Positions 1 to 64,000 of a DNA stretch of 64,000 nt are shown here, one piece after another. The translations under genes were made by a program, and so were the position numbers. The notes below the pieces were generated by a model. That model saw only the letters and a program-made list of their open reading frames with translations. It was not told the origin of the DNA and ran no database searches. The stretch lies in contig NZ_QXFL01000003.1 of the NCBI RefSeq assembly GCF_003584125.1, positions 310,001 through 374,000 of the forward strand, in the 5' to 3' direction. The first letter of the stretch is position 1; every line of letters begins with the position of its first letter. The stretch comes from Aurantiacibacter zhengii. Lineage in GTDB: Bacteria > Pseudomonadota > Alphaproteobacteria > Sphingomonadales > Sphingomonadaceae.

Positions 1-35
1 GCTCCCCCCGTCCAGGGGCAACTGTTACTCTTCCA

Positions 36-737
36 TCACGCGGCTTCCGTTTCCTCGACCGCATCGGGATCGCGCAGCACGTAGCCGCGACCCCAGACCG
101 TCTCGATGTAGTTCTCGCCGCCGCATGCGCTGGAAAGCTTCTTGCGCAGCTTGCAGATGAACACGTCGATGATCTTCAGTTCGGGCTCGTCCATGCCGCC
201 GTAGAGGTGGTTGAGGAACATTTCCTTCGTCAGCGTGGTGCCCTTGCGCAAGCTGAGCAGTTCCAGCATCGCGTATTCCTTGCCGGTCAGGTGAACGCGC
301 GCACCGTCCACTTCCACGGTCTTCGCATCGAGGTTCACGGCCAGCTTGCCGGTGCGGATGATCGACTGGCTGTGGCCCTTCGAACGACGCACCACGGCGT
401 GGATGCGGGCAACCAGCTCGTCACGGTGGAACGGCTTGGTCACGTAGTCGTCGGCGCCGAAGCCGAACGAGCGGATCTTGCTGTCCATCTCGGCAATGCC
501 GGAGAGAATCAGCACCGGCGTCTGCACCTTGGCGACGCGCAGCTTCTTCAGCACGTCATAACCGTGCATGTCGGGCAGGTTCAGATCGAGCAGGATGATA
601 TCGTAATCGTACAGCTTGCCCAGATCGAGACCTTCCTCGCCCAGGTCGGTCTGATAGACGTTGAACCCTTCGGTCGTGAGCATGAGCTCGATCGCCTTGG
701 CAGTTGTCGGCTCGTCTTCGATAAGCAGAACGCGCAT
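36..737 (-). CDS. ctrA: Cell-cycle response regulator CtrA
   Basis: OmpR-type response regulator of 233 aa. The receiver domain fills about residues 1-115, with the acidic pair E7/D8, phospho-acceptor D51 in LLDLNLP and K102-like lysine in the VTKPF motif. The winged-helix DNA-binding domain fills about 125-225 ([10 protein letters not shown], then [12 protein letters not shown]). The unbroken LILSGI and [25 protein letters not shown] segments are those of CtrA, the alphaproteobacterial master regulator of replication and cell division. Length equals the usual 231-239 aa. It is a single gene with a long upstream non-coding region containing a GAGTC (CcrM-type) site. Very sure of the identity. 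Confidence 0.97.
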
Positions 738-859
738 CTTTCGTACCCCTTAGTGTCCCCGCGGGCCTGAACCCGTTCGCGGTGTAGCCCGTTATTAACC
801 ACGCAATTTCTCACCGAAAAAGGTTAACAAAGCGTTTCGCGCGTTAAGACTTTCTGGGT

Positions 860-864
860 GAGTC
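860..864. promoter_or_regulatory. GANTC (CcrM-type) site upstream of ctrA
   Basis: GAGTC lies about 123 bases upstream of the ctrA start. In Caulobacter a GANTC in the ctrA P1 promoter ties transcription to the methylation state; the equivalent role here is inference from position alone. Confidence 0.35.
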
Positions 865-956
865 ATTTGGGTGACAGTGTTTTTTGAAGCCTCAAGCGCC
901 GGCGGTCGCGTCCGCTCCCTTGGCTTTCCTCGCTTCCGGGCAGGCGAGCTGCCCAC

Positions 957-996
957 GCTGCGGGCGGCCGTTCGGCCTTGCACTCGCTTCGCTCGC
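957..996. repeat. Dispersed GC-rich repeat, copy 1
   Basis: The core GCTGCGGGCGGCCGTTCGGC followed by CTTGC recurs with one inserted G and one substitution at 28,828-28,853, also between genes. Both copies are followed by runs of CGC/GCG. This looks like a dispersed intergenic element, and only two copies are visible here. Confidence 0.4.
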
Positions 997-1298
997 GTTC
1001 GGGGCCACTGGTCGTTTGGGCGGCGCTTGTTAAGAGGTTTGTGGCAAGGTCTTAACATCGTGGTTCCAACTAACCTGGAACACATGGAACAATGTCCAGG
1101 AGGAAAAAACCGGGATTGTGTAACCCTGGGCGCCGGAAGTGTGACCTTGCGGGCGGAAATGTGTCACTTTCACTGAGATCGAGTTGCGAGTGGTTGAGAG
1201 GCTGGGTCATGACGGAGTGAGAGGCACGGAACGGGGCTTGTAGGGAAGGGAGAGAGCCTCGACGCGCAGCGCCATGTTCCTTTACCAATCACCACCTC

Positions 1299-1325
1299 CG
1301 CTCAGCCTGAGCTTGTTGAAGGCCA
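1299..1325. repeat. REP-like palindromic element
   Basis: GCTCAGCCTGAGC is a near-palindrome followed by TTGTTGAAGG. Read on the minus strand it is CCTTCAACAAGCTCAGGCTG, a variant of the CTTCGACAAGCTCAGG-type REP sequence scattered between genes in many proteobacteria. Single copy in this window. Confidence 0.45.
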
Positions 1326-1348
1326 CGCGCTGACGCTAGCCAGACCCG

Positions 1349-1495
1349 ATGGACTTCCAAGCCTACCTCCTGCGCTGCAACGATGGCAGCTACTACGCAG
1401 GCCACACCGACAATCTGGACGTCCGCATCGGCCAGCACGGCAGCGGAACTTTCGTGGGTTTATCAGACGTCGCTTTTACCTCAGTCTTGGTTTGA
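1349..1495 (+). pseudogene. Broken GIY-YIG nuclease remnant
   Basis: Starts with ATG and encodes a 48-residue frame. Its first ~33 residues (AYLLRCNDGSYYAGHTDNLD, then VRIGQH) match the N-terminal core of single-domain GIY-YIG nucleases of the UPF0213 type, which are normally 80-100 aa. The Tyr pairs and the YAGHT segment of the catalytic core are present. Family resemblance is lost after the GSGTF residues and a stop follows at 1493. A fragment reading WFEKL in another frame just downstream may be part of the lost middle. GC content drops sharply at the point where homology ends, so the gene seems to have been cut by acquired DNA or a rearrangement. Confidence 0.6.
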
Positions 1496-1563
1496 AAAGT
1501 TGCTATGGAGTCAAAAGCGAGGCAATCTGCATATGTCATATCGAACTTTAGGTGGAGGTGAAA

Positions 1564-1707
1564 ATGTCGAACCAGAACTCTGACAAGAATGACCGCATAG
1601 AAAAAAGCTATCAGCCAAGAACTCCATCGAGAGATGACGAGGCTTCATACAACCCCAAAACCCCTGGCGATGTAACGCCAGCGCCAACTCCGCCGAAAAA
1701 GGGCTGA
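1564..1707 (+). CDS. Tiny YxP-motif protein 1, ends PPKKG
   Basis: Encodes 47 aa behind an excellent ribosome-binding site (GGAGGTG, 3 bases before ATG). The protein is polar and disordered-looking, with SYQPRTP, then SYNPKTPG, then a proline-rich tail TPAPTPPKKG. From memory the repeated [G/S]Y-x-P signature and PP-rich tail resemble a widespread, uncharacterised family of 40-60 aa proteins; this was not checked. GC is about 45 percent against about 65 percent in flanking genes. A second protein with the same ending starts 2 bases after its stop. Function unknown. Confidence 0.6.
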   Translation: MSNQNSDKNDRIEKSYQPRTPSRDDEASYNPKTPGDVTPAPTPPKKG

Positions 1708-1709
1708 GA

Positions 1710-1820
1710 ATGGGAAATTCGGGTCCTCCATCGCCGCCTCATTACATTCCGGACAGTGTGCAACCTAAGGTGCCCCCTCCCCCTGCAAAGCCTGCGCCCT
1801 CTCCCCCGAAGAAGGGATAG
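1710..1820 (+). CDS. Tiny YxP-motif protein 2, ends PPKKG
   Basis: Encodes 36 aa starting 2 bases after the previous stop, so translation is probably coupled. It has HYIPDSV near the middle and a tail of prolines ending SPPKKG, the same final five residues (PPKKG) as the preceding protein. Its last 56 bases overlap the 3' end of the membrane protein gene on the other strand. Too short for firm gene calling, but the shared C-terminus in a different codon context supports it. Confidence 0.5.
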   Translation: MGNSGPPSPPHYIPDSVQPKVPPPPAKPAPSPPKKG

Positions 1821-2427
1821 GAGAACTATGCCGCAAATCAACGCGGCGAATGCTTGATGCGGGAATGTAAGTTATCCTTGATCCGAAATAATCTACTTCA
1901 ATCTCCTCTGCGTCAAAGTCCTCGCCGTCGCTGGTTGTGGAGTTTGTGACGTAAAGTGCAATGTCTCCATCCTTGCCAATCACTGCCGGTCCGAAAGGGG
2001 ATTCGGCAAATCTACGAGTATCGATGCAGCGTAACCAGCTTCCGTCTGTTAATTCGATGCTGATTTGGCTTAAAGGATAGCGTGAATTGCAGACTGTTAG
2101 TGTCTGCCATGCGGTCGGTACATCGTCTGACCATGAAATGTCAGTTTTCTTCATTAGCCATCTGAATATGGGAATTCCAAATCGGCGCCAAAGTCCTCCT
2201 GATATTATAGCTCCAATGGATGCAGTAAGCAGAATTAGCCAGCGAGGAGAACCCGCCATTGCAGCCGCAATGGCAGTGGCGACAAGCCCAAAACCTAGGG
2301 ACCTGAACGTTATCTCTACGGCGCCATGATGGTCGCGTTGTCCAGCATAAGCGACAAGGTAGGCAGCATAACCGCTCGCAAGTGCCAGTTGTATTTGCCA
2401 TGGCAACGATAAGAATTCATTAGACAT
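1765..2427 (-). CDS. Membrane protein of a low-GC mini-island, unknown function
   Basis: Encodes 220 aa; the ATG at 2427 was chosen because membrane segments begin right after it and the frame upstream belongs to rpoN. Hydrophobic segments lie at about residues 14-30, 45-62 and 66-85, followed by RRFGIPIFRWLMKK and a soluble domain (about 95-205) starting ISWSDDVPTAW. The order (membrane part, then a domain with SxxDDVPxAW and LTDGSWLRC) is reminiscent of DUF6338-like proteins, but I cannot confirm that. The gene is about 45 percent GC, ends 5 bases from rpoN and converges on the two tiny PPKKG genes. Confidence 0.65.
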   Translation of the reverse strand: MSNEFLSLPWQIQLALASGYAAYLVAYAGQRDHHGAVEITFRSLGFGLVATAIAAAMAGSPRWLILLTASIGAIISGGLWRRFGIPIFRWLMKKTDISWSDDVPTAWQTLTVCNSRYPLSQISIELTDGSWLRCIDTRRFAESPFGPAVIGKDGDIALYVTNSTTSDGEDFDAEEIEVDYFGSRITYIPASSIRRVDLRHSSPIPSSGERAQALQGEGAP

Positions 2428-2432
2428 TGCTC

Positions 2433-3911
2433 TCACCCCATCCCGGCCAGCTTCTTCGCCCGCCGCCGCTGCACGGAGGAGCCAATTCCGATAGCCTCGC
2501 GGTATTTCGCCACCGTGCGCCGCGCCAGGTCGAAGCCTTCGCCTTTCAGCAGTTCCACCAGCTTGTCGTCGGACAGGATCTTCTTCGGGTCCTCGGCATC
2601 GCACAGCGCCTTGATGCGGGCCTTCACGGCTTCCGCGCTTGCACCTTCTCCGTCGGTGCCGCCGCCAACCCCGCTGGTGAAGAAATACTTCAGTTCGAAG
2701 GTGCCGCGTTCGCAATGCAGGAACTTGTTGCTGGTGACACGCGACACCGTGCTCTCGTGCATCTCGATCGCCTCGGCCACGGTCCTCAGCGTCAGCGGGC
2801 GCAGTTCGGATACGCCGCGCTTGAAGAAGCCGTGCTGCTGTTTTACGATTTCAGCGGCAACTTTCAGAATGGTCTTCTGGCGCTGGTCCAGCGCCTTTAT
2901 CAGCCAGTTGGCATCGGCCAGCTTCTCGCTCAGCCAGCCTTTCGCTTCCTTGTTCGTCGCGCCGGCGCGAAGTTCGACGTAGTAGCTGCGGTTCACCACC
3001 AGGCGGGGCAGGGTCTCTTCATTAAGCTGGATATCCCAGCCCTCGTTCCCTTCCGCATCGGTGACGCCTTTCAGCAGCACGTCGGGCACGACAGACGTGC
3101 TGGGGGAGCCGCCGAATTTCAGGCCCGGCTTGGGATCGTAACCGCGCAGTTCGGACAGCATCTCGGCGAAGTCCTCGTCATCGACGCTGCAAATGCGCTT
3201 CAGGTGCGCGACCGCGCCCTTGGCGACGAGTTCGAGGTTGTCGATCAGCACTTCCATGCACGGATCGTAGCGGTCGGCTTCTTTCGCCTGCAGCGCGAGG
3301 CATTCGGAAAGCGAGCGCGCGCCCACGCCGGTGGGGTCTAGCGACTGGACCACGTGCAGGGCTTCCTCGACGCTGGCCTGGGGGACAGCCAGGTTCGCGG
3401 CAATGTCCGACAGGGGCGTGGAGAGGTAGCCTGCCTCGTCTAGCAAGCCGATGATGTGGCGGGCGATGAATTCGGTGACGGCATCGGGTGATGCAGGGCC
3501 GACCTGCGTCTCGAGGTGGTCAGCGAGCGAGAGGTCATCGCTGCTGCGGTTCTCGAGGTCCGGCGCTTCGCCCACTCCGCCTGCGCCCGAATGCTCGGCG
3601 GACCAGTCCCCGGTATCGCGGTCCACATCAAGAGCGCCGGGGTCGATATCCAGCGCCTCGTCGCCGTTGCCCCCTCCATCCATATCTGGCGTGGCGTCGT
3701 GGATGTCGGGCTGGTCGCTTTCGGGCGAGGCTTCGCGGTCTTCGGCGCGCACTTCGCCCGCTTCCAGCAGCGGGTTTGCCTCCAGCGCTTCGCCGACGAA
3801 GGTCTCGATCTCGAGATTGGACAGCGCCAGCAGCTTGATCGCCTGCTGCAGCTGCGGCGTCATCACCAGCGATTGCGATTGCCTGAGGTCTAGTCTTGGC
3901 CCCAGAGCCAT
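2433..3911 (-). CDS. rpoN: RNA polymerase sigma-54 factor RpoN
   Basis: Sigma54 of 492 aa. The N-terminal region I is Gln/Leu-rich (LRQSQSLVMTPQLQQAIKLL), followed by an acidic linker (about 55-130), the core-binding domain, a helix-turn-helix (RTVAEAIEMHESTVSRVTSN) and, near residue 465, the diagnostic RpoN box ARRTVAKYRE. It recognises -24/-12 promoters and needs AAA+ activators. It lies 38 bases downstream of lptB on the same strand, the usual lptB-rpoN order. Two sigma54-like promoter sequences are described elsewhere in this window. Confidence 0.97.
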   Translation of the reverse strand: MALGPRLDLRQSQSLVMTPQLQQAIKLLALSNLEIETFVGEALEANPLLEAGEVRAEDREASPESDQPDIHDATPDMDGGGNGDEALDIDPGALDVDRDTGDWSAEHSGAGGVGEAPDLENRSSDDLSLADHLETQVGPASPDAVTEFIARHIIGLLDEAGYLSTPLSDIAANLAVPQASVEEALHVVQSLDPTGVGARSLSECLALQAKEADRYDPCMEVLIDNLELVAKGAVAHLKRICSVDDEDFAEMLSELRGYDPKPGLKFGGSPSTSVVPDVLLKGVTDAEGNEGWDIQLNEETLPRLVVNRSYYVELRAGATNKEAKGWLSEKLADANWLIKALDQRQKTILKVAAEIVKQQHGFFKRGVSELRPLTLRTVAEAIEMHESTVSRVTSNKFLHCERGTFELKYFFTSGVGGGTDGEGASAEAVKARIKALCDAEDPKKILSDDKLVELLKGEGFDLARRTVAKYREAIGIGSSVQRRRAKKLAGMG

Positions 3912-3949
3912 ATCAGACCCTCCCGCACAGCATCATTGTCGCAGGGGCA

Positions 3950-4765
3950 TCACAGTTCGAAACCCTCGCCCAGGTACAGGCGCCGCACGTTCTCGTCGGC
4001 CACCAGCTCCTGCGGGCTGCCAGCGAACAGCACCTGCCCGCCGTAGATAATGCAGGCGCGGTCGACGATATCCAGCGTCTCACGGACATTGTGATCGGTT
4101 ATCAGCACGCCGATGCCGCGTCGCTTAAGGTCTTTCACCAGGTCGCGGATATCGCTGATGGAAAGCGGGTCGATCCCGGCGAAGGGTTCGTCCAGCAGCA
4201 TGATCGAAGGCTTTGCAGCCAGTGCGCGGGCAATTTCGCAGCGACGGCGTTCACCGCCCGACAGGGCCATGGCCGGGCTGTCGCGCAGGCGAGTGATGTG
4301 GAATTCCTCCAGCAGCCGCTCCAGCTCGGCCGCGCGGGTGGCTTTGTCCGGCTCCACCATTTCCAGCACGCAGCGGATGTTCTGCTCCACCGTCATGCCG
4401 CGAAAGATGCTGGTTTCCTGCGGCAGGTAGCCAAGACCCAGGATCGCGCGGCGGTACATCGGCAGCCGGGTGACATCCACGCCGTCCATCAGGATGCGGC
4501 CGGAATCTGGCTTCACCAGGCCCATGATGGAATAGAAACAGGTCGTCTTGCCTGCGCCGTTGGGGCCGAGCAGACCCAGCACCTCGCCCTTGGCGACGGT
4601 GAGCGAAATATCGCTGAGGACGGCGCGCTTGTCATAGCTCTTGGCGATGGAGACCACTTCCAGGCCGCCGCTTTCGGGCAGGTCGGGTGCGGCGTTGCTG
4701 GGCGCTTCCGCCATGGCTTCGGCCAGTGCCTCATCATCGAGGAATTCGTCGTCGAGCGCGCTCAT
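3950..4765 (-). CDS. lptB: LPS export ABC transporter ATP-binding protein LptB
   Basis: ABC ATPase of 271 aa with Walker A GPNGAGKT, Q-loop LPQETSIF, signature ALSGGERRR, Walker B IMLLDEPFAGIDP and H-loop DHNVRETL. The FAGIDPLSI and EEFHI segments are typical of LptB, which powers LPS extraction with LptFGC. The N-terminal ~30 residues are an acidic extension before the ABC domain. ATG 4765 was chosen over upstream in-frame codons because the sequence before it loses family character. lptA and lptC, often directly upstream, are not here; the next gene upstream is divergent. Confidence 0.95.
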   Translation of the reverse strand: MSALDDEFLDDEALAEAMAEAPSNAAPDLPESGGLEVVSIAKSYDKRAVLSDISLTVAKGEVLGLLGPNGAGKTTCFYSIMGLVKPDSGRILMDGVDVTRLPMYRRAILGLGYLPQETSIFRGMTVEQNIRCVLEMVEPDKATRAAELERLLEEFHITRLRDSPAMALSGGERRRCEIARALAAKPSIMLLDEPFAGIDPLSISDIRDLVKDLKRRGIGVLITDHNVRETLDIVDRACIIYGGQVLFAGSPQELVADENVRRLYLGEGFEL

Positions 4766-4950
4766 GAGGTGCCATCTAGCACGAAAGGCCCAGTAATGAA
4801 GGGGAGATTGAACTGTGCTTGGCAAGATTCGTGCATGTCCTGCGGGCGGACAGCATCGCCCCGGCGATGGCCCGCCCGGTCGACCGACTTGCAAGAGCGC
4901 GCGTGAAGTGGAATACTTCGAATCGGGACTGGAAAGAGAGGTAAAGCCTG

Positions 4951-5328
4951 ATGAACAAGGCACTCGAACAGGCGCACAAGGCACGCGAAGGCTCTGCGCA
5001 GAAGCTCGACTGGCGACGCAAGATCAGCGATCACGTGGCTTTCGGCCTGCTGATCTACACTGGCCTGCACATCTTTTTCACCATGACCCAGCTCAAGAGC
5101 ACAAGCGGTTCCCTGCTGCCCTATTTCGCGCTCGTTGTCCTGGTGGCCGCCATCATCCCGGCCTGCCGCTGGTTCGAAATGCGCTGGGACTCCTTGTCCG
5201 ATGCAGAGGCCGCCGATCCGGCGCTGGCCCCCGCGTTCCGGCGCGAAGTGGTGCTGTTGTGGCTGGCCGCGATTGGCCTGCCGCTGGTGCTGACGTTCGG
5301 CTTCAAGGCCGTCGCCTCGCTCTTCTGA
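4951..5328 (+). CDS. Small conserved membrane protein
   Basis: Encodes 125 aa with a charged N-terminus (about 1-28), then three hydrophobic segments at about 30-48, 53-70 and 98-118. It starts behind GAGAGGTAAAGCCTG. I do not recognise a named family; it looks like a sphingomonad-type inner-membrane protein. Its stop overlaps the likely start of the downstream BON-MscS channel gene, so the two are probably co-transcribed and may be translationally coupled. Confidence 0.8.
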   Translation: MNKALEQAHKAREGSAQKLDWRRKISDHVAFGLLIYTGLHIFFTMTQLKSTSGSLLPYFALVVLVAAIIPACRWFEMRWDSLSDAEAADPALAPAFRREVVLLWLAAIGLPLVLTFGFKAVASLF

Positions 5329-6746
5329 CCACCATTCCCCGCCTGTTCGCCGCCCTGTTGCTGGGTCTTCTGGCAGCGCCGGCGCAGGCATCCCCGCTTG
5401 CCCCCGAAGCTGCCCCTGCGCAGCAGCCGGCCACGCCAGCGCCCACCGCCGGATCGATAGAGGTCGACCGGGCAGACGGGCAGGACGAGCGCATCGCGCA
5501 GCGCCTTGCCGACATTTTCGCCAATGTTCCCAGCCTGTCGCAGGTAGAGGTTTCCGTGAGCGGCGGCGTCGTCACTCTTTCGGGGATCGCCGCTGACGAT
5601 GCCGCCATCCAGCGGGCAGAGGCGATTGCCGGCGGCGTGGAAGGCGTCGTTACGGTGGAAAACACCATCGAACGCGACGTCTCGGTCGATATCGGGGAAG
5701 GCATCGGCGGCCTGGGCGACCGGATCGGACAGGTGGGCCGGATGCTGCCACTTGTCGGGCTCGCCCTGCTCGTCGCGCTGGCGATTGCCGCGCTGGGCTA
5801 CCTGATCGCCTCGCTCTCCATGATCTGGCGGCGCGTGGCGCCGAACGGCTTCCTGGCAGAAGTGATAACCAGCGCCATCCGGTTCGTGTTCGTGATCGCC
5901 GGGATCGTGATCGCACTCGACATGATCGGCGCGGGTGCGCTGATGGGCGCGGTGTTGGGCGGGGCGGGCGTGGTCGGCATTGCGCTGGGCTTTGCCATGC
6001 GCGACACGGTGGAGAACTACGTCGCCAGCCTGATGCTGAGCCTGCGCCAGCCCTTTCGCGCCAACGATCACGTGATCATCGACCAGCACGAAGGCCGCGT
6101 TATCCGACTCACCAGCCGCGCTACCGTGCTGATGACGCTGGAGGGGAACCACCTGCGCATTCCCAACTCCACCGTCTTCAAGGCGGTGATCGTCAATTAC
6201 ACGCGCAACCCGCAGCGCCGCTTCAGCTTTGAACTGGGGGTGGACGCGGATGACGATGCCGAAGCCGCAAGGGTGCTGGGCCGCGACACGCTGGCCGCGC
6301 TCGATTTCGTGCTGAACGAGCCCGCGCCCGAAGTGCGGATAGACCGGGTGGGCGATTCAAACGTCGTGCTGACGCTCCTGGGCTGGATCGACCAGCGCCA
6401 GGCCGATTTCTTCAAGGCCCGCAGCCGTGCCATCGCCGCCAGCAAGCGCGCGCTGGAGGACGGCGGTTTTGCCATGCCCGAACCGATCTATCGCCTGCGC
6501 TTCGACCAGCGCACCGTGCCGCTGCCGTTCGAGAACGTGGGCCGTGAAGGGGGCGAGCCTCGCGCCTCGACCCCTTCACCTGCGGCCCAGCCGCCAGCTG
6601 CACCCGCTCCCGCCAGGCCAGCGGCGCAAACGGACGCGCACGACGTCGCGCCCGAAGACGAGATTGCCCGCATGGTGGAGGAAGAGCGCGCCGACACCTC
6701 GGCAGGCGAAAAGGACCTGCTCGACAGCGGCAGGCCGGTGGAGTGA
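5325..6746 (+). CDS. BON-domain mechanosensitive channel (MscS family)
   Basis: About 473 aa. The protein begins with a signal-peptide-like stretch ending APAQA, then an Ala/Pro linker, a BON domain (about 50-110: RIAQRLADIFANV, then VSGGVVTLSG), membrane helices and an MscS pore and beta domain (GAGVVGIALGFAMRDTVENY, HEGRVIRLTSRATVL, IPNSTV). The C-terminus is a charged disordered tail. There is no in-frame ATG, GTG or TTG between the upstream gene's coding region and the signal peptide. The best candidate start is CTG at 5325, overlapping the previous stop as CTGA; ATT at 5334 is an alternative. Function: tension-gated release of solutes, inner membrane. Confidence 0.85.
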   Translation: MTTIPRLFAALLLGLLAAPAQASPLAPEAAPAQQPATPAPTAGSIEVDRADGQDERIAQRLADIFANVPSLSQVEVSVSGGVVTLSGIAADDAAIQRAEAIAGGVEGVVTVENTIERDVSVDIGEGIGGLGDRIGQVGRMLPLVGLALLVALAIAALGYLIASLSMIWRRVAPNGFLAEVITSAIRFVFVIAGIVIALDMIGAGALMGAVLGGAGVVGIALGFAMRDTVENYVASLMLSLRQPFRANDHVIIDQHEGRVIRLTSRATVLMTLEGNHLRIPNSTVFKAVIVNYTRNPQRRFSFELGVDADDDAEAARVLGRDTLAALDFVLNEPAPEVRIDRVGDSNVVLTLLGWIDQRQADFFKARSRAIAASKRALEDGGFAMPEPIYRLRFDQRTVPLPFENVGREGGEPRASTPSPAAQPPAAPAPARPAAQTDAHDVAPEDEIARMVEEERADTSAGEKDLLDSGRPVE

Positions 6747-7087
6747 CGGCGACGCTGCGTGGCAGCGGCTCTCAGAGGTTCAGAAGCGCAGCCGTGACGG
6801 CCACGGCGCATTGCGCCGCTCAGCTGGCCTTGCCTTGCGGAAACTCGTTGCAGTTCCAGCCAGCTGAAATTTTCCGCCACGCGGGTGCGGTTGAGCAGAC
6901 TTTTTTCGTAGCCTCCGCAAACGGCCAGGACCACGTCGAATTCGGGGCGCGCGGCAAGGATGCGCGAAAGTGTTAACCGCCCGTTGTCATCAAAACAACG
7001 GGCGTGAAACGACACGCCGTTCAATGGCTTGGCAGGGAGGGGAGACCGCCAGCAAAATGGCGGCGGCTTCCCCCTGGCAAACGGTGG
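6747..7087. other. Intergenic stretch without a supported gene
   Basis: About 340 bases between the channel gene and ppa. A minus-strand frame from 7024 encodes some 65 residues with protein-like composition (FHARCFDDNGRLTLSRILAA) but then runs into low-quality Arg-rich sequence antisense to the channel gene, with no recognisable family. It could be a gene remnant. An imperfect inverted repeat (ACCGCCA, then TGGCGG) at about 7048-7068 may act as a weak end signal for ppa. Confidence 0.35.
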
Positions 7088-7633
7088 TTACTTCTTGTTC
7101 GCCTTGTCCGCTTCGTACCGCTCGATGGCTTCCAGCGTGATACGCTTGGCTTCGGCGGTGTCGCCCCATTGCCCCACGCGCACCCACTTTTCCTTTTCCA
7201 GGTCCTTGTAGTGGGTGAAGAAATGCTCGATCTGCGCGAAGATGATGCTCGGCAGGTCCTTGGTTTCGGCAACGTCGGAATAGTAGGGGAAGGTGGTGTC
7301 CACCGGCACACACACCAGCTTTTCGTCGCCGCCGTGCTCGTCTTCCAGGTTCAGCACGCCGATGGGGCGGGCGCGCACGACGCAGCCAGGAATGAAGGGC
7401 GAACGGGCGATCACGAGCGCGTCCAGCGGGTCGCCATCGGGCGATAGCGTGTGCGGCACGAAACCGTAGTTCGCCGGATAGCGCATCGGCGTGTGCAGGA
7501 TGCGGTCGACGAACAGGGCGCCGCTTTTCTTGTCGAACTCGTACTTCACCGGCTCCCCGCCGGTGGGCACTTCGATGATCACATTCAGGCTGTCGGGCGG
7601 GTTATCACCGACCGGCACATATTCGATACGCAT
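7088..7633 (-). CDS. ppa: Inorganic pyrophosphatase
   Basis: Family I soluble pyrophosphatase of 181 aa. It hydrolyses PPi to two phosphates and so drives biosynthetic reactions in the cytoplasm. It has the usual E-K-x-x-x motif (PVKYEFDKKSGAL), the RYPANYGFVPHT segment and the metal-binding signature DGDPLDALV. ATG 7633 gives the standard MRIEYVPVGDNPP N-terminus. Length matches the family (about 175-180). Confidence 0.97.
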   Translation of the reverse strand: MRIEYVPVGDNPPDSLNVIIEVPTGGEPVKYEFDKKSGALFVDRILHTPMRYPANYGFVPHTLSPDGDPLDALVIARSPFIPGCVVRARPIGVLNLEDEHGGDEKLVCVPVDTTFPYYSDVAETKDLPSIIFAQIEHFFTHYKDLEKEKWVRVGQWGDTAEAKRITLEAIERYEADKANKK

Positions 7634-7775
7634 GGATGCTGTTATCCTCTTGCGGGTGTAAGCGGCATCCCCTCCCAAGAACTCGCATGCCGCCTAGCGC
7701 ACATGGACGGCCTTGCCCAGACCCATTGTCGATGCAGGCAAGACGAGCGACAGTTGTGGTGTGAAACCGCCCGCG

Positions 7776-9662
7776 TCAGTCCCGGCGCGGTGCCAGCAGG
7801 CGGTCCAGCCCGGCCTCTGCGCTGCCGGTGCGTTCCAGCCAGGGATAGCGCAGGCCATCGAAGTAGGGCAGCTCCATGACGGAATGGACCTTGCCCCGTT
7901 CGATGTGCAGCGACACCGGCACGCCGTCCGCCTGCGCACGTTCCAGCGCCTGCGCAAGGCGGGCCTGGCTGAAGGACAGGCCATCCACCGAAACGATGGT
8001 GGTATCGGGCGTCAGTCCCGCGTCGAAGGCGGGCGATCCCCAGCGGGTGCCCGATACGTTGCCCTCGTCATCCACGCTGATGCCGAGCGAGCCCGAAAAG
8101 TCGCCCGCCGCGCCGCTGCGCGCCTGGCTGGTCCATGGATTGGGCTCGTCGCGCCAGACAAGGCGATAGCCGCCGGCCTCTATCCCCGCGAGCGGTGCCG
8201 GCTGGCCTGCCGTGCCGATGCGGGCGGAAAGGAAGCCATCCCAGTCATAGGCATAGGTGCGTTCCAGCGCGGCGACGACGTCTTCGTACTCGTATGTCGA
8301 TACGCTCCATTCGCCGTCCGGCCCGCCGAAGAAATCCGCGGCGAAATCGTCCAGGCCGCGTGCGCCATCGGTGCCGGAACGGATGATCTGGTCGGCCTCC
8401 AGCCATACCAGCCCGGCCTCGCGGTAATAGTCGCGATTGCGGCTGAGCGAGGGCCACGGGCGATCGGCGCGGTAGCCGAGCATGGGATCGAAAGTCGTAT
8501 CCTCCACGCTGCGCCATTCGCGCCCGGCCAACTGGCTGAAACTGGCCGCGGTGTTGGCCATGAAGCCGAGCACCATCTCCTTCGGCATGAAGCCGCTGCG
8601 CGCCGCCAGAACGAAGTCCCAGAAACTGGTCTGCCCTTCGTAAACCCACAGCAGCCGGGCATCCACGTCGCTGTGGTAATCGGGGGCATCAAGGCCTGCC
8701 GGTCGGCGGTACTTGCCGTTCCAGCTATGGGTGAATTCGTGCGGCAGCAGTGTGTTGTCGTGGGCGTTGCCGGCAAAGTCCGACAGGTCGTCGGGCGTTT
8801 GCGTGTTTTCGCTGGAGCGATGATGCTCCAGCCCGATCGTGCCCAAGTTGTCGGTCAGCCCCAGCAGGAAGTCATAGTGATCGAAGCGCGGCCCGCCGAA
8901 CAGGATGAGGGCCTCTTCCACCAGTGCCCGGTGCGCGGCAATCGCCTCGTCCGTGGCCTCCAGATTGGCGGCCTCGTCGCCGAAAGCCTGCAACTGCACG
9001 TTATGACCCAGGTCCCACGTGCGGTGATGCTCCCCAGCAAACAGCGGGGAGTCGACCAGCGTCTCGTAACTCGTCGCATCGTAATGCACGGTGTCGCCGT
9101 CCACCCGCGCGCCTTCCAGCGCGCCTGCCGCCTGCCAGCCTGCGGGCAGCGTGACGCTGGGCTTCACGCGGATCTGCCCGACATCGTGCCCGGCGGGATA
9201 GAGCGACATCTTCTCCCACTGCACGTTGGCCATTGCATCGGTCACCAGGACGCGCCAGCCCTGGCCGGGGAAGGGGGAGGCGTAGGTCAGCTGCGCAGTC
9301 ACCTGCGTCGTGCCCGCTGGCAGAGCCAACCTGAAGGCATAGGGCTGGTAGGCCAGCCGTTCCCACGTCACCGGCCCCGCGTCGGAAGTGAAGGCGAGGC
9401 GCGAGACGCGCTGGATCTGGCCCGATGGCGCGTGGTTGCCCGGCAGCCATTCGGGATAGACGAGTACCAGTTCGCTCGTCCCTGCCGTAACGGGGATATC
9501 CTGCTGCGTCGTGAAGGTACGGTTCACGGTGTCGCTGGCGTCGACATGCAGGCGGATGGTGCCGGGATAGGGGGTGTCCGCGCTGGGCGGCAGCGGTGCC
9601 TGGTCCTGCGCGAAGGCGGGAACGGCAAGGAGGAGGGCGAAGGGGGCAAGGCGTGCAATCAT
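7776..9662 (-). CDS. M61 family metallopeptidase with PDZ domain
   Basis: About 628 aa. Signal peptide (MIARLAPFALLLAVPAFA), N-terminal beta domain of the M61 glycyl aminopeptidase type, then the thermolysin-like catalytic motif HEFTHSW (H308, E309, H312) with the downstream glutamate in WVYEGQTSFW. A C-terminal PDZ domain (about 530-600) contains WGSPAFDAGLTPDTTIVSVDG. Probably an exported zinc aminopeptidase. ATG 9662 was chosen because it sits directly before the signal peptide. Single gene, divergent from hisS. Confidence 0.92.
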   Translation of the reverse strand: MIARLAPFALLLAVPAFAQDQAPLPPSADTPYPGTIRLHVDASDTVNRTFTTQQDIPVTAGTSELVLVYPEWLPGNHAPSGQIQRVSRLAFTSDAGPVTWERLAYQPYAFRLALPAGTTQVTAQLTYASPFPGQGWRVLVTDAMANVQWEKMSLYPAGHDVGQIRVKPSVTLPAGWQAAGALEGARVDGDTVHYDATSYETLVDSPLFAGEHHRTWDLGHNVQLQAFGDEAANLEATDEAIAAHRALVEEALILFGGPRFDHYDFLLGLTDNLGTIGLEHHRSSENTQTPDDLSDFAGNAHDNTLLPHEFTHSWNGKYRRPAGLDAPDYHSDVDARLLWVYEGQTSFWDFVLAARSGFMPKEMVLGFMANTAASFSQLAGREWRSVEDTTFDPMLGYRADRPWPSLSRNRDYYREAGLVWLEADQIIRSGTDGARGLDDFAADFFGGPDGEWSVSTYEYEDVVAALERTYAYDWDGFLSARIGTAGQPAPLAGIEAGGYRLVWRDEPNPWTSQARSGAAGDFSGSLGISVDDEGNVSGTRWGSPAFDAGLTPDTTIVSVDGLSFSQARLAQALERAQADGVPVSLHIERGKVHSVMELPYFDGLRYPWLERTGSAEAGLDRLLAPRRD

Positions 9663-9756
9663 GCACGCGCTGATGCCGCCTCTGCCCGGGCAAGGCAAGG
9701 TGTCGTTTCGCCAGCCCCATTGCCGCCGCGCGTGCTAGGCAGTAACGGACGCTGCC

Positions 9757-11025
9757 ATGTCCAAGACTTCCCTCAAGACCCCCCAAGCGATCCGCGGCAC
9801 GCAGGATATTTTCGGCCCCGAGGCGGAGGCTTTCGCCTTCGTGGTCGAGACCTTCGAGCGGGTACGAAAGCTGTATCGGTTCCGCCGCGTCGAGATGCCC
9901 GTGTTCGAGAAGACCGAGGTTTTCAGCCGCGCCATCGGCGAGACGACCGATGTCGTCAGCAAGGAGATGTACTCGTTCGAAGACCGGGGCGGGGACTCGC
10001 TTACGCTGCGCCCCGAATTCACCGCCGGTATCGCGCGCGCTTTCCTGACGAACGGCTGGCAGCAGCACGCTCCGCTAAAAGTGGCGACGCACGGTCCGCT
10101 GTTCCGCTACGAGCGCCCGCAGAAGGGCCGCTATCGCCAGTTCCACCAGATCGATGCGGAGATCATCGGCGCCGCCGAACCGCAGGCGGACGTGGAGCTG
10201 CTGGCCATGGCCGACCAGGTGATCCGCGAACTGGGCATTGAAAACGTGACCCTGCACCTCAACACGCTGGGCGACGCGGATACCCGCGATGCCTGGCGCG
10301 CGGCGCTGATCGAATACTTCGGCGCGGCGAGGGGCGAACTCAGCGAGGATTCGCAGGAGCGGCTGGAGAAGAACCCGCTGCGCATTCTCGATTCCAAGGA
10401 TCCGCGCGACCGCAAGTTCGTGGCCGACGCGCCGAAGATCGACGCTTTCCTGTCCGACGATGCTCAGCGGTTTTTCGATGCCGTCACCAGCGGGCTGGAC
10501 GCGGCAGGCGTGAAATGGACCCGCGCGGAAAGCCTGGTGCGAGGGCTGGACTATTATCGCCACACGGCGTTCGAATTCATCCCGGACGAAGGCTCCGCAG
10601 CGGCGGGCGCGCTGGGTTCGCAGAGCACGATCCTTGGCGGCGGTCGGTATGACGGCTTGATGGAATCGCTGGGCGGCGCACCGACACCGGCGGTCGGCTG
10701 GGCCGCGGGGATCGAACGGCTGGCGATGTTGGTGGGGGAACGAACGCCGGATCGATTGGATGTTGCCATTGCAGTCGAGGATGATGCTCTCTTGCCTGCT
10801 TCTGCTCGGATTGCGCCAATTCTTCGCCGCGCTGGCTTCACCGTTGAGGTTATCGCGACCGGCTCTACTCGAAAAAGATACGATAAAGCGTCAAAGCTAG
10901 ACCCAATGTATCTGGCATCACTGCAAATACGCGATGGGACACCTGGGTACAGTCACAAGTCGCAACTTGATGACGAGGCCAATAGCAAGATTGACGCGGT
11001 GATTCTGGAAAACGTTCAACTGTGA
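9757..11025 (+). CDS. hisS: Histidyl-tRNA synthetase, divergent C-terminal domain
   Basis: Class II synthetase of 422 aa that charges tRNA-His. Motif 2 ([16 protein letters not shown]), the histidine-A loop ([15 protein letters not shown]), GGGRYDGL and motif 3 ([10 protein letters not shown]) are intact. After about residue 330 the anticodon-binding domain is only faintly canonical (RKRYDKASK remains), ending [13 protein letters not shown], and lacks the usual LGEDE-type strand. The DNA for this part is visibly AT-richer than the rest of the gene. The stop overlaps the prfA start as GTGA, so hisS-prfA-prmC form an operon. Confidence 0.93.
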
Positions 11026-12089
11026 CCATCCCAGCCGAACGTCTCCGCCAGATTGCCAACCGATTCGCCGAGCTCGAGGCGCGCATGGCTTCGGGCCAGC
11101 TGGAGGGCGAGGAATTCGTCCAGGCCAGCCGCGACTATGCCGAGCTGGAGCCGGTGGCGAAGATCGCCACCGAAGTCTCCGCCATGCGCGAGGAGGTCGC
11201 GGGGCTGAACGACATGCTCTCCGATCCCGAAATGCGCGGCATGGCGGAGGAGGAACTCGCGAGCCTGAAGAAGCAGCTGCCGGGGGCCGAGCGCAGGCTG
11301 GCGCTCGCCATGCTGCCGCGCGATGCTGCCGACCAGCGCCCCGCCATGCTGGAAATCCGCGCCGGTACCGGCGGTGATGAGGCCGCACTGTTCGCGGGTG
11401 ACCTGTTCCGCATGTACGAGAAATATGCCGCCGAGCAGGGCTGGAAGGTGGAGCCTGTCAGCGTCGCCGCAGCCGACGTGGGTGGCTACAAAGAAGTGGT
11501 CGCCAACGTCACCGGCACCGGCGTGTTTGCCAAGCTGAAGTTCGAATCCGGCGTTCACCGCGTGCAGCGCGTTCCCGTTACCGAGAGCGGCGGGCGCATC
11601 CACACCAGCGCGGCGACAGTAGCGGTGTTGCCGGAGCCTACGGAAGTCGACGTCTCCATCGATGATAACGACCTTCGCATCGACATCTACCGTTCCAGCG
11701 GGGCGGGCGGGCAGCACGTCAACACCACGGATTCCGCCGTGCGCATCACCCACGTGCCCACCGGCATCGTGGTGGCGATGCAGGACGAGCGCAGCCAGCA
11801 CAAGAACCGCGACAAGGCGATGAAAGTGCTGCGCGCGCGCCTTTATGAAAAGCGCCGCGAGGAAGCCCACGGGGCCGAGGCCGAGGCGCGCAAGGCGATG
11901 GTGGGCAGCGGCGACCGTTCCGAACGCATCCGCACCTACAATTTCCCGCAGGGCCGCGTGACAGATCACCGCATCGGCCTGACCCTGCACAAGCTGCCGG
12001 AGGTGCTGGAAGGCACCGGTCTTGCCGAGATGATCGATGCGCTGATTGCCGAGGACGAAGCAAAGCGCCTCTCCGCGATGGATGCGTGA
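11022..12089 (+). CDS. prfA: Peptide chain release factor 1
   Basis: Release factor of 355 aa reading UAA and UAG. The catalytic GGQ lies near residues 229-231 in [20 protein letters not shown]; its Gln is the methylation target of the next gene's product. Starts with GTG overlapping the hisS stop (GTGA). Length matches the family. Confidence 0.97.
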
Positions 12090-12931
12090 GGGTAGCTGAA
12101 GCCATCCGCGACGCGGCGCAGCACCTTGCCGCCACCAGCGACACCGCGCGGCTGGATGCCGAATTGCTGATGGCGCACGCGCTGGGCTGCTCGCGCTCAG
12201 ACGTGCTGCTGCGCCGCATGCAGGACCAGGCACCGCACGCTTTCACCGCGCTGGTTGATCGTCGCGCTGCGCACGAACCTGTCGCCTATATCCTGGGCAC
12301 GCAGGAATTCTTCGGGCTCGATTTCGCCGTTTCGCCCGCCGTCCTCATCCCGCGCGGGGATAGCGAGAGCGTGGTGCAGACCGCGCTGGATGCCGCGCCG
12401 TTTGCCCGCCGGGTGCTGGACCTTGGCACCGGATCTGGCGCGCTGCTGCTGGCGGTGCTGGCACACCTGCCGCAGGCGGAAGGGACGGGTATAGATGCCT
12501 CGTCCGCCGCCCTTGATGTCGCCCGCAGCAATGCCGATGCGCTTTCGGCGAACGCGCAGTTTCACCTGCGCGACTGGACCCAGGCAGGCTGGGCCGACGG
12601 GCTCGGCCAGTTCGACCTGATCCTCGCCAACCCGCCTTATGTGGAGGACGATGCCCGGCTCGCCCCTGACGTGCGCGACCACGAGCCGGCGAGCGCCTTG
12701 TTCGCCGGACCCGAAGGGCTGGACGATTACCGCATAATCATTCCCCAATTGCCCGAGCTGTTGACAGAAACGGGTGTGGCCGTGCTCGAAATCGGTGCGA
12801 CACAGGCAAGTGCAGTCTCCGAAATTGCACGCGACCACGGGTTTACTGCAAGTGCACATAAAGACCTTGGCGGGCGTGAGCGGGCGCTGGAATTGCGATT
12901 AACACTTGGCAAAGCCGAATCGAGTAGCTAA
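12086..12931 (+). CDS. prmC: Release factor glutamine methyltransferase PrmC
   Basis: SAM-dependent N5-glutamine methyltransferase of 281 aa that modifies the GGQ motif of release factors. It has the N-terminal helical domain, SAM motif [11 protein letters not shown] and catalytic NPPY near residue 182. Starts with GTG overlapping the prfA stop (GTGA), placing enzyme and substrate in one operon. Confidence 0.96.
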
Positions 12932-13121
12932 CCCGTGCATCAGGTCGACAGCGCAGAGGCGCTGGGCCGAACTCCGAAATTTGCCGGTTCCGCGGTCGAA
13001 CGACCGCAGCGCAAGAATGCAGGTTACGGAGCGAAATTACCTCGTGACGAGGGTGTAATCACGAGGGGTCATATGGCGAAGCGGCGTGAAGCCGCAGCCA
13101 GATTGAGGAAGCGAAGTTCCC

Positions 13122-13913
13122 TTGAATAGCAATCGAAACAACAATCGTCGGCGCGGTCGCGGCAACAATAATAATCGTGGCGGCAGCGGTGGTGGTGGTA
13201 ACCCGTCGAACCGGATCGATTCCCGTGCGCGTGGCAATGCCCCGCAGATGCTGGAAAAGTACAAGAAGCTGGCGCACGAAGCGTCGCTGAACGATGACCG
13301 GGTGCAGACCGAATACTACCTGCAGTTCGCCGATCACTATTTCCGCGTCATCGCCGATATCAAGGCGCAGAAGGACGAGGCCCAGGCCAGGCGCAACAAC
13401 GAGCGCGGGCAGGACAGTTCCGACGACGATGACGACGATGACGATCAGGATGATCGCAACGACCGCAACGATCGCAACGATCGCGGCAACCAGAACAACC
13501 GTTCGCAGGATCGTCAGAAGGGTCGCCGGGGTAACACCGGGCGCAACCGCCGCGACGATGACAACGACGACAACGATAACGGCGGCGCCGGGTTCGAGGA
13601 AGGCCAGGAAGGCTCTCCGGGCAACCAGGAAGACGACGACAATCCCTTCGTCAAGACGGACAAGCCCAAGAAGGCGCGCAAGGCCGCTGCCCGCAAGCGC
13701 AAGCCTGCCCAGGACAATTCCGATAACGAGACCGAGGATTCGGTGAACGACGACGGCGGCCTCGATCCCGACATGCTGCCGCCCGCCATTGCCCGCAGCG
13801 CGCGCGATGACGACGACGACGCCGAGGAAAAGCCCAAGCGCAAGCTGACCCGCACGCGCCGCAAGCCCTCGGCTGACGACGACGGCGGGGAAGCGCTCGA
13901 AGCGGTCAACTGA
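13122..13913 (+). CDS. DUF4167 domain protein with acidic repeats
   Basis: Encodes 263 aa from a TTG start (LNSNRNNNRRRGRG). Asn/Arg/Gly-rich N-terminus, then the DUF4167 core at about 40-90 (MLEKYKKLAHEASLNDDRVQ, then YYLQFADHYFRVI), followed by a long low-complexity region with a run of Asp residues, repeated NDRNDR units and alternating basic and acidic patches. DUF4167 proteins are typical of alphaproteobacteria and of unknown function; the basic, disordered N-terminus suggests nucleic-acid contact (inference). A ribosome-binding site GAGGAAGCGAAG lies ahead of the TTG. Confidence 0.88.
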   Translation: MNSNRNNNRRRGRGNNNNRGGSGGGGNPSNRIDSRARGNAPQMLEKYKKLAHEASLNDDRVQTEYYLQFADHYFRVIADIKAQKDEAQARRNNERGQDSSDDDDDDDDQDDRNDRNDRNDRGNQNNRSQDRQKGRRGNTGRNRRDDDNDDNDNGGAGFEEGQEGSPGNQEDDDNPFVKTDKPKKARKAAARKRKPAQDNSDNETEDSVNDDGGLDPDMLPPAIARSARDDDDDAEEKPKRKLTRTRRKPSADDDGGEALEAVN

Positions 13914-13960
13914 CGCTTCGGGGATACCGGCGGCTTTCCGCCCGGCAGGAGCAGGCAGCA

Positions 13961-15553
13961 ATGGCCAGCGGACTTTCCGTGCTGAACCGGCTGACCGATC
14001 ATCCGCGCATCGCTGCGCTGGTGCTGGGCCTGCTTTCTGCAACCGGTTTCCAGCCGCTTGGCCTGTGGCCTGTTGCCTTGCTGGCAACCGGTCTGCTGCT
14101 GCCGATCCTGATCCAGGCTCGCACACCGCTGCGCGCCTTCGGGCTCGCCTGGCTGTTCGGCGTGGCGCATTTCACCCTCGGCAACAACTGGATCGCCGAT
14201 TCCTTTACTCACCAGTCGGAAATGCCTGCCGTGCTCGGCTGGGCGGCTGTGCCGCTGCTGGCGCTCTATCTTGCTGTCTATCCCGCGCTGGCCGCTTTGG
14301 TCGCGCGCGCCGTGGTAAAGACAGGCAGCGTCTGGGCCTTCGCGCTGGTGTTTTCCGGCAGCTGGATCGTTACCGAATGGATGCGCGGCTGGGTCTTTTC
14401 CGGCTATGCATGGAACCCGCTGGGCATGGTGCTGCTCGGACCGTTCGACCGGCCCGGCCTTGCCGCTCTGGCTCCGGTGATGGGCACCTATGCGCTGTCC
14501 GGCCTCGCCGTTCTGTTGGGGTGCGCCGCGGTCATTCTGCTGCGCGAGCGCAACTGGCTGACGGGCGCGATTGTGGCGGTGCTGCTTGCGGCAGGCATGT
14601 ACTGGCCGGTGGGCGAAGGCCGCGAGGGCAGCTTGCAAATCACCATCGCCAAGCCCGACATTCCGCAGGACGCCATCAGCGATCCGCGCTTTTACGAAGC
14701 GAACTTCGCCCGCCTGGCGCGGCTTTCCCCCCGGCTGCAGGACGGCGACGAACCCCGGCTGGTGCTGTGGCCGGAAGCTGGCATGGCCGATTATCTGCGC
14801 GAGGGGTATCCGCAGCGCTATTACGATCGCACCACCGCGCTTGGCGATCCGGCCTATGCCCGTCGCCGGCTGGGCGCGACAGCGGGCGCGAACAGCGTCT
14901 TGCTGACAGGAGCGGTGGATCTGGAGATCGGCGCCGACGAAACCGGTTTCGTCCGGGCGCTGGGTGCGCGCAACGCGGTAACCGCCATCAGTGCGGAAGG
15001 GGAAATCCTGGGCGGTTATGCCAAGGCTCACCTCGTCCCTTATGGTGAATACCTGCCCATGCGCGAACTGCTGGAACCGCTGGGCCTGTCGCGCCTCGTT
15101 GCTGGCACGATAGACTTCTGGCCCGGCCCCGGTCCGCGGACGCTGGATCTTGGCGCATACGGCAGGCCCGGCATGCAGGTGTGTTACGAGATCGCTTTCC
15201 CCGGCGAAGTGGTCGACCCCGGCAACCGCCCCGACTTCATCTTCAACCCTTCCAGCGAGGCGTGGTTCGGCAGCTTCGCACCCCCGCAGTTCCTGGCCCA
15301 GGCCCGCATGCGAGCGATAGAGGAAGGCCTGCCCGTGCTGCGCGCCACCAACAGCGGTATCAGCGCGGTTATCGATGCCCGGGGCGTGGTGCGCCAGTAT
15401 CTCGGGAGTGAGGAACCGGGCCGGATCGATGCGGTTGCGCCGCCCCCTGCGCAGCCGACGCTATTCGCGCAGTTCGGCAATATTCTTTCGCTTATCTGGG
15501 CTGTCGCGATGCTGCTGGCGGGCCTTGTTGCAATGCGGCAAGACCGGCGTTAG
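13961..15553 (+). CDS. lnt: Apolipoprotein N-acyltransferase
   Basis: Inner-membrane enzyme of 530 aa that adds the third acyl chain to lipoproteins. Hydrophobic N-terminal half with multiple membrane segments, then a nitrilase-like periplasmic domain. The expected triad is visible: Glu in LWPEAGM (about 272), Lys in [15 protein letters not shown] (about 354) and Cys in QVCYEIAFP (about 408). Several lipobox proteins in this window would be its substrates. It is followed after 58 bases by metK. Confidence 0.96.
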
Positions 15554-15611
15554 TTGTCAGGCACGTTTACTTACCGTTACCCTTCCGACATCTCAAAGGA
15601 ACTCCGAGGCA

Positions 15612-16856
<1,245 letters not shown>

Positions 16857-16868
16857 GGCCGTGACGGC

Positions 16869-18143
16869 GTGAGCGTTTCGGGCACTGCCCTTACCGCTGC
16901 GCCATCGGGCAAAGGCAGGGTCGCGGCGCTGGATGCGCTGCGCGGGGTGGCCGTCATCGGCATCGTGCCGATGAACGTCATCGCTTTTTCCATGCCCGCC
17001 AATGCCTACCTGAACCCGCGGGTCTGGGGCGGCACAGGCGTGCTGGAAACGGCGTTGTGGGCAACCAGTTTCGTCCTCGTCGAAGACAAGTTCCGCGCGC
17101 TGTTCGCCATGATGTTCGGCGCCGGGATCGCCATCCTTCTGGGCAAGCGCGGTGCGCATCCCCTGCGCGCGCACTACGCGCGCATGGGCGTGTTGCTGGC
17201 GATCGGCCTGATCCATGCCGTGGTGCTGGCGAACAACGACGTGCTGCGCATCTACGCGGTATGCGGATTGCTGCTGCCGCTGGCGGTGAACTGGCCGGTG
17301 AAGCGCTTGCTGTGGGCCGCGGGCCTGCTGATTGCCGGGCAACTGGCCGTCTCGGGCTACTACGCCTGGGCCTGGCTGGATTACTGGCACCAGCGCGCGG
17401 GCGGCATGCCGGTTGACCCGCTGCCACAGGAAATGGCCGAGCGCACCTATGGCAGTCATCCCGATACCACTGCCGCAGCGCTGGCGCGGGGGAAGGAAAG
17501 CTTTGCCGAGCGACTGGTAAGGCGCGTCTCCGAGCCGATGTTGCAGGTGCGTTTCATCGTCGCCTCCATTCCTTCCGCGCTGGCTGCCATGCTGCTGGGC
17601 GTGGCGCTGTGGCGCAGCGGTCTGTTGGCAGGCGAATGGGATACGCGGCGTGCGGTAAGGCTGGCGCGGGCCTGCGCGGCGGTGAGTGTACCGGTGCTGC
17701 TAGCGCTGGCAGCGTGGAACATCCTTGCCGGGTTCGATCCCATCGTCACCGCTGCCAATGCCCTTGTCCTGTCAGCGCCTTTCGACGTGGTGCTGGGGGT
17801 GGGCTACGCCGCGCTGGCCATGGCCGTTTTCGGCGGCGCGCTGAAGGATCGCGCGATCACCCGCCGCCTTGCAGCTGCCGGGCGCATGGCGCTGACCAAC
17901 TATCTTGCCACCAGCACGATCTTCGCCGCCCTGTTCGCGGGCTGGGGCCTGGGCCTGTTCGGAGAAGTCTCACGCGCGGAGGCGCTGCTGCTGGCGCTGG
18001 TTCCGATCATCGCCATGCTGGCATGGTCGCCGCCGTGGCTGGCTCGCTTCCGGCAGGGTCCGGCTGAGTGGGCGTGGCGCAGCCTCGCCAGCTTCACACG
18101 CCTGCCGTTTCGCCGTGATCGGGCATCCCGACCGCTGACCTGA
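16869..18143 (+). CDS. DUF418 family membrane protein
   Basis: Encodes 424 aa from a GTG start. N-terminal LDALRGVAVIGIVPMNVIAF is the family opening, followed by about ten hydrophobic segments and a C-terminal DUF418 domain (GRMALTNYLATSTIF). Proteins of this family are polytopic inner-membrane proteins related to acyltransferase-3-like folds; function unknown. It follows metK by 12 bases and converges with the MFS transporter, the ends overlapping by 50 bases. Confidence 0.9.
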   Translation: MSVSGTALTAAPSGKGRVAALDALRGVAVIGIVPMNVIAFSMPANAYLNPRVWGGTGVLETALWATSFVLVEDKFRALFAMMFGAGIAILLGKRGAHPLRAHYARMGVLLAIGLIHAVVLANNDVLRIYAVCGLLLPLAVNWPVKRLLWAAGLLIAGQLAVSGYYAWAWLDYWHQRAGGMPVDPLPQEMAERTYGSHPDTTAAALARGKESFAERLVRRVSEPMLQVRFIVASIPSALAAMLLGVALWRSGLLAGEWDTRRAVRLARACAAVSVPVLLALAAWNILAGFDPIVTAANALVLSAPFDVVLGVGYAALAMAVFGGALKDRAITRRLAAAGRMALTNYLATSTIFAALFAGWGLGLFGEVSRAEALLLALVPIIAMLAWSPPWLARFRQGPAEWAWRSLASFTRLPFRRDRASRPLT

Positions 18144-19389
18144 CCGCCGCCATGTCGGCAGGCAGCCTGCGGGCCGCAATGAAATAGTGCGCCGAGGCCC
18201 ACAAGTAGCCCAGCCCGCCCGCGGCCATCGCCAGGGCCAGCCCACGGGCCGCACCCTGACTGTCGGACAGTGAATCGCTCAGCCAGCCCAGCAGCGAGGG
18301 GCCAAGTCCGCCCGCGACACCGTAGACCCCGTTGAGAATCGCCGCCGCCGTCGCCCGCATGCGCGGGTGCATCAGGTTCTGCAGGGTGGCGTAGGTGATG
18401 CCGAGGAAGCCGAAATTGAGGAAGGTGGCCACACAGACGAGGCCCAGCAGCAGCGCCAAGTCCGCGCGGGTGATGGCCAGCGCGTAGAGCGGCCCGCCGA
18501 CCAGCATCGAGACTGCCGGGATCAGCGCGTAGGCCTTCGGGCTGCGCTCTCCGAACCGGTCGCCAAGCCAGCCGGTGCCGACCACCGATAGCGCGGCGGG
18601 CAAGCTGGCAATCAGGCCGGCGTACAGCCCCGCCTCCGCCAGCCCCAGATCGAACTCGCGCACCATCAGGCTGGCGAAGAAGAAGTTGAGGCCGAAGCCC
18701 AGCATTGCCGCCAGGGCAGACCCGATCACCAGGTTGCGCGCGCTGGGCAGCTTGAACAGCCTGGCCAGGACGGCGGAAATGGGCGGCACGTCCTCGCTTG
18801 CGCCTGGATCGTGCTGGCCACGGCGCGGCTCGCCCACGAAAAACCATGCAACGAAACCCATCACGAGGCCGGGTATGGCTGCAATCAGGAAGGTCATGCG
18901 CCAGCCGAATTCCTGCGCGATCCAGCCGCCGCCGACAAACCCGATAAAGGCGCCCAGCGGCGGGGAGAGCAGCAGGCAGGAAATGGCCAGCCCGCGCTTG
19001 TTGGCAGGGAAGTAGTCCGCCACCACCGACTGGTTGCCGGGCAGGCCGATCGCTTCTCCCAGCCCCACGCCCATGCGCGCCACCAGCAGCTGCACCCAGC
19101 TGCCCGCCCAGCCGCAGGCCGCCGTGGCCAGCGACCATGCTACCGTACCGAAGGATATCAGCGTCAGCCGCCGCACCCTCTCGGCGATGCGTGCCACCAC
19201 CAGTCCGGCCACGATGTTAAGCAGGGCAAAGGCCCAGGCCATCAGGCTGACCTGCGCGTCCGACAGGCCGAATTCCGCCTTCACCGGCTCCACCAACACG
19301 TTCACCACGATGCGGTCGATGAAGCCGACGGTGGCAATCGACGCGATCACCGCCAGCGCCAGCCACGGCGAGTTGCTTCGTTTGATCAT
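18094..19389 (-). CDS. Major facilitator superfamily transporter
   Basis: Encodes 431 aa with about 12 membrane segments. The loop 2-3 motif region reads GLVVARIAERVRR and a second copy in the second half reads GWLGDRFGERSPKAY. The helix 5 segment (SPPLGAFIGFVGGGWIAQ) and the FVGEPRRG cytoplasmic loop suggest an organic-anion or metabolite:H+ symporter type (spinster or hexuronate-like); the substrate cannot be read from sequence. Starts with ATG. Confidence 0.92.
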   Translation of the reverse strand: MIKRSNSPWLALAVIASIATVGFIDRIVVNVLVEPVKAEFGLSDAQVSLMAWAFALLNIVAGLVVARIAERVRRLTLISFGTVAWSLATAACGWAGSWVQLLVARMGVGLGEAIGLPGNQSVVADYFPANKRGLAISCLLLSPPLGAFIGFVGGGWIAQEFGWRMTFLIAAIPGLVMGFVAWFFVGEPRRGQHDPGASEDVPPISAVLARLFKLPSARNLVIGSALAAMLGFGLNFFFASLMVREFDLGLAEAGLYAGLIASLPAALSVVGTGWLGDRFGERSPKAYALIPAVSMLVGGPLYALAITRADLALLLGLVCVATFLNFGFLGITYATLQNLMHPRMRATAAAILNGVYGVAGGLGPSLLGWLSDSLSDSQGAARGLALAMAAGGLGYLWASAHYFIAARRLPADMAAVRSAVGMPDHGETAGV

Positions 19390-19416
19390 TCACCCTCCGG
19401 GCCCTGGGCATAAACG

Positions 19417-19446
19417 AAAAAGGCGGCCCCGCAATGGAGCCGCCTT
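19417..19446 (-). terminator. Intrinsic terminator after the 124-aa membrane gene
   Basis: On the minus strand AAGGCGGC pairs with GCCGCC across an 11-base loop and is followed by TTTTT (plus-strand AAAAA at 19,417-19,421). It lies 25 bases past the stop of the 19,472-19,846 gene. Confidence 0.7.
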
Positions 19447-19471
19447 GTCCTTGCCGCCGCCTTACGCGCGG

Positions 19472-19846
19472 TCAGGCGATCTTTTCCATGTGGTTTTCGC
19501 GCACCCAGCGGCCCACTTTGCGGCCGTAGCGGGCGATCATCTGCATGTTGAAGAAGTGCCAGCAGCCCAGCACCAGCACGGCGAGGCCCACCTTGGTGGC
19601 GACAAAGCGGATCGCTTCGGCCAGCGTGGTCGGCTCGCTGCCCAGGCTGATCGTCAGCAGGATGAAGCCGATGTTGACGAGGTAGAAGCCCACCACCAGC
19701 AGGTGATTGGTGCTGCGCGCCAGCACTTCGTCATGGCCGAAGCAATCGACCAGGAACACCTCGCCGTTCATGCTCAGCGTGCGCGCGACCCATCCGGTAA
19801 GGGCAATGGCGATGAAGAGGTAGGCGAAATAGCTCAGTTCGGTCAT
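19472..19846 (-). CDS. Small conserved inner-membrane protein
   Basis: Encodes 124 aa with three hydrophobic segments (about 4-20, 46-66 and 80-100) separated by a loop with NGEVFLVDCFGHDEVLARST. The last segment is followed by basic residues (YGRKVGRWVREN). Family not recognised; the composition is that of a genuine conserved gene. It starts 14 bases after the 179-aa membrane gene on the same strand, so they form a two-gene operon. Confidence 0.8.
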   Translation of the reverse strand: MTELSYFAYLFIAIALTGWVARTLSMNGEVFLVDCFGHDEVLARSTNHLLVVGFYLVNIGFILLTISLGSEPTTLAEAIRFVATKVGLAVLVLGCWHFFNMQMIARYGRKVGRWVRENHMEKIA

Positions 19847-19860
19847 TGTGCTTCTCCTGC

Positions 19861-20400
19861 TCAGTAAATCATCTCGTGGTAGGGATTGGTCGAAGGCTCG
19901 GTTTCATCGTGCCGATGCTGCGCGATGCCATCACGGTAGCGGCCCCAGATGTTGCCGGTAACGCCGCCTGCGATTGCTCCGAACAGGCCGAGGAAGAGGC
20001 CAGCCCACAGGCTGCCGGAATTGAATTCCCCTTCGAACCAACCGGCGAAGAGGAGGGGCATGGCGAACCCGCCCAGCGTTCCGATAGCGGTATAGATTGC
20101 GGCCCGCTCGCGCTGCATGTGGCGCAGCAGGGCGGTTAGGGGCAGGCCAATGGCGATCATGCCTGCGAGCGACCCCGCCAGCCCGATCAGAAAGGGCAGC
20201 AGGCCAAGGAGCAGGCCGCGCGGATCGCCTTCGGCGGCCATGGCGATCACACCGGCGGGCACGGTAAAGGCGAGGAAGAAACCGCTGCCAGCCACGGCGC
20301 CCCATCCGATGGAACGGAAGAAGGAGCCGATGAACATGGCCAGTTCTTCATCTGTCATTTCTGTAAAATCAGAAATAGGTGCTCGTGGATCGGCAGTCAT
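19861..20400 (-). CDS. Conserved membrane protein, unknown function
   Basis: Encodes 179 aa starting at ATG 20,400. Four hydrophobic segments (about 30-55, 62-88, 98-118, 128-150) with a Gly-rich fourth segment (GLFLGLFGAIAGGVTGNIWG). Acidic N-terminus (ISDFTEMTDEELAMFIG). No recognised family. First gene of a small operon with the 124-aa membrane protein. Confidence 0.8.
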   Translation of the reverse strand: MTADPRAPISDFTEMTDEELAMFIGSFFRSIGWGAVAGSGFFLAFTVPAGVIAMAAEGDPRGLLLGLLPFLIGLAGSLAGMIAIGLPLTALLRHMQRERAAIYTAIGTLGGFAMPLLFAGWFEGEFNSGSLWAGLFLGLFGAIAGGVTGNIWGRYRDGIAQHRHDETEPSTNPYHEMIY

Positions 20401-20424
20401 GGCATGTGATCCTTTCTGAAGGGG

Positions 20425-20547
20425 TCAGTCCCGCTGGTTGCGGGTAGGGATGAAGCGGGCGACCTTGCCGCCCAGCTTCATCAGCGAGACGAGCGTACCC
20501 TTTGGCAGCTTGCGCACATCGTCGAACCAGCCGGTCAGCGTGCCCAT
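20425..20547 (-). CDS. Possible 40-aa basic protein
   Basis: Frame MGTLTGWFDDVRKLPKGTLV followed by a basic amphipathic end (KLGGKVARFIPTRNQRD). A further in-frame ATG lies at 20,559. The composition is protein-like and the frame lies directly upstream of the two small membrane genes on the same strand, but no clear ribosome-binding site is visible. It may be a real small gene or chance. Confidence 0.3.
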   Translation of the reverse strand: MGTLTGWFDDVRKLPKGTLVSLMKLGGKVARFIPTRNQRD

Positions 20548-20600
20548 GAAGGTGTGCATCCGACGCGGAATACGAGACAGCGCGCTTTGGCTGGAACGGC

Positions 20601-21872
20601 ATGATCGACCGCCAGCCCGCCCTGATCGCGCGCTGCGCCAGCACGGTAGACGTGGCCGCGGCCGTGCGTCACGCAGCGCGTCACGGGCTGACGGCGGTCG
20701 CCCGCTGTGGTGGGCACTCGGTTTCGGGCGCATCGCTGCCGCACGATGGCCTGCTGGTCGACCTTTCCGGCCTGAAGCGCATTACCGTTGACCCCAAAAC
20801 GCGCATGGCGAGCGTCGGCGGCGGAGCCTTGCTTGGCGAACTCGATGCGGCCTTGCAGGCGCACGGCCTTGCGGTGACCGCAGGGGTGGAGCCGGAGACG
20901 GGCGTGGGGGGGCTGACGCTGGGCGGCGGGATCGGTTTTCTCGCCCGCAAGCTGGGTCTTACCATCGACAGCCTGGTAGGCGCCGAGGTCGTGCTGGCAG
21001 ACGGATCAGTGGTCGAGGCGAATGCGGAAAGCCACCCGGACCTGTTCTGGGCCTTGCGCGGGGGTGGCGGGCAGTTCGGCATCGTGACCCGCTTCGATTT
21101 CCGCGCTTCCCGGGTCGGGCCCGAAGTGGTGGTAGCACAGGCTTTCTATCCGCTTGCCAAGGCGCATGACGTGATGCGTTTCGTGCGTGAATTCATGCAC
21201 GACGCGGCGGATGATCTGACGCTGGTGCCGGTATTCATGACCGTGCCGCCGGTCGATCCCTGCCCCGCCGAGTGGCAGGGCAGGCACACCGTGGCAATGG
21301 TCGCCTGCCATGCGGGCGAGCACGAGGCAGCCCGACAGCAGGTGCAGCCAATGCTGGAACTGGGCGACATGATTTTCGGCTTCGTCGCCACGCAGCGGTA
21401 TGTCGATTTTCAGAAAACCTTCGGCGGCGCTTCCCCGCACGGGGAACGGTTCTACTGGAAATCCATCTTCGTCGATAATCTGAGTGAGGACCTGACCGAT
21501 GTGCTGGTTGATGGCATCAGGTCGTTACAGGGCGAATATTCGCAGATTTTCATGGAGACGCTGGGCGGCGCGGTGGCGCGGGTGGGCGTGGAAGACACGG
21601 CCTTTGCCAACCGCAAGGCGCGCTACAATCTCGGCATTTCCGCGGGCTGGGCCGATCCGGCGTGCGATGCGGAGATCATGGGCGCGGCGCGCGCGACCTA
21701 CGAGAAACTGAAGCGCTTTTCCGATGGCACGGTCTATCTCAACTACCTCGACCGGGACGAGATCGCCCGCGCCAGGGAGGGTTTCGGCCCCAATTTCGCC
21801 CGCCTGCAGGAGGTGAAGAACCGCTACGATCCCGGCAATGTGTTCGGCGGCGTGCTGGGTGGTGCAGGCTAG
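20601..21872 (+). CDS. FAD-binding oxidoreductase (BBE-like), N-terminally truncated
   Basis: The frame from ATG 20,601 encodes 423 aa. FAD_binding_4 (PCMH) domain with RCGGHSVSG (the His normally anchoring FAD), GVGGLTLGGGIGFLARKLG, and the C-terminal BBE (berberine-bridge-like) segment YLNYLDRDE, then RYDPGNVF. The coding sequence is in family register upstream of the ATG, back to about 20,550 (SDAEYETARFGWNGMID), but an in-frame stop at 20,547 and no start codon in between show that roughly the first 30-40 residues are missing. ATG 20,601 would give a shortened protein. May be non-functional. Confidence 0.8.
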   Translation: MIDRQPALIARCASTVDVAAAVRHAARHGLTAVARCGGHSVSGASLPHDGLLVDLSGLKRITVDPKTRMASVGGGALLGELDAALQAHGLAVTAGVEPETGVGGLTLGGGIGFLARKLGLTIDSLVGAEVVLADGSVVEANAESHPDLFWALRGGGGQFGIVTRFDFRASRVGPEVVVAQAFYPLAKAHDVMRFVREFMHDAADDLTLVPVFMTVPPVDPCPAEWQGRHTVAMVACHAGEHEAARQQVQPMLELGDMIFGFVATQRYVDFQKTFGGASPHGERFYWKSIFVDNLSEDLTDVLVDGIRSLQGEYSQIFMETLGGAVARVGVEDTAFANRKARYNLGISAGWADPACDAEIMGAARATYEKLKRFSDGTVYLNYLDRDEIARAREGFGPNFARLQEVKNRYDPGNVFGGVLGGAG

Positions 21873-22552
21873 CCGCGCCGGAAATCTTCCACGATCTCGC
21901 CGCTGGCGCCCACTTCGGCTTCGTGGCTTTCCTCGCGCCAGGTCTCTGCCAGCGCCTCTGCTTCCCATTGCCGCATCGCGGGGTGGGCGAGCACGTGATC
22001 GACCCAGCCTTGCGCGCGTCCCACGTTCAGCCCGTGCGTGCGCACGCGGAATGCAACAGGCGCGAAGAAGGCGTCGAGTGCGGTGAAATCCGGTCCGGCG
22101 AGCCAGGGTCCGCCGAAGCGGCCAAGCCCCTCCTCGAGCAGTTCACGCAGCCGGGCGATATCTTTCGCCAGCGCCGCGTCGTGCGCTGACATCCTCACCC
22201 GCACGCCGACATTCATCGGGCACTGGTTCCTGAGCGCCGGGAAGCCGCCGTGCATCTCGGCAACGCCGCATATGGCGAAGGCGCGGGCGCCCTCGTCCTG
22301 CGGCCACACCCCAGCGTGACGTTCGGCGAGGTACAGGACAATGCCGAGCGAGTCCCATACGGTGCGCTCGCCGTCCAGCAGGACGGGCACCTGCCCGGTG
22401 GGGGAGAAAGCGCGGAACGCTTCGTAATTCACCGCCGCTGCGAAAGGCTCGACCCGGTCGATGAAGGGAATGCCGAGCGCCTTCATGAGTACCCACGGGC
22501 GCAGTGACCAACTCGAATAGTTCCGGTTGGCCGTGACGAGGGTGTAGGTCAC
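21869..22552 (-). CDS. Glutathione S-transferase family protein
   Basis: Encodes 227 aa. N-terminal thioredoxin-like domain with NRNYSSWSLRPWVLMKA and the glutathione-contacting GQVPVLLDGERTVWDSLGIV (cis-Pro, Asp-Ser). C-terminal all-helical domain with GPDFTALDAFFAPVAFRV. Cytosolic detoxification or redox role expected. It converges on the FAD oxidoreductase (4-base overlap) and follows the glutathione peroxidase gene by 7 bases on the same strand. Confidence 0.92.
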   Translation of the reverse strand: MTYTLVTANRNYSSWSLRPWVLMKALGIPFIDRVEPFAAAVNYEAFRAFSPTGQVPVLLDGERTVWDSLGIVLYLAERHAGVWPQDEGARAFAICGVAEMHGGFPALRNQCPMNVGVRVRMSAHDAALAKDIARLRELLEEGLGRFGGPWLAGPDFTALDAFFAPVAFRVRTHGLNVGRAQGWVDHVLAHPAMRQWEAEALAETWREESHEAEVGASGEIVEDFRRG

Positions 22553-22559
22553 AACCCGC

Positions 22560-23108
22560 TCAGTGTTCCAGGGCGGCTTCTATTGCTTCCAGCAGGGCCG
22601 GATCATCGGGCGCAGTGGCGGGCGCAAAGCGGGCCAGAACCTCGCCATCGCGGCCGACGAGGAATTTCTCGAAATTCCACAGCACTTCGGGATCTTCGTT
22701 CGGGGTCATCCCGTGTTCGCGAAAGCGGGCACGCATTTCCTCGGCGGGGCCGGTCTTCTCCGGCTTCGCCTGCGTCAGCGCGGCGTAGAGCGGATGCTTG
22801 TCTGCGCCGGTCACGGGCGTCTTCGCGAACAGCGGAAAGCTGGTCTGGTAATTCACCTCGCAGAAGGACGCGATCTCCTCCTCGCTGCCCGGTTCCTGGT
22901 TGCCGAAATCGTTGGACGGGAAGCCCAGCACCTCGAACCCACGGTCCGCATAGCGGCGATGCAGTTCTTCCAGCCCGCCGTACTGCGGCGTCAGGCCGCA
23001 TTGCGAGGCGGTGTTGACCACCAGCAGCACATTGCCCCGATGTTCGCCCAGAGTTTCGGATTGCCCGTTGATGCGGCTGAGTTCGATCGTCTCGGGCAAC
23101 GTGCTCAT
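22560..23108 (-). CDS. Glutathione peroxidase (cysteine type)
   Basis: Encodes 182 aa. Contains [20 protein letters not shown], with Cys where eukaryotic enzymes carry selenocysteine, then [13 protein letters not shown] and [13 protein letters not shown] (the Gln and Trp of the catalytic tetrad). Reduces hydroperoxides, probably with thioredoxin or glutathione. ATG 23,108 overlaps the scoB stop by 4 bases (ATGA). Confidence 0.94.
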
Positions 23109-23749
23109 GACAGTGCTACCTCGTACTGTGCGGTGGTCTTTTCCGCGACCTCCTCCGCCGTCACGCCGGGGGCCAGTTCCACCAGCCTGAACGGGCTGTC
23201 GTGATCGGGCCGCTGGAACACGGCCAGATCGGTGATGATCATGTCGACCACGTTGGTGCCGGTCAGCGGCAGGGTGCACTCGGGAATGAACTTGGGATCG
23301 CCGTGCTTGCTGGTGTGCTCCATCACGACGATGATCTTCTTCACGCCCGCGACAAGGTCCATCGCGCCGCCCATGCCCTTCACCATCTTGCCCGGAATCA
23401 TCCAGTTGGCGATGTCCCCGTTCCCGGCCACTTCCATCGCGCCCAGCACGGTCAGATCGATGTGGCCGCCGCGGATCATGGAGAAGCTGGTGGCGCTGTC
23501 GAAATAGGCGGAGTGCGGCAGTTCGCTGATGGTCTGCTTGCCGGCGTTGATGAGATCCGCGTCCTCCTCACCCTCGTAGGGGAACGGGCCGATACCCAGC
23601 ATCCCGTTCTCGCTCTGCAGCGTCACCTGCATCCCCTCGGGGATGTGGTTCGCCACCAGCGTGGGGATGCCGATACCGAGATTAACGTAGTAGCCGTCCT
23701 CCAGCTCGTTCGCAGCGCGGGCGGCCATTTCGTCGCGGGTCCAGGGCAT
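23105..23749 (-). CDS. scoB: 3-oxoacid CoA-transferase subunit B
   Basis: Encodes 214 aa. The catalytic glutamate is E47 in [11 protein letters not shown], which forms the glutamyl-CoA thioester. [19 protein letters not shown] is also typical. With subunit A (25,261-25,980) it moves CoA from succinyl-CoA to acetoacetate or a similar 3-oxoacid. The two subunit genes are normally adjacent; here a 458-aa lipoprotein gene lies between them. Confidence 0.95.
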
Positions 23750-23783
23750 AAAAACGTGTCTCCTTGGGGGGAAGGTGGCGGGG

Positions 23784-25160
23784 TTATCCGCCGACGGGAT
23801 TTTCGATCAGGAACCAGCCGTTGCCGAGCAGCAATTCCAGGTTCCGGGCATCACCCTCGTCGATGATGAAATTGTAAAGGTCGTCGAAGTCGGAACGCTC
23901 GTCCCCCGCCAGCGCGATCACGCATTGCGTCTGCGCCAGCGCAGCGCGGCGGGCCTGCTTGGTCTCGCCCGGATAGCGTTCGACATACAGCGAATCCTGC
24001 GATTGCGGATCGAGGCCGGAGGCGACCAGCCGGTCGCGCACGGCGCGCGCGTCGATCGGTCCGCGATCGGTTATCCAGGCAATCTGCACGTCACGCAGGC
24101 GCAGGTCGGCGAGAATACGGGCCAGCTGGTTGTTGAGCGCCAGGGGGCCGGCAATCGGCACGACACCGCCGGCGGGATCGAGGTCGATCACAACGGTCGG
24201 GCTGTTGCCTTCACAGTCGCGCCGGATCGGCTGCAAGCTGGTGGGATCGGCCAGCATGGCCGAGGGCAGGGGGAGACCGCCGCCGAGCGTGCGCAGGGCG
24301 TAGTTGCGGAGCGGGCCGTATCCCGCGGCAGTCGCCTCACTGGATACCGCGGGGCTGCTGCTGGCAGCAACCGGCGGTTCGATTGCGGGCCGCGCGGCAG
24401 GCGGCGTGGAAACCAGCGCGCCCGATTCCTGCGAAGGTGCGGTGGGACGGGGTTGCGCCGCAGCGACGGTCGCAGGCTCTTCGACCTCTGAGGGCCCTGC
24501 CGTTGCCATGCTGGCTTCTGCTGCTTCGGCGGCTTCCAGCGCATTAGCGGCGGCGGCCGGCGGTTGCTCCGCCGGTTGGGTGGTGGCCAACCGGGTTTCC
24601 GGTTCGGGTTGCTGAGCTGCAGGCTCCGGCGGCAGGCCGATATCGGCAAGCCTCGAGGCGGCAGGCTCCGGCGCGGACGAAGCGGGCTCTTCTGCCATCT
24701 GCGGCGGGACGATCTCTGCGGTTGCAGGCGTCGACGCAGGTTCCGCAGTTGCGCGCGAAGCAGCAGGCAGGCGGGAACCGTCGAGGGTCGCGACGACGAC
24801 GGGCTGCGCCGAGCGGTCGGCCAGACCAGACGTCGGTGCCGTGGTCGGCGAGGGCGCTGGCGTCGGCACCCGGTTCGCCACCGGGTTCGGCGTAGCCGCC
24901 AGCGGCGCGGCGGCTACGGGCATTGTTGGCTGCGCTGCGGCAAGGGCGGGAGACGGCGAAGGTGTCGGCGTTGGCGCGGGAACGGACACCGGCGGTGTGG
25001 CCATGGCGACCTGCTCGCGCGCGCCCTTGCGTGCATCGTCGGAAACACCATCACGCACGAATGCTCCGCCACTCGCGACGATGGGAATCGCCGCGGCAGC
25101 AATGCAACCCTGCAGCGCGATGGAGGAAAGGCCGAGCAGCAAGAGGTTACGATAGTTCAT
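23784..25160 (-). CDS. Pro/Ala-rich lipoprotein with class C acid phosphatase-like domain
   Basis: Encodes 458 aa. Signal peptide with lipobox LQGC (Cys 19), then about 250 residues of Pro/Ala/Ser/Thr/Glu-rich linker. The C-terminal ~180 residues resemble the HAD fold of class C acid phosphatases: [10 protein letters not shown] (motif I, Asp-x-Asp), WITDRG (motif II), KQARR (motif III Lys) and [15 protein letters not shown] (motif IV). Motif I lacks the usual Thr/Val at position 5, so activity is uncertain. It interrupts the scoA-scoB pair (34 bases before scoB). Likely anchored in the outer membrane facing the periplasm. Confidence 0.8.
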
Positions 25161-25260
25161 CGGGTGTATCTTCCTGTAGCGTGTCGAGGCCAGTGGTATT
25201 GCTTGCGCGGCGCATGTCGAGACATTTCCGGTTGCATCGCGCTGCCCGGCCCGCCGCGCT

Positions 25261-25980
25261 TTACGCCGTTTCGCGCTGGCGTGTCGTCACGAACTCGATT
25301 TTCTTGTCGTAGGGTGCGCCCACCACAATGCGGTTGACGAATACACCAGGCAGGTGGATGCAGTCGGGATCGAGCGCGCCTGCGGGTACAACCTCTTCCA
25401 CTTCGGCCACGCAGATCTTGCCGCAGGTTGCAGCAGGCTGGTTGAAATTACGCGCGGTCTTGCGGAACATCAGGTTGCCGGTCTCGTCCGCCTTCCAGGC
25501 CTTGATGATCGACAGGTCTGCAAAGATGCCCTTTTCGAGGATGTAGTCCTCCGGCCCCTCGCCGGTGTCGAACTGCTTAACCTCCTTGCCTTCTGCCACC
25601 TGCGTGCCCACGCCCGTCTTGGTGTAGAAGCCGGGAATGCCCGCGCCGCCGGCGCGCATGCGTTCGGCCAGCGTTCCTTGCGGGCAGAACTCCACTTCCA
25701 GCTCGCCGGAAAGATACTGCCGCTCGAACTCCTTGTTCTCCCCGACGTAGCTGGAGATCATCTTCTTCACCTGCTTGGAGCGCAGGAGCATGCCGATGCC
25801 TTCGTTGTCGATCCCGGCGTTATTGCTGGCGAAGGTCAGGTTCTTCACGCCCGAATCCTGAATCGCCTTCAGCAGGCGTTCGGGAATGCCGCACAGGCCA
25901 AAACCGCCACTGGCGATCAGCATGTCATCACGCAGCACGCCATCAAGAGCGGCTTCGGCTGAGGGGTAGAGTTTCTGCAT
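25261..25980 (-). CDS. scoA: 3-oxoacid CoA-transferase subunit A
   Basis: Encodes 239 aa. IASGGFGLCGIPERLL near the N-terminus, TFASNNAG and ERMRAGGAGIPGFYTKTGVGT are standard for the alpha subunit. The C-terminal end is VTTRQRETA. ATG 25,980 was chosen because the family N-terminus (MQKLYPSAEAALDG) begins there. Partner subunit at 23,105-23,749. Confidence 0.95.
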   Translation of the reverse strand: MQKLYPSAEAALDGVLRDDMLIASGGFGLCGIPERLLKAIQDSGVKNLTFASNNAGIDNEGIGMLLRSKQVKKMISSYVGENKEFERQYLSGELEVEFCPQGTLAERMRAGGAGIPGFYTKTGVGTQVAEGKEVKQFDTGEGPEDYILEKGIFADLSIIKAWKADETGNLMFRKTARNFNQPAATCGKICVAEVEEVVPAGALDPDCIHLPGVFVNRIVVGAPYDKKIEFVTTRQRETA

Positions 25981-26130
25981 GGCGGCTTCCTCTGCGAACA
26001 ATCGGTTGGACTGGTGTCGTTGAGACTTCCCGCAGGCATTAGAGATACGCACGGGCTCTGTCACCAGCCTAAGGGCGTCTATAGTGCGGTGCACAAGAAT
26101 CGCTGCCCAGAAAAGTGAATCACCATTCAA

Positions 26131-26300
26131 TTTTGCTGCCGCTGACTCGTGTGTCAGTCCTGAAAATCGTTAAATGACAGGGGCTAACCTGCGGTGTTGC
26201 GCTCCATGCAACACCAGATGCTCTTTTCGCACTTGCGAGATGGCGTGGATTCGAACATATCTCTCCCTGCCTTTCAGGCATCCTCTCCCAAAACTTCCAG
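26131..26300 (+). ncRNA. Candidate structured RNA or 5' leader
   Basis: A non-coding, AT-richer stretch packed with short hairpins: GGTGTTGC pairs with GCAACACC (26,194-26,216), CGCA with TGCG (26,228-26,237), GAGAT with ATCTC (26,237-26,263) and TGCCT with AGGCA (26,268-26,280). It ends directly in a strong intrinsic terminator on the plus strand. No ORF explains it. It is either a small RNA or a leader or attenuator for the CDC48 ATPase gene 130 bases downstream. It does not match the tRNA, tmRNA or SRP RNA signatures I know. Boundaries are approximate. Confidence 0.4.
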
Positions 26301-26331
26301 GGCCCGGTCGGCAACGACCGGGCCTTTTTTT
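26301..26331 (+). terminator. Strong intrinsic terminator upstream of the AAA+ ATPase gene
   Basis: GGCCCGGTCG, loop GCAA, CGACCGGGCC, then seven T. The stem is a perfect 10 bp. It faces the plus strand although the upstream protein gene (scoA) is on the minus strand, so it must end an RNA starting within about 200 bases upstream. Confidence 0.85.
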
Positions 26332-26459
26332 GTCCGCCGTATGCGTGGCCTTTGCGCAGGCATCTTTCCGGCACGATTCCGCCGCTGACAGGTTTGCAAT
26401 ACGGGCGGGCGCTTCCTAGGTCCGCAGCGTAGGTGAATACCGAGAGGACGAGAGCAGGC

Positions 26460-28766
26460 ATGGCCGAAGCGGACACAGCGAAAGTTGAAGAGGGAACGGT
26501 AAGGCTGCAGGTCGCCGCCGCCCGTCAGGAAGAATCGGGCAGGGGCGTTGTACGCATGCCGCGCACGGCCTTCCAGAAACTGGGCATTACCGAAGGCGAT
26601 GCGGTGGAGATCGAAGGCAAGCGATCCACCCTGGCCGTGGCCGTACCCAGCTATGACGAGGACGAGGCGCTCGATGTCATCCGCCTCGACGGGCTGCAGC
26701 GCGGCAATGCCGAAACGTCCAGCGGCGAGCACGTGATCGTGCGGCGCGCCGAGACCAAGCCCGCCACGCGCGTCGTTTTCGCCCCCGCGCGCCGTGAAAT
26801 GCGCCTGCATGGCCCCAGCGAGGCGCTGAAGAAGGTATTCTTCAAGCAGCCCCTGACCACCGGCGATCTGGTCGCCACGCATGGCCAGCAGCCGGTGCAG
26901 AACGTGCCGCCCGAGGTGCGGCGCATGTTCAACGCGCCGGCTTATGCCCTGACACAAATCCGCCTGCAGGTCGTCTCCACCAGCCCCAAGGGCTTCGTCC
27001 ATATCGACGAGAATACCGAGGTGGAACTGCGCACCGAGTTCGAGGAACCCCGCGATGCGCGCGGGCTCATCAACTATGACGATGTCGGCGGGATGGACGA
27101 GACCATCAAGGCCCTGCGCGAGATGGTGGAACTGCCGCTGCGCTACCCCGAACTGTTCACGCGCCTTGGCGTGGATCCGCCCAAGGGCGTGCTGCTCCAC
27201 GGACCGCCCGGAACCGGCAAGACCCGGCTGGCACAGGCCGTGGCGAACGAATCGGACGCCGAGTTCTTCACCATCAACGGGCCCGAGATCATGGGCAGCG
27301 CCTATGGCGAATCCGAAAAGCGCCTGCGCGAAGTGTTCGAAGAAGCCGAGCGCAGCCAGCCTGCCATCGTCTTTATCGACGAGGTCGATTCCATCGCGCC
27401 CAAGCGTGAGCGCGTGCAGGGCGAGGCGGAGAAGCGTCTCGTCGCCCAGCTTCTCACGCTGATGGAGGGGCTGCAGGCCCGCTCCAACCTCGTTGTAATC
27501 GCCGCCACCAACCGCCCCGACGCCATCGACGAGGCATTGCGCCGTCCGGGCCGCTTCGACCGCGAAATCGTGATCGGCGTTCCCGACGAAAGCGGCAGGC
27601 GCGAAATCCTCGCCATCCACACCCGCGGGATGCCGCTGGGCGAGGGTGTAGACCTTGGCGAACTGTCGCGCTCCACCCATGGCTTCGTGGGCGCGGATAT
27701 TGCCGCGCTGGCGCGAGAGGCCGCGATCGAGGCGGTGCGGCGGATCATGCCAAAGCTTGATCTCGACGCACGCGAAATACCCGCCGAGGTGCTCGAGGAA
27801 CTGTGCGTCGAGAAGAACGACTTCCGCGAAGCGCTGAAGCGCGTGCAGCCGAGCGCCATGCGCGAGGTGATGGTGCAGGCCCCGACCGTGGGCTGGGAAG
27901 ACCTCGGCGGCCTCGACGAGGCCATTTCTTCTTTGAAGGAAGGCGTCGAACTGCCGCTGAAGAACCCGCGCGCGTTCGAATCGCTGGGTATCCGCCCGGC
28001 CAAGGGCTTCCTGCTTTACGGCCCTCCCGGCACCGGCAAGACGCTGCTGGCCAAGGCCGTGGCAAAAGAGGCGGAGGCCAACTTCATCTCGATCAAGAGC
28101 AGCGACCTGCTTTCCAAGTGGTACGGCGAGAGCGAGCAGCAGATCGCCAAGATGTTCGCCCGCGCCCGCGCGGTGGCGCCTTGCGTCATCTTCATCGACG
28201 AGATCGACAGTCTCGTACCTGCGCGCGGATCGTCAGCCAACGAACCGCAGGTGACGGCACGCGTCGTCAACACGATCCTGGCGGAGATGGACGGGATGGA
28301 GGAAATGTCTTCCATCGTGGTGATCGGCGCAACCAACCGGCCTACGCTGGTCGATCCCGCGCTGCTACGCCCTGGCCGGTTCGACGAGCTCGTCTATGTC
28401 GGCGCGCCGGACCAGGCCGGACGCGAGCATATCCTCAAGATTCACACCTCCGCCATGCCGCTGGCCGACGACGTGGACCTGTCCGCTGTGGCTGGTGAGG
28501 CCGAACGTTTCACCGGTGCCGATCTGGAAGACGTGGTGCGCCGCGCGGGCCTTAACGCCATCCGCCGGACGCAGGGTTCGCCCGAGAAGGTGACGAAAGC
28601 GGATTTCGAGGAAGCGCTGAAGGATTCGCGCCCCACCGTCACGCCCAAGATGGAAGAAGAATACAAGAAGATGAAGGGCGAGCTGAAGAAGCGCGCGCTG
28701 GAAGTGAACCCCATCGGCTTCATTACGGAAGGCATGGTGGAGAGCACGCGCGAGTCCAAGCATTAG
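26460..28766 (+). CDS. CDC48/p97-type AAA+ ATPase
   Basis: Encodes 768 aa from ATG 26,460; a GTG at 26,433 would add nine residues. N-terminal double-psi barrel and CDC48_2 domains (about 8-190), then two AAA+ modules: D1 with GPPGTGKT near 247-254 and [11 protein letters not shown]2 with GPPGTGKT near 521-528 and [10 protein letters not shown]. Arginine fingers sit in LRRPGRFD and LLRPGRFD. Tandem-ring unfoldase related to archaeal VAT and eukaryotic p97, found in scattered bacteria; substrates in bacteria are not known. It lacks the hydrophobic-tyrosine tail, ending [12 protein letters not shown]. Confidence 0.93.
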
Positions 28767-28827
28767 CAGGTTTGTGTGAGCGCCTGCGCGCTCACATCCT
28801 CGCTAGACGCGCAGCAGAGCTGCGCCC

Positions 28828-28860
28828 GCTGCGGGGCGGCCGTTCGCCCTTGCGGCGCGC
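28828..28860. repeat. Dispersed GC-rich repeat, copy 2
   Basis: GCTGCGGGGCGGCCGTTCGC followed by CCTTGCGGCGCGC matches the copy at 957-996 apart from one inserted G and one substitution. It lies between convergent genes. A stem made of GTGAGCGC and GCGCTCAC lies just upstream at 28,777-28,796. Confidence 0.4.
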
Positions 28861-28897
28861 AGACGACGCGCCGTTTCTCGCTCGACGATTACAGAGA

Positions 28898-30007
28898 CTA
28901 ACTACTCGTATCCATTCCTGGCTCGCCCGCTTCCCAGATGGCTTCGGCAGCCGAAGCAACGCGGCGCATGGCGATGGCTTCGGGCATGTTCTCGCGGATG
29001 AAGGCCAGCATTCCCTCGCGGATCTGGCATCGTAGGTCGAAGGCCTCGGATGCGTTGCGCGCGCTCATCAGCAGGCGCAACTCCATGGAATCGAGCGTTG
29101 TCTCCGTTACCTGCACGGCCTTCACGCGCTTGTCCCAGTTCTCGTTCGCGATCACCTGTCGCTCGAATTCCGCGCGCAGGCGCTCGACATCGGCCAGCGG
29201 GTCGAGGTGGAGGAAAACGGTTCCGAGCAGTTCCGATCCCTTGCGGGTCCAGTTCTGGAAGGTTTCCTCCAGGAACTTGTTCACCGGCACCACCAGTCGC
29301 CGCTCGTCCCACACGCGCACGATCACATAGGTGGTCCGGATATCCTCGATCTTGCCCCATTCGCCGTCGATGATCACGACATCGTCGATGCGGATGGGTT
29401 CTGTCAGCGCCATTTGCAGTCCGCCGATCAAGGCCTTCAGCGCAGGCTGCGCGGCTGCACCCACGGCAAGGGCGGCGAGCCCGGCAGAGGCCATCAACGT
29501 CACCCCGATATCGCGCACGCCCGGAATCGAGAGCAGCATCAGGCCGATGGTAATGAAAATGATCAGGAAAGTGCCGATGCGGCTGAAAATGGCGAGGCGC
29601 GTGCGGCGGCGGCGGGCGGAAAGATTGTCCGCCACGTCGATATCGGCGCGCAGTTCCATTGCCGCCACAAGTGCGCGCATGATGGCAAGCGCGATCCAGC
29701 CGATCAGTGCGGGCATCACGAAACCGGCGATCTTCTCCCACGCGACGTCAAGTGCGGGAACTTCCCGTGCTGCCAGCACGATCCCCAGTGCCACCATGGC
29801 CCACTTGCTGGGGCGGGCGAGGTGCCGGACGACGATATTGTCCGCGGTGCTGTCGCTCGAACCCGCGATCTTTCTCAGCACGCGGAACACCACGTAATGG
29901 ATGACCAGCGCCAGCAGCACGCCGACACCCGCAGCCAGCGCCGCGACGAACCAGGTCTCCCAACCGTCGGGTATCGCCTCGCGCAGTGGTTGGAGGAAAT
30001 CAGCCAT
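28898..30007 (-). CDS. MscS family mechanosensitive channel
   Basis: Encodes 369 aa with four to five N-terminal membrane segments, the MscS pore region (ASAGLAALAVGAAAQPALKALIGGLQMA) and beta domain (IDGEWGKIEDIRTTYVIVRV, then VPVNKFLEETFQNW). Releases solutes on hypo-osmotic shock. The start overlaps the polA stop by one base (TGATG on the minus strand), so it is co-transcribed with polA. Confidence 0.93.
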   Translation of the reverse strand: MADFLQPLREAIPDGWETWFVAALAAGVGVLLALVIHYVVFRVLRKIAGSSDSTADNIVVRHLARPSKWAMVALGIVLAAREVPALDVAWEKIAGFVMPALIGWIALAIMRALVAAMELRADIDVADNLSARRRRTRLAIFSRIGTFLIIFITIGLMLLSIPGVRDIGVTLMASAGLAALAVGAAAQPALKALIGGLQMALTEPIRIDDVVIIDGEWGKIEDIRTTYVIVRVWDERRLVVPVNKFLEETFQNWTRKGSELLGTVFLHLDPLADVERLRAEFERQVIANENWDKRVKAVQVTETTLDSMELRLLMSARNASEAFDLRCQIREGMLAFIRENMPEAIAMRRVASAAEAIWEAGEPGMDTSS

Positions 30008-32841
30008 CAGTGCGCGGCATCCCAGCTTTCCCCGGTGCCGATCTCTATCCCTAGCGGCACGCTGAGTTCGACAGCGGGCAGTGCGGCTTCCGCCATGACT
30101 TTCTCGATCACGGGAGAGGCAGCCGCCACGTCTGTTTCGGGCAGTTCGAACACCAGCTCGTCATGCACCTGCAGCAGCATGCGCACGTGGCCCAGGTCCG
30201 CTTCGCGCAGCGCGGGCAGCATCCGGGCCATCGCGCGCTTGATAATGTCGGCGCTGGTACCCTGGATAGGCGCATTGATGGCGGCACGCTCGCTGCCCTG
30301 TCGTTCCGCCTGGTTCCTGGAGTTGATCCGCGGGAACCACGTCTTGCGACCGAACAGCGTTTCCGAATAGCCTTTCGCCCGCACCGTCTCCAGCGTCTGG
30401 TGGATGTAGTTCTGGATACCGGGGAAGCGCTTGAAATAGGTGTCGATCACCTCCTGCGCCTCGTCCGGCTCGACACCCAGGCGCCCGGCAAGGCCCCAGC
30501 GAGAAATGCCGTAGAGGATGGCGAAATTGATGGTCTTGGCCTTGGCGCGTGTGTCGCGGTCGACCTCGCCGTACATCTCCCGTGCCGTGCGCGCGTGGAT
30601 ATCCTCGCCTTCGGCAAAGGCTTCGCGCAGTTCCGGTACATCGGCCATGTGCGCGGCAAGGCGAAGTTCGATCTGCGAATAGTCGGCGGCGAGCAGCACG
30701 TTGCCCGCCTCCGGCACAAAAGCCTTGCGGATCTCGCGACCGATCTCGGTGCGGATGGGAATGTTCTGCAGGTTGGGATCGGTGGATGAAAGCCGCCCCG
30801 TCTGCGCGCCCACCAGTGAATAGCTAGTGTGCACACGGCTGGTGTTCGGGTTGATCGCCGTCTGCAGGGCATCGGTATAGGTCGATTTCAGCTTCGAGAG
30901 CTGGCGGTATTCCAGCACCTTGTCGGCGATTGTCGCGCCCTGCTGCGACAGCTTTTCCAGAATGGCCTGGTCGGTCGAGTACTGGCCGCTCTTGCCCTTG
31001 CGCCCGCCCTTGTAACCCATCTTGTCGAACAGCACTTCCCCCAGCTGCTTGGGGCTGCCGATGGTGAATTCCTCGCCGGCCTGCTCGTGGATTTCCTTCT
31101 CGATGCGGGCGGTGGTCTCGGCAAATTGTTCGGAGAGGCGGGACAATGCCGCGCGGTCCACCTTGATACCCTCGCGCTCCATCGCCGCGACCACCGGGAT
31201 CAACGGGCGGTCGACCCGTTCATAGATGCGCGCCGCACCTTCCAGCGGCAGGCGCCGGTAGAGATGCTGGTAGAGGCGCCAGGTCACGTCGGCATCTTCG
31301 GCCGCGTATTCGGTGGCCTTGTCCAGTGGCACCTGGCCAAAGGGTATCGCCTTCTTGCCGGTTCCGCAGATGTCCTTGAACTTGAGGCAGGTGTGCCCCA
31401 GGTGGCGCTCTGCCAGTTCGTCCATTCCGTGCCCGCCGCCGATGCCGCTTTCCTCGCGTCCGGCGTCCATCGCGAAGCTGATGACCATCGTATCGTGGAT
31501 CGGCGCAACGTTGATGCCGTTGCGGGCCAGCACGTTGAGGTCGTACTTGATGTTCTGCCCTACCTTCAGCACCGCGTCGCTTTCCAGCAGCGGCTTGATC
31601 GCGGCGAGGGCGGCGGCGCGGTCTATCTGGGTGGGCGTTTCGCCGAACATGTCGTCGCTGCCGTGCGCCAGCGGGACGTAGCAGGCATCGTTCGGACCCA
31701 GCGCGAGGCTGAAGCCGACGAGATCGCAGAGCATGCAGTCGAGATCGCTCGTCTCGGTATCGACCGCCACCAGCCGCGCGGCAAAGGCGCGTTCGATCCA
31801 GTGTTCCAGACGCTCCATCGTCTGCACGCATTCGTAGACGGAGCGATCGACCTCCGGCCATTCGGGCAGCGGCTGGCGATTGCCGTCCGGCGAGGCATCG
31901 GCGCCCTTGTTGTCGGCCTTGGCGGGATTGAGATCGTTTGTACGGTCTGGGCTGCCGGTCCCCGCATCGAGGCGGCGTAGCAGGCTGGCGAAACCGTGCG
32001 TCTCGAGGAACTTCGCCAGCGGTTCGGGCGGCACGCCGTCGAGCTTGAATTCATCCAGCGGCTGGGGGATCGGGCAGTCTTCACGTAAGGTTACCAGCAC
32101 ACGCGAAAGCTCCGCATCGGCGCGGTGCTCGATCAGGCGCTCCTTCAGCTTGGAAGCCTTCATGCCCTCCGCCGCATCGAGCGCGGCGGTGAGGCTGCCG
32201 TGTTCGGCAATCAGCTTGCTGGCCGTCTTGGGACCGACACCGAAGATGCCGGGAATGTTGTCGACCGAATCGCCCATCAGCGCCAGGACATCGCCCACCT
32301 TCTCGGGCGGCACGCCGAATTTCTCCTCGACCTCCTCGATGTAGATGCGCGCGTTCTTCATCGTGTCGAGCATGTCGATCTTGGCGCCGTCGACTTCGCC
32401 TACCAGCTGCATCAGGTCCTTGTCGCTCGATACGATGGTAACGTCCCACCCCTCCCGCTGCGCGGCGCGGGCGTAGGTGGCGATCATGTCGTCCGCCTCC
32501 ACGCCAGGTTCCTCGATACAGGGCAGGCTGAAAGCGCGGGTCGCATCGCGAATCAGCGGGAACTGCGGCACCAGATCTTCCGGCGGATCGGGGCGATGGG
32601 CCTTGTATTCGCTGTATATCTCATTGCGAAAACTGTGGCTCGATTTGTCGAGAATCACCGCGAGGTGGGTCGGCCCCACGGCTTTGTCGAGGTCTTCCGC
32701 CAGCTTCCACAGCATCGTGGTATAGCCATAGACCGCGCCCACGGGTGTCCCTTCAGGATTGGTGAGCGGCGGCAGGCGGTGGTATGCGCGGAAGATATAG
32801 GCCGAACCATCGACCAGGTAGAGATGCTGTTTATCGGCCAT
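30007..32841 (-). CDS. polA: DNA polymerase I
   Basis: Encodes 944 aa with three domains in order: 5'-3' exonuclease (1 to about 290, YLVDGSAYIFRAYH; SSDKDLMQLV; GVGPKTASKLI), 3'-5' exonuclease (from about 340, VAVDTETSDLD keeps the acidic pair) and family A polymerase (motif A DYSQIELRLAAH near 720, motif B RAKAKTINFAILYGIS, motif C QVHDELVFE). Functions in Okazaki fragment processing and repair. The start has ATG with GAAAA ahead. Confidence 0.97.
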   Translation of the reverse strand: MADKQHLYLVDGSAYIFRAYHRLPPLTNPEGTPVGAVYGYTTMLWKLAEDLDKAVGPTHLAVILDKSSHSFRNEIYSEYKAHRPDPPEDLVPQFPLIRDATRAFSLPCIEEPGVEADDMIATYARAAQREGWDVTIVSSDKDLMQLVGEVDGAKIDMLDTMKNARIYIEEVEEKFGVPPEKVGDVLALMGDSVDNIPGIFGVGPKTASKLIAEHGSLTAALDAAEGMKASKLKERLIEHRADAELSRVLVTLREDCPIPQPLDEFKLDGVPPEPLAKFLETHGFASLLRRLDAGTGSPDRTNDLNPAKADNKGADASPDGNRQPLPEWPEVDRSVYECVQTMERLEHWIERAFAARLVAVDTETSDLDCMLCDLVGFSLALGPNDACYVPLAHGSDDMFGETPTQIDRAAALAAIKPLLESDAVLKVGQNIKYDLNVLARNGINVAPIHDTMVISFAMDAGREESGIGGGHGMDELAERHLGHTCLKFKDICGTGKKAIPFGQVPLDKATEYAAEDADVTWRLYQHLYRRLPLEGAARIYERVDRPLIPVVAAMEREGIKVDRAALSRLSEQFAETTARIEKEIHEQAGEEFTIGSPKQLGEVLFDKMGYKGGRKGKSGQYSTDQAILEKLSQQGATIADKVLEYRQLSKLKSTYTDALQTAINPNTSRVHTSYSLVGAQTGRLSSTDPNLQNIPIRTEIGREIRKAFVPEAGNVLLAADYSQIELRLAAHMADVPELREAFAEGEDIHARTAREMYGEVDRDTRAKAKTINFAILYGISRWGLAGRLGVEPDEAQEVIDTYFKRFPGIQNYIHQTLETVRAKGYSETLFGRKTWFPRINSRNQAERQGSERAAINAPIQGTSADIIKRAMARMLPALREADLGHVRMLLQVHDELVFELPETDVAAASPVIEKVMAEAALPAVELSVPLGIEIGTGESWDAAH

Positions 32842-32952
32842 TTTCGCCTGCTAGCATGGGCGTTCGCCGCCTGTAAGCACCAAAGATCGTGCCTTGTTGC
32901 TGCCATCGGTTCGCCGCATTTGTGCCACAATATGCTTGCGCGAGGGCAAATG

Positions 32953-32968
32953 TGGCATTATTTAGGCA
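32953..32968 (+). promoter_or_regulatory. Sigma54-like promoter of acidic lipoprotein 1
   Basis: TGGCA, 6 bases, AGGCA: the GG and GC of the -24 and -12 elements have the canonical sigma54 spacing. Predicted start of transcription is about 32,979, 70 bases before the ATG. The element TGTGGCA-N7-GGCA has the same spacing upstream of the paralogous lipoprotein gene at 51,030-51,272. Confidence 0.45.
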
Positions 32969-33047
32969 TTAGAGCTGGCGGGAAGGCCGGCTTCGGGACA
33001 GGCGAGACGCCTCTTCCAAAATTTATGCAATTCAAGGATTTATACCT

Positions 33048-33320
33048 ATGCGTAAGATCGCTCTCGTCGCTGCCGCTGCTGCTGGCGCCCTGACCCTGGC
33101 CGCTTGCTCGGAAGGCACCGAAGATTCCGCCGAAGCCACCATGGAAAATGCTGCGGCTGACACCGAAGCCAACATGGAAGCCATGGGTGAAGGCGTTGAA
33201 GACGCTACCGCCGATGCCGAAGCTACCATGGACGAAGGCATGGCCGAAGCCGGTGCCGAAGTTGAAGAAGCTGGCGCCGAAATGCAGGACGAAGCTACCG
33301 ACGAAACTGCTGCGCAGTAA
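33048..33320 (+). CDS. Small acidic Ala/Glu/Met-rich lipoprotein 1
   Basis: Encodes 90 aa. Signal peptide MRKIALVAAAAAGALTLAAC with lipobox LAAC (Cys 20), then about 70 residues almost entirely Ala, Glu, Asp, Met, Thr and Gly in heptad-like helices (EATMENAAADTEANMEAMGE). Probably an elongated helical outer-membrane lipoprotein. A paralogue with the same layout is encoded at 51,030-51,272. Followed by its own strong terminator; single-gene transcript with a sigma54-like promoter. Confidence 0.85.
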   Translation: MRKIALVAAAAAGALTLAACSEGTEDSAEATMENAAADTEANMEAMGEGVEDATADAEATMDEGMAEAGAEVEEAGAEMQDEATDETAAQ

Positions 33321-33352
33321 TCGTTCGCAGCCGTTCAGGCTAACAGAACAGA

Positions 33353-33383
33353 GGGCGTGGCCAGCGATGGCCACGCCCTTTTT
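33353..33383 (+). terminator. Intrinsic terminator after acidic lipoprotein 1
   Basis: GGGCGTGGCC, loop AGCGAT, GGCCACGCCC, then TTTTT. Perfect 10-bp stem, 32 bases past the stop. Confidence 0.9.
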
Positions 33384-33416
33384 CTTTGGTTTCGCGCAAG
33401 TGGCTTTGGTCGAAAG

Positions 33417-34481
33417 TTAACGGGAAGCCGAAACGGGTGAGTGCCGGGCGTTGGCAAACTGGCGTCCGTCGCTGCGTTCGGCGTAACCATCGTAGAGCGC
33501 GCGCGCGATTGACGCGATGCGCGAATCCCGCAGGCGGCGCGCCTCTGACTTGTTGGCATTCTCGTGTGCCTGCGATGCGCTCTGCCCGGTGACGTAGATC
33601 GCCAAAGCAATCGCGCGGCCATCCGGCATCTCGATGATGCCGATGTCGCCTGCCATGCGGTTTAGCGTGCCCGTCTTGTGCGCCACGCTGACGCCTTCGG
33701 GCATCATGCCGCGAATACGGTTGCGCCCGGTGCGGCAGCGCTCCATCGCATCGAGAATGACATCGCGGCTCTCCGCACTCAGCCACTCCCCCTGGTAGAT
33801 GCCTGCCAGAAGGCGGGCCATCGTTTCGGGCGTGGCGCTATCGCGCAGGTCGATATGGTAGGTGGGGTCGAACTCGCCATCGTCGCGCACGAGCGTGGCG
33901 ATATCGCGGTCGAGGCTGAAATCGTTCAGGCCCGCGCGGCGCGCCCAGTCGTTGACCGCAGCAGGGCCGCCAACGGCTGCCAGCAGGGCATCGGTGGCCG
34001 GATTGGAGCTGCGCGTGATCATCAGGTCGATCAACTGGTGGGCCGCCATGTATTCACCCTCGCGCACCGGGGCGACGCGGGTCGAAAAGCGCTGCGACCG
34101 CACGGCCCAGAGCAGGGGGAATTCGCTGGTCAGGCTCCACCGGCCCTGATCCACCCCTTCGAGGAAGGTAGCGGCAATGGCTATCTTGCTGGTGGATGCC
34201 ATCGGGAAGCGCTGATCGCCCAGAACAGAGACCTGTTCGCCGGTGGCGAGATCGATCGCTGCCACACCAATACGCCCATCGCTGCCATCGGCAACCTGCG
34301 CGATGCGGCGTTCGAGCGGAGTTTGTGGGTCGGCGAGGAACTGCGGAGGTTCGCGGACCTCTGTGCCAAACGCGCTGTCGAAAGCGCTTTCAAGGTTCTG
34401 CGCCTGCGCTGGCGCGCTTGCAAAGGGAGCAAGGGCCAGCGCGAGGGGCGCAACAATTCGTGCAATTACCGATCTATCCAT
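33417..34481 (-). CDS. Class A beta-lactamase-like serine hydrolase
   Basis: Encodes 354 aa from ATG 34,481 (a GTG three codons upstream is possible). Signal peptide ending PAQA. Serine motif S-T-S-K at about 96-99 (MASTSK), second motif reads S-S-N at about 158-160 where class A has S-D-N, third motif HKTG near 268-271. The omega-loop region, between LDRD and LRDSATP, is about seven residues longer than in TEM and lacks the ExxLN signature; candidate general bases are D200 or E203. Periplasmic. Could be a chromosomal beta-lactamase of low activity or a related hydrolase. Confidence 0.8.
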   Translation of the reverse strand: MDRSVIARIVAPLALALAPFASAPAQAQNLESAFDSAFGTEVREPPQFLADPQTPLERRIAQVADGSDGRIGVAAIDLATGEQVSVLGDQRFPMASTSKIAIAATFLEGVDQGRWSLTSEFPLLWAVRSQRFSTRVAPVREGEYMAAHQLIDLMITRSSNPATDALLAAVGGPAAVNDWARRAGLNDFSLDRDIATLVRDDGEFDPTYHIDLRDSATPETMARLLAGIYQGEWLSAESRDVILDAMERCRTGRNRIRGMMPEGVSVAHKTGTLNRMAGDIGIIEMPDGRAIALAIYVTGQSASQAHENANKSEARRLRDSRIASIARALYDGYAERSDGRQFANARHSPVSASR

Positions 34482-34616
34482 AAATCTCACGTTGCCAGAA
34501 ACGTGCTTATCAATTGCTTAATAACACAACCGCTGGCGATCCCGACGCGATGAATTGCGCGGGATTGGCGACACGTTGAGCGGGAAACCGGTATTGCGGC
34601 GGAAACAAGGCCGCAA

Positions 34617-35024
34617 TCAAGCGTTTGCGAGCACCTTCTCGATCCGATCAAGTGGCTCGTGGGTCAGCGCCTTGTCCAGTTCACCCACCAGCCGCTTTTC
34701 CAGTTCGACGTGATAGTGGCGGCGCATTTCGCCCAGGGTCTTGGGATCGGCGATCACCACCAGTTCCTCGAATTCGCCAGCGATGGCCTTGCTGTTCAAC
34801 CACTCCGCCGCGGCGGCACCGTGCGCCAGTTCGTTGAGGTCGGTGTTGCCGCTCATCTGGCTGGCAGTATCCTGGTGCTTGACCCCGGCACTGAAATTGG
34901 TGGCGTTCAGGTCTGGCTCGGCAACCTTGGACAGCTTCGGCTCGAAGATCTGTCCATCGTTGCGAAGCAGTACGAAACGCTCTCCATCGACCAGCGCGAC
35001 GTGGGCCTTGTGCGGAACTTTCAT
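34617..35024 (-). CDS. Host-attachment family protein (baeRF-like)
   Basis: Encodes 135 aa. Opening VPHKAHVALVDGERFVLLRN and middle ELVVIADPKTLGEMRRHYH fit the proteobacterial family named host attachment protein, related to the bacterial eRF1-like baeRF group. The family name comes from Agrobacterium; the molecular role is unsettled. Soluble, no signal peptide. Good ribosome-binding site GGAGAGAAC. Confidence 0.85.
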   Translation of the reverse strand: MKVPHKAHVALVDGERFVLLRNDGQIFEPKLSKVAEPDLNATNFSAGVKHQDTASQMSGNTDLNELAHGAAAAEWLNSKAIAGEFEELVVIADPKTLGEMRRHYHVELEKRLVGELDKALTHEPLDRIEKVLANA

Positions 35025-35111
35025 TGGGGTTCTCTCCTGCCAATTGGTTGTCTCATGAACCCAACGGGCAGGAGCCGGAATCGTGCCCCGAACCGGGCCC
35101 CGCAGGCGCGG

Positions 35112-35912
35112 CTATTCAGGCTTGCGCAGGCGCCAGGCAAACTGGTCCGTCTGACCGCGGATGGAATCGTCGAACACATTGGCGGTGCGCGGGTCATCCG
35201 GGTTGGAATAGAGGTCGGATTCCTCCTCCAGCGTGAAGCCCGCGCCGGTCAGCGCGTCCAGCGCCAGCTGGCGGTCCATCCGGTGCTCTTCATTCGCGGC
35301 CATCGCGCCGCCCCCTTCCTGGGCCAGGTGATCCACGACAACCAGCGTTCCGCCAGGCTTCAGCGCATCGTAGAGCATCTGCACCCCCTCGCTCGCCGTG
35401 CCTTCGGGAAAGTCGGTGAGGTACAGGTCGTGGAAATTCATGACCGTGATGATCGTGTCGAGCGGTTCGGGCCAGCCCGGCTCGACCAGCGGCCCGCGCA
35501 GCGGAAAGACCCTTACCGGGTTGCCATTGTCATCCGAATATGGGGCAACGGCGGCGTCCTGCTGATCCGCGTAGTCTGCGTTGAAGGCGATGAATTCCTC
35601 GGGCTGGAACGCGTAGACCTTGCCATTCGCGCCAACCGCTGTTGCCAGCAGCCGCGTGATGTATCCGCCGCCCATCACGTAATCGCCGACGACCTCGCCC
35701 TTGTCGATCTGGGCGAAAGCCAGCAGCTCGCCCGGCTTGCGCGCCTCATCATATTGCTGGTCGTCCAGGCGGGCGATGTCGTTGACGGACTGCATGTACT
35801 GGCGTGCCGTGTAGCTGGTGGCTTCGTCCTGCGGTTCGGCGGTGTCGGCCTCTCCGCCGCTACAGCCCCCAAGTGCGACCAGCAGGGCGCCTGCGAAAAT
35901 GGCGTTGCGCAT
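35112..35912 (-). CDS. Exported lipoprotein with methyltransferase fold
   Basis: Encodes 266 aa. Signal peptide and lipobox LGGC (Cys 17), then a Rossmann-like domain: VGDYVMGGGYITRLLATAVG (motif I position), VYAFQPEEF, ITVMNFHDLYL and LKPGGTLVVVDH. Matches the predicted methyltransferase family COG4798, in which many members carry signal peptides. SAM is not expected outside the cytoplasm and motif I lacks the typical DxGxGxG, so it may not be a methyltransferase in practice. Confidence 0.8.
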   Translation of the reverse strand: MRNAIFAGALLVALGGCSGGEADTAEPQDEATSYTARQYMQSVNDIARLDDQQYDEARKPGELLAFAQIDKGEVVGDYVMGGGYITRLLATAVGANGKVYAFQPEEFIAFNADYADQQDAAVAPYSDDNGNPVRVFPLRGPLVEPGWPEPLDTIITVMNFHDLYLTDFPEGTASEGVQMLYDALKPGGTLVVVDHLAQEGGGAMAANEEHRMDRQLALDALTGAGFTLEEESDLYSNPDDPRTANVFDDSIRGQTDQFAWRLRKPE

Positions 35913-36079
35913 CGATCAATTCCTCCCGTTTATCCTCTGGCGCGCAAGCTACTGCCAAGGCCCGCGCCCGGCAAGCGCGGCGATCAACCGGGCAAGGGCC
36001 AAGGTCCACGCTTGACGAGCGGCGTGTTTCCGGGCCCTAATGGGTTCGAGAGAAACCAGTTTCGGGAATCGCTTCAGAC

Positions 36080-38353
36080 ATGACAAATCGAATTCGCCTG
36101 GCGACCGGCGCGTCGCTCGCCGCCATCCTGCTTGCCAGTGCTGCCGCCGTTTCCGCGCAGGACGTGTCCATCGTGCTGCCTGGCCCCATCGGTGCAGAAC
36201 CGCGCACGCTGAGCGAAGACGAGGCGACCGACCTAGCGCGCAATGGCTATTCCCCGGCAGACGTTGCTTTCATGCAGGGCATGATCGTCCACCACCAGCA
36301 GGCGGTGGACATGTCCGCCCTGGTGGAGGAGCGCACCAATACGCCGGAAATCCTGGCTGTTTCTGGCCGCATCACCGCATCGCAGGCGGATGAGATGAAA
36401 TTCATGCGCGACTGGCTTTCCAACCGGAGCGAGCCACTCGACATGGCTGGAATGGGCCATGCGGGGCATTCTGGCATGGCCGGCATGGCAACGCCCGAGC
36501 AGATGCAGGCGCTCGCCGATGCGCGCGGCACTGCATTCGATCGCCAGTTCCTCGAAATGATGGTGCGCCACCACCAGGGCGCGGTCACGATGGTGCGCGA
36601 ACTGCTCGACCAGCGCGGCACTGCGGCGGACCCGCTGATGTACGATTTCACCAGCGAAGTGGTGAACGACCAGAACGCCGAGATCGAGCGCATGAACGCC
36701 GTACTCGCCAACCTGTCCGACGACCCGCGCGCCACCCTGGCGGCCGGCGTGTTCGACGCGGAGGAAGCGATCAGCAACCTTCGCCACGTCGCTTTCCTGC
36801 GCAAACCCGCGGGCTTCTTCGATCCCGAAAATCCCGGCGACCTGCGTCCGCGCATCGACAATGACGAGGACGAGGAAGCCGGCGAAGATGCCACGCCTGC
36901 CGATGAACATGCAGGCCACGCCGGACATGCCGGCATGGATGCAGCCGATGCCGGGGAAGATGGCGAGGAAGAACCCGAGCCCCGCTTTGCCGAGCGCGGG
37001 GGGATGCTGAGCTTCTCCAACACCGATATCGCCTTCTCCGGCGACTTGATGGTGGCGGGCAGCTATCATGGTTTCAACGCCTATCGCCTGGGCGAGGACG
37101 GCGTGCCGACGCTGGTCAGCAGCGTTGTCTGCCCCGGCGGTCAGGGTGACGTCTCGATCGCTGGCGATATCCTGATCATGAGCGTGGAGGAAACCCGCGG
37201 ACGGACCGACTGCGGCCTCGAGGGCGTCACGGAGCGGGTGAGCGAGGATCGCTTCCGCGGCCTGCGAATATTCGACATTTCCGATATCACCCGCCCGCGT
37301 CAGGTGGGCCAGGTGCAGACCTGCCGTGGCAGCCACACCCATTCTCTTGTCACCCAGACCGATGACAGCCTGATCGTCTACAATTCGGGCACCGGTTCCG
37401 TGCGCGAGAGCGAGGAGCTGGAGTTCTGCGTGGGGGACGTGCCGGGCGATACCCGTACCGCGCTGTTCAGCATCGACGTGATCGAGATTCCCCTCGCGAA
37501 CCCCGCTGCATCGCGCATCGTATCGAGCCCGCGCGTCTTCGCCGATCCCGAAACCGGTCGGCTTGGCGGCCTGTGGCTCGGCGGTGACCATGGGGAGGAT
37601 ACGCAGGACACCCGTCGCACCGACCAGTGCCACGACATCACCGTTTTCCCTGCACTGAACCTCGCGGCAGGCGCCTGTTCGGGGAACGGCATCATCTTCG
37701 ACATTTCCGATCCCCTGAACCCCGTGCGCAAGGACGAGGTCGTCGATCCGGGCTTTGCCTACTGGCACTCTGCGACGTTCAACAACACCGGCGACATCGT
37801 GCTGTTCACCGACGAATGGGGCGGTGGCGGCCGTCCGCGCTGCCAGGCCAGCGATCCGCGCAACTGGGGCGCCAATGCTTTCTATGCGGTGGTCGATGGC
37901 CAGCTGGAATATCGCGGCACTTTCAAGCTGCCTGCGCCGCAGGGCGAAACCGAAAACTGTGTCGCGCACAACGGTTCGATCATCCCGGTACCGGGGCGTA
38001 ACATCTTCGTGCAGGCGTGGTACCAGGGCGGTATCTCGGTGATCGATTTCACCGATCCCGCAAACCCGTTCGAGATCGCCTATTTCGACCGTGGGCCGGT
38101 TGACAAGGACCAGCTCGTCACTGCCGGTTACTGGTCGGCCTACTGGTATAACGGACGCATATACGCGACCGAGATCGCGCGCGGGATCGACGTCTTCGCG
38201 CTGGAGCCGAGCGAGCACCTGACCGCCGCCGAGATCGCCGCTGCCGAAGCTGCCAGCTACCGCGATGGGGTGTTCAACCCGCAGACGCAGTATCCGGTCA
38301 CCTGGAGCGAAGAGGTGCTGGAAGCGGTCGAGGAAAGCCGGATGGGCGGCTAG
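36080..38353 (+). CDS. DUF305 and LVIVD-repeat fusion protein, copper cluster
   Basis: Encodes 757 aa. Signal peptide ending SAQ, then a DUF305 (ferritin-like) domain about 40-230 with two His-His motifs (VHHQQAVDM, RHHQGAVTM). A His/Met/Ala-rich acidic linker (about 265-305, EHAGHAGHAGMDA) follows, then a long region with LVIVD-type repeats (IFDISDITRPRQVG, IFDISDPLNPVRK, VIDFTDPANPFEI) expected to form a beta propeller. Exported; the His and Met richness fits metal binding. It lies tail-to-tail with copB, 12 bases apart. Confidence 0.87.
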   Translation: MTNRIRLATGASLAAILLASAAAVSAQDVSIVLPGPIGAEPRTLSEDEATDLARNGYSPADVAFMQGMIVHHQQAVDMSALVEERTNTPEILAVSGRITASQADEMKFMRDWLSNRSEPLDMAGMGHAGHSGMAGMATPEQMQALADARGTAFDRQFLEMMVRHHQGAVTMVRELLDQRGTAADPLMYDFTSEVVNDQNAEIERMNAVLANLSDDPRATLAAGVFDAEEAISNLRHVAFLRKPAGFFDPENPGDLRPRIDNDEDEEAGEDATPADEHAGHAGHAGMDAADAGEDGEEEPEPRFAERGGMLSFSNTDIAFSGDLMVAGSYHGFNAYRLGEDGVPTLVSSVVCPGGQGDVSIAGDILIMSVEETRGRTDCGLEGVTERVSEDRFRGLRIFDISDITRPRQVGQVQTCRGSHTHSLVTQTDDSLIVYNSGTGSVRESEELEFCVGDVPGDTRTALFSIDVIEIPLANPAASRIVSSPRVFADPETGRLGGLWLGGDHGEDTQDTRRTDQCHDITVFPALNLAAGACSGNGIIFDISDPLNPVRKDEVVDPGFAYWHSATFNNTGDIVLFTDEWGGGGRPRCQASDPRNWGANAFYAVVDGQLEYRGTFKLPAPQGETENCVAHNGSIIPVPGRNIFVQAWYQGGISVIDFTDPANPFEIAYFDRGPVDKDQLVTAGYWSAYWYNGRIYATEIARGIDVFALEPSEHLTAAEIAAAEAASYRDGVFNPQTQYPVTWSEEVLEAVEESRMGG

Positions 38354-38365
38354 GCCCTTCTAGCG

Positions 38366-39343
38366 CTAGAACCAGAAGCGCAGGCCAAGCAGGACAGCCA
38401 CGCCGTCGGGATCATCCCCGGCGGCGCGGATGTAGTCTGCCGTGCCGCCAGTGGCTGCTTCGTATTCCACGCCGATGTAGGGTGCTAATTCGCGCGCGAT
38501 TTCGTAGCGCAGCCGTGCCCCGACCTCGATCTTCGAAAGACCGCTGCCGATCCCCCGCTCGGGAATATCCTGCGCGGATAGCTCTGCCTCCATACGCGGT
38601 TGCAGGATCAGCCGCTGCGTGAATTTCATGTCATGCTCGGCTTCAATGCGGGCGGTGAGATCACCCTCGTCGGAGACGAATGCGGCGGCATCGAAATGGA
38701 TCATGTAAGGCGCAAGGCCCGCAACGCCGACGGCAAGGTGGGCGGCGGACTCGGGCTCGATGTCGACGCGCATCCCGGCCTGCAGGTCCACGAAGGGGCC
38801 GATAGCATGGCCCCACAGCAGCTGCATTTCGGCATCGTCGATAGCGCCGCCGTCCAGATTTCCCTCGCCTTCGGTCTTGAACACGATCTTGTCTGTCGCG
38901 GTGCCATACCAGGCGCTCACGTCCCACAGGTAGGCATCGTGCCCGTCGGAAAGACGCGCTTCCAGCCGTTCGGCCAGCAGCCTGCCGGTTGTCATCCGAC
39001 CATGGGCGATGCGGTTGTACGCGCGGGCGGCAGCAAGGCGGTCCGCGTCGAAGTACATTTCGGCGGCATGTTCTGGCCCTTCGAAAGCACGCGGCGGGGG
39101 CGGGCCGGCCGGAATGTCCATTTCGCCGTGATCCATCGATGAATGATTCATCGCGCCGTGCTGCGGATGGTCCGGCGTCGCTTCGTCCTGCTGCTCCACC
39201 CTGTGCTGGGAATGCTCCATGGCCTCATGTGCCGAATGGTCTGTCTCCTGCACCGGATCCCGATGCTCTTCATGGGCCGAGTGATCCTGCGCGGCGGCGG
39301 GGGAAGCGATCAGCGCCGCACCGGCGAATAACAGGGTGCGCAT
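38366..39343 (-). CDS. copB: Copper resistance protein B
   Basis: About 325 aa. Signal peptide ending AAAQ, a His/Met-rich N-terminal segment (HSAHEEHRDP, HSSMDHGEMD) and a C-terminal outer-membrane beta-barrel typical of CopB (WYGTATDKIVFKTEGEG; LRYEIARELAPYIGVEYEA; LGLRFWF end). ATG 39,343 touches the copA stop (TGATG); a GTG one codon upstream is also possible. Works with CopA in periplasmic copper handling. Confidence 0.92.
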   Translation of the reverse strand: MRTLLFAGAALIASPAAAQDHSAHEEHRDPVQETDHSAHEAMEHSQHRVEQQDEATPDHPQHGAMNHSSMDHGEMDIPAGPPPPRAFEGPEHAAEMYFDADRLAAARAYNRIAHGRMTTGRLLAERLEARLSDGHDAYLWDVSAWYGTATDKIVFKTEGEGNLDGGAIDDAEMQLLWGHAIGPFVDLQAGMRVDIEPESAAHLAVGVAGLAPYMIHFDAAAFVSDEGDLTARIEAEHDMKFTQRLILQPRMEAELSAQDIPERGIGSGLSKIEVGARLRYEIARELAPYIGVEYEAATGGTADYIRAAGDDPDGVAVLLGLRFWF

Positions 39344-41112
39344 CACGCGTCAGCCTCTTCCGGGAATGGCCGCACGGTGACGGTCTGCATCATGCCGGCG
39401 TGCATGTGGTAGAGCAGGTGGCAGTGGAAAGCCCAGTCGCCCGGCTCGTTGGCCGTCAGGTCGAACGTGGCGGTGCTGCCGGGTTGCACCACGACGGTGT
39501 GCTTCAGCGGCTGGTTCGTCATCCCGGCACCGTTCACCAGTTCGAAGAAATGGCCGTGCAGGTGAATCGGGTGCGCCATCATGGTGTCGTTCACCAGCTT
39601 GACCCGCACCCGCTCATCATAGCCGAAGCGGATGGGTTCGTCGGTTACGGCGCTGAATTGCTTGCCGTCGAACGACCACATGTACCGTTCCATATTGCCG
39701 GTAAGGTGAATCTCCAGACTGCGCGTTGGCATGCGGTGTGGGTTGGCGTTCTTGGCCTTCAGGTCGGTATAGCGCAGCACGCGGTGATCGACGCTGTCGA
39801 GGCCAAGGCCGGGAAAGTCCATCCGGTCCACCGGCATCGGCGCAACCATGTCGATACCTGGGCTGACCTTCACATCGGGCGGCAGCAGCGAGGTATCGCG
39901 CATGGAATGGTTCATGCCGTCGTCGGATTGCATGGTGCCGTGGTCCATCTTCGTCATGTTGCCGTGGCCGGAGTGATCCATGTCGCCCATGCCTCCGGCC
40001 ATTCCCATGTCGGCCATGGTCAGTGTTACCGGTTCGCGTAGCGGTGGCGGCGTCGCGCGATGGCCCGCGTGCGAAGTGAGGCTGGCCATGCCCATGCCGG
40101 AGCGATCCATTGCCTCCGCCACGAGGGCGTGGCTACCATCGAACGGGGAGACGATCACGTCATAGGTCTCGGCGGTGCCGATCTGGAATTCATCCACCTC
40201 GACCGGTACGATCTCCTGCCCGTCGGCTGCGATCACCTGCATCGCCACGCCGGGTATGCGCACGTTGAAGAAAGTCATGGCCGAGCCGTTGATGATGCGC
40301 AGCCGCACGCGCTCACCCGGCCCGAACATGAATTCAAGATTGTCCGCCGGACCGTGACCATTGACGAGGTATGTATAGGTCGCGCCAGTCACGTCCGAGA
40401 TGTCGCGCGGGTTCATCCGCATCGCGCCCCACATCAGGCGGTCTTCCAGGCTCATCTCGCCGCTGCCCACCGTCATCATCTGCCGGTTGAAGTAATGTTC
40501 CCCCACCGCCAGCATCCGCGCGATTTCATGCGGGTGGCGCGGGGTGAATTCGCTCAGCAGCACCACATAATCCCGGTCATAACGCCGGTCCGGCATGTGA
40601 TTGGCGTGCTCGCCCTCGATCACGATGGGACCATAATGACCCGCCTGTTCCTGCAGGCCCGAATGGCTGTGCCACCAGTAGGTGCCGGTCTGGCGAATGG
40701 GGAAGCGGTAGGTAAAGGTCTCGCCCGGACGGATGCCGGGGAAGCTAACACCGGGCACACCGTCGAACTGGAACGGCAACAGCAGGCCGTGCCAGTGGAT
40801 CGAGGAGTCCTCGTCGAGGTTGTTGGTGACGTTGAGCGTTACGTCCTGCCCCTCGCGCAAGCGAATGAGCGGGCCGGGCACTGTGCCGTTCACGGCGATG
40901 GCATGGCCGCTGCGCCCGCCGGTGCTGAAGTGGTGGTTTCCGATCGAAAGGTTGATGGTGTTGCCCGAAAGCTCGCCAAAGCCTTTGCCCGCATGTGTCA
41001 GTGACTGCCCGCGCGCCCACGCAGGAATGGCAAGACCGGCTGCGGCAAGCGCGCCTGTGCCAAGCAAGCCGCGCCGGGAAATCCGGGGTGAGAACCGGGG
41101 GGGTTGTGTCAT
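39343..41112 (-). CDS. copA: Multicopper oxidase CopA (copper resistance)
   Basis: About 589 aa. Twin-arginine signal (SRRGLLGTGAL), three cupredoxin domains, and the four copper-ligand motifs: HWHG (about 106), WWHSH (about 147), HPIHLHGHFF and HCHLLYHMHAGM near the C-terminus. A Met/His-rich insert (MGMAGGMGDMDHSGHGN) lies at about 365-405. Oxidises Cu(I) in the periplasm. ATG 41,112 was chosen over an in-frame TTG at 41,121. Divergent from csoR with a palindromic operator between them. Confidence 0.94.
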   Translation of the reverse strand: MTQPPRFSPRISRRGLLGTGALAAAGLAIPAWARGQSLTHAGKGFGELSGNTINLSIGNHHFSTGGRSGHAIAVNGTVPGPLIRLREGQDVTLNVTNNLDEDSSIHWHGLLLPFQFDGVPGVSFPGIRPGETFTYRFPIRQTGTYWWHSHSGLQEQAGHYGPIVIEGEHANHMPDRRYDRDYVVLLSEFTPRHPHEIARMLAVGEHYFNRQMMTVGSGEMSLEDRLMWGAMRMNPRDISDVTGATYTYLVNGHGPADNLEFMFGPGERVRLRIINGSAMTFFNVRIPGVAMQVIAADGQEIVPVEVDEFQIGTAETYDVIVSPFDGSHALVAEAMDRSGMGMASLTSHAGHRATPPPLREPVTLTMADMGMAGGMGDMDHSGHGNMTKMDHGTMQSDDGMNHSMRDTSLLPPDVKVSPGIDMVAPMPVDRMDFPGLGLDSVDHRVLRYTDLKAKNANPHRMPTRSLEIHLTGNMERYMWSFDGKQFSAVTDEPIRFGYDERVRVKLVNDTMMAHPIHLHGHFFELVNGAGMTNQPLKHTVVVQPGSTATFDLTANEPGDWAFHCHLLYHMHAGMMQTVTVRPFPEEADA

Positions 41113-41125
41113 GTCCCACAACTAC

Positions 41126-41142
41126 ATACCCTGGGGGGGTAT
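41126..41142. promoter_or_regulatory. CsoR-type operator between copA and csoR
   Basis: ATACCCTGGGGGGGTAT is a G-tract palindrome of the ATACCC-x-GGGTAT type bound by CsoR/RcnR repressors. It lies 14 bases ahead of the copA start and 22 ahead of the csoR start, so one repressor could control both directions. Confidence 0.75.
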
Positions 41143-41163
41143 TTCAAGAAAGGCCGAAGGACC

Positions 41164-41436
41164 GTGGTTCAGCACAGCAAGTCATTGTTAAACCGCCTTG
41201 GCCGCATCGAAGGGCAGGTGCGCGGCGTGCGCGCGATGGTGGAGCAGGATCGATATTGCATCGATATCCTGCACCAGATCCAGGCGGTGAAGGCAGCCCT
41301 TGCAAAGGCCGAGGACGAAATCCTGAAGAACCACGCCTCGCACTGCGTGGCAGAAGCCATCGCATCGGGTGACGAGGCGGAGCAGCGCGCCAAGTTCGGG
41401 GAACTGGTGGACCTTTTTGCGAAGGCAAAGCGCTGA
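41164..41436 (+). CDS. csoR: CsoR-family copper-sensing repressor
   Basis: Encodes 90 aa from GTG 41,164; the frame continues upstream but without family sequence. All-helical CsoR/RcnR/FrmR fold with LLNRLGRIEGQVRGVRAMVE. The Cu(I) fingerprint Cys-x(24)-His-x(3)-Cys is present: C32 (RYCIDIL), H57 and C61 (HASHC). This fits copper rather than nickel or formaldehyde sensing. Probably released from the operator next door when copper is high. Confidence 0.9.
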   Translation: MVQHSKSLLNRLGRIEGQVRGVRAMVEQDRYCIDILHQIQAVKAALAKAEDEILKNHASHCVAEAIASGDEAEQRAKFGELVDLFAKAKR

Positions 41437-41456
41437 CGCGACTGGAAGGAGGCAAC

Positions 41457-42005
41457 ATGCAGAAGGAAGGCAATTACAAGCGTTTCATGGCGATGGTGGG
41501 GACCTCCACCGTCATCATGCTGGGTTTGATGTACCTCAACACCTACGTGATCGACCACGTGTTCTGGAGCGAGACCCGCTTCTGGATGATGTTCGTGATG
41601 GGGGCGGTGATGGCAGTCGTAATGCTCCTCTTCATGTGGGGCATGTACCGAAACAAGGCCAAGAACTGGATCATCATCGGCGTGGCCGTGGTCACATTCG
41701 CGCTCTCGCTGTTCCTCGTCCGCAGCCAGGCAACGATCGACGACAGCGACTACATGTCCGCAATGATCCCGCATCATTCCATCGCCATCATGACCAGCGA
41801 ACGGGCCGGGATAGAGGACTTACGTGTGCGCAAGCTGGCGAACGACATCATCCGCGCCCAGCGCCGAGAGATCGATGAAATGCGCTGGCTGCTTGCGGAC
41901 ATCGACGAGAACGGCATCGCCGCCACGCAGGCAGAGGCCGAGGCGCGACCCGTTCCGGAGTTCGAGGCCGAAGTGAACCCTGGCACGCCCACGCCCGGAG
42001 AATAG
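41457..42005 (+). CDS. Membrane-anchored DUF305 protein
   Basis: Encodes 182 aa. Three N-terminal membrane segments (about 12-28, 42-62, 70-88), then a DUF305 domain with MIPHHSIAIMTSERA and a C-terminal Pro/Glu tail. It starts 20 bases after csoR behind GGAGGCAAC, so it shares the CsoR-controlled transcript. Second DUF305 protein of the cluster; probably metal-related. Confidence 0.88.
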   Translation: MQKEGNYKRFMAMVGTSTVIMLGLMYLNTYVIDHVFWSETRFWMMFVMGAVMAVVMLLFMWGMYRNKAKNWIIIGVAVVTFALSLFLVRSQATIDDSDYMSAMIPHHSIAIMTSERAGIEDLRVRKLANDIIRAQRREIDEMRWLLADIDENGIAATQAEAEARPVPEFEAEVNPGTPTPGE

Positions 42006-42038
42006 AACCGAGGCAGGCTGGCGAAGCCGCGAAAGGCG

Positions 42039-44573
42039 TTACCCCTTTACCTTGGCAATCGCCTGTTCGATCTGATCCTTGGCATAGGGCTTGGTGATGA
42101 CCGGCACGTCCGCGAATTCGGGCGGGATCACATCGCCCGCCCCATAGCCGGACGCGAAGAAGAACGGCACGCCTTCTTCCCGCAGTCTCTCCGCAATGGG
42201 CAGACTGGTGTGATCGCCCAGGTTGAAATCCAGCATGGCCAAGGTCACGCCTTCTTCGATTGCCTTCATGGCGGACCCCACGCTTGCAGCCAGGACCACT
42301 TCGCTCAGGCCCATTTCCAGCAGCTGGTCTTCGGCGTCCAGCGCGATCAGCATGCTGTCTTCTACCAGCAGTATCCTGTCCTGCTCAAGGCTGACCTTGC
42401 TCTTCGGGTCACTCTCCGAAGGCTTGTCTTCACCGCTCTTCCCACCTTGCGCAACGATGTGCCGCGCGGGAATTGTGAAAAGGGCTTCGACACCGCTCGC
42501 CTTGTAATCGATGCTCGCCTCGCCGCCCAGTTCGTGCGGGATCGAGGATGTGATGATGGTCGTCCCGAAACCGCGCCGCTCGGGTTGCTGGACGACCGGG
42601 CCGCCCTGTTCCTGCCATTTCAGGACTAGGTTCTTCTCATCGTCGCAATGCCAGGTCAGCACGATCTTGCCACTGTCGCTGAGAGCGCCGTATTTCGCGG
42701 CGTTGGTGGCCAGTTCGTGGATGACCAGGGCCATGATCGGAATGGCGGTGGGCGAAATGCTGGTCTCGGGTCCGTCCATCGTCACGCGCTGCCGCGTGGC
42801 CGACATGTATGCCTGCAGCTCAACCTCGAAAAGCGTCCGCAGCGGGGTCGGGGCCCAGTTTTCTGCGGTCAGCATATCGTGGGCGATCGCCAGCGCTTTC
42901 ACCCGGCTTTCCAGCGTATCGACGATGTCCGAGACGGAACCGCTTTCGCGCTTGGTCTGCGACATCAGCGCGCGGATCAGGGCAAGAATGTTGCGCACGC
43001 GGTGGTTGAGTTCGGCGATGAGAAGTTTCTGCTGTTCGGTGGCGCGCTTGCGCTCTTCGCTGGCAGCTTCGCTCAGCCGCAAGACGATCTCCAGCAGCGA
43101 CGTTCGCAGGGAGCGAGCCACGCCGATCTCGGCAGGGGTGAAGGGCCGGGATTGGCCGCTGATGGTCTGTTTCCAGGCCTCGAAACTCTTGCGCGGTGAC
43201 AATTCCACGCCATCGTCGGTCTGCCTGGTATGCTTCGCCTGTTCACCCGCCCAGCGGACCGAGCGCAGATGCTCTTCACGAAACAGCACCATGTAGTCGC
43301 GCGGACGCCGGGAGATCGGAATCGCGAGGAATCCCGCGGCTCCGCTGTCGAGGCTATCGACACCGAGGTAGCGCGGCAGTTCATGGGAATGATGGATAAC
43401 CTGTGCGTCCTCGGTATTGAGGCGCTCCACCAGTTTCTTGAACGCAGCCTCGTCCGGATGAAGTCCGGCGGACGAAATCTCGCCCTCCATGTGGACCATC
43501 AGGCCATCGCATTCGATGGCATCGTTCATCATCTGCCAGAGCCATTCTGCATCCAGCAGCTTTTGCGGATCCTGCGCCGCGGTCGACATGACGCGATTGC
43601 CGACATCGCGGGCCTTCGCCTCGTAATCCGACGTATCCGCATTCAGGCGGCTTTCCAGCTGCAACGAGAATATCTGGCCGAACAGTTCCGCCGCGCTGCG
43701 CTGCGCGAAGGATGGCATGCGCGGCTCGTAATGATGGCAGGCTATCAGTCCCCAGAGCCGCCCGTTCACGATGATGGATATGGAAAGCGAGGCCGCCACG
43801 CCCATGTTGCGAAGATATTCCAGATGGATCGGCGATACGGCGCGGTACAGCGATAGCGACAGGTCCAGCGGTTCACCATCACCGCGCTGCATGATCGGCA
43901 CCTGCTCGGCCGTGGCATCTCCGATAATGCGAAAGGTGTTGCGCACGTAGAGCTTGCGCGCCTGCTGGGGGATATCCGTGGCGGGGAAATTCAGGCCGAG
44001 AAAGCTGTCGAAGCCGCGGGCCACGGACTGCGCCACCACTTCGCCGCTTTCATCGTCCGCAAAGCGATAGATCATCACCCGGTCGAAACCGAGGAGCGCG
44101 CGCGCCTGGCGGGCGCCTTCGTTGAGCAGGCTGTCCACGTCGCGGCTGGTGGCGAGCCGCGAAAGGATATTGCGGGTGGCAGAAGATACCTCGACCTGAT
44201 CGCCCTTGGACGGCTCTGCCTCGAGAATCACGGACCGCGCCGAGAAGTGCAGGGCGAGGTCGAACAGACTGCCATCGCTCAGCAGCGGAACGGCAAACAG
44301 CCGCTCGACCGAATCCTTGCCGCGAAGCATTGCAAGGCGCTCCCGGATGAGGTCGACCGCAGATTTCGCGAACACATCGGGCAGGGACTTCCCCAGCAGT
44401 TCCTCGGGCTCGATCCCGATGAAATCCACGGTGTTCGCCGCGCGTTGCACCAGCCAATCGGCGCTCAGGGCAAGCAGGAATCCGATAGGCTGGATCCCGC
44501 CGGGAATGTGGATCGGTTCGCGATCACAGTTCGTCAGCCCGATCTTGGCGTCTGGGGGTAGGAGTTCCGTCAA
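42039..44573 (-). CDS. bphP: Bacteriophytochrome hybrid HWE-type histidine kinase with receiver
   Basis: Encodes 844 aa. Order: PAS with chromophore Cys16 (TNCDREPIHIPGG), GAF (about 135-300, PATDIPQQARKLY; SPIHLEYLRNMGV), PHY (about 315-490), then an HWE/HisKA_2 kinase with His524 (LNHRVRN) and an ATPase domain, and a receiver domain (about 725-844) with Asp782 in LDFNLG. Red/far-red photoreceptor binding biliverdin. TTG 44,573 was chosen: it overlaps the heme oxygenase stop (TTGA) and puts the Cys at the family position. Confidence 0.94.
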   Translation of the reverse strand: MTELLPPDAKIGLTNCDREPIHIPGGIQPIGFLLALSADWLVQRAANTVDFIGIEPEELLGKSLPDVFAKSAVDLIRERLAMLRGKDSVERLFAVPLLSDGSLFDLALHFSARSVILEAEPSKGDQVEVSSATRNILSRLATSRDVDSLLNEGARQARALLGFDRVMIYRFADDESGEVVAQSVARGFDSFLGLNFPATDIPQQARKLYVRNTFRIIGDATAEQVPIMQRGDGEPLDLSLSLYRAVSPIHLEYLRNMGVAASLSISIIVNGRLWGLIACHHYEPRMPSFAQRSAAELFGQIFSLQLESRLNADTSDYEAKARDVGNRVMSTAAQDPQKLLDAEWLWQMMNDAIECDGLMVHMEGEISSAGLHPDEAAFKKLVERLNTEDAQVIHHSHELPRYLGVDSLDSGAAGFLAIPISRRPRDYMVLFREEHLRSVRWAGEQAKHTRQTDDGVELSPRKSFEAWKQTISGQSRPFTPAEIGVARSLRTSLLEIVLRLSEAASEERKRATEQQKLLIAELNHRVRNILALIRALMSQTKRESGSVSDIVDTLESRVKALAIAHDMLTAENWAPTPLRTLFEVELQAYMSATRQRVTMDGPETSISPTAIPIMALVIHELATNAAKYGALSDSGKIVLTWHCDDEKNLVLKWQEQGGPVVQQPERRGFGTTIITSSIPHELGGEASIDYKASGVEALFTIPARHIVAQGGKSGEDKPSESDPKSKVSLEQDRILLVEDSMLIALDAEDQLLEMGLSEVVLAASVGSAMKAIEEGVTLAMLDFNLGDHTSLPIAERLREEGVPFFFASGYGAGDVIPPEFADVPVITKPYAKDQIEQAIAKVKG

Positions 44574-45199
44574 AAATCGTAGCCTGAAATGATGTTTGCG
44601 TGGCGCCGGAAAAGCGCGAAAGTCGTACGAGCGCCCTGCTCTACATCGTCTTCCCAGGGCTCGCCTTGATCTTTTGCAACTTCGTCTAGCGCAAGGCAAA
44701 ATTCCTGCCAGGGCCGGGTGCTGCCGGGCCGCCCGCTCTCTGCGCCGCTCAGATACCGGGCGGGGCTGCCAGCCGGGATAGTTCGTGCAAGCACAGCGCC
44801 CCCTAGCCGCGAGCCTTCCAGAACATACTGTGCACCCCAGACATGGGCATCCGTTGGCAATTGAGGGGGATTTTCTTGAGGACACGGCGCTGCCTGGATC
44901 TCCAGATCGCCGAGATCGGCTTGCAAGTGACCCATTCGCGAAGTCCAGCCGGTCCAGCCAGCACGGTGAAGCATCGGCTCCAGTGCTGCCAGTGCCCCTG
45001 CGTGCGCCAGCAGGAAGTGGCCGTAGCCTTTAGGCGTGGCAAGGTCGAAGCGTCCGAATGCGCGTTCGGTCGCGTCGTGCTCATCCCGCGTGGACTCGCG
45101 GAGCCGGAAGCGGAAACCGTGCATGCGCGCCTGCCTCGCAGCAGGCGCTGCAGGCCGCGATGCCGCGGAAGCTTGGTTGTCTGTGTGAGGGAAAGTCAT
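44570..45199 (-). CDS. bphO: Biliverdin-producing heme oxygenase (BphO type)
   Basis: Encodes 209 aa. Heme-ligand His about residue 41 in STRDEHDATERAFG, then GYGHFLLAHAGALAALEP and VWGAQYVLEGSRLGGAVLA, where the Gly-rich distal helix sits. Cleaves heme to biliverdin, the chromophore of the phytochrome directly downstream. Start ATG 45,199; an internal ATG at residue 26 would give a shorter N-terminus. Confidence 0.92.
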   Translation of the reverse strand: MTFPHTDNQASAASRPAAPAARQARMHGFRFRLRESTRDEHDATERAFGRFDLATPKGYGHFLLAHAGALAALEPMLHRAGWTGWTSRMGHLQADLGDLEIQAAPCPQENPPQLPTDAHVWGAQYVLEGSRLGGAVLARTIPAGSPARYLSGAESGRPGSTRPWQEFCLALDEVAKDQGEPWEDDVEQGARTTFALFRRHANIISGYDF

Positions 45200-45265
45200 C
45201 GTCGCGTGGCCATCTAATGCACCAACTCGGCGGAAGTGCCAAAATACTTTCGGCGAGCGCGCAGC

Positions 45266-45298
45266 AAAAGGCCCGGCAGGATCGCTCCTGCCGGGCCT
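45266..45298 (-). terminator. Intrinsic terminator after groEL
   Basis: On the minus strand AGGCCCGGCAGGA pairs with TCCTGCCGGGCCT around a 4-base loop, followed by TTTTGC. Thirty bases past the groEL stop. Confidence 0.85.
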
Positions 45299-45328
45299 CT
45301 TGTTTAGTCTTCGGGACGAGAGCGGGGC

Positions 45329-47023
<1,695 letters not shown>

Positions 47024-47040
47024 TCAGGGAAGACGGGCGA

Positions 47041-47328
47041 TCAGCCCAGCACACCCATGATGTCGCTTTCCTTCATGATGATCAGGTCTTCACCGTCGAT
47101 CTTGACTTCGGTGCCGGACCACTTGCCGAACAGCACGCGGTCGCCGGCCTTCACGTCGAGGGCGGTGACGGTGCCGTCTTCGGCCTTGGAGCCATTGCCG
47201 ACGGCGACGACTTCGCCTTCGCTCGGCTTTTCCTTGGCGCTATCGGGGATGATGATGCCACCAGCCGTTTTTTCTTCGGCTTCGAGGCGGCGGACCAGTA
47301 CGCGGTCGTGCAGCGGACGGAATGCCAT
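47041..47328 (-). CDS. groES: Co-chaperonin GroES
   Basis: Encodes 95 aa. [19 protein letters not shown], mobile loop with [10 protein letters not shown], and [21 protein letters not shown]. Heptameric lid of GroEL. First gene after the CIRCE operator. Confidence 0.98.
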
Positions 47329-47364
47329 ATGTATGACCTCTTCCTATGATTAGAGTTGTGACGA

Positions 47365-47391
47365 TTGGCACTCTCCTCATGGGAGTGCCAG
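47365..47391. promoter_or_regulatory. CIRCE heat-shock operator (HrcA site)
   Basis: TTGGCACTC, 9 bases, GAGTGCCAG; matches the CIRCE consensus TTAGCACTC-N9-GAGTGCTAA with two symmetric changes. It lies 37 bases upstream of the groES start, so HrcA probably represses groESL. Confidence 0.9.
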
Positions 47392-47468
47392 CGCCCCGCA
47401 TTTGGGAGCGCGTTCACACGGAGTCAATGGGAGGGGAAGAGAAAAAATTGCGTTGGCACGGCCACCCG

Positions 47469-48875
47469 TTACCTGGGGGCGGCTTGGCGGCTCCGCAAGG
47501 TCAGGTCGAGTTTCTCGCGCCGATGCCAGCGCCACAACAGCAGGACGGCAGCGAAGGTCAGCCCGGTGGCGAGACCGATCCAGACGCCCTTGCCACCCAG
47601 CGGAGTGCCAAGACCCAGCCCGGCGGCGAGTCCAAAACCCGGCACCCAGTATGAGAAGATGGCGATCCACATGGGAACGCGCGTATCCTTCAATCCGCGT
47701 AGCGCGCCCGCTGCCACGGCCTGCACCCCGTCGGAAAGCTGGAAGGCAGCGGCGATCGCCAGGAAGCCCGTAGCGATCACGGTCAGTCTCGCGTTGGCCG
47801 GATCGCCGGGATCGATGTAGAGCGCCAGCAGGGCCTCGGGTATGGCGATCATCGTCGCCGCAGTCAGTGCCATGAAGCCGGTGCCCATCATGATGCCTGT
47901 CCACCCGGCTCGGCCCATCCCATCGGCATCCCGCGCGCCGTAGAAATAGCCCACCCGGATCGTGGCGGCCTGGCCTACGCCGAAGGGCACCTGGAAGGCG
48001 AAGGCAGCCAGGTTCAGCGCCACCGTATGCGCGGCCAGTTCCAGGCCGCCCAGCCGCCCCATCAAAAAGGCCGCTGCGCCGAACACGCCCGCCTCCGCCA
48101 ACACGGTGATCGCGATGGGCGTGCCGATGCGGACGATCTCGCCCAGCCTCTTCCAATCCGGCCGCCAGAAAAAGCCCATAATGTGATAGCGATGCAGCCG
48201 TGGGTCGAGGCGAATGGCCGCCGCATACATCGCCGCAATCGCGACGGAGGTTATGAAAGTGGCCACGGCGGCGCCGGGCAGACCCATTTCGGGCGCGCCG
48301 AGATTGCCGAAGATGAAGGCGTAGTTGCCAAGCGCGTTCACACCGATGCCGAGCGCGGTGATAACCGTCGCGAAGACTGGCCGGCCAAGAGCAGCAACGA
48401 AGTTGCGCTGGACGCCAGCCACGATCATCAGGGGGGCGGACCATACGAGGACATTCATGTAGCTGCTGGCGAGGGCAGCAATGTGCGGTTCCTGCCCCGT
48501 CAGCTGCATCAATGGCCCGATCATCAGGCAGATGCCCATCCCGGCAATCGACACGATGACGGACAGCCACAGCGCCATGCGGACCGCGCGGCGCACGGGG
48601 CGAAGGGCTGGGCCCCGCGCGCCGATTTCTGCCGCCATGATCGGGGCGACCGCACCGGTTAGGCTTTGCAATGACCACAAGACGAGGCCGAACAGCGCCA
48701 CGGCCAGCGCAGACGCCGCCAGTTCGTCCGGCCCCAGTCGCGCAATGAACATCACGTCGATGGCGTAGGTCAGCATCTGCAGAACGTTGGCAAGCGCCAG
48801 CGGCCCCGCCAGGCGGAGCGTTTCGAGAGCCTCGGTTTTCCAGCCGGGCGTGGGTGGGTGCGCTACGGGTCGCAT
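47469..48875 (-). CDS. MATE family efflux transporter
   Basis: Encodes 468 aa from ATG 48,875; upstream in-frame starts are possible but their sequence is not membrane-like. About 12 membrane segments in two homologous halves. Signatures include LANVLQMLTYAIDVMFIARLG, GALRGLKDTRVPMWI and VGQAATIRVGYFYGA. NorM-type Na+ or H+ drug antiporter; substrate unknown. Single gene. Confidence 0.93.
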   Translation of the reverse strand: MRPVAHPPTPGWKTEALETLRLAGPLALANVLQMLTYAIDVMFIARLGPDELAASALAVALFGLVLWSLQSLTGAVAPIMAAEIGARGPALRPVRRAVRMALWLSVIVSIAGMGICLMIGPLMQLTGQEPHIAALASSYMNVLVWSAPLMIVAGVQRNFVAALGRPVFATVITALGIGVNALGNYAFIFGNLGAPEMGLPGAAVATFITSVAIAAMYAAAIRLDPRLHRYHIMGFFWRPDWKRLGEIVRIGTPIAITVLAEAGVFGAAAFLMGRLGGLELAAHTVALNLAAFAFQVPFGVGQAATIRVGYFYGARDADGMGRAGWTGIMMGTGFMALTAATMIAIPEALLALYIDPGDPANARLTVIATGFLAIAAAFQLSDGVQAVAAGALRGLKDTRVPMWIAIFSYWVPGFGLAAGLGLGTPLGGKGVWIGLATGLTFAAVLLLWRWHRREKLDLTLRSRQAAPR

Positions 48876-49057
48876 GTCGTTTCTGCTGAAATCAGCCGGC
48901 CCGGATAGGCGTGCGCGTGCCCGCAGGGAAGTGCATGACTGCATGCAGAAGGTCTTTGCCAGCCGGGTGCGGCGACAGGGTAACAGCGCCAACACCTGTA
49001 CCGCAGCCAGTCCCACCGGTCAGCAAGGCGAAAGCTGGCAGGCGGCAATGGGATGTC

Positions 49058-49603
49058 ATGCACATAAAAACCTGCTTTATTCTGGCAGCGAGCGCGCTCG
49101 CCGCAATCTCCGCACCCGCCAGCGCCCAAGAGGTGTTCGGCGGCGTCTACGCCCACGCGGTCGACACGCCGTTCACGCTGGAGACGACCGAAGGCGGTTC
49201 TGTCGATGTTGCCGTCGGTGTCCGTTTCGGCGGAATCGAAGCGCTGGACTTCATCGGCTCGCCTCAGCCCTATGTCGTTGGCAACCTCAACACGTCAGGC
49301 GATACCTCATTTGCAGGCGCGGGCCTGTCGTGGATCATCGGCAAGGGACCGTTCTACGTGCGCCCCGGCATCGGACTGGTGGTGCACGACGGACCCGAGT
49401 TCCGCATCGACCCGGCAACGGGCGACCGCGCCGACTTGGGTAGCCGGGTGCTGTTCGAGCCGGAGATCGGCGCAGGGTACCGGGTCAGCGAGCGCGTGTC
49501 TGTCGAGGCGCACTGGATGCACATCAGCCAGGGACAGATTTTCAACAGCGAGCAGAACCCCGGCATCGACATGATCGGTGCACGGGTTAACTGGCGTCTC
49601 TGA
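49058..49603 (+). CDS. Acyloxyacyl hydrolase / lipid A 3-O-deacylase (PagL-like)
   Basis: Encodes 181 aa. Signal peptide MHIKTCFILAASALAAISAP, then an eight-stranded outer-membrane barrel. PagL-type active site WMHISQGQIFNSEQNPGID: His155 and Ser157 are in the expected H-x-S order, with the NPGID segment downstream. Removes the 3-O acyl chain of lipid A in the outer membrane. ATG 49,058 was chosen for the signal peptide. Confidence 0.88.
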   Translation: MHIKTCFILAASALAAISAPASAQEVFGGVYAHAVDTPFTLETTEGGSVDVAVGVRFGGIEALDFIGSPQPYVVGNLNTSGDTSFAGAGLSWIIGKGPFYVRPGIGLVVHDGPEFRIDPATGDRADLGSRVLFEPEIGAGYRVSERVSVEAHWMHISQGQIFNSEQNPGIDMIGARVNWRL

Positions 49604-49628
49604 AGGGTGCACGGGTCAGCAGGGCGAC

Positions 49629-49661
49629 AAAAAGGGCGCCACCATCGCTGGTGACGCCCCC
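49629..49661 (-). terminator. Intrinsic terminator after rplL
   Basis: On the minus strand GGGCGTCACC, loop AGCGAT, GGTGGCGCCC, then TTTTT. Forty bases past the rplL stop. It means the rplJ-rplL transcript ends here and does not run into rpoB. Confidence 0.85.
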
Positions 49662-49700
49662 TTGGTGATCCGATTGGATCGAAGCGGTAAGCTGTAAAGC

Positions 49701-50078
49701 TTACTTCAGTTCGACGGTGCCGCCGGCAGCTTCGATCTTCGCCTTGATTTCTTCGGCTTCGGCCTTGTTCACGCCTTCCTTGACGGCCTTGGGCGCGCCT
49801 TCGACGAGAGCCTTGGCTTCGGTCAGGCCGAGGCCGGTGATGCCGCGGACTTCCTTGATGACCTGGATCTTCTTGCCACCGTCGCCGGTGAGGATGACGT
49901 CGAATTCGTCCTTCTCTTCGGCAGCAGCTTCACCAGCGCCGCCGCCGGCGGGGCCAGCAACAGCAACAGCAGCAGCGGCGCTAACGCCCCACTCTTCTTC
50001 CAGGGCCTTGGCCAGTTCGGCCGCTTCCATGACGGTCAGCGAGGACAGTTCTTCTACAAGCTTGGCAATGTCAGCCAT
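49701..50078 (-). CDS. rplL: Ribosomal protein bL12 (L7/L12)
   Basis: Encodes 125 aa. N-terminal dimer domain ([23 protein letters not shown]), Ala/Gly hinge (about 36-55) and C-terminal domain [21 protein letters not shown]. Stalk protein recruiting translation factors. Downstream of rplJ in the same operon. Confidence 0.98.
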
Positions 50079-50153
50079 GATGTTTCACTCCAATATGGGC
50101 GGGGCGTATCGATTGCCCCATGATGTTTCGTCTCGAATGCGAGAAAGCGTCTC

Positions 50154-50669
50154 TTAGGCTGCGTCCTTGGCGCCGTAGGCACCGAAGACACGGGCAAGCT
50201 TGGCTGCCGGCTCGTTGACAACGCGGGCGATCTTCGTCGCCGGAGCGTTGACCAGGCCAACAATCGTGCCGCGCAGTTCGTCGAGGCTGGGCATCGAGGC
50301 CAGAGACCGGATGCCTGCTTCGTCGAGAACCTGCGTGCCCATCGAACCACCGACGATTTCCAGCTTGTCGTTCGACTTGGCGAAATCGACAGCAACCTTG
50401 GCGGCTGCAACCGGGTCTACTGACCAGGCCAATGCTGTGGGACCGGTGAGATATTCATCGATCCCGACGTAATCGGTGTCCTTCAGGGCGAGCTTGGCGA
50501 GACGGTTCTTCGCAACCTTGTAGGTAGCCCCTGCATCGCGCATCTTGTTCCGCAGGTCGGTGGACTGGTCCACCGTCAGGCCGAGGTTGCGGGTGACAAC
50601 CACCACGCCGACCTCGTTGAACACTTCGCTGAGCTGGGCGACCGCTTCGGATTTCTGCGAACGATCCAT
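50154..50669 (-). CDS. rplJ: Ribosomal protein uL10
   Basis: Encodes 171 aa. MDRSQKSEAVAQLSEVFNEV start, RNKMRDAGATYKVAKNRLAK and the C-terminal L12-binding helix (KLARVFGAYGAKDAA). Stalk base protein. ATG 50,669 sits behind AAGGAGTACGGC. An L10 leader structure lies upstream. Operon rplJ-rplL runs opposite to rpoB-rpoC. Confidence 0.97.
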   Translation of the reverse strand: MDRSQKSEAVAQLSEVFNEVGVVVVTRNLGLTVDQSTDLRNKMRDAGATYKVAKNRLAKLALKDTDYVGIDEYLTGPTALAWSVDPVAAAKVAVDFAKSNDKLEIVGGSMGTQVLDEAGIRSLASMPSLDELRGTIVGLVNAPATKIARVVNEPAAKLARVFGAYGAKDAA

Positions 50670-50790
50670 GCCGTACTCCTTCACTATGGCCGCCCGCGTA
50701 TTCTTGCGGACGACCGGCTCAAGTTGCCACACGGCTCATGCCGCGTGGCATAGGGGTTGCCAGATGCGCTCATCGCGATCTGGCGTGTCC
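50670..50790 (-). promoter_or_regulatory. L10 leader (autoregulatory mRNA element)
   Basis: On the minus strand, hairpins GCCAGAT...ATCTGGC (50,759-50,784) and TGCCACGCGGC...GCCGTGTGGCA (50,725-50,750) are followed by GTCCGC...GCGGGC and then the rplJ ribosome-binding site. Position and multi-stem form fit the L10 leader bound by L10-L12 for feedback control. Boundaries approximate. Confidence 0.6.
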
Positions 50791-51029
50791 ATTGATGGGG
50801 AAGGAGGCGCGTGAACATCACGCTGATGGCAGAACGCCAGGGCGATCTGCAAAAACTCATTTCCCCGTCTAGGCTGGAAATTAAGACCGGCACATTCCGG
50901 TCACCAACTGTCTCGGACGGATGACTGCAAAAGCAATCGGGGCGGGCAGATAGCTGCCACGCCCCGAAAGTCAAGCCGAAAGCGCACCCCGAAAATCGGT
51001 TGGGGCGCGCCAGGCAGGAAGATTACCGA
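50791..51029. other. Intergenic stretch upstream of the L10 leader
   Basis: Together with the leader this makes about 360 gene-free bases. It presumably holds the rplJ promoter. A long hairpin TCGGGGCG...CGCCCCGA with inner GCAG...CTGC (about 50,937-50,966) lies between the lipoprotein gene and rplJ; on the minus strand it is followed by ATTGCTTTT, so it may end the transcript of the lipoprotein gene upstream. No ORF of note. Confidence 0.45.
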
Positions 51030-51272
51030 TCAGATTTCGTCGGCGGTTTCTTCCAGCTCTTCAGCCTGTGCTTCCATGTTTGCTTCCATGGCTTCGTCGC
51101 CCATTTCCTCGGCCACTTCGGCTTCGGCTTCGGCAACACCGGCTTCGGCATCCATCACTTCGGCTTCGGCTTCGGCAACATCTTCGGCCTGTTCGCCAGC
51201 ATCGTCGGCGGCACCGCCACAGGCGGAAAGAGCGAAAGCGAGGGGAGCGGCTACGAGCATAATCTTCTTCAT
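51030..51272 (-). CDS. Small acidic Ala/Glu-rich lipoprotein 2
   Basis: Encodes 80 aa. Signal peptide MKKIMLVAAPLAFALSAC (lipobox LSAC, Cys 18), then an almost pure Ala/Glu/Asp/Met helix (AEAEAEVMDAEAGVAEAEAE). Same layout as the lipoprotein at 33,048-33,320. RBS AGGAAATCAAC before ATG. A sigma54-like element lies upstream. It follows the XRE regulator gene on the same strand by 76 bases. Confidence 0.82.
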   Translation of the reverse strand: MKKIMLVAAPLAFALSACGGAADDAGEQAEDVAEAEAEVMDAEAGVAEAEAEVAEEMGDEAMEANMEAQAEELEETADEI

Positions 51273-51319
51273 GTTGATTTCCTGTCCTTGGAACCCTGAA
51301 AATCCGGGCGCGCCGCAAT

Positions 51320-51335
51320 TGCCACACTGCTGCCA
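51320..51335 (-). promoter_or_regulatory. Sigma54-like promoter of acidic lipoprotein 2
   Basis: On the minus strand TGGCAG, 5 bases, TGGCA: compare the consensus TGGCAC-N5-TTGCA. The GG and GC have correct spacing and only two positions differ. Predicted transcription start about 51,309, 37 bases before the ATG. The wider element TGTGGCA-N7-GGCA has the same spacing as upstream of lipoprotein 1. Confidence 0.5.
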
Positions 51336-51348
51336 CAATTCCAAGTGG

Positions 51349-51576
51349 TTACTTTCGCTCGTATCCCAGCAGATCTCCGGGCTGGCATTTCAGCTCCCGG
51401 CAGATCGCCTCCAGCGTGGAAAAGCGGATGGCCTTGGCCTTGCCGGTTTTCAGGATCGAGAGGTTGGCGAGCGTCAGCCCTACGCGCTCTGCCAATTCGG
51501 TAAGGGTCATGCGGCGATCGTGCAGCAGGTCGTCCAGCCGGATCACGATGCCGGTTCCTTCAGCGTCGGCGCCCAT
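51349..51576 (-). CDS. XRE/Cro-type helix-turn-helix regulator (YozG-like)
   Basis: Encodes 75 aa, a bare helix-turn-helix domain: VIRLDDLLHDRRMTLTELAE, then RVGLTLANLSILKTGKAKAI and ICRELKCQPGDLLGYE. Such small Cro-like regulators usually sit beside DUF2975 genes. Here it overlaps the DUF2975 stop by one base. Likely autoregulator of the operon through the twin operators at 52,311-52,357 (inference). Confidence 0.9.
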   Translation of the reverse strand: MGADAEGTGIVIRLDDLLHDRRMTLTELAERVGLTLANLSILKTGKAKAIRFSTLEAICRELKCQPGDLLGYERK

Positions 51577-52130
51577 CAGACGGTTCCTTCCAGGTCATCG
51601 CGCATTGCTGCGCCAAGCCGGAATACGCGGGCGAGGATGAACAGGATGACGACCATGAGCATGCCCTCGATATCGATCCCGACATCAAATGTGAGGTTCA
51701 CGTCCTCTACCGCTTCGGCCCAGTCGGACACGTACATGCCAATTGCGGCTATGGGGAAGCCGAGCAGTTGAACCGCCAGTAGCAGCCATGCCATCAGGCC
51801 TAGCCGGTCCGCATTTTTCGGAACAAACGGATCGCCTTCGGCAACCGTATCGATAACCTGCCGCAGCTTGCCAAAGAAGAAAAAGATCAGCGCCACGGCG
51901 ATGAGCGCAAGGGCCATCACGGCGATGGCCGGCACGAGGGGAAACTCCCCTGCCTGCGGCCCCATCTCTGCTGCAACCCCGGCGACGATGTCGGCGCGAA
52001 AGATTACCAGAACGGGCATTGCAATCAGCAACCCTATTGCGGCAAGCACCATGATGCCCTGCATCATCAGGGACAGGACCTTTCCGGCCAGTAGCAGGAG
52101 GTCATTGGGGCGATGTGCTGCGTCAGTCAT
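51576..52130 (-). CDS. DUF2975 family membrane protein
   Basis: Encodes 184 aa with four membrane segments (about 22-48, 68-92, 112-135, 155-172). The spacing and the AEGDPFVPKNADRLGLMAW segment after the second helix are the DUF2975 hallmark. Function unknown; paired with an XRE regulator in many bacteria. Second gene of a peptide-DUF2975-XRE operon. Confidence 0.9.
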   Translation of the reverse strand: MTDAAHRPNDLLLLAGKVLSLMMQGIMVLAAIGLLIAMPVLVIFRADIVAGVAAEMGPQAGEFPLVPAIAVMALALIAVALIFFFFGKLRQVIDTVAEGDPFVPKNADRLGLMAWLLLAVQLLGFPIAAIGMYVSDWAEAVEDVNLTFDVGIDIEGMLMVVILFILARVFRLGAAMRDDLEGTV

Positions 52131-52159
52131 TTGCGGTCTTTCTCGATCGAGCGTGCAAA

Positions 52160-52288
52160 TTACGCCAGCGCAGGGGCGGCGATGGCAGCACCCTGTTGCA
52201 CCGGTACCGAAGTGACGGCGGACAGGGAGGTAAGCGCAATGACGACGGCGGCCAGCGCGGCGAGCGAATTGTTGAGCAGGCGGTTCAT
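52160..52288 (-). CDS. 42-aa membrane or exported peptide heading the DUF2975 operon
   Basis: Starts with ATG behind an excellent site (AAGGAGATCGATAA). MNRLLNNSLAALAAVVIALT begins it, followed by SLSAVTSVPVQQGAAIAAPA and LA: one N-terminal hydrophobic helix and a short Val/Pro/Ala tail. Its stop lies 29 bases before the DUF2975 start, same strand, and its promoter carries twin operators. It looks like a genuine small gene; family not named. Confidence 0.65.
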   Translation of the reverse strand: MNRLLNNSLAALAAVVIALTSLSAVTSVPVQQGAAIAAPALA

Positions 52289-52310
52289 TTATCGATCTCC
52301 TTGATATTGA

Positions 52311-52326
52311 TTATCGACAATCGATA
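52311..52326 (-). promoter_or_regulatory. Operator copy 1 of the peptide-DUF2975-XRE operon
   Basis: On the minus strand TATCGATTGTCGATAA, nearly palindromic (TATCGA/TCGATA). It partly covers the putative -10 (CATATC, 52,323-52,328). It repeats at 52,342-52,357 with two mismatches; the two copies start 31 bases apart, about three helical turns. Confidence 0.6.
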
Positions 52327-52341
52327 TGGCCGAGTCGCACC

Positions 52342-52357
52342 TTATTGTCAATCGATA
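52342..52357 (-). promoter_or_regulatory. Operator copy 2 with embedded -35 element
   Basis: On the minus strand TATCGATTGACAATAA, containing TTGACA (52,346-52,351), a perfect -35 with a 17-base spacer to the CATATC -10. A repressor bound to both copies would cover -35 and -10. The most likely binder is the XRE protein of the same operon. Confidence 0.6.
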
Positions 52358-52491
52358 ATATCGAAAAACAATATACGCCTTACCGTTTCGTGGAATCGAA
52401 CCGAATTGGGTAACGCCCATCCCGAAGCGATCGATGTCCAAACGGTAAGCCAGCCGGGCTTATTACGATGACCTTGCGAATTGCGCTGCGC

Positions 52492-54129
52492 TTAGGGTGC
52501 GGGAATGGGAGGTGTCTCCCAGAACAACGCCACTTCGTCCGCCTCTCCGGTCATCTCGTAACGGATGAGCGCGATGGGCAGACGGCCTGCCGCCATGAAC
52601 TCATCGTGGAATTCGCGTAGTTTGAAGTCGTCTCCCAGTTGCATGGCCCGGTCCGCCAGCAGTGCATCCATCTGCAACTTGCCGATGGTGTAAGCCACGC
52701 CGTAACCGGGCGGGCGGCGCAGGTAGATCTCGGCGTCGACGCGGGCCACGTCCTCGTCCAGCCACGGGGTCCGGGCACGCATGAAGTCCACCGCCTCGGC
52801 AACGCTCCACGCATTGCGCTGCATGTTGACGTCGGCCGGAACGCGCGCGGCGCGGAAAATGCCGAACAGCATCATGTATTCGTCCGCGCGGGGCGAATGG
52901 TCCGTCCCTCCGGCCAGCATCGTCGCTTCTTCGAGATAGGTGGCCCAACCCTCTGCGCGCGATCCTTCGCTGTAACGTCCACGTATCGGCCTATCGTCAC
53001 GCTCGGCCAGCACCGCGTCGAAGCGGTGGCCGGGAATAACCGCGTGCACGTGGTCGGGAATGGGGTCGCGAAACTGGATCTGCTCCCAGAAATTCGGTCC
53101 GCCAGGTCGTTCGATGTAAGGGGTGTTCGCACCCAGTTCGCCAACGAAGTCGGGAATGGTAATGATGTCCTCTTCCGTCAGCCATTCGCGCACGATGCGA
53201 TCGGTTTCGGCGATCTTGCCGCGCTGCTCTTCGGCACTGGCCGACAAAGCGATTTGTGGCTCATCGCGGTTGCGATGGCGCAGCAGGGCAAGTGCGGCGG
53301 TCATGCGTTCGTGCTCTCGCTCTGCCAGCACCAGCATATCGTCGCTCGTCATAGGGATCATGCGTACGTGGCGGATGAACCAGTCGTAGCGCGCCGCGCC
53401 CACACCTGCCGACGCATCCATCTGCGGGCGCTGGGTCTCCAGCCAGTCACGAAAGCCGGACAGCGCCGAGCGTGCGGCCTCTATGTCTGGCACCAGCTCG
53501 GGCTGGTTTGTACGGGCGCGCGCCAGCAGATCGTTATACCAGCCGATGATGCCCGGCGGAGGCACTTCGCGATAGGGGTGGTAGTGGTTGACCCCGTCGC
53601 TGTTCTCTAGATTATAGAGCGCGAGGTCGGCATAGTCTCCTGCCACCTCCGTCAGATTGGCGCGGGCATCGGCGAGCATGGGCGGTACGGCGGAAAGCTG
53701 GCGACGCAGGTCGGCCAGGTCATCGCCGCTGGCAGGCACCTCGGCGAACGCCACGCGCATCAGCGGATCGAGATAGAAGCCCGGATCGCGTTTCCACGGG
53801 CGCAGCACCTGCAGGTTGAAGCGGTAACCATTGAGGATGGACCGCACCGCGAGGTAATCGACCTGCTGTTCGCGTGCCCAGTCCTGCACCGGCATCGCAT
53901 CCAGGCGCTGTTCGAACGTGGCGAGCCCCGCCAGCTTGCGCTGCATCAGGTCGTCGGCATAGGTCTCCCCCACGCGCGCGCCCGAGTCGAGCACCACGGC
54001 GGAGGTGAAGGCCGGAACCATGTAGGTGCGCAGCTCCTCGTGCAGTTCGACAAGATCGTCGTAATCGGCTTGCGCGTGGGCCGTGGTGGCAAGGCACAGG
54101 GCCATCAGGGCGGCAAGGATCAGGCGCAT
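52492..54129 (-). CDS. DUF885 family exported protein, putative metallohydrolase
   Basis: Encodes 545 aa. Signal peptide [22 protein letters not shown]885 hallmarks: [16 protein letters not shown] (an H-x5-H that aligns with HEAxPGHHxQ in the family, without the Glu) and [14 protein letters not shown] (the conserved Glu). Also WLEDVAR-type ends and [19 protein letters not shown]. Members are distant M3/M32-like peptidases; the missing Glu after the first His may reduce activity. ATG 54,129 starts the signal peptide. Confidence 0.88.
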
Positions 54130-54494
54130 CGCAGGTCTCCATCTTCGGTTGCCATTGTCTGGGCGCCCTGTCCAGCCAGCAGAATCGTTCGGGCGAAGGC
54201 CAGCGGTCAGCCCCATTGACCCGACTCGGCTGCATACCTATATGGCCCTCATCGCCGAAGAGTTTCGAGCAAGGTGCGCTTTTACGCGGGGGTGCAGCCC
54301 AGGACGGAAGCTTTCGGTTTCTGCGTGAGATGACAGGATCAAGGCTGCGAAGGCGGTGCCCGCCCCGAGAGGGAAGGTGCGCCTTGCTTGCAGCCGTTTT
54401 TGCGTCTCGCGTCCTCCCGCTCCTGACGAATTTTTTCCGGCACCGGCCATGCGCCGCTGCCCACACGCGAAGAGAAGGCCAAGGGCTCTACAAT
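54130..54494. other. Intergenic stretch carrying the rpoB promoter region
   Basis: About 365 bases between the divergent DUF885 and rpoB genes. Since rplJ-rplL are on the other strand and have their own terminator, the rpoB promoter must lie here. Frames present on both strands are Arg/Ser-rich and carry no family signal. The rpoB start is preceded by AAGGGCTCTACAAT. Confidence 0.5.
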
Positions 54495-58673
<4,179 letters not shown>

Positions 58674-58676
58674 GCG

Positions 58677-58907
58677 ATGCTCGGAAGATGGGCCGACAAA
58701 TTCGAATGGAAAAGCGCCTTGTTCGTGGGCTCGGTATTCGCGATCATCGGAGTTTTGAGGTTCGAGGCTGAAGCAAAACTATTGGATGGCGATAACCTCG
58801 TCGCTCAAGGATTCTTCATTGCCGGTCTACTCAATTTGGCTTTTGCGTGGCGCAACCGTCCAAGCGCGCAGCAGTCTGAACAGAATGCACCCCGGATAGG
58901 GAAGTAA
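58677..58907 (+). CDS. 76-aa membrane protein between rpoB and rpoC
   Basis: ATG 3 bases after rpoB and stop 4 bases before rpoC. Two hydrophobic segments (about 13-29, [17 protein letters not shown]; about 43-60, [18 protein letters not shown]) and a polar tail. GC is about 52 percent against about 63 percent in rpoB and rpoC, so it looks acquired. The rpoC ribosome-binding site (AGGGAAG) lies in its last codons. No family recognised. It must be transcribed with rpoBC. Confidence 0.75.
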
Positions 58908-58911
58908 ACAG

Positions 58912-63318
<4,407 letters not shown>

Positions 63319-63346
63319 TCCCGGCGTCCTTACCGACAAAAATTTG

Positions 63347-63381
63347 AAAAGCCCCGGCGGAGAAATCCGTCGGGGCTTTTT
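63347..63381 (+). terminator. Intrinsic terminator after rpoC
   Basis: AAAAGCCCCGGCGGA, loop GAAA, TCCGTCGGGGCTTTTT: an 11-bp GC stem (one G-T pair) extended by A-T pairs, 28 bases past the rpoC stop. Ends the rpoB-rpoC transcript. Confidence 0.9.
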
Positions 63382-63404
63382 CTTTGCTTGAGCGTTTGGG
63401 CAGA

Positions 63405-63905
63405 ATGAGACTGGCTGCTTCTACCGTTCTTGCGCTCGCGCTCTTCGCCTGCTCGCCAGAGCCGGAACCGGAGGAGCAGGTCACCACGCTTCCCGCTCCC
63501 GGTGGTCCGGAAAATCCCCCGCCGGGGCCGCCCAGCCAGCCAATCACCCAGATCGAAACCCTTGCCGGAGAATGGCGCGTTGCCGGGATCGACGCAGAGC
63601 CCTTCGACGAGCCTTATGGCCTGGCGCTCAGCGCCAGCGCGGAAAAGATCTGGTGGGAGCCGCGGTGTGCGAACTTCGCCTTCAGCTACCGCATCGACGG
63701 GATTCGCATCACAACGGGCGAAGGCAGGCCGAGCGCGCCTGTCGAGCCGGGAGCACCGCCCCCGCCAGTCTGCGCGATCGCTATCCCGCCGCGACTCGAC
63801 GAGGTGGCCCGCGCCCTGAATCTGGCGGAATATGTGGGACGCACGCCCTCGAACGGGGTGCTGATCGAAGGAGGCGGGCACAGCGTCACGCTCTACTCGC
63901 AGTAG
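63405..63905 (+). CDS. Proline-rich lipoprotein, unknown function
   Basis: Encodes 166 aa from ATG 63,405. Signal peptide with lipobox LFAC (Cys 18; SPEPEPEEQ follows), a Pro-rich linker and a domain with LAGEWRVAGIDAEPFDEPYG and WWEPRCANFAFSYRID, reminiscent of META/HslJ-like heat-shock lipoprotein domains (weak resemblance). Other Cys residues (PVCAIAI) could pair. The start was chosen at the signal peptide. It lies behind the rpoC terminator, so it has its own promoter or depends on read-through. Confidence 0.75.
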   Translation: MRLAASTVLALALFACSPEPEPEEQVTTLPAPGGPENPPPGPPSQPITQIETLAGEWRVAGIDAEPFDEPYGLALSASAEKIWWEPRCANFAFSYRIDGIRITTGEGRPSAPVEPGAPPPPVCAIAIPPRLDEVARALNLAEYVGRTPSNGVLIEGGGHSVTLYSQ

Positions 63906-63921
63906 CTGTTCCTAAAATGCT

Positions 63922-63940
63922 ATTGCGAATGAGTTGCAAT
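63922..63940. promoter_or_regulatory. Fur-type palindrome near the right edge
   Basis: ATTGCGAATGAGTTGCAAT: ATTGC on one arm, GCAAT on the other, of the ATTGC-x9-GCAAT type typical of alphaproteobacterial Fur boxes upstream of iron-uptake genes. The gene it controls would lie past the end of this window. Confidence 0.6.
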
Positions 63941-64000
63941 TAATTTGTCGACTGTTAGCTTGGGGTGAATCGACCGCCAAAAACGAAAGGCCTTTCCTTG

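What the first reader, a model, noticed from the sequence alone, without database searches (positions are those of the whole stretch)
1442..2430. Low-GC mini-island between a broken GIY-YIG gene and rpoN
GC falls to roughly 38-53 percent here (my counts on sample 60-base lines: 45, 38, 53, 40, 47) while flanking genes run at about 65 percent. The left edge coincides with the point where GIY-YIG homology stops; the right edge is 5 bases from the rpoN stop. Inside are two tiny proteins and a membrane protein with no recognised function. This is the pattern expected of a small acquired cassette that replaced the end of a chromosomal gene.
Basis: partly seen in the sequence, partly recalled or inferred. 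Interest (0 to 1): 0.75.

Follow-up and report, generated by a model that had tools for sequence, protein, structure and literature searches.

The report
Membrane protein with tiny proline-rich partners
A small foreign gene cassette beside rpoN carries a membrane protein predicted to end in an RNA-protein-like (Sm) barrel plus two tiny proline-rich proteins; the same pairing recurs in phages and plasmids of other bacteria and has no known job.

Summary
1442-2430 has GC 0.4975 against a window mean of 0.633; of all 989-base windows only four, starting at 1445-1448, are lower. None of 39 other same-genus genomes has its membrane gene.

It is not just debris. The minus-strand gene (1765-2427) belongs to PHROG_12870. 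Its model has three helices and an Sm/LSm-like C-terminal barrel (no match below E 0.001). The two plus-strand ORFs (1564-1707, 1710-1820) run into its 3' end. In homologous loci a convergent proline-tailed small ORF sits there in 18 of 23, against 6 of 106 control ORFs. Five loci found later all met the rule; four convince by eye. The small ORFs share a short motif and show pN/pS 0.26. Homologs occur beside phage head/tail genes and on plasmids. DUF6338 looks like a distant, co-directional version; a Pseudomonas stutzeri case is in print.

Best guess: a phage/plasmid 'moron', a membrane Sm platform bound by disordered partners, perhaps for phage exclusion. Binding and function are inferred.

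The parts
36..737 (-). ctrA-like response regulator gene, left border of the variable interval
   Evidence: ORF; at least 96% identical in 37 of 40 same-genus genomes, own included; gene name from recall and sequence reading
1349..1495 (+). truncated GIY-YIG gene; DNA homology to the intact copy ends at about 1419, protein similarity fades by about 1447
   Evidence: Pfam PF01541 residues 6-33; intact copy in G568
1564..1707 (+). tiny proline-rich protein 1, 47 aa, with ...IEKSYQPRTP...ASYNPKTP...PPKKG; GGAGG-type ribosome site just upstream
1710..1820 (+). tiny proline-rich protein 2, 36 aa, with HYIPDSVQPK...PPKKG; starts 2 bases after the stop of protein 1; no strong ribosome-site word seen
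   Evidence: a YIPD-type protein occupies the same 3'-overlapping place in several other loci
1765..1820 (.). 56-base overlap of the converging 3' ends
1765..2427 (-). PHROG_12870 membrane protein, 220 aa: predicted helices 10-26, 36-56, 62-94 and Sm/LSm-like beta domain about 106-200
2433..3911 (-). rpoN; its stop is 5 bases before the ATG of the membrane gene

Best explanation
An accessory module from the phage/plasmid gene pool has landed in the variable rpoN-ctrA interval. Component A (1765-2427) is an inner-membrane protein with three helices and a cytosolic Sm/LSm-like barrel. Components B1 and B2 (1564-1707, 1710-1820) are tiny, basic, probably disordered proteins with a short motif around S/N/G-x-x-P and a PPxKK-type tail. 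Proposed working: A forms a ring or patch at the membrane; the B proteins dock on the Sm domain through motif and tail, and this sets A's assembly or the state of its membrane part. Temperate phages and plasmids carry the module as a moron, most likely to shield their host cell from other phages. Shown: gene pairing, arrangement, selection, shared motif, mobility. Predicted: topology and Sm fold. Inferred: docking, ring, gating, phage exclusion. My odds: real two-component unit 0.9; A and B bind each other 0.6; phage exclusion/defence 0.3.
For: Pairing: 18 of 23 loci against 6 of 106 control ORFs, Fisher p 8e-13 (five of the 18, L006, L070, L077, L082, L083, are one related group). Loci found later: 5 of 5 by the rule, 4 convincing. 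Motif S.QP in 21 of 35 tiny proteins, shuffled mean 2.0, maximum 8 in 1000 shuffles. Pooled pN/pS 0.26 over 15 pairs. Similarity of A and of its nearest B rises together (Mantel r 0.64, 0 of 2000 permutations, 16 loci), as expected of a unit inherited together. Fold: the listed PDB matches are nearly all Sm/LSm or spliceosomal snRNP chains; a separately aligned DUF6338 model gives the same, and one of ten DUF6338 members hits Pfam SM-ATX at E 0.003. Mobility: phage head, packaging or tail genes in 10 of the 13 phage-like loci whose neighbours I scanned (L057, L058, L065-L068, L118, L120-L122; not L069, L071, L123); plasmids. Expression of a cousin: three proline-rich small proteins predicted in an operon with a DUF6338 gene were detected as proteins in P. 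stutzeri (PMC10433244, passages read).
Against: No Foldseek PDB match reached E 0.001 (best 9.7e-3 for the window protein, 1.3e-3 for DUF6338). Four members scanned against Pfam gave no LSM-family hit. Three of 23 loci (L058, L059, L060) show no partner by my filters. The motif was chosen after looking; S.QP is absent from all 7 DUF6338 partners, and the broader forms exceed no shuffle maximum there. Eleven of the 13 scanned phage-like loci come from a viral collection, so phage neighbours are expected there; L057 and L058 do not. The window copy has no phage neighbour that I recognised. No complex could be modelled. No defence-library hit. Phage exclusion rests on location alone. The ribosome-site signal is modest (24 of 42 against 30% in shuffles).
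Confidence: 0.4

Rival explanations
1. Toxin-antitoxin-like pair: the membrane protein harms the cell when unrestrained, and the tiny proteins (or their antisense transcripts, which overlap its 3' end) hold it in check.
For: Small mobile pair on plasmids and prophages; three-helix part weakly resembles phage holins (all holin rows at E above 0.04); converging 3' ends that overlap in most loci with a partner.
Against: Up to five tiny genes per locus is unusual for an antitoxin (recalled); the distant DUF6338 pairs are co-directional, so antisense is not general; the three window proteins hit no toxin-antitoxin family.
Confidence: 0.2
2. Membrane-tethered RNA-binding Sm protein: the ring binds RNA, perhaps the overlapping transcripts themselves, and the tiny proteins modulate it.
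For: Sm/LSm-like fold in two separate models; SM-ATX hit at E 0.003 in one DUF6338 member; 3' overlap in most loci with a partner.
Against: I did not look for a conserved RNA element; Sm-like barrels occur in proteins that do not bind RNA (recalled: MscS middle domain); DUF6338 pairs do not converge.
Confidence: 0.15
3. The tiny proteins are exported or antimicrobial proline-rich peptides and the membrane protein gives immunity or export.
For: Basic, proline-rich, about 45 aa (mean net charge +4.6 over 35); the P. stutzeri authors mention antimicrobial roles as a possibility.
Against: Few hydrophobic residues (mean fraction 0.12), so no obvious signal stretch; no signal-peptide program was run; linkage to phage head genes suggests an intracellular role.
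Confidence: 0.08
4. The tiny ORFs are chance reading frames opposite a GC-rich gene end; the cassette is decaying foreign DNA.
For: Overlap with the membrane gene could create proline codons by complementarity; the neighbouring GIY-YIG gene is broken; the control rate is not zero (6 of 106).
Against: 18 of 23 against 6 of 106; tiny genes beyond the overlap recur in arrays; pN/pS 0.26; shared motif.
Confidence: 0.05

Closest known systems
PHROG_12870 (viral protein family, function unknown)
   Same: The window protein and all 19 other members of A4 match it; window E 3.8e-58 over residues 3-201.
   Different: The library gives no function; six tiny partner proteins tried had no PHROG hit.
DUF6338 (PF19865) with small proline-rich proteins, e.g. 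Pseudomonas stutzeri Pstu14405_12030 operon
   Same: Profile similarity to the window family (prob 94%, E 1.4e-7, 120 columns); three long helices plus an Sm-like domain in the model; a small proline-containing ORF just downstream in 9 of 11 loci against 5 of 25 control ORFs; proteins detected in P. stutzeri.
   Different: Partner is co-directional, not convergent; the S.QP motif is absent there (0 of 7); the window protein is not a Pfam DUF6338 hit.
Sm/LSm proteins (spliceosomal Sm and Lsm4, archaeal SmAP)
   Same: Predicted fold of the C-terminal domain by Foldseek.
   Different: Membrane-anchored; no LSM-family sequence hit in the four window-family members scanned; ring formation and RNA binding untested.
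MscS-type channels (recalled)
   Same: Three helices followed by an Sm-like beta domain (recalled architecture).
   Different: No MscS hit in Pfam for four members or among the 50 listed PDB matches.

Membership tests
PHROG_12870 | Profile match over nearly the whole length | tested here: met
   E 3.8e-58, profile 4-204 of 210; 20 of 20 members of A4 match
DUF6338 (PF19865) | Pfam score above the curated cut-off | tested here: not met
   No hit for the window protein or three relatives at E up to 10; no match in the window genome
DUF6338 (PF19865) | Distant homology by profile comparison | tested here: met
   hhalign prob 94%, E 1.4e-7, 120 columns (window residues 11-132: helices and first strands)
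DUF6338 (PF19865) | Small proline-rich gene at the 3' end, same strand | tested here: not met
   Partner present but on the opposite strand; co-directional in DUF6338 loci
Sm/LSm | Bent five-strand barrel fold | tested here: inconclusive
   Prediction only: the 50 listed PDB matches are nearly all Sm/LSm or snRNP chains (many rows name only the complex; one is AvrPphB), Foldseek prob 1.00 for the top rows but best E 9.7e-3, SpLsm4 TM 0.77 by target length
Sm/LSm | Sequence profile (Pfam LSM) | tested here: not met
   No LSM hit at E up to 10 in four members, with HMMER's filters on; one DUF6338 member hits SM-ATX at E 0.003
Sm/LSm | Ring assembly and RNA binding | not testable with these tools
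   No complex modelling or bench work available
Known anti-phage defence systems (PADLOC) | Match to a library model | tested here: not met
   0 families at E up to 1 for the three window proteins
Prophage moron | Accessory gene between phage structural genes | tested here: inconclusive
   Met for homologs: head, packaging or tail genes nearby in 10 of 13 loci scanned. For the window copy no phage gene was recognised in the ORFs of the first 6 kb (read by eye, not scanned)

The most novel reading that the evidence does not exclude
A bacterial and phage system in which a membrane-anchored Sm-fold ring is controlled by arrays of tiny disordered proteins carrying short linear motifs, spread widely under the unconnected labels PHROG_12870 and DUF6338 and used by mobile elements to guard or manipulate the host membrane.
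Probability: 0.3. Interest if true: 0.82.

Novelty: new variant of a known kind. Interest (0 to 1): 0.62.

Why it matters
Two unconnected 'unknown function' labels, PHROG_12870 and DUF6338, appear to be distant parts of one superfamily with a shared plan: three membrane helices, an Sm-like barrel and a tiny proline-rich partner gene at the 3' end. That gives testable partners for a family hit in 19 of 299 genomes drawn from the phylum (15 over the cut-off) and for phage morons. A search for 'DUF6338' over the held library found one paper; it reports expressed proline-rich small proteins and found them only in its own species. If the Sm domain binds the short motifs, it would be a bacterial case of motif reading by an LSm-type domain on a membrane.

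Tried and rejected
Single-protein scans of viral contigs and genome contigs with the window protein, and of viral contigs with the L057 protein, found no relatives; a four-member alignment (A3) did. The first suspicion that the membrane protein is a DUF6338 member failed by Pfam but survived as distant homology. A similarity of the YIP-type motifs to insect proline-rich antimicrobial peptides is recalled only and was not pursued. A search of viral contigs for [YF]IPDNARP found four stretches: one is the known locus, in L112 the motif lies in a 761-aa frame, in L114 in a 62-aa frame without proline tail, and L115 gave no reading. No repeats at both cassette edges were found; integrases were not searched for by profile. 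Weak hits L004, L005, L012 and the IS-truncated Rhizobium copy (L007) were left out of counts.

Rows dropped before counting. L007 (truncated), L064 (gene at the record end), L075 (same contig as L009), L076 (protein identical to L070), L078-L080 (protein identical to L077) and L084 (partial, near-identical), L085 (34-residue fragment), and shorter copies of the same loci. The 106 control ORFs are mechanical ORFs of at least 180 aa, not all certain genes. In one search L057 and L067 count as misses although a partner is visible by eye; 35 tiny proteins were picked by me; left out were those of L009, L078-L080, L082-L084; 15 pairs picked as orthologous; in those nearest the membrane gene the overlap also constrains codons; the L091 hit looks spurious, while L094 and L096, counted as misses, have candidates; L047, L087, L088, L097, L098 and weaker hits were not used. 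L124 ends at its stop codon and could not show a partner; L125 (fragment) was not given to the call; L116, L117, L119, L126, L127 are known loci again.

Full report
What was checked. The stretch 1442-2430 has GC 0.4975; sampled windows of that size average 0.633 (sd 0.028), and of all 63012 such windows only the four starting at 1445-1448 are lower. The membrane gene has GC3 0.457, while the median of 36 long mechanical ORFs is 0.758. The genes are as described, with one addition: the membrane gene (1765-2427, minus) runs towards the two tiny plus-strand ORFs (1564-1707, 1710-1820) and overlaps the second by 56 bases. Its ATG lies 5 bases after the rpoN stop on the same strand, so it may be transcribed with rpoN (inference).

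The site. I searched 40 same-genus genomes (own included). RpoN is found in 39; a ctrA-like match is found in 40, but only 37 have one of at least 96% identity. Of the 39 genomes with rpoN coordinates, 34 have both genes on one contig and strand; the interval ranges from 154 to 9163 bases and is 1699 in the window genome. The membrane gene is in none of the other 39 genomes. The closest relative by RpoN, G486 (96%), has a LysR-like gene next to rpoN instead (name from sequence reading). G568 (91%) has an intact 94-aa GIY-YIG gene in the interval, convergent to rpoN, whose start is 95% identical to the window fragment. Stretches of up to 1.5 kb downstream of rpoN were examined for 30 genomes including the window's; besides the window only G568 showed a GIY-YIG frame by the pattern used. 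The truncation is therefore real, but the whole interval is a hot spot and no scar of one insertion was found.

The membrane protein. Pfam, NCBIfam and PADLOC give nothing above cut-off. All 20 members of alignment A4 match PHROG_12870, of unknown function. AlphaFold2 with 19 sequences gives mean pLDDT 87.6, pTM 0.62, helices 10-26, 36-56 and 62-94 and a beta domain. Foldseek against the PDB lists almost only Sm/LSm or snRNP chains among the first 50 (many rows name only the complex), best E 9.7e-3, none below 0.001. Against viral models the best is an uncharacterised Siphoviridae protein (E 4.2e-5); holins follow at E above 0.04. A DUF6338 protein modelled from a separate alignment of ten (pLDDT 76.5, pTM 0.52) also lists Sm/LSm or spliceosomal chains, best E 1.3e-3, and one of ten DUF6338 members hits Pfam SM-ATX at E 0.003. 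The two families align with probability 94%.

The partners. In homologous loci I asked for a small ORF on the opposite strand ending near the membrane gene's stop, with at least three prolines in the last 12 residues and a K/R near the end. 18 of 23 loci have one; 6 of 106 other long ORFs in the same loci do. The 18 include one related group of five (L006, L070, L077, L082, L083). Arrays of up to five occur (L006, L070). Five loci found afterwards and with enough sequence all met the rule; four look convincing, L118 does not. The motif S.QP occurs in 21 of 35 tiny proteins against a shuffled mean of 2.0 and maximum of 8; the looser [KNGRDE][SNG][YFWHVQSAIT].P in 28 of 35 against a mean of 7.4 and maximum of 16. 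The narrower [SNG]Y.P is not beyond the shuffles in that set (5 of 35, maximum 5) but occurs in 3 of the 4 new ones (shuffle maximum 2). In seven DUF6338 partners S.QP is absent and broader forms (5 of 7) do not exceed the shuffle maxima. The motifs were chosen after reading the sequences. pN/pS is 0.26 pooled over 15 pairs. Ribosome-site words occur in 24 of 42 against 30% in shuffles.

Spread and company. With the window protein or small alignments as query, matches at E 0.001 were found in 5 of 298 family genomes (two clear besides the window, two weak), 4 of 396 order genomes (one weak, G540) and 4 of 385 class genomes, each count including the window genome. Phage head, packaging or tail genes lie near the homolog in L057, L058, L065-L068, L118 and L120-L122, 10 of 13 phage-like loci scanned; the proteins scanned in L069, L071 and L123 were repressor, partition or methyltransferase genes only. 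Eleven of the 13 come from a viral collection, so this is expected there; L057 and L058 come from bacterial genomes. A small plasmid carries it with five tiny genes (L006); the protein is identical in contigs of Alexandriicola, Thioclava, Fluviibacterium and Sulfitobacter. Truncated or distant copies follow a caspase-helicase gene (L007) and a subtilase-AAA pair (L059).

DUF6338 pairs. In 11 loci, 9 have a small proline-containing ORF directly downstream on the same strand, against 5 of 25 control ORFs, p 8e-4. Several carry GYQP-type repeats. In P. stutzeri three such proteins were detected by mass spectrometry, predicted in an operon with a DUF6338 gene, and the authors found them only in that species (PMC10433244; I read passages only).

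Literature. 'DUF6338' occurs in one held paper. Three further searches on proline-rich small proteins, prophage morons and Sm-like membrane proteins listed nothing that I could see names this pair (listings of 10, 2 and 12 papers, titles and abstract beginnings only).

Interpretation. Shown: a recurring, mobile, selected gene pair with shared motifs. Predicted: topology and fold. Inferred: that the Sm domain reads the motifs, forms a ring, and that carriers use it for phage exclusion. Precedents for LSm domains binding short motifs (Edc3/Scd6), for MscS having an Sm-like domain and for two-gene prophage exclusion (RexAB) are recalled, not looked up.

Noticed in passing
L064 (PP438431.1, 'Synechococcus phage Ssp-JY41'): This deposited phage genome has RepA-like, ParA and Txe/YoeB toxin genes, no structural gene named, and matches plasmids of Rhodobacteraceae with MobQ relaxase and replication initiator A over up to 53% at 92% identity; it looks like a plasmid, not a phage.
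   Followed up: partly
L007 2878-6339: A caspase-domain plus DEAD-helicase fusion (Pfam Peptidase_C14, DEAD) directly upstream of an IS3-truncated homolog on a Rhizobium plasmid.
   Followed up: partly
L059 3834-7951: An AAA ATPase and a subtilase gene upstream of a distant homolog without visible tiny partner.
   Followed up: partly
window 738-2432: The interval between ctrA and rpoN is hypervariable in the genus, 154 to 9163 bases in 34 genomes.
   Followed up: partly
window 1301-1330 and 957-997: A short sequence (CTCAGCCTGAGCTTGT...) occurs twice downstream of rpoN in L019, and 957-997 matches the corresponding interval of L035; possibly dispersed repeats.
   Followed up: no
L077, L078, L079, L080, L064: The PHROG_12870 protein (247 aa) is identical in contigs of four Rhodobacteraceae genera and in L064, suggesting recent plasmid transfer.
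   Followed up: partly
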